Assembly: GCA_948470565.1 (NCBI GenBank)
Contig: CAOKPF010000008.1
Location: 1 to 37,927, forward strand
Origin: an uncultured Clostridium sp.
Lineage (GTDB): Bacteria > Bacillota > Clostridia > TANB77 > CAG-465
DNA: 37,927 nt
Reading direction: 5' to 3'
Numbering within the stretch: the first letter of the stretch is position 1; each line of letters opens with the position of its first letter. The translations under genes and the position numbers were made by a program. Below the pieces are notes generated by a model. The model did no database searches. It saw only the letters and a list, made by a program, of their open reading frames with translations, and was not told the DNA's origin. Of the stretch, positions 1-37,927 are shown one piece after another.

Positions 1-24
1 ATCACACTAAATTTGACATAACAC

Positions 25-53
25 TTGACTTTTCGCTAGAAATTTGGTACAAT
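25..53 (+). promoter_or_regulatory. sigma-A promoter of the first small gene
   Basis: The -35 box TTGACT (25-30) and the -10 box TACAAT (48-53) are 17 bases apart, each one base from the vegetative consensus. It drives the small gene starting at 127, leaving a leader of roughly 65 bases. Confidence 0.75.
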
Positions 54-126
54 ATAAAAAGTATATGTATGAAAAATTATAACTATTAATTTTTTTAGCC
101 TGAAAAAGGCAGAAATGGAGACGCTT

Positions 127-537
127 ATGGCAATTATAAAAGATTTTGAATGTTACACAGAAAAAAGGAAATTTCAGGAACTGAAAAAACAAAAGATCAG
201 CACTACTATACAAAAAAGATGTGCTGGACAAAAAGTTTTTTTTAACTCTAAAATGCCTACAAAAGAGGAATTGGCAAATTACATTGCTCAACATTCAGGA
301 AAAGAACTTACTGAGCAAGAACTGACCGAAATTATTGATTGTGCACTAAATAGTGCGAAATGTATGCAATCAATGATGAAGGGACAAAAGCTGAATGAAG
401 GTGCAATAAACTATACATTATTTTATTTATTTGGTGATGTATTTTGCACTGACAGCTTGTTAAAAAAATGTGCTACTAACCTGCTTTTTAAGTTTTGGAA
501 ATATGGGAAGGAATTGAAAATTTACCTTAATAAATAA
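127..537 (+). CDS. small cytosolic protein of unknown function, 136 aa
   Basis: I do not recognise this protein. It is soluble, with no signal peptide or membrane segment. A basic N-terminus (about residues 12-45) is followed by an acidic helical stretch (about 46-75) and a hydrophobic, cysteine-containing C-terminal part. I chose the ATG at 127 because GGAG at 117-120 sits at the right distance; an in-frame ATG at 115 overlaps that ribosome binding site and has none of its own. The gene is monocistronic: a sigma-A promoter lies upstream and a strong hairpin terminator begins about 20 bases after the stop. Its codons look slightly less AT-rich than those of its neighbours, a weak hint of transfer. 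The function is unknown. Confidence 0.7.
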   Translation: MAIIKDFECYTEKRKFQELKKQKISTTIQKRCAGQKVFFNSKMPTKEELANYIAQHSGKELTEQELTEIIDCALNSAKCMQSMMKGQKLNEGAINYTLFYLFGDVFCTDSLLKKCATNLLFKFWKYGKELKIYLNK

Positions 538-556
538 TTCCATTTTCAAAGCTTTA

Positions 557-593
557 AACTCACAAAACGTAATATGTTTTGTGAGTTATTTTT
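557..593 (+). terminator. intrinsic terminator
   Basis: Perfect 12-base-pair stem (557-568 with 576-587) around a 7-base loop, followed by ATTTTTA. It ends the gene at 127-537. The same hairpin can also form in transcripts of the convergent small genes, where the U-run is poorer. Confidence 0.85.
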
Positions 594-604
594 ATCCTAT
601 ATTT

Positions 605-697
605 TCATTTTTTCCTAATCTTTTCTATAATTATCTGTACAATTTTAAAAAAAATTGCAAAACCTATTATAATTATAGCTACTTTTAAATAATCCAT
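605..697 (-). CDS. tiny single-pass membrane peptide, 30 aa
   Basis: A 31-codon frame, start ATG at 697, encodes MDYLKVAIIII followed by a hydrophobic stretch and a basic tail ending KIRKK. One transmembrane helix covers about residues 5-25. Only 2 bases separate it from the stop of the gene upstream (700-849), and GGAG lies at good spacing before the ATG, inside the end of that gene, so the two are probably translated together. Product length and composition recall type I toxin peptides or small regulatory membrane proteins, but no family is recognised. The clear Shine-Dalgarno and tandem arrangement make it more than a chance frame. Confidence 0.6.
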   Translation of the reverse strand: MDYLKVAIIIIGFAIFFKIVQIIIEKIRKK

Positions 698-699
698 AT

Positions 700-849
700 T
701 TATCTCCTATCTTTATTTAATGATTTAAAAAAATTATACATATCTTTCTTTTTATCATAGCTATTATTTTTCTGTTTTCGCCATTCATAAATCAAAATAA
801 ATACAAGCTCAAAACTTACAAAAATTATTGCAAATATGCAAAGTCTCAT
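700..849 (-). CDS. small membrane protein, 49 aa
   Basis: Start ATG at 849 is preceded by AAAGGAG at ideal spacing. A longer in-frame start further upstream has no ribosome binding site. The product has one transmembrane helix (about residues 2-21) followed by a charged, lysine-rich cytosolic tail, predicted N-out. It is the first gene of a two-gene unit with the 30-aa peptide at 605-697 and is driven by a consensus sigma-A promoter at 909-937. No family is recognised. The pair could be a small membrane regulator or a holin-like or toxin-like unit; that is speculation. Confidence 0.65.
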   Translation of the reverse strand: MRLCIFAIIFVSFELVFILIYEWRKQKNNSYDKKKDMYNFFKSLNKDRR

Positions 850-908
850 ATAAACGCTCCTTTCTAATAAATAAATTATTATTATATCAAACAAAATATA
901 TATTGAAT

Positions 909-937
909 ATTATAACTCTTTTTTATAACTATGTCAA
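909..937 (-). promoter_or_regulatory. consensus sigma-A promoter of the small membrane genes
   Basis: Read on the minus strand: TTGACA (932-937), 17 bases, TATAAT (909-914), a perfect consensus. Divergent from the promoter at 947-975. Confidence 0.85.
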
Positions 938-953
938 TACGCTATATTGACAT
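931..953. promoter_or_regulatory. palindrome joining two divergent -35 boxes
   Basis: ATGTCAATA and TATTGACAT face each other across 5 bases. The dyad contains both TTGACA elements of the divergent promoters and extends 3 bases past them. It may be an operator controlling both directions, or partly a by-product of two consensus -35 boxes placed back to back. Confidence 0.5.
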
Positions 954-975
954 AATTATAATCTTATGTTACAAT
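947..975 (+). promoter_or_regulatory. sigma-A promoter of the gene at 1028
   Basis: TTGACA (947-952), 17-base spacer, TACAAT (970-975). It drives the gene starting at 1028. Confidence 0.8.
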
Positions 976-1027
976 ATTTATGTAATTTTAAATTATCACT
1001 TATTAATATTAAGGGAGGAACATAACT

Positions 1028-1435
1028 ATGGAAACACTTATTGTAAATAACGTAAATATTACACAAAATAAAATCTACTTTTTAGATGAAATTAATAAAA
1101 ATTATAATGAATTAAAAGAAATATTAATAGAGGCAATACACTTCGTAGCAAAAGAGTTTTGCAAAGATTTAGAAAACTTACTAAAAGTTGGAATTGATAA
1201 AAATACTTTTGTTTATACGGAAAAATTCAATATAAAAACAAATAATTATGATAAAGTTTTACATGAAGACATAATTGTTTTAAATGCAATACTATCAGGG
1301 ATAAAAGATTGTGATACTCTAAATGAAATGTTAGAATTTCATACATTCTTAAAAAACTATCTATACATTTGTGTAAAATATGAGAAATATTTTATACTTG
1401 AAAGATTATTTTTTGAAGTATATGAAATAATGTAA
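1028..1435 (+). CDS. small soluble protein of unknown function, 135 aa
   Basis: No family is recognised. The protein is acidic and probably all-helical, rich in Asn, Lys, Glu and Ile, without signal peptide or membrane helix. GGGAGG (1013-1018) precedes the ATG with a 9-base gap. It is transcribed alone from the divergent promoter at 947-975 and ends in a hairpin terminator shared with the convergent amidase-like gene. Shared regulation with the small membrane genes at 605-849 through the central palindrome is possible but not shown. Confidence 0.75.
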   Translation: METLIVNNVNITQNKIYFLDEINKNYNELKEILIEAIHFVAKEFCKDLENLLKVGIDKNTFVYTEKFNIKTNNYDKVLHEDIIVLNAILSGIKDCDTLNEMLEFHTFLKNYLYICVKYEKYFILERLFFEVYEIM

Positions 1436-1440
1436 TGAAA

Positions 1441-1480
1441 AGGACTACTAATTTTTTATTGGTAGTCCTATAATATTTTT
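1441..1480. terminator. bidirectional terminator between convergent genes
   Basis: AGGACTAC (1441-1448) pairs with GTAGTCCT (1462-1469) around an AT-rich loop. A U-run (ATATTTTT) follows on the plus strand and TTTTC on the minus strand, so it serves both the gene at 1028 and the one at 1482. Confidence 0.8.
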
Positions 1481-1481
1481 A

Positions 1482-1979
1482 TCATACGCTTTTACTTTTA
1501 TAAGCAAGCTTTTTTAAATAATCCATACTTATTAAATTATCAATATATCTTCTTGGAATTCTTCTCATATTTACATCATAGCATGTAAGTATATCAGAAG
1601 TTTTCAAATTATATTTGTTTATCAAAATATTTACAAGCTCTACTTGAGATTCTATACTACTTTTACTAAAATCTCCATTTTCATTTTCAGGAATTAAACA
1701 AATTCCAATACTTTCCATATTAAATGATACATCTGTTGTAGAATATGCAATTTCATTTTCTGGTATAATACCTAATATTTTACCTGTACTATCAATAATA
1801 TAATGATATGATAAGTAAATATCCTGTTGCCTTGATAAACTTTCAATATAGTTTCTTGCATGAATTGCGCTACTGCCATATATTTCAAGTTCACCCAATA
1901 CGATTTTTTTCACACAATATAACTTTTGCCCTGATCTTGTCATCTCAGATTTTGTTAAATATCTATTTGATAAATTCAT
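1482..1979 (-). CDS. degenerate N-acetylmuramoyl-L-alanine amidase-fold protein
   Basis: The protein (165 aa) follows the Amidase_2 / PGRP fold: a SSAIHARNYI helix, the SYHYIID strand (57-63), IPENEIAYS (72-80), the NMESIGICL strand (87-95) and a long C-terminal helix. In active members zinc is held by a His in the first strand (VIHNT-type), a His in the late THxD-type motif, and a Cys/Asp near the end. Here the matching places read VLGEL (28-32), LTCYD (131-135) and RIPRR (140-144), so the ligands appear to be gone. It has no signal peptide. It probably binds muropeptide-like ligands or is structural rather than hydrolytic (inference). It lies 48 bases after recG on the same strand, with GGTGAT before the ATG, and likely shares its transcript. 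Confidence 0.65.
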   Translation of the reverse strand: MNLSNRYLTKSEMTRSGQKLYCVKKIVLGELEIYGSSAIHARNYIESLSRQQDIYLSYHYIIDSTGKILGIIPENEIAYSTTDVSFNMESIGICLIPENENGDFSKSSIESQVELVNILINKYNLKTSDILTCYDVNMRRIPRRYIDNLISMDYLKKLAYKSKSV

Positions 1980-2027
1980 AAGATCACCACTTACATTAGT
2001 GTATGCCCAGTTTACTTTATTTGTTAA

Positions 2028-4088
2028 TTATGTACCTATACTTTTTAATTGTTCTCCAAATTTATCAAATAATGCTCTCTTTAACACTTGATTTTCTGGA
2101 GCTTCAAGATATTTGTCATTTTCTATAGTTTTTTTTGCTGCTTCTTGTGCATTTTTTAATATATTTATGTCCTTTAATAAATTTGCAAGTTTAAATTCTG
2201 GAAGTCCTGATTGCCTTATTCCAAAGAAATCTCCTGGCCCTCGTATTTCTAGATCTCTTTGAGCAATTTCAAACCCACTATTACTTTTTTCCATTATCTT
2301 TAATCTTTCTCTTGATTTTTCAGACTTATTATTACTCTTTAATATACAGTATGATTCATACGAACCTCTTCCAACTCTCCCTCTTAATTGATGAAGGGCA
2401 GCTAGTCCAAACCTATCAGCATCTTCGATTACCATTATAGTTGCATTACCAACACTAATTCCAACTTCTATTACTGTTGTTGATATCAGTATATTTATTT
2501 TATTATCTTTAAATCTATTCATTATTTCATCTTTTTCTTTATTTTTCATTTTACCATGCAAAAATTCAACTTCAAACTCACCAAAAATTTCATTTTTATA
2601 TCTATCATATAATTGCTCAACTGACTTTAAGTCTGATTTTTCACTATCTTCTACTAAAGGACATACTACATATACTTGCCTACCTTCCTTTATTTGCTTT
2701 TTTATAAATTCATTTACTCTCGTATTATAACTATCATTTACTGCAAATGTTTTTATTGGCGTTCTTCCTGGAGGCAACTCATCAATTATTGACAAGTCTA
2801 AGTCTCCATAAAGCATTATTGCAAGTGTTCTTGGTATTGGAGTTGCTGTCATTACTAATGTATCTACTGTTTTTCCTTTACTAGATAATTTTAATCTTTG
2901 TTTTACACCAAATCTATGTTGTTCATCTGTTATAACTAGACCTAGATTGCTAAATTCAATATTATCTTCAATTAATGAATGTGTACCTATTATAACATCT
3001 ATCTCTTTATTTTTTAATCTCTCTACAATTTTTTCTTTATTTTTTTTTGTTGTACTAGAAGTTATTATTTCACTTTTTATACCAAGCTTTTCAAAATAAC
3101 AACTTAATTCACCATAATGTTGATTTGCAAGTATAGTTGTTGGTGCCATAAGAGCAGCTTGATATCCATTTTTTACCGCCATATATATTGCACACGCAGC
3201 AACCATAGTCTTACCACTTCCAACATCTCCTTGAACAAGTCTATTCATTATTTTATCACTAATTAAATCCTGCCTTATTTCTTCTACAACATTCGTTTGT
3301 GCATTAGTTAATTTAAATGGTAATAATTCTAAAAATGGAGATAACTCTACATCCTCAAACTTATTTACTTTCTTTTCACTTAAACTGCTATTTTTTAGTG
3401 ACATAAGGGCTAATTGTAACATGTATAACTCTTCAAATATAATTCTATTTCTTGCAATATCTACCATTCTAAAATCTTTAGGAAAATGAATATTTTGCAT
3501 TGCATAATTTATTTCACACAAATTATATTTCTTTCTAAATTCTACACTAAATATTTCTGGTACTAAAAATTTTGTATCATATGCACTAGTCATAAGCTTA
3601 AATAAATAATTTTGTGTAATTCCAGATGTAAGTGTATATATTGGATAAATTCCCTGCACTTTTTCTAATTCTGATATATTGTATATAATTGGATTTTCTA
3701 CATTATATATTCCCCTGTCTATACTAACTTTTCCATAAAACAAATATGCTGCTCCCTTTTTTATTCTATCCTTTACATATGTTTGATTGAAAAATGTAAT
3801 TTTACAATTTTGGGTTTCATCATTAGCAAAAGTTGTAGATATTGTAAGATTTTTTCTTATTCTTTGTAAGTGTACATCTGCATTAACTCTAGCCATGAAC
3901 AGCGCATATTCTCCAGGTACAAACTGATTTATTTTATACAGTTTGGTTCTATCTTCATAAGAACGTGGATAATATTCTATTAAATCTTTTATTTTATATA
4001 TTCCCATCTTATTTAACAAATCTGATTTTGCAGGTCCTACGCCCTTCATATATTGTATACTTGTTTCTAAATAATTGTTATTTTCCAT
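2028..4088 (-). CDS. recG: ATP-dependent DNA helicase RecG
   Basis: RecG remodels stalled replication forks and branch-migrates Holliday junctions. Visible in order: N-terminal wedge/OB region opening with QYMKGVGPAK, Walker A GDVGSGKT, DEQHRFG (motif II), MTATPIPRT (motif III), and the C-terminal helicase lobe with STTVIEVGISV and HQLRGRVGRG. With the ATG at 4088 the protein is 686 aa, the usual RecG size. The frame stays open to 4157, but an extended -10 promoter lies at 4129-4137, so the upstream part would not be transcribed. The ribosome binding site is unclear: GAGAGG lies about 20 bases before the ATG. The degenerate amidase gene follows 48 bases downstream. Confidence 0.95.
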   Translation of the reverse strand: MENNNYLETSIQYMKGVGPAKSDLLNKMGIYKIKDLIEYYPRSYEDRTKLYKINQFVPGEYALFMARVNADVHLQRIRKNLTISTTFANDETQNCKITFFNQTYVKDRIKKGAAYLFYGKVSIDRGIYNVENPIIYNISELEKVQGIYPIYTLTSGITQNYLFKLMTSAYDTKFLVPEIFSVEFRKKYNLCEINYAMQNIHFPKDFRMVDIARNRIIFEELYMLQLALMSLKNSSLSEKKVNKFEDVELSPFLELLPFKLTNAQTNVVEEIRQDLISDKIMNRLVQGDVGSGKTMVAACAIYMAVKNGYQAALMAPTTILANQHYGELSCYFEKLGIKSEIITSSTTKKNKEKIVERLKNKEIDVIIGTHSLIEDNIEFSNLGLVITDEQHRFGVKQRLKLSSKGKTVDTLVMTATPIPRTLAIMLYGDLDLSIIDELPPGRTPIKTFAVNDSYNTRVNEFIKKQIKEGRQVYVVCPLVEDSEKSDLKSVEQLYDRYKNEIFGEFEVEFLHGKMKNKEKDEIMNRFKDNKINILISTTVIEVGISVGNATIMVIEDADRFGLAALHQLRGRVGRGSYESYCILKSNNKSEKSRERLKIMEKSNSGFEIAQRDLEIRGPGDFFGIRQSGLPEFKLANLLKDINILKNAQEAAKKTIENDKYLEAPENQVLKRALFDKFGEQLKSIGT

Positions 4089-4128
4089 AATATCAAGTTT
4101 TTCTCGATACACCTCTCTTCCATAAAGT

Positions 4129-4137
4129 ATTATACCA
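4129..4137 (-). promoter_or_regulatory. extended -10 promoter of recG
   Basis: On the minus strand TGGTATAAT (TG-n-TATAAT), with no good -35 at standard distance. Transcription would start near 4122, giving a leader of about 34 bases to the ATG at 4088. Confidence 0.6.
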
Positions 4138-4249
4138 AAAAACAAACATTTATTCAAGTGATTTTTTACTAAAAATTACATTTGACTTTTTTTGCTGTTT
4201 TACTACCAAATATTTTTGTAATTTCAACATTATTTTTAATAATATAACA

Positions 4250-4306
4250 AAAAATACTTCTCAAACATATACATTTATCTTTTGTATATATTTAAGAAGT
4301 ATTTTT
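4250..4306 (-). terminator. terminator after the broken MFS gene
   Basis: Long hairpin: 12-base-pair stem (4250-4261 with 4295-4306) and an inner stem ATATAC/GTATAT. On the minus strand it is followed by TTTTTT. It closes the 4345-5617 unit and insulates recG. Confidence 0.75.
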
Positions 4307-4344
4307 CTATTAAACATTTTTACTTTCATTTTTATTTAAAATAT

Positions 4345-5617
4345 CTATAAAACATTACTTTTTTTATCTATATTCTTATTATTTATTGTATCATATAAAT
4401 GGTAATTAAATACAAATGTTACTATTGCTAGTACTAATAAACCATAAATTACATATACTAAATTTACTTTTGTTAGTGCAATTGATACACAGAAACTAAA
4501 TACAGTAGCAATTACACTGCGGAAAAATTCCATGTATGAAAATATTTTTTGCTGTTCTACTTGCCTTGAATTTTTTAATATTACATCTTGTATATATATT
4601 TTAAACTGATCCCTAATTCCCAAAATTATACAAAATCCAATTGTCATTACTACAAATTTTATAACGTTTGAAAAAACAATTAAATTTCCAATACATATAC
4701 AAGCAAATGCTATTACCTCCATAATAGATAATAACAAAAATATATTATCTTTTATTTTAAAATATACTTTATTGAAACAAAAATTTCCCAATACTCTTGT
4801 AATACGTGAACATACAATAATTAAACTTAATATTGTTGCAGCAGATTCTATCCCAAAACTTTCAGTAAGTCCATATTGTATAAATAATTTACTATTACTT
4901 TGCCCTATATTTATCAAAGAATAGAATAATGCATTGAAATTACTAGCCCTAGTACAAGTTTAGTGGCTTGATTTTTTCACTATTTTCTTTTAAATTTTTC
5001 TCTATTTTTCCTTTGCTATATTCCTTATCATCATTTACTTCGAATACATAAAAACTAAGTAAAAAATTAAAAAAGCAAAATATAATACATAAATACATTG
5101 GTAAATAATGATTTATATTGAATAATTTACCCGCTATTAATGCTATAATCATTGTAATTATAGAATAGACTACATTAGATTTATTCTTTAATTTTAGATA
5201 TTCATTATCCTTATTTAATACAACTAAGTCATTTTTTAATGCTATACTCTCCATATTTTTAAATGAAAATGCAATTTCATACAAAAGCTTACCTATTAAT
5301 ACCCAAAAAAACGAATTTCCAAATGTTATAAATATGTTTGAACATAATAGGAAAAATGTTCCCAGCCTTATTGACTTAGTATTACCTATTTTATTTATTA
5401 CTCTTAATATTGGTAGCTGTAATATTATTCCTATAAGTGATGGGAGCGTTACAAGTAAACTTATTTGTGAAGCTGAAAACCCTTTCACAATTGTTAAAAA
5501 TAATGTATCAATTGCTACCCAAAATAGCAAATCACTAGATAATCCCATAAACCATGGAAAAATTGTATTATTTCTTTCTACTATTTTTTCTTCATTAGTT
5601 TTCCCAGTAATTTTCAT
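4345..5617 (-). pseudogene. MFS transporter split by a frameshift
   Basis: Two frames together make one 12-helix major facilitator transporter of about 420 aa. 4949-5617 encodes helices 1-6 (an early segment NTIFPWFMGLSSDL is typical), and a second frame carries helices 7-12 down to 4345. The second frame is open without a start from 4959; the only possible starts, such as TTG at 4917, have no ribosome binding site, and its upstream codons already read ASNFNALFYSLINIGQSN, a normal helix 7. The first frame stops at 4949-4951 and the second is closed by a TAA at 4960-4962, so the lesion lies between about 4950 and 4962. Substrate unknown. Its own promoter lies at 5676-5703. A sequencing error cannot be excluded, but no homopolymer is present. 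Confidence 0.8.
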
Positions 5618-5637
5618 ATTATATATTTTTTTATCAT
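5614..5637 (-). CDS. possible 7-codon leader peptide coupled to the MFS gene
   Basis: ATG at 5637 begins MIKKYII and its TGA overlaps the MFS start as ATGA. The only good Shine-Dalgarno (AGAGGAA, 5641-5647) serves this mini-frame, while the MFS ATG at 5617 has none of its own. Either the MFS start is reached by translational coupling or this is the true start and another small indel has moved the frame. Confidence 0.35.
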   Translation of the reverse strand: MIKKYII

Positions 5638-5675
5638 ATATTCCTCTTTTCGCTATTTTTTATTAGTTTATTAAT

Positions 5676-5703
5676 ATTTTAACATAATCAAAGAGAAAGT
5701 CAA
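5676..5703 (-). promoter_or_regulatory. sigma-A promoter of the MFS gene
   Basis: TTGACT (5698-5703), 16 bases, TAAAAT (5676-5681) with an upstream TG. It overlaps a 16-base AT palindrome (5702-5717) at the end of the ABC gene. Confidence 0.6.
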
Positions 5704-5715
5704 TATAAATTTATA

Positions 5716-7464
5716 TTATGCTCTCAAACTGTCATAATATGAATTATACAAATCACTATAATATCCACCTTTTTTTAACAATTCACTATGATTGCCCTCT
5801 TCAATTATTTTTCCATTATCTAAAACAAATATTTTATCTACATTAACAATAGTAGATAATCTATGCGCTATAAAAATTGAAGTTATATCACTTGAAATTC
5901 TATCTACTGAACTTTGTATCATTTTTTCAGTATGAGTATCTATATTTGCAGTAGCTTCATCAAATATAAATACTGAAGGATTATGTGCAAATATCCTTGC
6001 AAAAGCAATAAGTTGCTTTTGACCAACTGAAAATTCTGAACCTCTTTCCCTAGCTACATATTCTTTTTTATTAGGTAGATTTTCAACAATTTCAGCTAAG
6101 TGTGCTTTATTTAAAGCGTAATCAATTCTATCATCAGTAATATTTTTGTCATTTAATCTAATATTATTACTTATACTCCCTGCAAAAATAAATGGATCTT
6201 GTAAAATTGTACCAATTTTACTACGTAAACTTGATAAACTTATATCCTTTATATTTATCCCATCTATTAAAATCTCACCTTTATCAATCTCATAAAATCT
6301 ATTGATAAGATTAGTAATAGTTGTTTTTCCACTTCCCGTTTTACCAACAAGAGCAACACTTTCTTTTGGATTTATAACAAAACTTACATCTTTTAAAACA
6401 TAATTTTCTTTATCATATGAAAACCAAACATTCTTAAATTCTATTTTTCCATCTATTTTTTCTACATTTCTTCCTTGTTCAAAATTTTCAACACACTCCT
6501 CTTGTGATAGTATCTCATTTATTTTATTCATAGATACAAACGCATCTTGTACAACTTCTATGTTTTCAATTATTCTAGTTATTGGATCAAATAACATTTG
6601 AACATATGTTAAAAACACATACACTTCACCAACGTTTAAACTTATTCCCCAAAATTTACTTGAACAAGCTACTACAACAATCGAAATACCAATATTTTGG
6701 ATTATATATATACCTGCTGGAAGCAAACCTTCAAAAATTCCTGTTTTCTTCCTTGAATTAAAATATTCTATGGACATCTTTTCACATTCCCTTAATTTTT
6801 CCTTTTGCCTATTAAATACTTTTATAAGTTTTATTCCATATATAGCTTCTGCCAAAAAGGTATTTAGCCTAGTTCTTATACTTTTTGAATAGTTATATAG
6901 TTTATTTAATTTGGAACTTATATAACAAGAAAATATTACTATTACAGGTACTATTGTAAATGTAAGTAAACAAAGTTTTACATTAAATACAAGCATTATT
7001 GCAATTAAAGCAATAATTAAAACTACATCTTTTATAAAAGTAGTAATTACGTCTTTAAATAAATTAGAAATATCTTCTGCATCATTAGTTATCCTTACAA
7101 ATATTTTTCCAGATGAAGTATTATCATGAAATTTTACATTTGCATGCTGTATAAATTCAAATAATTTCTGTCTTAAATCAAAAACTATATTTTCACCTAC
7201 CAAATTAGTTTTACATCTTGAAAATAAATCAAGTAAACATTTTATAGCAACATTTGCAATATATGCTATACCTATCATTGTAATTGTAATTTTACCAATT
7301 TGGTATACATTATTACTAAGATATTCATCAATTACAACCCTTATTAAGTAAGGATTAATAATCTCTAAAATATTAATTACAAAAGATATGATTACAACTA
7401 ATAATATATCCCTTTTATATGGTTTTGCAATAAGATATAGCCTCTTTAATATTCTACTGTTCAC
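5716..7464 (-). CDS. ABC exporter half, catalytic subunit (BmrD/YheH-like)
   Basis: A 582-aa half-transporter: six-helix exporter membrane domain (about residues 15-310), then a nucleotide-binding domain with Walker A GKTGSGKTT, Walker B VFIFDEATANID (catalytic Glu kept), and H-loop IAHRLS. Its signature loop is EFSVGQKQ instead of LSGGQ, the hallmark of the D subunit in asymmetric heterodimers such as BmrC/BmrD. The start is GTG at 7464 with AGGAGGTG at ideal spacing, 11 bases after the partner gene. It probably exports drugs or lipophilic peptides from the cytosol; substrate unknown. It is the last gene of the deoD-scpA-ABC-ABC unit, and no clear terminator follows. Confidence 0.92.
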   Translation of the reverse strand: MNSRILKRLYLIAKPYKRDILLVVIISFVINILEIINPYLIRVVIDEYLSNNVYQIGKITITMIGIAYIANVAIKCLLDLFSRCKTNLVGENIVFDLRQKLFEFIQHANVKFHDNTSSGKIFVRITNDAEDISNLFKDVITTFIKDVVLIIALIAIMLVFNVKLCLLTFTIVPVIVIFSCYISSKLNKLYNYSKSIRTRLNTFLAEAIYGIKLIKVFNRQKEKLRECEKMSIEYFNSRKKTGIFEGLLPAGIYIIQNIGISIVVVACSSKFWGISLNVGEVYVFLTYVQMLFDPITRIIENIEVVQDAFVSMNKINEILSQEECVENFEQGRNVEKIDGKIEFKNVWFSYDKENYVLKDVSFVINPKESVALVGKTGSGKTTITNLINRFYEIDKGEILIDGINIKDISLSSLRSKIGTILQDPFIFAGSISNNIRLNDKNITDDRIDYALNKAHLAEIVENLPNKKEYVARERGSEFSVGQKQLIAFARIFAHNPSVFIFDEATANIDTHTEKMIQSSVDRISSDITSIFIAHRLSTIVNVDKIFVLDNGKIIEEGNHSELLKKGGYYSDLYNSYYDSLRA

Positions 7465-7475
7465 AATTACACCTC

Positions 7476-9236
7476 CTAATCAAGTATACTATCACTTTGC
7501 TTTATGGCTTGCTCTTTATAAAATTCATAATACAGTTTTTTTAATTCCATTAACTCACTATGAGTACCAAACTCTGCAATTTTTCCAGAATCTAATACTA
7601 TAATTTTATCAGCATGCTTTATATCAGATATTCTATTTGACACAATAATACACGTTCTTCCCTTTACTAACCTTTTTATATTTTTTAACACTTTTTGCTC
7701 CGTTTTATTATCAAGTGCTGAGAAAGTATCATCAAAAATTACAATACTGCTCTTATTTAAAAATGCTCTAGATATTACTAAACGCTGCTTCTGACCACCT
7801 GATAATTCAACTCCTCTCTCCCCAATCTTAGTATCCATCTCACTTGGCATATTCATTACTTCATCATAAATCATAGCCTCAGTTATACTATTTTTTATAT
7901 CCTCATCATCAAAATCTTCCTTAAAAAGACTTACATTATCCTTTATAGTAGTTGAAAACAAAAAATTATCCTGAGTTATATAACAAACATTATCTCTTAT
8001 AACTTCTATTGGAATATTGTTTATATCTTCACCATCAATAAATATTTTATTATTTTTTACAGGATATAATCTTACTAATAAATTCATAAGTGTAGACTTA
8101 CCACTTCCAATCTTTCCAATTATTCCTAAAGTCTCACCTTTTGCTATCTTGATATTTATATCATCTAGTACTTTATCTATATAATCTGGATAATTAAAAG
8201 TTAGATTTTTAATTACAATGTTTCCATCAAATTTTTTAATCTCACCATTAGGATTTTTATTTGAAAGTTTTAAAGTATCATATTCTTTTTCAATATCAAA
8301 TATTTTTTGCAGTCTATCATATGATATTTTTCCACGTCTGTACCTTGAAAAGACTGATGGAATCCAACATATTGGATTTATAAATAGTGTTATATATGAA
8401 TTAAAAGCGACAAAGTCACCAACTGAAATTACATTATTTATAACAAGAGGAGCACCAAAAAGTATTGCTAGTCCAAAACTTAGACCAAAACATATATTTA
8501 TACAAAATGACAATAAAGAAGAATAAAAATTTACTTTATAATTACTATTTTTAACATCTTCACCCAGTTTTATAAAATCTTCAATTTGCTTACTTTCTCC
8601 ATGATATGCTTTTGTAGTTCTTATAGCATCTGTACTTTCTTGAATATACTCAGACATCTTAGTAAAATTTTTTTGTGAGTAAATATAGCTTTTATCTATA
8701 TTATATCTAATTTTTATAATTGCAATAGCTGTAAGAAACATTGGAGACATTACAATTAAAGTTAATCTAAAATCTACATTTTGTATCATTGCAAACCCTG
8801 TAAATAATACTGTAAAAATAATTCTAGTTGCAAATGAAATTAAATGATGAGCACAAATTCTAATCTCAAAAATATCTTTTGTAAAATATGACATCATTTC
8901 TCCATTTTTCATATTTTGTAATTTAGGTACTTTTATACAAAGAAGCTGTTTAAACAATCCTAGTCTTATATTTTTCTCTAAAATTCTTGGCAAATATGTA
9001 TCATAATATTTCCATATTACTCTTACTATTAATAACAATATACTCATTCCAAGCAAATAAAAAATATTCGTATATATTTGTTTACTATTTTGTTCTATAT
9101 TGTATAACAAGTCTATAATATTACCAATAATTTTTGATGGTATTACTAAAAGGTACATATTTAGTGCAATAAAAATACCAGTTACAAGCATTCTCCATTT
9201 ATTTTGAACTATCGTATCTTTTATTATTTTTAACAT
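7476..9236 (-). CDS. ABC exporter half, degenerate-site subunit (BmrC/YheI-like)
   Basis: A 586-aa half-transporter with an exporter membrane domain (about 1-310) and a C-terminal nucleotide-binding domain. Walker A GKIGSGKST and the signature ELSGGQKQR are canonical, but Walker B reads VIFDDTFSALD with Asp in place of the catalytic Glu, and the switch is VSNRIS with Asn in place of His. So the ATP site built on this subunit is hydrolysis-poor, while its intact LSGGQ completes the active site of the partner at 5716-7464. This is the known division of labour in heterodimeric exporters. GGGGTGAG precedes the ATG. It lies 23 bases downstream of scpA. Confidence 0.92.
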   Translation of the reverse strand: MLKIIKDTIVQNKWRMLVTGIFIALNMYLLVIPSKIIGNIIDLLYNIEQNSKQIYTNIFYLLGMSILLLIVRVIWKYYDTYLPRILEKNIRLGLFKQLLCIKVPKLQNMKNGEMMSYFTKDIFEIRICAHHLISFATRIIFTVLFTGFAMIQNVDFRLTLIVMSPMFLTAIAIIKIRYNIDKSYIYSQKNFTKMSEYIQESTDAIRTTKAYHGESKQIEDFIKLGEDVKNSNYKVNFYSSLLSFCINICFGLSFGLAILFGAPLVINNVISVGDFVAFNSYITLFINPICWIPSVFSRYRRGKISYDRLQKIFDIEKEYDTLKLSNKNPNGEIKKFDGNIVIKNLTFNYPDYIDKVLDDINIKIAKGETLGIIGKIGSGKSTLMNLLVRLYPVKNNKIFIDGEDINNIPIEVIRDNVCYITQDNFLFSTTIKDNVSLFKEDFDDEDIKNSITEAMIYDEVMNMPSEMDTKIGERGVELSGGQKQRLVISRAFLNKSSIVIFDDTFSALDNKTEQKVLKNIKRLVKGRTCIIVSNRISDIKHADKIIVLDSGKIAEFGTHSELMELKKLYYEFYKEQAIKQSDSILD

Positions 9237-9259
9237 TATCTCACCCCCAAAACTAATTT

Positions 9260-10060
9260 TTATTCCATAAGTTTAGATATATCTACAAAAATATCCTTTC
9301 CATCTTTTTTATGTACATTTATATCAGAAAATAAATATTCCTGAGAAACATCAACTTGTTTCAGTTTACTAAGTTCTAAAACTCCTAAAAAAGCAGTAGC
9401 GATTTCAGATTTTTCACAAGCCCTAGTACTAAACATATTATTAAACACCATGTTGTCATTTTCATTCAAGTAATTGACAATTTGCCTAACTTTATCTTGT
9501 ATTGTAAATTTATCATATATTGCAATATTTTCAATAGCCTTTGCATTTTTGTTCACTTTGCTTGCCTTTCTCTCTAAAATAATAGTATATGTATCATATA
9601 TCTCTTTTGGTGAAAAATCTTGTCCACTATACACCACTTTCTCATTATAATTTATTTTTTCAAAAGGCTTAGAAAATGAACCAAAATTTGATGTATAAAT
9701 ATTCTGAATTAATTCAGATACTTCTTTGTATTTTTTATACTCTATTATCCTTGAAATTATGTCCTCTTCTGTAACAACATCTTCCTCTTCATCTTTTTGC
9801 TCTATTTCAGGTAATAATCTTCTTGCCTTAATATCAAGCAGTGTTGCTGCCATTACTATAAATTCACTTGCAATATCTAAATTTTTTTCAGTCATTTCAT
9901 CTAAATATTCAACATACTTATCTGTAAGCTCACTAAGGCATATATCAAATATACTCATTTTATGTTTTGTTATAAGATACAAAAGGAGGTCTAAAGGACC
10001 TTCAAAATTTTGTATAACTATATTATATTTTTCTTTATTATTAAGAATAGTATCTTGCAT
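9260..10060 (-). CDS. scpA: segregation and condensation protein A
   Basis: ScpA is the kleisin that links the SMC ATPase heads with ScpB in the bacterial condensin. The N-terminal kleisin motif is clear: IQNFEGPLDLLLYLI, then ISELTDKYVEY-like helices, an acidic middle (QKDEEEDVV) and a C-terminal winged helix contacting the SMC head. I start at ATG 10060 (266 aa) because GAGGAG, lying inside the deoD stop region, is 7 bases upstream. The in-frame ATG at 10075 overlaps that site. scpB is not adjacent, unlike in many Firmicutes. Transcribed with deoD upstream and the ABC pair downstream. Confidence 0.93.
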   Translation of the reverse strand: MQDTILNNKEKYNIVIQNFEGPLDLLLYLITKHKMSIFDICLSELTDKYVEYLDEMTEKNLDIASEFIVMAATLLDIKARRLLPEIEQKDEEEDVVTEEDIISRIIEYKKYKEVSELIQNIYTSNFGSFSKPFEKINYNEKVVYSGQDFSPKEIYDTYTIILERKASKVNKNAKAIENIAIYDKFTIQDKVRQIVNYLNENDNMVFNNMFSTRACEKSEIATAFLGVLELSKLKQVDVSQEYLFSDINVHKKDGKDIFVDISKLME

Positions 10061-10064
10061 ATTA

Positions 10065-10787
10065 TTACTCCTCATTTTTAATTGCTAATTCTAATGCTAT
10101 TTCCATCATTTCATTAAATGAATTTTGCCTACTACTAGCATCTAATCCCTCACCTCTTAAAGGTGCATCGGATACAGTAAAAATAGCTATTGCTCTTTTT
10201 TTCGCAATTTTAGCATTAGTATATAAAGCTGCAGTTTCCATTTCAACTCCAAGCACATCTTTAACTTTTAAAGCTTCCAACTTATCGTTTTTAGAATAAA
10301 AAACATCTGATGTACATATTCTACCAAATCTTATATTAAATTTATTTTTTGAATTCATCTCAACTAATCTATTTAGTAATAGTTCATCTGGTTTAAGTAA
10401 ATAGTCTTGTCCCAAATTTATACTTGGATAATTAGAATCAGTAATAACATCACTTGCAACTAAAATATCTCTTAGATTTACATCTTCACTAATAGCTCCT
10501 GCACTTCCAATACGTATTATAGTATCTACATCATAACCCTCAAACAGTTCTTTTGAATATATTCCCATTGATGGTACACCCATTCCACTCCCTTGAACTG
10601 ATATTTTAACACCTTTATACTCACCAGTAAACCCTAGCATTCCTCTTACTTTGTTATAACAAATTACATTTGTCAAATATTTATTTGCAATATACTCAGC
10701 TCTTAAAGGGTCACCAGGCATAAGTACAGTTTTTGCAATATCACCCATTTTTGCACTATTATGTGGTGTTGGTACTGTAATTTTCAT
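10065..10787 (-). CDS. deoD: purine-nucleoside phosphorylase, DeoD type
   Basis: Splits purine (deoxy)ribonucleosides with phosphate into base and (deoxy)ribose-1-phosphate in cytosolic salvage. A hexameric NP-I family enzyme of 240 aa, the normal length. Seen: substrate/phosphate motifs TPHNSAKMGDIA, MPGDPLRAEYIA, RIGSAGAI, the ribose-binding GVEMETAALY and the TVSDAP loop whose Asp protonates the base. I start at ATG 10787, where AGGAGG gives ideal spacing; the frame extends 13 codons further but without support. First gene of the operon, with promoter at 10818-10846. Its stop lies 4 bases from the scpA start. Confidence 0.95.
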   Translation of the reverse strand: MKITVPTPHNSAKMGDIAKTVLMPGDPLRAEYIANKYLTNVICYNKVRGMLGFTGEYKGVKISVQGSGMGVPSMGIYSKELFEGYDVDTIIRIGSAGAISEDVNLRDILVASDVITDSNYPSINLGQDYLLKPDELLLNRLVEMNSKNKFNIRFGRICTSDVFYSKNDKLEALKVKDVLGVEMETAALYTNAKIAKKRAIAIFTVSDAPLRGEGLDASSRQNSFNEMMEIALELAIKNEE

Positions 10788-10817
10788 AAATTTTCCTCCT
10801 ATATAAATCCTAAAGCA

Positions 10818-10846
10818 ATTATACAATATTTTAGCTATTTTTGCAA
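10818..10846 (-). promoter_or_regulatory. sigma-A promoter of the deoD operon
   Basis: On the minus strand TTGCAA (10841-10846), 17 bases, TATAAT (10818-10823). Leader of about 24 bases to the deoD start. Confidence 0.75.
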
Positions 10847-10940
10847 CAATAAGTAAAAAATATATGAATAACTTATGATAAACTACATCTATAAAATTAA
10901 TTTACAATAATACTTATATATAATGAATTAAAATTCTCTC

Positions 10941-10976
10941 AAAAAAAACTAACTAAATTTAAAAAACTTAGTTAGC
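10941..10976 (-). terminator. terminator of the repeat-protein gene
   Basis: CTAACTAA (10949-10956) pairs with TTAGTTAG (10968-10975). On the minus strand the stem is followed by eight U residues. The nearest stop codon is at 10991. Confidence 0.85.
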
Positions 10977-10990
10977 TTTTATACAGATTA

Positions 10991-12844
10991 TTATATCTGC
11001 TTAGGATTAATTTTTCTTAATTCTGATGGTTTATACTTATTTGGATATGCCGCATTTAGTGCATCATAAGTTTTATTCTTAAATATACTACAAACCATTC
11101 CATCAAGTCCATATTCAACTAGTATATTATGACTAAACCTGTTACAAACCTCTTCATCAGTCCAATTTAATTTTTCCTCTATCAACCACTTTATAGCCTC
11201 TATTGCTGTTTCCCTTGTCCAATAACCTCTTGGAGTAACTTTTAATTCCCACGGTTTATATTCATTTGGATAGGCTAAATTTAGTGCCATATAAATACTT
11301 CCATTAAACATATTATAAAGCATACTATATAAACCATATTGTTTAAATGTTTCAGTACTAAGTTGTTTTCTAACATCCTCATGCGACCAATTTAGTTTTT
11401 CTTCTATTAACCATTTTATAGCCTCTATTTCTGTTTCCCTTGTCCAATAACTTTTTGGAATAGGTTTTATTTCCCATCTTTTATACTCATCGGGATAAGT
11501 CGCATTTAATACCATATAAATACTTCCATCAAATATACTATTGAGCATACTATAAAGTTTATATTTTTTAAATATTTCTTTAGTAAGTTTGTTTTTTACA
11601 TCTTCATGTGACCAATTTAGTTTTTCCTCTATTAACCACTTTATAGCATCAATTGCTGTTTCTATTGTCCAATAACCTTTTGGTATAGACTTTAACTCCC
11701 ATGGTTTATATTGATTTGGATAAACTATATTTAACACTTTATATGTACTTCCGTTAAATCTTTTAATCATTCCAGCAAGTCCTGCTTCTTTAAAAGTTTT
11801 TTCACATAAATAATTACAAACATCTTCATGTGACCAATTTAACTTCTCTTCTATCAATAACTTAACTTCTCTTTTAATTCTTTTTACATTCCAATATCTT
11901 CTTGCTTCAATTAAATTATATTTTCCTGGATAAACAACTTCTAATAGGTCATTTATACTACTATTATACAAACTACAAATTATTCCACTTAACCCATTAT
12001 CTATAAAATGTTCTATGGAAAGTTCCTGTTCTATATCTTCTTCAGTAAAATGTAGTACTTGTTCTATCATATATTTTGTGATTACTTGCACTCTATATTC
12101 ATTTATGCCATTACCCTTTTTAAAATAATTATTTGGAAAAGCTTTCCGTTTCCCGCTTAGTATTAACTTATACACTTCTATTGGTGACATATCTTCGCAA
12201 TAATTTTTAAGCTTACAATTTTTATATTTACCAGGATAAACAACTTCTAGTAATTTATTTATATTTCTATTAAACATACTATTTAACATTGCATCCAATT
12301 TATTGTCTTGAAAATCTTTCCTACTCAATTTTGTAGGTATATCATCAGGTGGAATACACAAAATATTTTCAATCATATATTTAGTTACAGATCTTACCGT
12401 AAATACATTTATTTTACCATCTAATGTAAAAAAATTATTTGGAAATACTTTTATATCATTCGACAATAACAACTTATATATTTCGACAGGTGACATATAT
12501 TCTAAATAACTTTGATAACCTTTAAATTCACCAATTCTATATTCGTTAGGATATACTTTCATAATTAAATCTATTATATTCTCATCAAATTGCTTTTTTA
12601 ACATCTTGTACAGTCTATATTTTTGAAAATGCTTTTTGCTTAAATTTCTACATACATTTATATGAGAAAATTTTAATATATCTTCAATCATATACTTTGT
12701 TACAGCTCGTATGGTATAAATATTTAATTTTCCATCTAATTCAAAATAATCTTTTGGAAATTCATTTATTTCTTTACTTAATACCAATTTATACACTTCC
12801 ACTGGTTTCATTTCAAGAAGTTTCCCTCTGCTATATTTGTTCAT
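10991..12844 (-). CDS. seven-repeat protein of unknown function, 617 aa
   Basis: A soluble helical protein built from seven repeats. Units 1-3 (about 102 aa) follow MSPVEIYKL, FPNNFF, DGKIN, TKYMIE, LS..F, ML..FN, VYPGKY. Units 4-7 (about 75 aa) follow YWTRETAIEAIKWLIEEKLN, WSHEDV, F..YGL..ML, FNGSIY.ALN, YPNEYKPWEL. Both are versions of one unit: a helix ending in TKYMIE or KWLIEE, a second helix, then FN.S and YP..Y. The layout recalls helix-turn-helix repeats accompanying homing endonucleases and, from memory, DUF4046-type proteins; I cannot confirm either. No catalytic motif is seen. AGGAGGAG precedes ATG 12844. Own promoter and terminator make it monocistronic. Possibly a DNA- or partner-binding scaffold (inference). 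Confidence 0.85.
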   Translation of the reverse strand: MNKYSRGKLLEMKPVEVYKLVLSKEINEFPKDYFELDGKLNIYTIRAVTKYMIEDILKFSHINVCRNLSKKHFQKYRLYKMLKKQFDENIIDLIMKVYPNEYRIGEFKGYQSYLEYMSPVEIYKLLLSNDIKVFPNNFFTLDGKINVFTVRSVTKYMIENILCIPPDDIPTKLSRKDFQDNKLDAMLNSMFNRNINKLLEVVYPGKYKNCKLKNYCEDMSPIEVYKLILSGKRKAFPNNYFKKGNGINEYRVQVITKYMIEQVLHFTEEDIEQELSIEHFIDNGLSGIICSLYNSSINDLLEVVYPGKYNLIEARRYWNVKRIKREVKLLIEEKLNWSHEDVCNYLCEKTFKEAGLAGMIKRFNGSTYKVLNIVYPNQYKPWELKSIPKGYWTIETAIDAIKWLIEEKLNWSHEDVKNKLTKEIFKKYKLYSMLNSIFDGSIYMVLNATYPDEYKRWEIKPIPKSYWTRETEIEAIKWLIEEKLNWSHEDVRKQLSTETFKQYGLYSMLYNMFNGSIYMALNLAYPNEYKPWELKVTPRGYWTRETAIEAIKWLIEEKLNWTDEEVCNRFSHNILVEYGLDGMVCSIFKNKTYDALNAAYPNKYKPSELRKINPKQI

Positions 12845-12894
12845 AATCTCTCCTCCTAAATATATTAATATTTGAATTGACAATTTTCCAAACT

Positions 12895-12923
12895 ATTATA
12901 CCATTAATTTTAAATTATGTCAA
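12895..12923 (-). promoter_or_regulatory. consensus sigma-A promoter of the repeat-protein gene
   Basis: TTGACA (12918-12923), 17 bases, TATAAT (12895-12900) on the minus strand. Just downstream lies a short dyad, AATTGTCAATT (12876-12886). Confidence 0.85.
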
Positions 12924-12961
12924 TTTTGTGCATGTTCAAAGTCACAACAAATACAATAAAA

Positions 12962-12989
12962 CAAAAAATATAGGAGATTTAATCCCCTA
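12962..12989 (-). terminator. recA-recX terminator overlapping the recX stop
   Basis: On the minus strand TAGGGGA pairs with TCTCCTA (7 pairs, one G-U) around loop TTAAA, followed by TATTTTTT. The recX stop codon TAA sits in the loop, so the terminator is built into the end of the gene. Confidence 0.8.
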
Positions 12990-13392
12990 CATAATACTTA
13001 AAACCTCGCCTATATAAATATTGCCTTATTTTCATGTCTTCCATATCTTTTAATTTAAATTCAAGTAACCTTTCTACAACATCTTTTTCATAGTTTTCCT
13101 CATGTAGAATAGATAGCTTTTCATCTATTAATTCTTTATCTATCCCCTTATGAATTAATTTTTGAGATATTTCAAATATAGAATATTTTTGTAAACGCAT
13201 ACACTGTCTAATATATGCGTCTACATAATCGCTATCGTTAATATACTCTAAATCTTTTAAATAACAAATAACATTTTGTATTATATCTTCTGAAACACCG
13301 ATATTTTTAAGTTTTGTTACTACTTCATATTCAGTCTTCTTCGATATTCCAATATATTTTATAGCTTTCTCCTTTGCAATTTCAAAATTCAT
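12979..13392 (-). CDS. recX: RecX family regulator of RecA
   Basis: RecX binds RecA filaments and limits their growth. The 137-aa protein shows the three-helix repeats of the family: AIKYIGISKKTEYEV near the start, VICYLKDLEYINDSDYVDAY in the middle and RQYLYRRGFKY at the end. It is shorter than typical Bacillus RecX (about 260 aa) but normal for short clostridial forms. It begins 2 bases after the recA stop, with GAGGAA inside the recA end, so it is cotranscribed and SOS-regulated with recA. The transcript ends in a terminator overlapping its stop codon. Confidence 0.88.
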   Translation of the reverse strand: MNFEIAKEKAIKYIGISKKTEYEVVTKLKNIGVSEDIIQNVICYLKDLEYINDSDYVDAYIRQCMRLQKYSIFEISQKLIHKGIDKELIDEKLSILHEENYEKDVVERLLEFKLKDMEDMKIRQYLYRRGFKYYVGD

Positions 13393-13394
13393 AT

Positions 13395-14465
13395 TTATTC
13401 CTCAATATCAGTATCTTCAATAGCTTCGTCCTCTTTTTCAACTTCCTCAGTCATATCTCCCATACTTTTCTCAAAAGCCGTATTAAAGTTTTCCCTAACT
13501 TTTTTGTCTATTTCTTGCATAATATCTGGATGTTCTTTAAAATATATTTTCACATTTTCTCTACCTTGACCAATTTTTTGACCATTATATGAAAACCAAG
13601 CCCCACTCTTGTTTACTATATCCATATCCACGGCTAAATCTAAAACACAACCTTCATTAGAAATTCCTTCACCATAAACAATATCAAAAATTGCCTCTCT
13701 AAATGGTGGTGCAACTTTATTTTTTACTACTTTTACTTTAGTCTTACTTCCAACCATCTCACCATTTATTTTTATAACTTCCTGTTTTCTTACATCAAGC
13801 CTTACAGTTGAATAAAATTTTAATGCTCTACCTCCAGGTGTAGTTTCTGGATTTCCAAACATAACTCCCACCTTTTCACGCAACTGATTTATAAATATTG
13901 CAACTGTTTTTGACTTATTAAGTACACCTGTAATTTTTCTTAATGCCTGTGACATAAGTCTAGCTTGTAAACCTACATGAGAATCACCCATTTCACCATC
14001 AATTTCAGCCTTTGGCACTAATGCTGCAACTGAATCTATAGTGATAATGTCAACAGCTCCACTTCGTATAAGTTGTTCCGCAATTTCTAATGCTTGCTCA
14101 CCAGTATCTGGTTGTGAAACTATTAAGTTATCTATATCCACACCTATTTTTCTAGCATATACAGGATCTAAGGCATGTTCTGCATCAATAAATGCTGCAA
14201 TTCCTCCTTGTTTTTGAGCTTCAGCAATTGCATGCAATGCAACTGTTGTCTTTCCAGAAGATTCTGGTCCAAATATTTCAATAATTCTACCTCTAGGAAA
14301 TCCGCCAATTCCTAATGCAATATCCAAACTAAGTGCACCACTTGGGATTGAATCTACATTAACATTTGCAACTTCACCAAGTTTCATAACAGAACCCTTT
14401 CCAAAATTTTTTTCAATTTGAGCCATTGCTATATCTAATGCTTTTTTTCTTTCTTCTGATATCAT
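13395..14465 (-). CDS. recA: recombinase RecA
   Basis: RecA coats single-stranded DNA, drives strand exchange and triggers LexA self-cleavage. Full-length at 356 aa: N-terminal helix ([15 protein letters not shown]), Walker [10 protein letters not shown], catalytic-Glu segment IDAEHALDP, Walker [13 protein letters not shown], loop L1 around [27 protein letters not shown] leading into loop L2, and an acidic C-terminal tail ([17 protein letters not shown]). AGGAGG precedes the ATG. The promoter at 14503-14531 is consensus and is followed at once by a LexA/DinR box (14484-14497). The adhesin gene upstream lacks a visible terminator, so some readthrough into recA is possible. Confidence 0.98.
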
Positions 14466-14483
14466 AATTTCCTCCTAACACAT

Positions 14484-14497
14484 CAAACATTCGTTCA
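14484..14497 (-). promoter_or_regulatory. LexA (DinR) SOS box of recA
   Basis: The minus strand reads TGAACGAATGTTTG, matching 13 of 14 positions of the Gram-positive consensus CGAACRNRYGTTYG (only the first base differs). It covers the transcription start just after the -10 box, the position expected for repression. No lexA gene is in the window. Confidence 0.85.
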
Positions 14498-14502
14498 ATC
14501 AC

Positions 14503-14531
14503 ATTATATACTTATTTTATCAATTTGTCAA
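14503..14531 (-). promoter_or_regulatory. consensus sigma-A promoter of recA
   Basis: TTGACA (14526-14531), 17 bases, TATAAT (14503-14508) on the minus strand. It starts 20 bases after the adhesin stop codon. Confidence 0.9.
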
Positions 14532-14550
14532 TACACAAATAACAAATTTT

Positions 14551-16374
14551 TTAAAAACCTGTTTTGGGCAGTTCTTTTATGTATTCCATACTCTTATTTC
14601 TTATTTCCAAATTAACTATATTTTGATTTTCAGATATATTTATCTCATAATCAGTATCTGTTATATAATAAAATTTAGGTGCTTTTACCTCTTTTATATA
14701 ATAAATTCCCTCATATAGTTCATCACTTACTGCTATTCCATTTTCATCTGTAACTAAATGTCCAACTATATTACCAATTTTATCATATATGTCAAATTCA
14801 GTTCCTTTTAGTGGGGAATTTGCTTCTAACTCATTATACTTGTTATAATCCAAACTTAATTTTAGTATATTTATTTTACCTTTTACTTTTCTCATACTTT
14901 CATTTTTTACATCTAACTCAATAACTTTATTCATTTCATCTATATTAATTTCAAAAGTACTATCAGTTATATTATAATGTTGTGGTGATTTTACTTCTTT
15001 TACATAATACTTTCCTTTATACAAATCCTGACTTATCGCTACACCTAATTTATCAGTAACTAAATGCTCTACCATATTTCCATTTTCATCATATATCTCA
15101 AACTCTGCTCCTTCTAATAATGCTCCTGCCTCTTTATCGTTATACTCGTTATAATCACTGCCAGTCTTAATTATCTTTATTTTACCTTTTATTTTTTCAT
15201 TTTCAAATATTTCTTCATAACTATTTCCTTGAACAATATGTATATTTTTACTTGAATTTGACGTATCTATATAATACTTGTTTGGAACTTCTATCTCTTC
15301 AATTTTTAAGTTAACATCACCATATATACCAAAATCTTTAACAATATCAATATATATTTTTCCATCATTATCAGTTATATACTCACCCATAACTTTATTA
15401 GTATCTACATTAATTATCTTAAACTTAGTATTAGGTATTACACTTCCATCTTCCTTATCTATTTTTTTTATAACTAAACTTGTTGGCACATTTTTTACTT
15501 TAAAACTTTTAACAATATTTTCTAAATATATTGGTTTTACTGTCAAAGCTACATTTTGTGCATCAGATATACTAGATCTAGCAAAGGCAAGTGCAGTTTG
15601 CTTAGCAGTTATATTAAAATCTAGTGATATTGTATTCATATTATCTACACTATCTCTTGGAACTAGTACCTTTATTTTATCATAAGTCATGTTACCTACA
15701 ACTTGATTATTATTCATATCTGTAACAATAATTCCATTTGCCCCTCTACAATTTAATAATATACTCTCTACATTAGAATTTCTATAAATGCTATAAGTTT
15801 TAGAATAATACCTATTATCAATATTATCTATAACTCCAAATTCTCCATCTGTTACAATATTTACACCATTTCCAGACTCGTAACCACCCCTTATACCATT
15901 ATCATATATATTTCTAATAGCATTAATTACTCTTTGATATTCTGGCAATAATGGCAAAATCTGATTAAAATTTAAATTACTTACATGCATCCATACCGCA
16001 AATTGTGTAGCAAATTTTGCTTCACTTCTACTAGCTAATCCTAACTCTCCTACACTTTTATACGGATAGCCATTTAATATAATATTATTTATTACTCTAT
16101 CATTTAAACTAGTATCTACTGACACTTCATATCCATTTGCATAATCTTCAGCTCCTTTCATTCCTAAATTTATACAGTATGCATCTCTTTTTTCATTATT
16201 TTCATCTATATAAAAATAGTCAAATACTTTCTGTGGTCTTCCCTCATAACTAACATATTTATTAGCATCATGATCACAATATATATTGGTATTTTGTATA
16301 GCAAATATATTTTGAAATATATTACTAAACATTAAATTTAACATTAAAATTGCTATTACTTTTCTTTTTGTCAT
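14551..16374 (-). CDS. thioester/isopeptide surface adhesin ending at LPKTGF
   Basis: A 607-aa secreted protein. Residues 1-26 form a signal peptide. A thioester (TQXA-type) domain follows, with Cys67 in AYCINL and Gln124 in ATQFAVW, the pair that forms an internal thioester able to bind host surfaces covalently. C-terminal of it are three Cna-B/SpaA-type beta domains; the last two are tandem copies (KIIKTGSDYNEYN and NILKLSLDYNKYN; YYVKEV and YYIKEV carry the probable isopeptide Lys/Glu). The protein ends LPKTGF and stops: the hydrophobic helix and basic tail that normally follow a sortase motif are absent in all frames, since recA control DNA begins there. The start overlaps the sortase stop as ATGA, with AAGGAGGG upstream, so the two are coupled. 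Confidence 0.88.
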   Translation of the reverse strand: MTKRKVIAILMLNLMFSNIFQNIFAIQNTNIYCDHDANKYVSYEGRPQKVFDYFYIDENNEKRDAYCINLGMKGAEDYANGYEVSVDTSLNDRVINNIILNGYPYKSVGELGLASRSEAKFATQFAVWMHVSNLNFNQILPLLPEYQRVINAIRNIYDNGIRGGYESGNGVNIVTDGEFGVIDNIDNRYYSKTYSIYRNSNVESILLNCRGANGIIVTDMNNNQVVGNMTYDKIKVLVPRDSVDNMNTISLDFNITAKQTALAFARSSISDAQNVALTVKPIYLENIVKSFKVKNVPTSLVIKKIDKEDGSVIPNTKFKIINVDTNKVMGEYITDNDGKIYIDIVKDFGIYGDVNLKIEEIEVPNKYYIDTSNSSKNIHIVQGNSYEEIFENEKIKGKIKIIKTGSDYNEYNDKEAGALLEGAEFEIYDENGNMVEHLVTDKLGVAISQDLYKGKYYVKEVKSPQHYNITDSTFEINIDEMNKVIELDVKNESMRKVKGKINILKLSLDYNKYNELEANSPLKGTEFDIYDKIGNIVGHLVTDENGIAVSDELYEGIYYIKEVKAPKFYYITDTDYEINISENQNIVNLEIRNKSMEYIKELPKTGF

Positions 16375-17024
16375 TTTCCCTCCTTACTACATTTAGCTTG
16401 TACACATAATCTTTCTTTAGGTCTATTGTCAACACACGTAATAAGTGTAATTTTATTCTCATTTGTTGGCTCTAAATACTCCCAATCATAACTACTTATA
16501 TATTCTTTTAAATTAACAAAATATTGAAATTTTTCTCCATCAATACTATATTCTATTAAATCCCCATTTTCTAATTTATGGATATTAGCAAAATAATTAA
16601 CATTATAACCTCTATTATGTGCAGCAAGCCCTATATTGCCATTTTTTAAACTGGTACTTTCAAAATGCCCTATTGAACTATCAAGTACTTTTTCACTTAC
16701 TCCCTCAACAATATCTATATTATATAGCCCTAGCTTTGGAATAGATATACTTGCTATAACTTTAGTTTTTTGAAAAAAATTATCTTTTTCAAAATTTCTT
16801 TTTGAAATGTATCTTGAATAAAACTTAACATCTTTATCTTTGTTGTTATTATTTTTGCTTTTATAAGCATTATATAAATCCATAGTAAAAAATTTGAAAT
16901 AACAAATATTATTTGATTTAAAACTAATATTAAAAAATATTATAGATATAATTGTTACAGTAAATATAAAAGAAAAACTTAGAACTAATAAAATTACATA
17001 TTTTTTATTTTGTTTATTATTTAT
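16371..17024 (-). CDS. sortase, probably class D, with AUA-type start
   Basis: A cysteine transpeptidase that cleaves LPXTG proteins and joins them to another amine. One N-terminal membrane anchor is followed by the sortase barrel: GNIGLAAHNRG (catalytic His), ITLITCVDN (catalytic Cys) and ERLCVQA (catalytic Arg). The clear ribosome binding site GAAAGGAG (17033-17040) points, 8 bases on, to an in-frame ATA at 17022-17024; no ATG, GTG or TTG lies nearby. An upstream TTG (17081) is in frame but precedes the transcription start of the promoter at 17069-17097. So initiation is probably at AUA, which would keep expression low. Its neighbour and likely substrate is the adhesin, overlapping by 4 bases. 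A palindromic operator covers the start of transcription. Confidence 0.85.
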   Translation of the reverse strand: MNNKQNKKYVILLVLSFSFIFTVTIISIIFFNISFKSNNICYFKFFTMDLYNAYKSKNNNNKDKDVKFYSRYISKRNFEKDNFFQKTKVIASISIPKLGLYNIDIVEGVSEKVLDSSIGHFESTSLKNGNIGLAAHNRGYNVNYFANIHKLENGDLIEYSIDGEKFQYFVNLKEYISSYDWEYLEPTNENKITLITCVDNRPKERLCVQAKCSKEGK

Positions 17025-17048
17025 GTGTATATCTCCTTTCAGGTAAAT

Positions 17049-17063
17049 TGTAAACTGTTTACA
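17049..17063. promoter_or_regulatory. palindromic operator at the sortase-adhesin promoter
   Basis: TGTAAAC-T-GTTTACA, a perfect 15-base palindrome lying at about +1 of the promoter at 17069-17097. Its position suits a repressor. The regulator is not identified. Confidence 0.7.
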
Positions 17064-17068
17064 TATAT

Positions 17069-17097
17069 ATTTTAATACCAAAATATTATTGTGTCAA
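17069..17097 (-). promoter_or_regulatory. sigma-A promoter of the sortase-adhesin operon
   Basis: TTGACA (17092-17097), 17 bases, TAAAAT (17069-17074) on the minus strand. The start of transcription falls near 17062, within the palindrome. Confidence 0.75.
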
Positions 17098-17120
17098 GAA
17101 AAATCGATCGCAAATTACGA

Positions 17121-17151
17121 CAAAAATAATACAGGGAACCTCCCCTGTATT
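17121..17151 (-). terminator. terminator of the 17152 gene
   Basis: AATACAGGG (17128-17136) and CCCTGTATT (17143-17151) form a 9-base-pair stem around a 6-base loop, followed by ATTTTT on the minus strand. It begins directly after the stop codon. Confidence 0.9.
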
Positions 17152-17691
17152 TTATATAATAGATATAGCGCCTGCTACTGCTGTTACTCTTTTTCCGAAA
17201 AAGTCAACAGTTTCAAAATCAACTTGTACGCCATCTCCAACTTTTAATTGATTAAGTTCTATTCTTTTATTATCCTTTAATGTTATAACAGAACCTGGAA
17301 GTGTTACATCTACTTCATCATAATAAGAATAAGGAATATTAGATTTTATAGTTAATGTATACACTCCATCCAAATCAATAGCTACTTTTTCTATTACTCC
17401 CAACATCTTCTTAGGATCCCTTAACCATTGATTAACTTTAAGTACGTTATATTTTAAGAATATAGTACCTGATTCAACGCCCTCATACCAACCTTCAACA
17501 GATTGATATACTATAATTTTATATCCAAGTCCTGTATAAGCTATAGTTCCACCCTCTGGTATAGCTTCAGTACTAAAACAAAATGTTGGAGCTTTACCTC
17601 CTCTTACATTTTTTAAGTCATGGCTATACATAAACATTATAACCAAAATTAAAATTAATATTACAATAAAATCTACTAATACTTTTTTCAT
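17152..17691 (-). CDS. membrane-anchored extracellular protein, 179 aa, unknown
   Basis: The N-terminus is a membrane anchor or uncleaved signal (MKKVLVDFIVILILILVI, about 4-22). The rest is predicted outside: a segment with GGTIAYTGLGYKIIVYQS, a pattern I recall from unnamed clostridial membrane proteins, and a C-terminal beta-rich half (IEKVAIDLDGVYTLTIK, KVGDGVQVDFE) that looks like an OB-type barrel. I do not recognise a named family. I start at ATG 17691, with AGAGG 6 bases before it; an in-frame TTG two codons earlier overlaps that site. It lies between two strong terminators (17121 and 17708) and no convincing promoter is seen, so it may depend on readthrough from the ribosomal cluster. 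Confidence 0.75.
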   Translation of the reverse strand: MKKVLVDFIVILILILVIMFMYSHDLKNVRGGKAPTFCFSTEAIPEGGTIAYTGLGYKIIVYQSVEGWYEGVESGTIFLKYNVLKVNQWLRDPKKMLGVIEKVAIDLDGVYTLTIKSNIPYSYYDEVDVTLPGSVITLKDNKRIELNQLKVGDGVQVDFETVDFFGKRVTAVAGAISII

Positions 17692-17707
17692 ATTCAACCT
17701 CTATACT

Positions 17708-17743
17708 AAAAAGTCATATAAAATTACTACATTTATATGACTT
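17708..17743 (-). terminator. terminator of the ribosomal protein cluster
   Basis: AAGTCATATAAA-type stem of 12 base pairs (17711-17722 with 17732-17743), followed by TTTTTAG on the minus strand. It ends the infA-rplQ transcript 13 bases after the rplQ stop. Confidence 0.85.
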
Positions 17744-17755
17744 CTATATTTACTA

Positions 17756-18277
17756 CTATATTAATTCAATGATTGCCATATCAGCGCCATCACCTTTTCT
17801 GCTAACAAGTCTTACAATTCTTGTATATCCTCCTTTAGCTTCATATTTAGGTGCAATTTCATTAAATAATTTTTCTGTTAAATCCACAGTATTTCCATCT
17901 ACATCTCTTAATTTATTTAGACTTTTAAACATTTTTCTTCTTGCTGCAAGTTTTGATGGCTTATCTACCTTAACTGTTTCTTTTACTACTTCTCTTACTA
18001 CAACTTCATATTTATTTCCATTCTTTGAAGTTTTTTCTTCTTTAACTATTTTTCCGTTTTTATCTCTTTTTGCTCTTGATACAGTTTTTTCTTTTTCTTC
18101 AAAGTTATCCTTCTCTTTTATAGCTAAATCAATTAGACTATCCATAATTGGCTTTACTTCCTTAGCACGTGCTAAAGTAGTTTCTATTTTTCCATTTATA
18201 ACTAAAGATGAAACTAAGTTGTTAAGCATTGACATTCTATGAGAAGTTGTTCTTGAAAGTTTTCTTGTTCCTGGCAT
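17756..18277 (-). CDS. rplQ: 50S ribosomal protein L17 with internal insertion
   Basis: L17 lies near the peptide exit tunnel. The N-terminal block PGTRKLSRTTSHRMSMLNNL and the C-terminal block GGYTRIVRLVSRKGDGADMA are typical. At 173 aa it is about 50-60 residues longer than usual bacterial L17: an insert of charged, Lys/Glu-rich sequence (about residues 56-112, including KNGKIVKEEKTSKNGNKYE) sits between the helix ending DLAIKE and the conserved AARRKMFKSL. TAAGGAGG precedes the ATG. It is the last gene of the cluster and is followed by a terminator. Confidence 0.95.
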   Translation of the reverse strand: MPGTRKLSRTTSHRMSMLNNLVSSLVINGKIETTLARAKEVKPIMDSLIDLAIKEKDNFEEKEKTVSRAKRDKNGKIVKEEKTSKNGNKYEVVVREVVKETVKVDKPSKLAARRKMFKSLNKLRDVDGNTVDLTEKLFNEIAPKYEAKGGYTRIVRLVSRKGDGADMAIIELI

Positions 18278-18297
18278 TTGTATTTCCTCCTTATATT

Positions 18298-19245
18298 CTA
18301 GTCTTCTTTATTCTTAAACTCAAGACCCAGTTCTGCTACTTTGTTTATAACCTCATCTAAAGATTTCTTTCCTAGATTTCTTACTTTTATCATATCTTGT
18401 TCAGATTTATTAACAATATCTGCAACTGTATGAATACCAGCTCTTTTCAAGCAATTGTATGATCTTACTGAAAGTTCCAAATCCTCTATTGGTGTTTCTA
18501 GTAGTTTGTCTTTCATAGACATTTCTTTCTTAGACATTATAGACATTGTTTTTGCAATCTCTGATAAGTCAACAAACATTTCTAAATGCTCATTTAAAAT
18601 TTTTGCTGCCATACTTAATGCCTGATAAGGTTCAATAACACCGTTTGTCCAAATTTCCATTACTAAGCTATCATAGTCCGCATTTTGACCAACTCTGGTT
18701 TTTCCTACTTCGAAATTAACCTTCTTTACAGGTGTAAAAATTGAATCTATAGGTAAAACATCTTCTGGTATATTTGAATCTTTTGCTCTTTCACCTGGTA
18801 TATACCCTCTACCTTTTATTACTGTCATTTCAATATTAAGTGATGAACCCTCCTCAACATAAGCAATGTGTAAATCTTCATTTACAACACTTATAGTTCC
18901 ATCAGTTTGAATATCTTTTGCAGTAACTTCACAAGGTCCAACAGCCTTAATTGAGATACTCTTATCATCCATATCATCTGATTTTAAGCATACTTCTTTA
19001 AGATTTAATATTATATCTGTTACATCTTCTGTTACACCACTAACTGAAGAAAATTCATGATTTACACCCTCAATTTTCACAGTATTTATAGCATAACCTG
19101 GCAATGAAGAAAGTAATATTCTTCTAAGTGAATTACCAAGTGTAATTCCAAAACCTCTTTCTAAAGGTTCTACTTCAAATCTTGCATAATATGTGTCTAC
19201 ATCTACTTCGACACATCTTATCTCTGGTCTTTGCATTTCGATCAT
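18298..19245 (-). CDS. rpoA: RNA polymerase alpha subunit
   Basis: The alpha dimer nucleates RNA polymerase assembly. 315 aa, normal length. The N-terminal domain carries VEPLERGFGITLGNSLRRIL and the dimer interface; the C-terminal domain (about 250-315) carries ELSVRSYNCLKRAGIHTV and KVRNLGKKSLDEV, which bind UP elements and activators. AAGGGGG precedes the start. An ATG three codons later (MQRPEI) is possible. Gene order rpsD-rpoA-rplQ is conserved. Confidence 0.98.
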   Translation of the reverse strand: MIEMQRPEIRCVEVDVDTYYARFEVEPLERGFGITLGNSLRRILLSSLPGYAINTVKIEGVNHEFSSVSGVTEDVTDIILNLKEVCLKSDDMDDKSISIKAVGPCEVTAKDIQTDGTISVVNEDLHIAYVEEGSSLNIEMTVIKGRGYIPGERAKDSNIPEDVLPIDSIFTPVKKVNFEVGKTRVGQNADYDSLVMEIWTNGVIEPYQALSMAAKILNEHLEMFVDLSEIAKTMSIMSKKEMSMKDKLLETPIEDLELSVRSYNCLKRAGIHTVADIVNKSEQDMIKVRNLGKKSLDEVINKVAELGLEFKNKED

Positions 19246-19304
19246 TTTTTAACCCCCTTAATACGCTCTGATTACACGTATTATCTTTTACTAAATGACT
19301 TCAA

Positions 19305-19934
19305 TTAATTCTTAGAGTATAACTCAACTATTAGACTTTCTTGTACTTCAAGATCTACATCTTCTCTAGTTGGTTTTCTTAGCACTTTTGCTTCTAATTT
19401 TTCTTTGTCCATCTCTAACCAAGATGGTACTGCTTTTAATTTATTTTCTTCTACAACTAATGTTATTGCTTTATTAGCTTTTTTGGCATCTCTTACTTTT
19501 ATAACATCACCAACTTTGCATATATATGATGGTATATTAACTTTTTTTCCATTAACTTCTATCATCTCATATCCAACCAATTGTCTTGATTGTGCTCTTG
19601 AAGAACCTATTCCCATTCTATATGCAACATTGTCTAATCTTAATTCTAATTGTTCAAATAACATATCTGAAGTTACTCCTTCTCTCCTGAAGGCTTCATT
19701 ATAATATTTTCTAAATTGAGATTCAGAAACTCTATAATATGTTTTAGCTCTTTGTTTTGCTCTTAGTTGTAATCCATATTCTGATAATTTAACTCTATTT
19801 TTACCATGTTGACCTGGTGCAAACGCTCTTCTATCTATTGCACATTTGTTTGAATTACATCTAGTGCCTTTTAAGAAAAGTTTTATACCTTCTCTTCTAC
19901 ATTTTTTACATACTGCTTCTGTATATCTTGCCAT
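19305..19934 (-). CDS. rpsD: 30S ribosomal protein S4, zinc-binding form
   Basis: S4 starts 30S assembly by binding the 5' domain of 16S rRNA. 209 aa. The N-terminus has four cysteines (C9, C12, C26, C31; CX2C-X13-CX4C), the zinc-ribbon form. The central S4 RNA-binding domain shows LELRLDNVAYRMG and SSRAQSRQLVGYEMIEVNGK. A good ribosome binding site (GGGAGGAAAGG) precedes the ATG. In many bacteria S4 also represses its own operon; a small stem (AATACG/CGTATT, 19260-19282) lies between rpsD and rpoA, with no evidence that it is used this way. Confidence 0.97.
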   Translation of the reverse strand: MARYTEAVCKKCRREGIKLFLKGTRCNSNKCAIDRRAFAPGQHGKNRVKLSEYGLQLRAKQRAKTYYRVSESQFRKYYNEAFRREGVTSDMLFEQLELRLDNVAYRMGIGSSRAQSRQLVGYEMIEVNGKKVNIPSYICKVGDVIKVRDAKKANKAITLVVEENKLKAVPSWLEMDKEKLEAKVLRKPTREDVDLEVQESLIVELYSKN

Positions 19935-19951
19935 TTATCCTTTCCTCCCCA

Positions 19952-20344
19952 CTATACTCTTCTTCTCTTTGGTGGTCTACAACCATTATGTGGTATTGGA
20001 GTTACATCTTTTATCATGTTTATTTCCAATCCAGCTGCTTGTAGTGATCTTATAGCTGCTTCTCTACCTGAACCTGGTCCCTTTACAAAAACTTCTACAC
20101 TTTTTAAACCATGTTCCATTGCAGCCTTAGCTGCTGTTTCAGCTGCTTGACTTGCTGCATAAGGAGTATTTTTTCTTGAACCTTTAAAACCAAGTCCACC
20201 AGCACTTGCCCAAGATAATACATTACCTTGTGTATCAGTCATTGTAACAATTGTATTGTTAAATGATGATTGAATATGAGCAGCACCTGTTGATACATTC
20301 TTTTTAACTTTTTTCTTTGTTACTGATTTTTTCTTTACTGCCAT
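19952..20344 (-). CDS. rpsK: 30S ribosomal protein S11
   Basis: S11 lies on the 30S platform next to the mRNA exit. Full length at 130 aa: basic tail [15 protein letters not shown], then [36 protein letters not shown]-type motif, [13 protein letters not shown] and the C-terminal [25 protein letters not shown] upstream. It begins 4 bases after the rpsM stop. Confidence 0.98.
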
Positions 20345-20348
20345 AATA

Positions 20349-20720
20349 CTATACTCCCTTCTTTCCTGCTATTGGTCTTGCTGGACCTTTTCTTGTTCTA
20401 GCATTTGTCTTTGTTCTTTGTCCACGAACTGGTAATCTTCTTTTATGTCTTTGACCTCTATAACAATTAATTTCCATTAATCTTTTTATATTTAATGCTA
20501 CTTCTTTACGAAGATCTCCTTCTACTGTATAATCTCTTTCGATTATTTCTCTTATTTTTGCCTCTTCTTCTTCAGTAAAATCTTTCACTCTTTTAGTGAT
20601 CTCTACACCTGCTTCTGCAAGTATTTTTCTTGATGCAGAACGACCTATTCCATATATTGATGTTAGTCCTATTTCTGCTACCTTATTTTTTGGTAAATCC
20701 ACTCCTGCTATACGTGCCAT
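20349..20720 (-). CDS. rpsM: 30S ribosomal protein S13
   Basis: S13 sits in the head of the 30S subunit and contacts the P-site tRNA and the 50S. 123 aa, typical: [12 protein letters not shown] at the start, the helix-two-turn-helix [15 protein letters not shown], and the basic tail [25 protein letters not shown] precedes the ATG. It lies between rpmJ (19 bases upstream) and rpsK. Confidence 0.98.
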
Positions 20721-20739
20721 TTAATTCTACACCCCCATA

Positions 20740-20853
20740 TTAACCTTGTCTTTGTTTGTGCTTTGGATTCTCACAAATAACTCTTAGAGTTCCTTTTCTT
20801 CTAATAATCTTGCACTTTTCACAAATTTTTTTTACAGATGGTCTTACTTTCAT
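20740..20853 (-). CDS. rpmJ: 50S ribosomal protein L36
   Basis: A 37-aa frame: begins [15 protein letters not shown] and ends PKHKQRQG. L36 binds 23S rRNA and here is the zinc-ribbon form, with C11, C14, C27 and H32. AAGGAGG lies upstream with a slightly long spacer. Its place between infA and rpsM is the universal gene order. A 21-base palindrome (20878-20898) lies in the leader. Confidence 0.97.
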
Positions 20854-20877
20854 TTTCTTTATCCTCCTTAAAAAAGT

Positions 20878-20898
20878 TTTTGTTAATAATTAACAAAA
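20878..20898. promoter_or_regulatory. 21-base palindrome upstream of rpmJ
   Basis: TTTTGTTAAT-A-ATTAACAAAA, perfect 10-base arms, in the infA-rpmJ spacer before the rpmJ ribosome binding site. In the transcript it is followed by ACUUUUUU, so it could act as a weak attenuator or an RNA-processing hairpin. A second hairpin, TAGGAAAA/TTTTCCTA (20931-20952), lies just upstream. Confidence 0.45.
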
Positions 20899-21000
20899 GT
20901 AAGTGTATATAATAAACATTAAATTAAGAATAGGAAAAAAAGGCTTTTCCTACAGCCGCTCTAATTTAGTGCTTATTTCTAATTTAATAAAATAATAGGA

Positions 21001-21219
21001 TTACTTTGCTCTCCAAGTAATTCTTCCCTTAGTTAAGTCATAAGTTGACAGTTCTAATTTTACTTTATCTCCTGGTAATATTTTTATATAATGCATTCTA
21101 AGTTTACCAGAAATATGAGCTAATACCTCATGTCCATTTTCAAGTTTTACTTTAAAATTCGCATTTGGTAACGCTTCAACAACAATGCCTTCAACTTCTA
21201 TAACATCGTCTTTTGCCAT
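21001..21219 (-). CDS. infA: translation initiation factor IF-1
   Basis: IF-1 occupies the A site of the 30S subunit during initiation. 72 aa, single OB fold: [40 protein letters not shown], and the C-terminal [11 protein letters not shown]; all family positions are in place. AGGAGG precedes the ATG. It has its own consensus promoter (21274-21302); the map, adk and secY genes usually found upstream are absent, so the spc operon ends elsewhere or has been split. Confidence 0.98.
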
Positions 21220-21243
21220 GTTTCTTCCTCCTATTACATAATC

Positions 21244-21266
21244 TTAAATGTAAAAATTACATTTAA
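21244..21266 (-). promoter_or_regulatory. hairpin in the infA leader
   Basis: TTAAATGTA and TACATTTAA form a perfect 9-base-pair inverted repeat with a 5-base loop, just downstream of the infA transcription start. It could stabilise the 5' end of the mRNA or serve as an operator. Confidence 0.5.
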
Positions 21267-21273
21267 CGTATAT

Positions 21274-21302
21274 ATTATACTTTATTTTACTCAATATGTC
21301 AA
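21274..21302 (-). promoter_or_regulatory. consensus sigma-A promoter of infA and the ribosomal cluster
   Basis: TTGACA (21297-21302), 17 bases, TATAAT (21274-21279) on the minus strand, perfect consensus. No other promoter is evident before rplQ. Confidence 0.9.
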
Positions 21303-21489
21303 CTATTTTAAAGGAAATTTTTAAGGAATTTGCTTGCTTATATAGAAAAATTATAAAATAAATTAATATTCTTCCAAATAATTATCTACATAATTTTTTT
21401 ATCTAAAATTAAAAGCCTTTCTCTATTTTAGTTTTTCTAAAAAACTATATTGGATAGATACATTTTATTTCACAGTCTATAATAATTTT
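21303..21489. other. AT-rich spacer between the kinase gene and infA
   Basis: No reading frame of interest. A loose stem CTAAAAT/ATTTTAG (21403-21431) is followed by TTTTTC only on the plus strand, where no gene ends. A convincing terminator for the kinase gene is not visible. Confidence 0.5.
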
Positions 21490-23049
21490 TTATGTCTTTT
21501 TATTTTCATTATTCTTTTTATTATCAACATTTTTCCTTATATCTCTTTCAAGTTCAAACCAAAAGTCAGAACCTACATTTATTTCACTTTTAACGCCATA
21601 ATTAGCATCATGCTTATCTAGAATATTTTTTACAATAGAAAGCCCAAGCCCAGTACCATTATCTGCTCTTTTATAAGTCTTATCCACCCTATAATATCTA
21701 GTCCATATATGTTTTAAGTTTTCTTTAGAAATTCCAGGACCATTATCAATAACATCAAAACGAACTCTTCTTCCAAATCCTTTTAATTTTATTTCAATTT
21801 GCTTATTATCTAAACTATGACTAATAGCATTATTTACCAAGTTATAAATAACTTGTTCAATTTTTACTTTATCTGCAACTACAAAAATATTTTCCTGAAT
21901 CTCTATTTTAAAATTACACATTTCATTTTCCTTTAAAATTTGAAATCCATTAACTATATTTTTAGTTATCTCGCTTAAATTAATTCTTTCTTTATTTAAA
22001 CGTATTACACCACTTTCAATTTTAGACAAATCCATCATATCATTTACAAGTCTACTAAGTCTATCTGTCTCATCAATTATTACTTGCAAATGTTCTTCTC
22101 TTTTTTCTTTGTTATCTCCAGATAGATCTCTAATCATTTCTGAATATGCTTTAATCATAGTAAGAGGGGTCTTTAAATCATGTGATACATTAGCCATAAG
22201 TTCTTTTCTGATTTTATCAGTTTTTTCTAACTCTTGTGTAGTAAAATTTAAAGTATCTGCCAGATCATCTATTTCAGTATAGCCTGCTTTTTCAAACTTT
22301 ATATTGTAATTTCCAGTAGCAAGTTTTCTTGCAGTTTCATTTATCTTTCTTATAGGACTAGAAAGTTTTTTTGATATAAATACTGAAATTATAGATGAAA
22401 ATAAAAGTGAAATAATTGTAACATACAAAAGTTGCACTTTTAATACACTAATAGTCGAATCTATCGGATCAATTGAGGCTACCATAATTATACAATTATC
22501 TGTATTATTTATTTGTTTTCCATATATAAATATTTCAGATTTTATCTTCTCTAATTTTGATGTATAACTTATTCTATTATTAGCACTATTTTTTATCTCA
22601 TCTATTATACTTGAAAAATCAATACTAATTATCTTTGATGTCCCAGGAATAGTTTTATACGGATCTCCATTAGAAGAATAAACAATCTCCTTATTTAAAC
22701 TTACAATATATATTCCTAAGGCATTTTTATACGCAATATTATCGATATATTCTTCTATTCCATCACTATTATATAATTCCTCAATTTGATAAGCAAGTTT
22801 TATAACTTCACTTTTTTTCATTGAACTATAATAACCTTGCAAAAAGATAATTTGCATGAACCATAGTACTATAAGTATCATCGTTGCAAACATAACAAAA
22901 TATACCCAAATTTTATATGTAAGTGTTTCCGTAGTCTTTGCCTTAAATTTTATACTAGCAACTTTGTGCGATTTATTAAGAATTCTATTTTTTAATAGTA
23001 GTAACTTATACTGTATAGTTCTAAACAGATCTAATAATTTACTCTTCAA
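21490..23049 (-). CDS. membrane sensor histidine kinase
   Basis: A 519-aa two-component sensor. Order: transmembrane helix 1 (about 47-70), extracellular sensor region (71-204), helix 2 (205-226), HAMP (227-279), dimerisation domain with H box VSHDLKTPLTMIKAY (His290), and ATPase domain with N box YNLVNNAISHS, G1 VIDNGPGI, F box IWTRYYRV and G2 NGTGLGLSIV. The start is TTG at 23049, overlapping the end of the response-regulator gene by 11 bases, so the two are translationally coupled. The N-terminus has an unusual 40-residue basic cytosolic tail. Signal unknown. Confidence 0.95.
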   Translation of the reverse strand: MKSKLLDLFRTIQYKLLLLKNRILNKSHKVASIKFKAKTTETLTYKIWVYFVMFATMILIVLWFMQIIFLQGYYSSMKKSEVIKLAYQIEELYNSDGIEEYIDNIAYKNALGIYIVSLNKEIVYSSNGDPYKTIPGTSKIISIDFSSIIDEIKNSANNRISYTSKLEKIKSEIFIYGKQINNTDNCIIMVASIDPIDSTISVLKVQLLYVTIISLLFSSIISVFISKKLSSPIRKINETARKLATGNYNIKFEKAGYTEIDDLADTLNFTTQELEKTDKIRKELMANVSHDLKTPLTMIKAYSEMIRDLSGDNKEKREEHLQVIIDETDRLSRLVNDMMDLSKIESGVIRLNKERINLSEITKNIVNGFQILKENEMCNFKIEIQENIFVVADKVKIEQVIYNLVNNAISHSLDNKQIEIKLKGFGRRVRFDVIDNGPGISKENLKHIWTRYYRVDKTYKRADNGTGLGLSIVKNILDKHDANYGVKSEINVGSDFWFELERDIRKNVDNKKNNENKKT

Positions 23050-23704
23050 ATTTATATCCCATTCCTCTCACAGTTATAATATTATCTCTATATTTTCCAA
23101 TACTATTTCTAAGCATTTTTACATGCGTATCTACAGTTCTATCCTCTCCATAAAAGTCATAACCCCATACTTCATTTAATATTTTTTCTCTAGACAAAGC
23201 AATATTTTTGTTAACAATTAAATATACTAACAATTCATACTCTTTAGGGGTAAGTTCTACCTTATTAGAATCAACATAAACATTTCTTGCAAGCATATCA
23301 ATTTCGAGTCCCTTATATTTATATTTTTCTTTTATTTCCTCTTCTTTGTTTACTCTATTTAAAATTGCATTTATTCTTGCCATTACTTCTTTTGGACTAA
23401 ATGGCTTTACTACATAATCATCTATTCCAATTTCAAATCCAAATAGTTTATCGTACTCTTCACCTCTAGCAGATAACATTAGTACTGGTATATCTTTTTT
23501 TTTCTTAATTTCCTTTATTGTTGAAAATCCATCAAGCTTTGGCATCATAACATCCATAACTATTATATCATAAGTTTCATTTGAGCATTTATCGATCGCA
23601 TCAAGTCCATCAACTGCCTCATTTACTTCATATCCTTCAAATTCAGCATACTCACGTATTACTTTTCTAATTTTCTCTTCATCATCTACTATTAATATCT
23701 TCAT
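23039..23704 (-). CDS. OmpR/PhoB-family response regulator
   Basis: 221 aa. Receiver domain with acidic pair DDEE (7-10), phospho-acceptor Asp51 in IVMDVMMPK, Ser78 in MLSARG and Lys100 in VVKPF. C-terminal winged helix with ELTPKEYELLVYL, REKILNEVWGYDF and RTVDTHVKMLRNSI, which binds direct repeats in target promoters. AGGAGG precedes the ATG. It partners with the overlapping kinase. Upstream only a -10 box is clear, which would suit an activated, perhaps self-regulated promoter. Confidence 0.96.
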   Translation of the reverse strand: MKILIVDDEEKIRKVIREYAEFEGYEVNEAVDGLDAIDKCSNETYDIIVMDVMMPKLDGFSTIKEIKKKKDIPVLMLSARGEEYDKLFGFEIGIDDYVVKPFSPKEVMARINAILNRVNKEEEIKEKYKYKGLEIDMLARNVYVDSNKVELTPKEYELLVYLIVNKNIALSREKILNEVWGYDFYGEDRTVDTHVKMLRNSIGKYRDNIITVRGMGYKFEE

Positions 23705-23729
23705 AATATCCTCCTAAGCTTTTCATTAA

Positions 23730-23735
23730 ATTATA
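23730..23735 (-). promoter_or_regulatory. -10 box before the response regulator
   Basis: TATAAT on the minus strand, about 25 bases before the ATG, with no recognisable -35 at 16-18 bases. This may mean dependence on an activator. Confidence 0.35.
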
Positions 23736-23788
23736 TACTAAAATTGTGATAGTTTTATGAAATTTATGTTAATTAATTGCATATATAT

Positions 23789-23827
23789 AAATACCACGTA
23801 AAATATTACACAATTTACATGGTATTT
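23789..23827. terminator. hairpin after the 23834 gene
   Basis: AAATACCACGTAAA pairs with TTTACATGGTATTT (14 positions, one mismatch). The U-run is good on the plus strand and short on the minus strand, where it would end the gene at 23834. Confidence 0.65.
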
Positions 23828-23833
23828 TTATTA

Positions 23834-24709
23834 CTATATTTTTACATTTGTGGATAATACTTCTACAAATTTGTTATTTTTGTATTCAAGTATATCATAT
23901 TTTACCTCAAATTCCTTTGTTTCTTGGATAATAATTTCATTTGTTCCATCATTATTTATATCTGTTACAAAACAAAAAGAATAAATAGGCCAACTTTCTG
24001 ATTTCTCCTTATCTGATACATAATTATATTTTACTAAACTAGCCTTTCCTTGTGGATTTACATATACTATAGCACTATATACTCCAAAAGATTTTCCCTG
24101 TTCATTTGTAACACATAAAATCCTACCATATCCACTATTTTCTATTACCAAGTTATATGCCTCCGTAATTTTTATAGATGTATTAAATAATCTATATATT
24201 CCCAATGCTTTTTTTACACTTGAAATATCTTGCTCTGTAACATTTAAATCTTTTGTTGCAGGATTTGACATTATGTTATTATCACCACTTGCTACTGCAA
24301 TATATTCATCTACGATATTCGTATTAGTAGTAGCTGTATATACTGAAGTGCCATTTCCTTTAGAAATTGATTTTAGAGTATAAGTTCCAGCCTTTCCTCT
24401 TGAATTATACACATTAATTGATACTTCTGATGTATTTTTGCTATTAAAATAGTATCTTTCAGTACTTACCCACGTATTATTATACAAAGCACCTATTAAT
24501 AAATTATTTATTATTATAGGTGTAGAATTAATAGCAACATCATCAGAAACAAGACTTGCACTATTATCTAATTTTTCATAAGTTATATTATTTTTTAGTT
24601 TTATATATATAACGAATGAAACGGTAATAGCTAGAATTAATATTAAAAAAACTATTAATAGTCTTAAATACCTCCTAGATTTTAACACATTTTTTGAATA
24701 ATTATCCAT
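23834..24709 (-). CDS. membrane-anchored exported protein, 291 aa, unknown
   Basis: One N-terminal transmembrane helix (about 15-37) after a basic start, then an extracellular domain of about 250 residues rich in Ser, Thr and Asn. Near the end is DINNDGTNEIII, a calcium-loop pattern of the kind seen in FG-GAP/VCBS repeats; only one copy is present. No family is recognised. GGGGAGG precedes the ATG. It lies upstream of the two-component genes on the same strand and may be a secreted partner of that system, but a hairpin separates them. Confidence 0.75.
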   Translation of the reverse strand: MDNYSKNVLKSRRYLRLLIVFLILILAITVSFVIYIKLKNNITYEKLDNSASLVSDDVAINSTPIIINNLLIGALYNNTWVSTERYYFNSKNTSEVSINVYNSRGKAGTYTLKSISKGNGTSVYTATTNTNIVDEYIAVASGDNNIMSNPATKDLNVTEQDISSVKKALGIYRLFNTSIKITEAYNLVIENSGYGRILCVTNEQGKSFGVYSAIVYVNPQGKASLVKYNYVSDKEKSESWPIYSFCFVTDINNDGTNEIIIQETKEFEVKYDILEYKNNKFVEVLSTNVKI

Positions 24710-24729
24710 TAATACCTCCCCTTTATCAT

Positions 24730-24753
24730 TAAAACAGCTATCTTACTAACTGT
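24730..24753 (-). terminator. weak terminator of the DUF3990-partner unit
   Basis: On the minus strand ACAGTTA pairs with TAGCTGT (7 pairs, one G-U) around GTAAGA, followed by TTTTA. It is close after the stop at 24802. Confidence 0.45.
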
Positions 24754-24801
24754 ATTTTTGTATATTTATCATTAATTTCTAATTTTTTAAATTTCTGTAC
24801 A

Positions 24802-25248
24802 CTAAATTATTTTCCCTTGCACAAAACATTCATAGATATAACTTGGATTTTCATAATACATACTACTATTATAATTATCTATTTTCTCTATAATCCATGA
24901 AGAGAGTACTTTTATCAATGTATTAATATATTCCTCTTCATTCTCATTAATCATTATTATTAGTCTTTCATATACTCTTCCTAACTCCCAAAAACTTGGG
25001 ATATTATTATTACATCTTAATATTACATCATAATCTCCCATTTCTATTTTATGCTTTTGAATAAGCTCGTCCGAAATCTTTTCCATGTTTTCTGAGTGAT
25101 ATATTTCTGCTAAATCGTATACTTTTTTTATACTTTCTCTTCCTAACTTTTCTACTATATACTTCTTTGTATTTTTAGTTTTTCTTGCAATATATTCAAT
25201 TAAACTACATATAAAAAATAAATCGTTTTTCTTTTGAGATTCTCCCAT
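24802..25248 (-). CDS. partner of the DUF3990-like protein
   Basis: A 148-aa soluble helical protein. The pattern DLFFICSLIEYIARKTKN, SIKKVYDLAEIYHSENMEKI, DELIQKHKIEMGDYD and SSMYYENPSYIYECF matches, from memory, a clostridial family repeatedly encoded next to DUF3990 genes; I cannot give a family number. It starts 3 bases after the DUF3990-like gene, whose end carries AAAGGAG 12 bases before this ATG, so the two are coupled. By analogy with toxin-antitoxin pairs it could be the cognate antitoxin or accessory factor; this is inference. Confidence 0.7.
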   Translation of the reverse strand: MGESQKKNDLFFICSLIEYIARKTKNTKKYIVEKLGRESIKKVYDLAEIYHSENMEKISDELIQKHKIEMGDYDVILRCNNNIPSFWELGRVYERLIIMINENEEEYINTLIKVLSSWIIEKIDNYNSSMYYENPSYIYECFVQGKII

Positions 25249-25251
25249 ATA

Positions 25252-25707
25252 TTATTTTATCTCCTTTACTCCTACAAATACTATACATTTTAAAGACTTT
25301 TCTGTACAAAATGCAATTTGATGTGTTGGATGTCTAAATTTTGCAAGTTCCCAAAATGCTTCTCTTGTAATAACTCCATCTATTAAATCAGTAATATAGT
25401 TATATACTTGATCGTCAGCCATAGCTCCAATAACTATATCATAATTATGTGTTTTTCCTCTTCTTGAATTTATTATAAAATCTAACCATTCTTCTGTCAT
25501 AACTGTAAAATTTTTTATTTTCAATGTATTATCTTCATTATATTCATACATATTAATAATTGGGGTATCATATTTTCTTGCCCATTTTTCTGCTTGCTCT
25601 GATAATATTGTACAATAAAATCCTTTGCCAAAATCCTTAGTATATTTTCCCTCAACAATTTTGGGTTCTTCAACCTTACAATAACTACCATGATAAATTA
25701 TTTGCAT
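25252..25707 (-). CDS. DUF3990-like protein, possible ADP-ribosyltransferase-type toxin
   Basis: 151 aa. The opening YHGS (5-8), then DFGKGFYCT (25-33) with SEQAEKWA and later RRGKTHNYDIVIGAMADDQV, are the signatures I associate with DUF3990. The YHG...GFY.T order also matches the His-Tyr part of H-Y-E type ADP-ribosyltransferases, so an NAD-dependent modifying activity is plausible but not shown. GAGGAG precedes the ATG. It is the first gene of the pair with 24802-25248 and lies downstream of a HipA-like kinase gene on the same strand, separated by 216 bases that contain a promoter-like palindrome. Confidence 0.75.
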   Translation of the reverse strand: MQIIYHGSYCKVEEPKIVEGKYTKDFGKGFYCTILSEQAEKWARKYDTPIINMYEYNEDNTLKIKNFTVMTEEWLDFIINSRRGKTHNYDIVIGAMADDQVYNYITDLIDGVITREAFWELAKFRHPTHQIAFCTEKSLKCIVFVGVKEIK

Positions 25708-25820
25708 AATTGTTCTCCTCTCTTATTCTTTAAAATTCTTAATATTAATAGCCTAATAGTATTTTTTCACTATTTCTAATGGAAAAATGAATTTATGTTT
25801 TTTCTATCTAACTTCATTAA

Positions 25821-25841
25821 GATTTAGTCTAAATCATTATA
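25821..25841 (-). promoter_or_regulatory. -10 box with adjoining palindrome before the DUF3990 pair
   Basis: TATAAT (25836-25841, minus strand) is followed at once by the perfect palindrome GATTTAG-T-CTAAATC (25821-25835), covering the expected start of transcription. No good -35 is seen. The layout suits autorepression by an antitoxin. The rest of 25708-25923 shows no gene. Confidence 0.5.
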
Positions 25842-25923
25842 CAATTTTTATTTTCACTTATATTTCCTTTAATTTCTTTACTTTAACGTTAACTATTTTG
25901 AATAAATCTTTATTACCACAAAT

Positions 25924-26805
25924 TTATGTCTTTATTTTGTCATAATTACATTTTAAAATCTTTTCATATCTTAATTCTATAATTTTCTTATAAAATTCTT
26001 TTCTTATATCCGAAATATATGGAGTATCATCAATAATTTTACATATTTTATTCATATCTATTTTTGGAAACATTCTTAAAAGTGCTTGATTACACTCATC
26101 TTTTTTTAAAGAATTTATAAAATCAAAATAATTTATCTTTTTATCATCTATTTTTAATGCAGATGTTGGAAATACACGTACACGTGCTTCCATTTCTTCT
26201 TCATTATTTATAATCTCTTCAATTTTTTCATCAGTCAATTGTGGATACAAGCATGATGCACAATCATAAATTGGTGCTATTTCAACCTTTTTTAAATTCT
26301 CATTTATTAAAAATCCCCAATTCCCATTATGTCTGTCAAAATTTCCTATTAAACTATCTGCAATAAACATATCCCAAAAAAACTTTTTTAACTCTCTTGT
26401 ATCATATACTAGCTGCTTATCTATTGTTTCAACGACTTCACTTAGTTCTGTTCCATATCCATTTTTAGATATTTGAATTTGACTGTTTTTTAGTTCTGCA
26501 AATTGCTTTAAAACAGTTCCTATTGATGTAAAGTCTTTACAGGCAACAACAATTTTTTCTACTCCATTTAATTTATAAGTTCCTAATAATGTCTTTTGTA
26601 CTTTTAACCCTATACTTCCAATTATCCTGCATGATATATCTTCTGAAATACAACTGTTAAAATATCCATTCTCTTTTATTCCTTCATTTATTCCAGGAAA
26701 TTTTAACATATAGTCTTCTGAATTATATTTGATACAAATTTTTCCTCCATTTTTTCCACCATAATATTTAAAATTATTTACTTGACAATTTGTAAAGTCA
26801 ACCAT
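25924..26805 (-). CDS. HipA-like (CtkA/HipT-type) serine/threonine kinase
   Basis: 293 aa. Nucleotide-binding start YYGGKNGGKICIKY, Lys35 in YMLKFPG, catalytic loop LIGNFDRHNGNWGFL (Asp157, Asn160, Asn162) and metal-binding APIYDCAS (Asp181): the HipA C-terminal kinase plan without the usual HipA N-terminal subdomain, so closer to compact CtkA/HipT kinases. Such kinases phosphorylate aminoacyl-tRNA synthetases or other proteins and block growth; the target here is unknown. GGAG is 8 bases before the ATG. No HipB-type antitoxin (helix-turn-helix) is adjacent; the gene directly upstream is a decayed relic. It may work with the DUF3990 pair downstream. Confidence 0.8.
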   Translation of the reverse strand: MVDFTNCQVNNFKYYGGKNGGKICIKYNSEDYMLKFPGINEGIKENGYFNSCISEDISCRIIGSIGLKVQKTLLGTYKLNGVEKIVVACKDFTSIGTVLKQFAELKNSQIQISKNGYGTELSEVVETIDKQLVYDTRELKKFFWDMFIADSLIGNFDRHNGNWGFLINENLKKVEIAPIYDCASCLYPQLTDEKIEEIINNEEEMEARVRVFPTSALKIDDKKINYFDFINSLKKDECNQALLRMFPKIDMNKICKIIDDTPYISDIRKEFYKKIIELRYEKILKCNYDKIKT

Positions 26806-26806
26806 A

Positions 26807-27174
26807 TTATTTCTCCATTCTTATATATTTGTTGTATAAATAGTCACATTGTTTTTCAGTTGTATTTTGGTCTGTACAAACTGAATTTATAGCTCCCTGA
26901 ACTTGATTTATTAAACAATCAATATAATTTACATAATTTTTTATTCCTTATTTAAAATATTTGGCTACATATTTCTGATAAACTTCCTTTTTTAATTTAT
27001 ATATTGAATTTCATCTCGATTTCCATTTTTATGCAATCTTAAATCTAAATTTAAAACTGTTCTACACAATCTTCTTCGTTATGTATCCCTATTAGCTTTA
27101 TTTACAATTTCTTTGTCATTTTTGGAGTACAAGACTCGACATTTTCTCTGCACCAAAACATTAAGATCACAAAA
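26807..27174 (-). pseudogene. decayed gene directly upstream of the HipA-like kinase
   Basis: Coding-like segments broken by stops. In one frame: RKCRVLYSKNDKEIVNKA, stop (27079-27081), RRRLCRTVLNLDLRLHKNGN then RDEIQYIN, stop. After a frame change near 27000: YKLKKEVYQKYVAKYFK, stop (26948-26950), then NYVNYIDCLINQVQGAINSV ending RMEK one base before the kinase ATG. I do not recognise the family. The stretches keep normal codon texture between lesions, as in a young pseudogene. It might once have been the antitoxin or regulator of the kinase; that rests on position only. Confidence 0.6.
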
Positions 27175-27467
27175 TTATTTGTCGTTATTTTCTTCTATTA
27201 TATTCGTAATTTCTTTCAATTTCTTTTCCAATAATTTCTTATCTATCAATTTTAATGTATATTGGGATACCATTGTTGGCGACATCGTTCTACTAATTTA
27301 TCTACAATTTTATCTCCACAATTAGAATCATTTACTTTTTCACTTATATATTTTCCAAAATCCTAATACAAAGAAATAAGTTCTTCATTAACTTTTCTAT
27401 ATGTATTATTTCTTCTAGTTTCTTTCATATTAATAATTTCGTTAAAATTCAATTCTAGACTCTCCAA
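27175..27467 (-). pseudogene. relic of a YhcG/DUF1016-type nuclease gene
   Basis: TTG start (27467) with GAAAGGAG 8 bases upstream. The frame reads TYRKVNEELISLY, then TAG (27363-27365), then DFGKYISEKVNDSNCGDKIVDKLVE: the N-terminal DUF1016 domain, where the stop replaces the conserved Trp of LYW (TGG to TAG). After a frame change near 27285 the sequence reads MSPTMVSQYTLKLIDKKLLE, which looks like the C-terminal end of the same family, and stops at 27175. The nuclease core between them is deleted. YhcG-like proteins are PDDEXK-family nucleases linked to defence islands. Confidence 0.7.
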
Positions 27468-27506
27468 ATATTTTTCTCCTTTCAATAATTTTATTTTTCG
27501 CAATTT

Positions 27507-27943
27507 TTATTTTATACAATACAACCAATTGTTATTATATCGCTTATCTCCCCACCAATTAGGTAATACTTCTGATAATTTAATAGTAGTTCTTGTTTCA
27601 TAATCAGTCAATATTTCCATGTCCTTTTATTTCTATTTAATTGCATTAAAAATTCTCTACAAGCTCCACAAGGCATTCCTCCATTATGCGGTGGATTATC
27701 TCTAAAGGCTATTAGCTTTTTAATTTTTGTTTTTCCTGTATTGATATACATATTTAATGCTGCAACTCTTTCTGCACATAAATTCATAACACCACTAGCA
27801 CTTTCAATACAAAAACCTGTAAAAATTTTACCATCTTCACTTTCAACTGCAGCTACAACATGGTGTGCTAATATAAAAGGAGATACATATTCTCTATGAT
27901 ATTCTTTCTTAGCTTTATTATACATTTCTTCCCATTTATCCAT
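27507..27943 (-). pseudogene. cytidine deaminase-like gene with C-terminal frameshift
   Basis: The readable part (27608-27943) encodes a cytidine/blasticidin deaminase-fold enzyme: zinc motifs NLCAERVA (Cys ligand and catalytic Glu) and MPCGACREFLMQ (two Cys ligands). The reading then runs into RNKRTWKY and a stop, while the next frame continues DMEILTDYETRTTIKLSEVL and PNWWGDKRYN to a stop at 27507, the expected C-terminus. One base appears missing near 27625-27632. The catalytic core is intact, so the shortened 111-aa product might still fold, but it lacks the last strand and helix. AAGGAG precedes the ATG. Confidence 0.75.
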
Positions 27944-27992
27944 TTATAATCACTCCTTATATAAATTTCTTACTTATACTTCATTATTTTCT

Positions 27993-28510
27993 TTAAATTT
28001 TTGAATAATAGTACATATCTGTGCAATGTAAATCACTATCCCATTTTTCTTCTTTATAATTATAAGTAAAGTAATTTTTTATTGTTTTCTCATATTTATA
28101 AAATCCTTGCTTTAAATAGAATGGAATATTGTTCTCCGATGTTCCAACTAACATTTTATTATATTTCTGTTTATAATTACCACATAATGATTTTAATAAC
28201 TTTTTAGCATAACCTTTATTTCTGTATTCTTTCTTTGTAACTAGATTTTTTAATTCTAATTCATTTTTAGAAATGTGCAAAATTACTGCGACCGAAACTA
28301 TTTTCTCATCAACTTTTAATCCATACATATCAGAATCGCTTAAATACTTGTAAATCATGTCTTTTGAAGGAGCTGTTTCTAATAATAGGTCTATATAATC
28401 TTCTTTGTTATCTATCTTTTTTACTTGTATATTCGTTCTACTAGATAGCTCGTAACCTATTGGTAATTCTGGTTTTACTGAATTGTGACAATTATATCTA
28501 CTTTCCTCTG
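27993..28510 (-). pseudogene. GNAT acetyltransferase gene lacking a start codon
   Basis: The GNAT fold is clear: VSVAVILHISKNELELKNLV, EYRNKGYAKKLLKSL (acetyl-CoA loop) and IPFYLKQGFYKYEKTIKNYF. The first ATG in frame (28358) has no ribosome binding site and would remove the first strand and helix, which are present upstream as IQVKKIDNKEDYIDLLLE. Further up the open frame runs into AEESRYNC before a TAA at 28521-28523, with no ATG, GTG, TTG or CTG start. That tail equals the C-terminal motif of QueH and shares 20 identical bases with queH at 30117. The gene was apparently fused to, or cut by, a second queH copy. The region 28511-28589 holds only coding-like scraps. Confidence 0.6.
28489..28508. 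repeat. 20-base direct repeat, copy 1 (queH-like tail)
   Basis: Identical to 30117-30136 and read in the same codon phase (EESRYN). It marks a remnant of a second queH-like gene. Confidence 0.75.
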
Positions 28511-28589
28511 CGACAAAGCATTATGACCACATTTTTATCTTTCATTTTTCTTGTATAGTTGTTTTCATTTCCAGTTTCTAAAATATTTA

Positions 28590-29405
28590 TCATATATATT
28601 TTTCTGACATTGTCATAGCATGCATATTTAAGGCATTAATTTCTGCTACATCTAAATAAGCAGATACCATTCTATTTAATAAATCTAATTCTTTTTCTGA
28701 TAAATAATTCTTTGCAATTTCTGTTTCTGCTCTTGTAGGACTATTTCCTTTAAAATTAGTTAATCCAATATTTTCTTTTTCGCTGTCTACTCTATTAAAT
28801 ATTACTTCTGATGCAGTATTTCCTTGAACTGCATAGTGCATCTTATTTTGAACTGTTTTAAAAAATTCTTTTGTTTTTTCATCTCTTACATCATAGTCTA
28901 CACTTGTAGCATAGATATCTAAAATTTTTCTCCAAAATACTTTTTCAGATGAGCGAATATCTCTAATTTTTTCTAGTACTTCTTCAAAATATACTCCACC
29001 ACCATTATTTTTAAATCTATCAACATTCAAGTTATATCCTTTTATTAGATATTCTTTTATTAATTTATTGGTCCATATCCTAAAATGAGTACCACGAATT
29101 GACTTTACTCTATATCCTACTGCTATTATTAGGTCTAAATTATAAAATTTTGTTTTATAGTTTTTTCCATCTAAAGCAGTTGTCAAGTTTTCCTTGACAA
29201 CTGAATTTTCATCTAGTTCTTTTTCTTGAAAAATATTTTTTATATGTAAACTTATATTTTGCTTTGGTGTATCAAATAATTCTGCCATAGCATTTTGTGT
29301 CATCCAAACATTTTCATCTTCAAGTCGAACTTCTATTTTAACTTGTCCATCATCAGTTGTATATATTATAATTTCATCATTCTTTTATAGTAATTTATCA
29401 ATCAA
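28590..29405 (-). pseudogene. RhuM-family (virulence RhuM/Fic-like helper) gene with early stop
   Basis: RhuM-type proteins are frequent neighbours of restriction and toxin systems; their role is poorly known. The conserved block AMAELFDTPKQNISLHIKNI, ENSVVKENLTTALDGKNY, YNLDLIIAVGYRVKS and GTHFRIWTNKLIKEYLIKGY is intact. The true start is TTG 29405 with AGAGGAG upstream, followed by six codons, an ochre stop (29385-29387) and then KNDEIIIYTTDDGQVKIEVR in the same frame. So codon 7 has mutated to TAA. Restart at ATG 29303 would give 237 aa without the N-terminal strand. The C-terminus also ends about 60 residues early (MTMSEKYI), so the gene is damaged at both ends. Confidence 0.75.
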
Positions 29406-29461
29406 ATTTTTTCTCCTCTTTTTAATATTTTCCCCATATAATTTGTATGTATCTAATTTGT

Positions 29462-30016
29462 TTATTTATACTTATTTAGTATATTCTCTAAATCATATGT
29501 ATAAAATACTTCTGGATATCCTACACCAAATTTAACAAAATCTTTTTCATATTTTGATAATTTGCCACCCCATAATTCATATAATTTTCTAGCCTTCATA
29601 TTATCTTTTAAAACTCCAATTACATATTTTAAAGCACCATTTTCTATTGCCCATTGTTCAAATATTTTTTTTAATGAACTTCCAATTCCACAACCTTGAA
29701 ATTTTGAATCAACATAAAGTCCAATTAAATCAGCATATTCAGAATTAAAATATTCATATGATGAATTAATACTTCCACACATTATTCCTATTATTTCATC
29801 ATTGTATTCAGCAACATATGCTATATTTTTGTTGTCATTTTTTATATTATCAGTAAATGTTTTAGACTTCTCATCTACTTTATTGTCTTTTTCTATGAAT
29901 ACTTCTTCTGGGAATATATGATGATATGCCTCTCTCCATACTTTGTTTACTAAAATAAACCAATGCTTAGCATCTTCTGGTTTTACTTTTCTTATCTTTA
30001 ATAAATTTTTATCCAT
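29462..30016 (-). CDS. GNAT family N-acetyltransferase
   Basis: 184 aa. Starts IRKVKPEDAKHWFILVNKVW; the core strands contain IAYVAEYNDEIIGIMCGSI, LIGLYVDSKFQGCGIGSSL (acetyl-CoA pyrophosphate loop Q-x-x-G-x-G/S) and the C-terminal VLKDNMKARKLYELWGGKL. It transfers an acetyl group to an amine; the substrate cannot be told. AAAGGAAG precedes the ATG. It lies 51 bases after queH on the same strand and may share its transcript. Confidence 0.9.
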   Translation of the reverse strand: MDKNLLKIRKVKPEDAKHWFILVNKVWREAYHHIFPEEVFIEKDNKVDEKSKTFTDNIKNDNKNIAYVAEYNDEIIGIMCGSINSSYEYFNSEYADLIGLYVDSKFQGCGIGSSLKKIFEQWAIENGALKYVIGVLKDNMKARKLYELWGGKLSKYEKDFVKFGVGYPEVFYTYDLENILNKYK

Positions 30017-30067
30017 ATTTTATCTTCCTTTATCTTCATTAAATCTTTTAAATAATATATTAAATCA

Positions 30068-30694
30068 TTAGATTATCATTCCATTTTTTGCTTTTTCCAA
30101 GTCTTTTTTAGTGTAGCAATTATATCTACTTTCCTCCGAAAATATACACCCACAATATTTTTGCATATACAGTCCATAATCTCTTGCCATTTTGTGTCCC
30201 TCTCTAAAATGCTCTTTGTAATCATTATATACGAATTCAATACCATATTCATCTTGCAATTTTTCACCTGCTTTTTTTATTAACTCATGATTTTGATATG
30301 GACTTATTGTAAGAGTTGTAGAAACCAAGTCAAAATTATTTTCTTTTGCATATTCAAAAACTTTCTTTAATCTCATATAGTAACAGTATTCACATCTAAC
30401 TGAATATTTTTTACCATCTCCAACATTTTCCACAACATATTTTACATATGAACTTAAGTCATAATGATCAATTACAACATTTTGACACATAACAATATCA
30501 TTACAAAACGTTATAAAAGATTCCTTTCTTTTTTCATATTCAATGCTAGGATGAATATTAGGATTATAGAAACAAGCTGTATAATCAACTTTTTCTAACT
30601 CACCAGTATTATTTATTATGCCATTTTCTCGTAAATCTTTTTCTATATACACAAAACAAGGTGCACAGCAAGCGTGCATTAGTAACTTTCTCAT
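30068..30694 (-). CDS. queH: epoxyqueuosine reductase QueH
   Basis: QueH (formerly DUF208) performs the last step of queuosine formation, reducing epoxyqueuosine in the tRNA anticodon. 208 aa. The conserved cysteine motifs are all present: HACCAPCF (8-15), RCEYCYY (about 119-125) and [10 protein letters not shown] (about 183-192), which hold the iron-sulfur cluster and nearby metal site. The ATG overlaps the ruvB stop as ATGA with GGGAG upstream, so translation is coupled to ruvB. Other queuosine genes (tgt, queA) often near ruvB are not in the window. Confidence 0.95.
30117..30136. repeat. 20-base direct repeat, copy 2 (inside queH)
   Basis: Lies in the queH codons for EESRYN and is identical to 28489-28508. 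Confidence 0.75.
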
Positions 30695-31695
30695 TCTCCC
30701 ATCTCCAATCCTAAATGATCATATGCAAGTTTTGTAACCATTCTACCTCTAGATCCTCTTGTAAGGTAACCAATTTGCATTAAATACGGTTCATATACAT
30801 CTTCTATTGTATCTTTATCTTCACCAATTGAAGCTGCAAGTGTATCTAATCCCACTGGTCCACCACCAAATTTTTCTATAACTGTAAGTAACATTTGCCT
30901 ATCTGTCTGGTCTAGACCTAATTCATCTATTTCAAGCTTGTCTAATGCTTTTCTTGCAATATCTAGCTTTATTGTATCAAGTAATTCATATTCTGCAAAA
31001 TCTCTAACTCTTTTTAACAATCTATTAGCAATTCTAGGTGTCCCCCTACATCTAGATCCAATTTCTAAGGCTGCCTCTTTATCAATAGGTATTCCTAAAA
31101 TCTCTGCACTTCTAATAATTATTTGTGATAATTCTTCCTCATTATATAGTTCTAATCTATTTATTATTCCAAATCTATCTCTAAGTGGCGATGAAAGAGA
31201 ACCCGCCTTAGTTGTTGCACCCACTAATGTAAATTTAGGTAAATCTAATCTAATGGATTTTGCTGATGGTCCTTTCCCTATAATAATATCTAAATTATAG
31301 TCTTCCATAGCAGGATATAGCACTTCCTCAACAGACTTATTAAGTCTGTGAATTTCATCAATAAACAAAACATCATTTTCCTGTAAATTAGTAAGAATAG
31401 CTGCTAAATCCCCTGCTTTATCAATTGCTGGACCAGAAGTAATTTTTATATTACTACCCATTTCACTTGCTATTATTTGAGAAAGCGTAGTTTTTCCAAG
31501 TCCAGGTGGCCCATATAACAATACATGATCTAATGCTTCACCCCTTTTTAATGCAGAAGATATATATATTTTTAAATTATCTTTTACTTTATCTTGACCC
31601 ACATATTCATCAAATGTATGTGGTCTTAAAGAAACCTCTTCTGTTTCAGTTTCATCATATACATATTCTGGTGACACTACTCTATCTTCTATCAT
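30691..31695 (-). CDS. ruvB: Holliday junction helicase subunit RuvB
   Basis: RuvB is the hexameric AAA+ motor that drives branch migration with RuvA. 334 aa from ATG 31695 (GGAG at 8 bases; the longer frame to 31755 has no site and runs into the promoter). Seen: [12 protein letters not shown], Walker [12 protein letters not shown], Walker [10 protein letters not shown], sensor 1 [15 protein letters not shown], arginine finger DRFG, sensor 2 [11 protein letters not shown], and the C-terminal winged helix ending in [12 protein letters not shown]. ruvA is not adjacent. Overlaps queH by 4 bases. Confidence 0.97.
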
Positions 31696-31726
31696 AATTA
31701 TTCTCCGTTCTATACTTTTCAACAAT

Positions 31727-31755
31727 ATTATATCAAACAGCTGTTTCACTGTCAA
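31727..31755 (-). promoter_or_regulatory. consensus sigma-A promoter of ruvB with dyad in the spacer
   Basis: TTGACA (31750-31755), 17 bases, TATAAT (31727-31732) on the minus strand. The spacer holds the perfect palindrome AAACAGCTGTTT (31735-31746). Aligned as GAAACAGCTGTTTG it matches 11 of 14 positions of the SOS consensus CGAACRNRYGTTYG, so it may be a weak LexA site; ruvB is SOS-controlled in Bacillus. Confidence 0.8.
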
Positions 31756-31796
31756 TAACTTTTAAATTTATTAACAAATATATTACAAAATTACAG

Positions 31797-31823
31797 AAAA
31801 AAGGTGGCTATTTCTAGTCACCT
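31797..31823 (-). terminator. terminator overlapping the end of the 31814 gene
   Basis: On the minus strand AGGTGACT pairs with AGCCACCT (one mismatch), followed by six U residues. The stop codon TAG lies at the top of the stem. Confidence 0.75.
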
Positions 31824-32155
31824 AATCCATATTCTACTCCTTCTCTTGGATTTAATGTTATTTCCTTTATAACATCATCTCTAAATCTTTGAATTATATC
31901 CTCCAAGTTTATATTATACTCAATAATAAAATCAAAATCATCATTTGTAAAAGTATATGTATAATCATTTACTACTTGGTTACAAATATTTAGTACTAGA
32001 TTATACAGTTTTGCTTTCAAAATTGCTTCTAGAGGAGAATCTTTTTCTACTCTATATCCAATTACTTCATCATACATTTGGTCTGACTTTATCTTTACAC
32101 TTTGGTAATAATTGTATTTTTCTCTTTTCTTCTCTAATCTTTTTTTAAAAAACAT
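31814..32155 (-). CDS. small cytosolic protein, 113 aa, unknown
   Basis: Not recognised. It has a very basic first 20 residues (MFFKKRLEKKREKYNYY), then a mixed helical domain with a C-terminal acidic end. No membrane segment. I start at ATG 32155, with GGTGA 5 bases upstream; an in-frame TTG at 32170 lies upstream of the predicted transcription start. The gene is monocistronic between its own promoter (32172-32200) and a terminator that overlaps its stop codon. The leader is only about 10 bases. Confidence 0.75.
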   Translation of the reverse strand: MFFKKRLEKKREKYNYYQSVKIKSDQMYDEVIGYRVEKDSPLEAILKAKLYNLVLNICNQVVNDYTYTFTNDDFDFIIEYNINLEDIIQRFRDDVIKEITLNPREGVEYGLGD

Positions 32156-32171
32156 AGCAATCACCAACAAT

Positions 32172-32200
32172 ATTATAGCAAATTATGTCAATTTTTTCAA
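32172..32200 (-). promoter_or_regulatory. sigma-A promoter of the 31814 gene
   Basis: TTGAAA (32195-32200), 17 bases, TATAAT (32172-32177) on the minus strand. Confidence 0.7.
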
Positions 32201-32296
32201 GTATTTCGACAAAATTAGACATTTTTTTACTCATTTTAATTATGATTATTCTTTATATTATTTTAAATTCTCCAAAAAATACTATCATTTTCAAAG

Positions 32297-34021
32297 CTAA
32301 CTATTTTTTTTAATTTCCTCAAATCTTTTTATCTTCATTGTAGTAGTCTTAATAAATTCATCTTTTTTTATTTCAACTTTTTTTATTGCCTTATACGATA
32401 CTAAAGTTCTATTTATCTTTTTTACCTCTTCCCACACTAGCTCGTGTAACTTTTCATCACTAGGTCTATTAGCTCCATATTTTTCATCAATATATTCATT
32501 ATCTAATGTTACTTTGCAACAAACTAATAACTCATTTTTATTATCATTACTAGATTTACCATATACCATAGATTCATTAACTAAAGGAATTTTATTTACA
32601 AGGAACTCCAATTCTTCTGGATATATATTCTTTCCATTAGACGTTACTATTACATTTTTACTCCTACCTGTTACAATTAAATTTCCATGCAAATCAAAAT
32701 ATCCCATATCTCCAGTATAAAACCATCCTTTTCTTATTGCCTTATTAGTTTCTTCCTCATTTTCATAATAACCAATCATTATATTATCACCTTTTGCAAT
32801 AATTTCACCTATATTACTATTTTCATCTTCATTTGCACTTAAATCAATTCTAACCTCTACTCCCTCTACTGCTTTTCCAACTGTACCTGCTATTCTATTA
32901 TCATAACTTGTACCAGCAATTAAAGGAGAGGCCTCAGTTATGCCATATCCTTGATAAAAAATAAATCCATAACCCTCCATTTTTTGTATAACATCTTTGT
33001 CTAGAGGAGCAGCTCCACAAAATACGTATTTTAATTTTCCACCAAAACTTTCATGTATTTTCTTAAAAATTTTTCTTCTAAAATCTAATCCAATTTTACT
33101 CAAACCATTAGCAATTCCACCTATTGTGCTTATTGTTTTTTCCTTACCTGTTTCCTTTATTGCTTTTTCTATTTTTGCATTTATTTTTTCTATAAGTGCA
33201 GGCACTGCAAATAATACATCAGGTTTTATTTCTTTTAAATCTTTCATTATATATTTTAGACCTTGGCATATACCAATAGTTGAGCCCATACTTGTACCAT
33301 ATATATACACTAACGAAAATTCATATGTATGGTGTATCGGTAACACTGACAAATATGTATATTCTCCCATTTTAGGTACCAAATAATAACACGCATTAGT
33401 ATTAGCACATATATTTTTATGACTTAACATAACCCCTTTAGGATTTCCTGTTGTACCTGAAGTAAACAATAATATTTTAAATTCTTCTCTATCAATTTTT
33501 ATATCTTGATAAAATGTATCTCCAGTATCAATAATCTCTTTTCCCTCTGCAATTAGTTCATCAAATGAATAACTTATATCATCACTATTTTCCTTATTCA
33601 TTTCTATATATACCATATCTTCTGGTAACTTATCCTTAATACTTTCTACTATATCCTTTTTTCTAGTTGAATAGCAAATAGCACTTGTACCTGCTCTTTT
33701 TAATAAATTTAATATTTCATTTGCTGGTAATTCCTTATCTAAAGGTACAATAATACCGACTCCACATACAACTGCCATATATGTAACGTACCATCTATAA
33801 CTATTCTCACCTATAACAGCAATTTTTTTCCCCTCTAAGCCAAGTTTTTTTATCATAATTGTTCCTAAAGAATTTACATCATCTTTTACTTTAGAATATT
33901 TTATTTTCTGAAATTCTGTATGTGCCACATCTTTTTCTATAAATGCCACTTTATCACTAAATCTATCACATCTTATATTTATTATATCCTTTAACGAGTC
34001 CATTACCTCCACTTTTCCCAT
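32297..34021 (-). CDS. AMP-forming long-chain acyl-CoA synthetase-type ligase
   Basis: Activates a carboxylic acid, probably a fatty acid, to the acyl-adenylate and then the CoA thioester. 574 aa of the ANL superfamily. Seen: A3 loop LLFTSGTTGNPKGVMLSH, A5 motif QGYGITEASPLIAG, A7 WFYTGDMGYFDLHGNLIV, hinge TGRSKNVIVTSNGKNI and the C-terminal TTTMKIKRFEE, whose Lys would complete the adenylation site. GGGGG lies before the ATG at 34021; a second ATG six codons later has GGAGG too close. Own consensus promoter. The exact acid is not predictable. Confidence 0.92.
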   Translation of the reverse strand: MGKVEVMDSLKDIINIRCDRFSDKVAFIEKDVAHTEFQKIKYSKVKDDVNSLGTIMIKKLGLEGKKIAVIGENSYRWYVTYMAVVCGVGIIVPLDKELPANEILNLLKRAGTSAICYSTRKKDIVESIKDKLPEDMVYIEMNKENSDDISYSFDELIAEGKEIIDTGDTFYQDIKIDREEFKILLFTSGTTGNPKGVMLSHKNICANTNACYYLVPKMGEYTYLSVLPIHHTYEFSLVYIYGTSMGSTIGICQGLKYIMKDLKEIKPDVLFAVPALIEKINAKIEKAIKETGKEKTISTIGGIANGLSKIGLDFRRKIFKKIHESFGGKLKYVFCGAAPLDKDVIQKMEGYGFIFYQGYGITEASPLIAGTSYDNRIAGTVGKAVEGVEVRIDLSANEDENSNIGEIIAKGDNIMIGYYENEEETNKAIRKGWFYTGDMGYFDLHGNLIVTGRSKNVIVTSNGKNIYPEELEFLVNKIPLVNESMVYGKSSNDNKNELLVCCKVTLDNEYIDEKYGANRPSDEKLHELVWEEVKKINRTLVSYKAIKKVEIKKDEFIKTTTMKIKRFEEIKKNS

Positions 34022-34046
34022 AACATACCCCCACTAATACAACATT

Positions 34047-34075
34047 ATTATATATTCAAATTGTTAAAATGTCAA
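34047..34075 (-). promoter_or_regulatory. sigma-A promoter of the acyl-CoA ligase gene
   Basis: TTGACA (34070-34075), 17 bases, TATAAT (34047-34052) on the minus strand, perfect consensus. A 16-base palindrome, TATGTAAAATTACATA, lies upstream at 34112-34127. Confidence 0.85.
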
Positions 34076-34191
34076 TATAGATTTACATAGTAAGAACAAA
34101 TTAAATCCCATTATGTAAAATTACATATGTTATTCACTATAAATTTACTAAACAGGCTATAAAAAAGTAATATCATATAAATTATAACAGT

Positions 34192-34231
34192 AAAAATCAT
34201 TGAAAATACAATTGTAAATTCAATGATTTTT
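34192..34231. terminator. hairpin terminator, copy 1 of a 40-base repeat
   Basis: AAAAATCATTGAA (34192-34204) pairs with TTCAATGATTTTT (34219-34231), 13 base pairs with A/U flanks on both strands. It ends the SpoIID-domain gene at 34280. It is 38/40 identical to 36688-36727. Confidence 0.9.
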
Positions 34232-34279
34232 AATTTTAACAATTTTACTTTAAAATTTGCAAAATTATAATACAATAAA

Positions 34280-35761
34280 TTACACCATTTTTTGTATTTG
34301 TACGCCTGTATAATAATGCTGTAATATCTGTTTGTAATTTTTTCCAGCTTTTGCCATACCATTAGCACCATATTGACTCATACCACAACCATGACCATAT
34401 CCCTTAGTTTTAAATGTAATATTATTACCACTTTGTGATACTTCAAAATCAGCAGAACGTAATCCTAGTAAAGTTCTTACTTTAACTCCAGTAAACTCTT
34501 TTCCTCCAATCAAAACACTTTGTACTCTATCTCCAATCGTTTTACTCTGTATAACAATATCGTCTACTGATGAAATATTAACTCCTAATTTTTGACAAAT
34601 ATCAGCTATTGAAAATGTTTTTGAACTATTAAAAGTTGAAGCTCCTGTATCCCAAGGACTCTCAACACTTTTCATATAGTCATATGGTGTCCCAAAAACA
34701 ACCCCAGGATCCTCAGTTCTACCATTACTAGTAGAAAAATATAACGCATCTATATATTTTCCATTATAGGTAATACATTCTCCAGAAGTAGCCTCAACTG
34801 CCCCCTTAACTTTGTTATAATAAGTTGAATAAGATGAACCCCATTTTGCCTTTAATTCATCATTGTTTTTATACACTTGATCTGCAGTTGTTCCTGTAAG
34901 AACTTTTCCTTTTTCTTCACTTTTTAGTGCATAAGTCCTAGCTGCAACTGCTTGAGCTTTAAGTGCCTCAACATCAAATGAAGCAGGCATTTCAGCCGAT
35001 ACTACACCTATTATATATTCTTCTAATTCTATTTGAACAACTGCACCATTATTACGTTTTAAATTGATCATTTTTTTGTTTGAAACTGCTGGTGTACTAG
35101 GCGTGTTATTAGTACTTGGGGCTGGAGCAGTTTGATTTGGAATACTTGGAGCAGGTGTACTTGGGGCTGGTGTGTTTTGTGCTGGTGGACTTTGTACAGG
35201 AGTTTTATTTACACTAGGTTTTGTTGTATTAGGCTTTTTACTAGCAGTTGTTGTAGTTTTATTCGTTTGCGTTTTTACAGGCTCAATTGGTGCTTGACTA
35301 TCATTATTTACAGAGGTTTGTGACTGCTCCACATTTTGTACTGCCTCTTCTACTTTAGGCACTTCCTGTTCATACTGCTCCTTTGTATCTGAGTTATTCA
35401 CATTACTAACTTGTTCCTCTAATACTTTAGATTCTGTTTTGTCACCATCATTTACTTCACTATTTACATCATAACTTTGTTCTATCTGTGTACTTGCATT
35501 AACATAGTTGTTTTTATGTACTGCTACTCCTGATAGTAACAGTGTACCTATAACAACACCATTTAATACTAATAGTGCTGTATCATTAGATACACTACCA
35601 ATATTTTTTAGTGCATATTCACGAATTTTATCTGATACACTTTTTACTTTTTCTTTTATGGCATTAAAATCTAATCCAAATTCGTATTCATCTGGATAAT
35701 AAGCATAAATTACAATAGTACTTTTTCCATTAATAACTTCTTGTTTATGGTATATATTCAT
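34280..35761 (-). CDS. SpoIID/LytB-domain peptidoglycan-processing protein
   Basis: 493 aa. A cytosolic N-terminus of about 60 residues containing YYPDEYEFGLDF is followed by a transmembrane helix (about 62-82, LLVLNGVVIGTLLLSGVAV), a long Gln/Asn/Thr- and Pro-rich linker (about 95-240, with PAPSTPAPS repeats) and the C-terminal SpoIID domain: IIGVVSAEMPASFDVEALK (Glu of AEMP is the catalytic acid of SpoIID), AQAVAARTYAL, YFSTSNGRTED and GYGHGCGMSQYGANGMA. SpoIID cleaves denuded glycan strands during engulfment, while LytB-type relatives act in vegetative walls. The long linker and N-terminal cytosolic segment are unlike SpoIID itself, so I do not name it. AGGTGA precedes ATG 35761. Confidence 0.88.
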   Translation of the reverse strand: MNIYHKQEVINGKSTIVIYAYYPDEYEFGLDFNAIKEKVKSVSDKIREYALKNIGSVSNDTALLVLNGVVIGTLLLSGVAVHKNNYVNASTQIEQSYDVNSEVNDGDKTESKVLEEQVSNVNNSDTKEQYEQEVPKVEEAVQNVEQSQTSVNNDSQAPIEPVKTQTNKTTTTASKKPNTTKPSVNKTPVQSPPAQNTPAPSTPAPSIPNQTAPAPSTNNTPSTPAVSNKKMINLKRNNGAVVQIELEEYIIGVVSAEMPASFDVEALKAQAVAARTYALKSEEKGKVLTGTTADQVYKNNDELKAKWGSSYSTYYNKVKGAVEATSGECITYNGKYIDALYFSTSNGRTEDPGVVFGTPYDYMKSVESPWDTGASTFNSSKTFSIADICQKLGVNISSVDDIVIQSKTIGDRVQSVLIGGKEFTGVKVRTLLGLRSADFEVSQSGNNITFKTKGYGHGCGMSQYGANGMAKAGKNYKQILQHYYTGVQIQKMV

Positions 35762-35841
35762 AAAATCACCTAAACATATACTTTGCAAATTTGGTAATAT
35801 TATACAAATTAATACAGATTAAATATAATATTATGTATAAA

Positions 35842-35855
35842 ATGTAAATTTACAT
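35842..35855. promoter_or_regulatory. palindrome between divergent genes
   Basis: ATGTAAATTTACAT, a perfect 14-base palindrome in the 160-base divergent spacer. A related half-site, TTGTAAATTT, lies at 35873-35882 over the -35 of the plus-strand promoter. Possible operator, or chance in AT-rich DNA. Confidence 0.35.
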
Positions 35856-35872
35856 AAAAATTACATATCTTA

Positions 35873-35901
35873 TTGTAAATTTAATATTATTATGATAAAA
35901 T
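35873..35901 (+). promoter_or_regulatory. sigma-A-like promoter of the TtcA-family gene
   Basis: TTGTAA (35873-35878), 17 bases, TAAAAT (35896-35901). On the opposite strand TATAAT near 35798 may serve the SpoIID-domain gene but has no -35. Confidence 0.6.
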
Positions 35902-35921
35902 AACAAAAAAGGAGAATATAT

Positions 35922-36647
35922 ATGTTACAAAGAATTATAGGACAAGCAAGAAGGGCAATAGATGATTTTAATATGATAGATGAAGGAGATAAAATTGCAG
36001 TGGGATTATCTGGCGGAAAAGATAGTATAACACTTTTACATGCACTATATTATTTGAAAAAATTCTATCCTAAAAAATTTGATATAATAGCAATTACTAT
36101 ACATCCAGGAACAGAAAAATTTAAAACAGATAAGCTAGAAACAATGTGTGATGAATTAGGAATTGAATATATAGTATATAACTCTAATATAGCAGAAGTA
36201 GTGTTTGAAATAAGAAAAGAAAAAAGTCCATGCTCTTTATGCGCAAATATGAGACGTGGTATGTTAAATAGTATAGCTATCGAAAATGGTTGTTCAAAAA
36301 TTGCATTAGGTCATAATTTAGATGATGTTGTAGAAACATTTTTAATGAGTATATTCTTAAATGGTAATATTCATACATTTTCACCTGTAACATACCTTAG
36401 CAGGAGTAATGTAAAAACAATTAGACCACTTATATATGTTGAAGAAAAGCAAATTAGAGCTGTGGCAAAACAAAAAGATTTTCCAGTTGTAGACAAAAGT
36501 TGTCCAATGGATGGATATACCAAAAGAGAATATACAAAAGAGTTATTAATAAAATTAAGAAAAGATATACCAAAAATAAAATCTAATATATTTGGTGCTA
36601 TTAAAAGATCAGATATAAAAGGTTGGAATATAGACAACAACCAATAA
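35922..36647 (+). CDS. TtcA-family tRNA thiolation protein
   Basis: An ATP-dependent PP-loop enzyme of 241 aa. The P-loop AVGLSGGKDSITLL (27-40) activates a tRNA base by adenylation. CSLC (CxxC, about 104-107) and a later Cys in VDKSCPMDG are the cluster/thiol cysteines of the TtcA group, which makes 2-thiocytidine at position 32. LGHNLDDVVETFLM is the family's second adenylation motif. Clostridial relatives are not all proven to modify C32, so the exact target is open. AAAGGAG before the ATG. One of the few plus-strand genes, divergent from the SpoIID-domain gene. Confidence 0.9.
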   Translation: MLQRIIGQARRAIDDFNMIDEGDKIAVGLSGGKDSITLLHALYYLKKFYPKKFDIIAITIHPGTEKFKTDKLETMCDELGIEYIVYNSNIAEVVFEIRKEKSPCSLCANMRRGMLNSIAIENGCSKIALGHNLDDVVETFLMSIFLNGNIHTFSPVTYLSRSNVKTIRPLIYVEEKQIRAVAKQKDFPVVDKSCPMDGYTKREYTKELLIKLRKDIPKIKSNIFGAIKRSDIKGWNIDNNQ

Positions 36648-36687
36648 AAATAATCCATAAAAACTCTATTATCACATCAAAATTAGC

Positions 36688-36727
36688 AAAAATCATTGAA
36701 AATACATATGTAAATTCAATGATTTTT
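36688..36727. terminator. bidirectional terminator, copy 2 of a 40-base repeat
   Basis: AAAAATCATTGAA (36688-36700) and TTCAATGATTTTT (36715-36727) form 13 base pairs; the loop carries ACATATGT where copy 1 has ACAATTGT. It lies between convergent genes ending at 36647 and 36750 and can stop both. Confidence 0.9.
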
Positions 36728-36749
36728 TAAATCCATTTTTTTGCATTTT

Positions 36750-37439
36750 CTATCCTTTTAGTAATTGCAACATCTTTAGATCAAGTATTATTTCATAATC
36801 GATCTTTTTTTCTTTTTGCATATTTTCTAAATCCAATTCTAAAACATTAAATTTTGAATATTTATATACATTTTTTAGTTCGTTTTTTACAAATTCCTCC
36901 CATTCATTATACACAATTTCTATATTTTTTTTCCCTAAGTCTAAAAGAAATTCTTCTTTTAACTCATCATATACTATGTCACTTCTAAGAAAAAATCCAA
37001 TTTCATCAATTAAAAGTTTGTCAGATTTTATTAGATACTCAGATATTTTTTCCTGATACTCTAACTCAATATCAAAATCATATTGAGCTAAAATTGCTGC
37101 AAGATAAGTATTAGAAGATGACACAGTATTGAGCTGATAGGCAAACATTGGAATTTTCTTATTATCAATATAATTAGTAAAGATTTCATGTAACATTTTA
37201 TCTACTACAACTTTACTTAGTTCCTGATAATGTTCTATCATAAGAAATACTATCGCATCTGCCAAAAAACGTTTTTTGCAATCATTATCCTTAGTAATCC
37301 TTAAAGCTTCTAATTGCAAATCTTCAGATTTGCATACTCTTTTCCAAACAACTTCTTGTACTGAATTTAAATCAGTATCATCTGTTTGAGAGTTTAGAGC
37401 TTCAATTAACATTTTATTTAGAGATTTTATTTGCTTCAT
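36750..37439 (-). CDS. soluble helical protein, 229 aa, unknown
   Basis: Not recognised. It is acidic, predicted all-helical and cytosolic, with no signal peptide or membrane segment. It starts MKQIKSLNKMLIEALNS and contains a repeated pattern of amphipathic helices; WKRVCKSEDLQLEALRI and YNEWEEFVKNELKNVYKY are characteristic stretches. GGAGGGAG gives a strong start at 37439. A promoter at 37519-37547 leaves a leader of about 75 bases. The gene ends in the shared hairpin at 36688. Confidence 0.8.
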   Translation of the reverse strand: MKQIKSLNKMLIEALNSQTDDTDLNSVQEVVWKRVCKSEDLQLEALRITKDNDCKKRFLADAIVFLMIEHYQELSKVVVDKMLHEIFTNYIDNKKIPMFAYQLNTVSSSNTYLAAILAQYDFDIELEYQEKISEYLIKSDKLLIDEIGFFLRSDIVYDELKEEFLLDLGKKNIEIVYNEWEEFVKNELKNVYKYSKFNVLELDLENMQKEKKIDYEIILDLKMLQLLKG

Positions 37440-37518
37440 ATACTCCCTCCATCTACAAAACTATTTAGTTTTTAGTTCTTCAATTGACAATTATCAAAAG
37501 TTTTTTTCTACTTAAAAA

Positions 37519-37547
37519 ATTATATCACTAAATAAATGATTTGTAAA
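37519..37547 (-). promoter_or_regulatory. sigma-A promoter of the 36750 gene
   Basis: TTTACA (37542-37547), 17 bases, TATAAT (37519-37524) on the minus strand. Confidence 0.75.
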
Positions 37548-37758
37548 TAGCAAGACTATATTTCTACATAATATAACTTTTATATAATTTTTTCTACTCT
37601 TATAATCAATTTATAATCTTAGAATTTTCTTTCCATTTCATCATAAGCAATATTATTACTATACAATTAAGCTTATAATCATTATAATTTTATCAGATGA
37701 AATCTTTGTATATTAGTAACATACATACTAGTACCCTATACACCATAAAAACTATTAC
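37548..37758. other. AT-rich spacer without gene
   Basis: No supported reading frame, RNA or terminator is seen. Short TTATAATC-type direct repeats occur but look like low complexity. Confidence 0.5.
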
Positions 37759-37926
37759 TTAAAAATCTATTCGACTTATCAAAAATTCGCCCTCTTTATC
37801 AAACATTATATTTATTTTAACATTTATCTCTACTATATTTTTATACAAGGTCAAATTTATACTCCACCATTTAATCGAGTAGAGAAAACTTTTCACTGAA
37901 TAGTGAATACTTTTCCCTCTCACACC
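37759..37926 (-). CDS. C-terminal end of a gene running off the window
   Basis: A 55-codon open frame enters from the right edge and ends in TAA at 37759. It reads VRGKSIHYSVKSFLYSIKWW, then YKNIVEINVKINIMFD and KEGEFLISRIDF, with alternating hydrophobic and polar residues as in beta strands. At this base composition an open frame of that length is unlikely by chance (my estimate is a few percent over three frames). The family is not recognisable. No terminator is clear downstream. Confidence 0.5.
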   Translation of the reverse strand, partial: GVRGKSIHYSVKSFLYSIKWWSINLTLYKNIVEINVKINIMFDKEGEFLISRIDF

Positions 37927-37927
37927 A

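Follow-up and report, generated by a model that had tools for sequence, protein, structure and literature searches.

Tailless LPxTG endings conserved beside sortase genes in an order of Clostridia: a candidate tail-independent sorting signal

The adhesin locus

The window analysed here, the whole stretch of 37,927 nucleotides, belongs to a 2.1 Mb genome of 126 contigs (G000), which we compared with a sample of 27 other genomes from its genus. On its minus strand, positions 14551..16374 encode a 607-residue adhesin with a thioester domain (Pfam TED PF08341, E 5e-13, above cut-off) and SpaA domains (PF17802, E 1e-40, in three stretches). The top PDB match of its AlphaFold model was a TIE protein of Bacillus anthracis (6fwv, E 5e-44); pilins were also among the fold-search matches. 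A predicted hydrophobic export signal, read from the sequence, occupies roughly residues 1-25 (MTKRKVIAILMLNLMFSNIFQNIFA; 16300..16374, minus); the model has a helix at residues 4-20 within it, and its IFA-type ending is common to many relatives. The thioester domain (residues 65-159; 15898..16182, minus), which also scores over the cut-off of TQXA TIGR03934, contains Cys67, invariant in an alignment of 33 adhesins, and Gln124, conserved within the genus. In two adhesins from other genera (L025 and L026) the Gln124 column appears to be Lys, so their thioester bond may be lost. In the SpaA stalk (about residues 300-597; 14584..15477, minus) Lys304 and Glu360 are invariant across the 33 adhesins, and Asn392 is conserved in at least 90% of them. 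The protein therefore combines the Cys/Gln thioester domain and the isopeptide-type stalk domains of TIE proteins, with both kinds of bond predicted.

Known TIE proteins carry a conventional LPXTG signal with a membrane segment and a tail. Unlike them, the window adhesin ends ...SMEYIKELPKTGF, followed by a TAA stop. LPKTG makes up residues 602-606 and a single residue, Phe, follows the Gly, so that the tailless signal with its stop spans only 14551..14571 (minus), as read from the sequence and the orthologue alignment; the AlphaFold model suggests a flexible C-terminus (pLDDT below 50 at residues 597-607). Canonical LPXTG wall proteins (PF00746) likewise have an export signal, an LPxTG motif near the C-terminus and a sortase, but they also have a hydrophobic helix and a basic tail, both of which are possessed by other G000 proteins. 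A hydrophobic membrane segment after the motif was absent from the window adhesin and from 28/28 genus orthologues. A positively charged tail was absent too, the window adhesin ending in Phe and some relatives in a lone Lys or Arg.

The gene for recA (13395..14465, minus, start at 14465), a neighbour that lies outside the system, follows closely. Its promoter, TTGACA-17-TATAAT at 14531-14503 (minus), matches the consensus at 12 of 12 positions, and the -35 element begins 20 bases beyond the adhesin stop on the same strand. A LexA-like GAAC-N4-GTTT lies before recA at 14496-14485; the pattern is loose, with about one match expected per window, and its position is the sole argument for it. These readings agree with the preliminary description, which had the adhesin stopping right after LPKTG (we read ELPKTGF-stop), recA regulatory DNA 20 bases on, and no hydrophobic tail in any frame.

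Upstream of the adhesin, and overlapping its start by 4 bases (ATGA), lies a sortase gene (16371..17081, minus; PF04203, E 3e-21), whose last codons contain the adhesin's ribosome site, GGAGG. The encoded protein has a single hydrophobic segment, in its N-terminal part, and a complete triad, His155/Cys216/Arg224, each residue of which is invariant across 27 sortases. With the domain and the triad both present, it is by sequence a predicted sortase of family C60. Elsewhere in the window, a 630-residue repeat-unit protein (10991-12883, minus), one unit of which matches DUF4046, is flanked by purine phosphorylase-like and recX-like genes. The regions 24802-26805 and 28590-29303 (both minus) contain DUF3990, an unassigned 148-residue open reading frame and a HipA_C protein, with a RhuM-family gene nearby; together these possibly form a toxin-type module.

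Conservation of the tailless ending

In each of the 28 genus orthologues a single residue (three in one species) follows LPx[TA]G before the stop, although most are just 28-43% identical to the window adhesin, and all 28 lie directly downstream of a sortase gene. The endings include LPKTGF, LPKTGY, LPLTGNFN, LPKTGI, LPITGC, LPNTGM, LPNTGK, LPKTGC, LPSTGY, LPKAGY, LPITGM, LPITGR, LPVTGR, LPVTGK, LPVTGI and LPKTGM, with a sole A-for-T exception in the motif. Among the 33 aligned adhesins, Leu602, Pro603 and Gly606 are invariant and Thr605 is conserved in at least 90%, against a mean column identity of about 29-30%. The same type of ending recurs in relatives from other genera within the order (LPVTGY, LPKTGF); for some tailless adhesins outside the genus, we saw no sortase within the stretch read.

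The short distance of just 20 bases between the adhesin stop and the recA -35 element had raised the possibility that the tail was lost, and the adhesin brought up against the recA promoter region, through a deletion or a misassembly. However, 27 other species, in separate assemblies, have the same ending in front of different DNA: the genes 3′ of the adhesin vary (infA, PAPS-reductase-like, phosphatase-like and others), and recA does not adjoin the adhesin in the relatives inspected. Since the downstream genes differ, no deletion at recA is involved, and we regard this explanation, including the deletion put forward in the preliminary description, as refuted, its probability being close to nil. 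That description had also asked whether orthologues carry a tail beyond LPKTG; none has a full sorting signal, and 28/28 are tailless.

A hydrophobic tail could in principle be added by readthrough or frameshifting, and one frame past the stop does contain short hydrophobic, AT-rich stretches in some relatives. Their frame, distance and sequence are inconsistent across 30 loci, though, and the window locus has no such stretch in any frame. We therefore rejected a tail of this kind, which we consider extremely unlikely. Taken together, the comparison shows the missing tail to be, at the level of sequence, a conserved design that travels with a partner sortase, and not the product of a deletion or error.

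We then searched for the DNA pattern LPKTG-x-stop. It gave 55 matches in 48 of 191 genomes and 17 of 39 genera of the order, compared with 2 matches for the codon-reversed and 5 for the letter-reversed control in the same 191 genomes. These counts, together with the 28/28 genus orthologues, led us to reject a chance motif. Seven of eight matches sampled outside the genus were SpaA or TED/SpaA proteins; one sampled match (L074, in genome G070) was a chance occurrence, out of frame. In class and phylum samples outside the order, LPKTG-x-stop was at or below the control level, and we therefore make no claim wider than the order. A profile scan of named genomes, based on a narrow alignment, returned 8 loci, six of them matching genus members, while plasmid and phage collections gave distant SpaA-type matches only.

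Among the 53 matches with a true Leu, the final residue was Met in 18, Phe in 17 and Lys in 5, the others being Ile, Cys, Tyr, Val, Arg, Leu and Trp. Met or Phe thus accounted for 35/53 in the order versus 1/28 outside it (Fisher p 2e-8, a value overstated because the matches are related). Given this preference, selection seems to act on the residue after Gly, as would fit an enzyme requiring more than LPxTG.

Partner sortases and a second tailless signal

None of the sortase subfamily models reached its cut-off (160-165 bits) with the window sortase, which scored 70.5 bits for class C, 59.5 for class E and 44.7 for class D. Its best profile matches were Clostridium perfringens SrtD (4d70, 37% identity in the fold alignment) and Bacillus anthracis SrtA (2kw8), with which it shares the sortase fold and the His/Cys/Arg triad. 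Both of those enzymes are known to act on tailed substrates. In contrast, the window sortase falls in a clade of sortases with tailless substrates: in our tree the neighbours of tailless LPxTG adhesins form one group (support 97/99) and those of tailed proteins another (98/97). G000 itself also encodes a tailed TED/SpaA protein, accompanied by its own sortase and bearing the full signal LPVTGS...AKKRKSNN, as well as one further tailed protein. Judged from these sequences, sortase type and signal type go together.

Two further arrangements were seen among the adhesins. In three genomes (L009 653-1351, L088 1085-1804 and L093 1139-1816) a gene for a small secreted protein, possibly a third component, lies between the sortase and a longer form of the adhesin. 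In G000, contig C73 carries a second tailless adhesin (L057, 1527-2494, plus) that ends SGELPKTGK; it seems to have been frameshifted and cut short, and is similar to the longer, DUF11-like form that L009 and L088 carry intact.

A second type of tailless ending, unrelated to LPxTG-x, was found on Ig-like surface proteins of the genus, which end SDWV-x-NP[NY]TG[K/M]-stop; over all cases the signal reads NP[NY]TG[K/R/M]-stop. In both cases read (n=2) the protein, which has the NP[NY]TG ending after SDWV, lies beside a class-B-like sortase: L092 (914-2338, minus, on G000 contig C95) and L085 (4534-5493, minus). The pattern WVxNPxTG-x-stop occurs in 22/28 genus genomes and two from the same family, with 0 control matches. 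The class-B-like sortases of the genus form a separate, well supported branch of the tree, and the window sortase lies outside that branch. Another class-B-like sortase in G000 adjoins a protein in which EPYTGM is followed by a membrane segment. By these sequence patterns, tail loss appears to have occurred in two sortase groups of the lineage. More broadly, sorting without a tail may be a general route in the order, with separate origins in two unrelated sortase groups, one a clade that would read LPxTG-x and the other class-B-like enzymes that would read NPxTG-x. Soluble, fully exported proteins would be captured once translocated, and adhesins might even be attached in trans, on cells nearby; we offer this tentatively, at somewhat less than an even chance.

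A candidate tail-independent route to the cell wall

We consider it likely that the adhesin carries a minimal but complete sorting signal, independent of a tail and read by a dedicated sortase that anchors the protein to the wall. Most likely the entire signal would be LPxTG plus the one final residue. Translation of the adhesin would be coupled to that of its membrane-bound partner sortase, and the adhesin would leave the cell through Sec via its signal peptide. We infer that the sortase would then capture the flexible C-terminus after export, with no retention of the adhesin in the membrane, and would cut between Thr and Gly, releasing only the dipeptide Gly-Phe. The adhesin would be joined through its Thr to a wall amine, presumably of peptidoglycan or a precursor. 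Neither a hydrophobic stop-transfer helix nor a basic tail would be needed, because the motif and a local dedicated enzyme would give recognition. Part of the adhesin would probably escape to the medium. An unusual use of the motif by the adjacent sortase, one of the options of the preliminary description, is well supported by the invariance of the motif, the 28/28 sortase linkage and the separate clade.

In the textbook view, a tail that holds the protein in the membrane is essential in sortase substrates. Anchoring of a tailless protein is also unexpected because Clostridium difficile proteins that lose the whole sorting signal are released to the medium (PMC5569036), an observation that counts against it. 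On the other hand, tailless substrates should be sortable in principle, since Staphylococcus aureus SrtA anchors LPMTG-amide peptides supplied from outside, by a route that does not seem to pass through lipid II (PMC9026250). Our literature search found a sole tested precedent, AbpA/SrtB. AbpA, a small helical amylase binder with a sortase B partner, reported from oral streptococci only, ends LPKTS-AVK without a hydrophobic domain (Liang et al. 2016, PMC4974636). Its wall display requires the adjacent srtB, its 13-residue C-terminus anchors GFP, and function is lost without the last three residues, AVK; AbpA is present in the wall and partly in the medium, and forms a ladder with its sortase (PMC4974636).

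The window system resembles AbpA/SrtB in having a secreted adhesin with LPxT[S/G] at its extreme C-terminus, a dedicated neighbouring sortase gene, and neither a hydrophobic domain nor a long charged tail. It differs in that one residue follows LPxTG, rather than AVK after LPKTS; in that the sortase gene lies upstream of the adhesin (28/28 in the genus) rather than downstream; in a partner sortase that is not assigned to class B, its nearest solved relatives being SrtD and SrtA; and in a TED/SpaA adhesin family spread across an order of Clostridia.

The adhesin might instead be merely secreted, LPKTG being the remnant of a lost signal and the sortase serving other proteins, as the absence of a retention tail and the occurrence of AbpA and the C. 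difficile constructs unanchored in the medium would allow. A remnant should decay, however, yet the motif is near-invariant in 33 proteins at about 29% mean column identity, one or more residues always come after it, with Met or Phe strongly favoured order-wide, and an intact sortase always adjoins the adhesin in the genus. We therefore judge this reading improbable. Secretion, also raised in the preliminary description, may hold in part, as for AbpA in wall and medium, but alone it leaves the near-invariant motif unexplained.

We give an equally low probability to the sortase linking tailless ends to other adhesins or proteins, in a pilus- or ladder-like manner, and not to peptidoglycan. The AbpA ladder, the SpaA/pilin-type stalk domains and the pilins among the fold-search matches are in line with such polymers; however, each genus operon has one adhesin and lacks a second pilin, we identified no pilin lysine motif in the adhesin, and the sortase falls under the class C cut-off, as under that of every subfamily.

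Anchoring of the adhesin to the wall by its partner sortase would have consequences for how surface proteins are recognized. Annotation finds sortase substrates by the pattern of motif, helix and tail; tailless substrates are therefore missed, and too few surface proteins are called in the order. This system offers a natural test of the need for a tail in sorting, and a natural tag of five to six residues with its cognate sortases could serve protein ligation. What is new relative to AbpA is a shorter signal, another sortase group, another adhesin family and an order-wide distribution; a property so far reported for a single streptococcal adhesin would then hold in many species and in two or more sortase groups.
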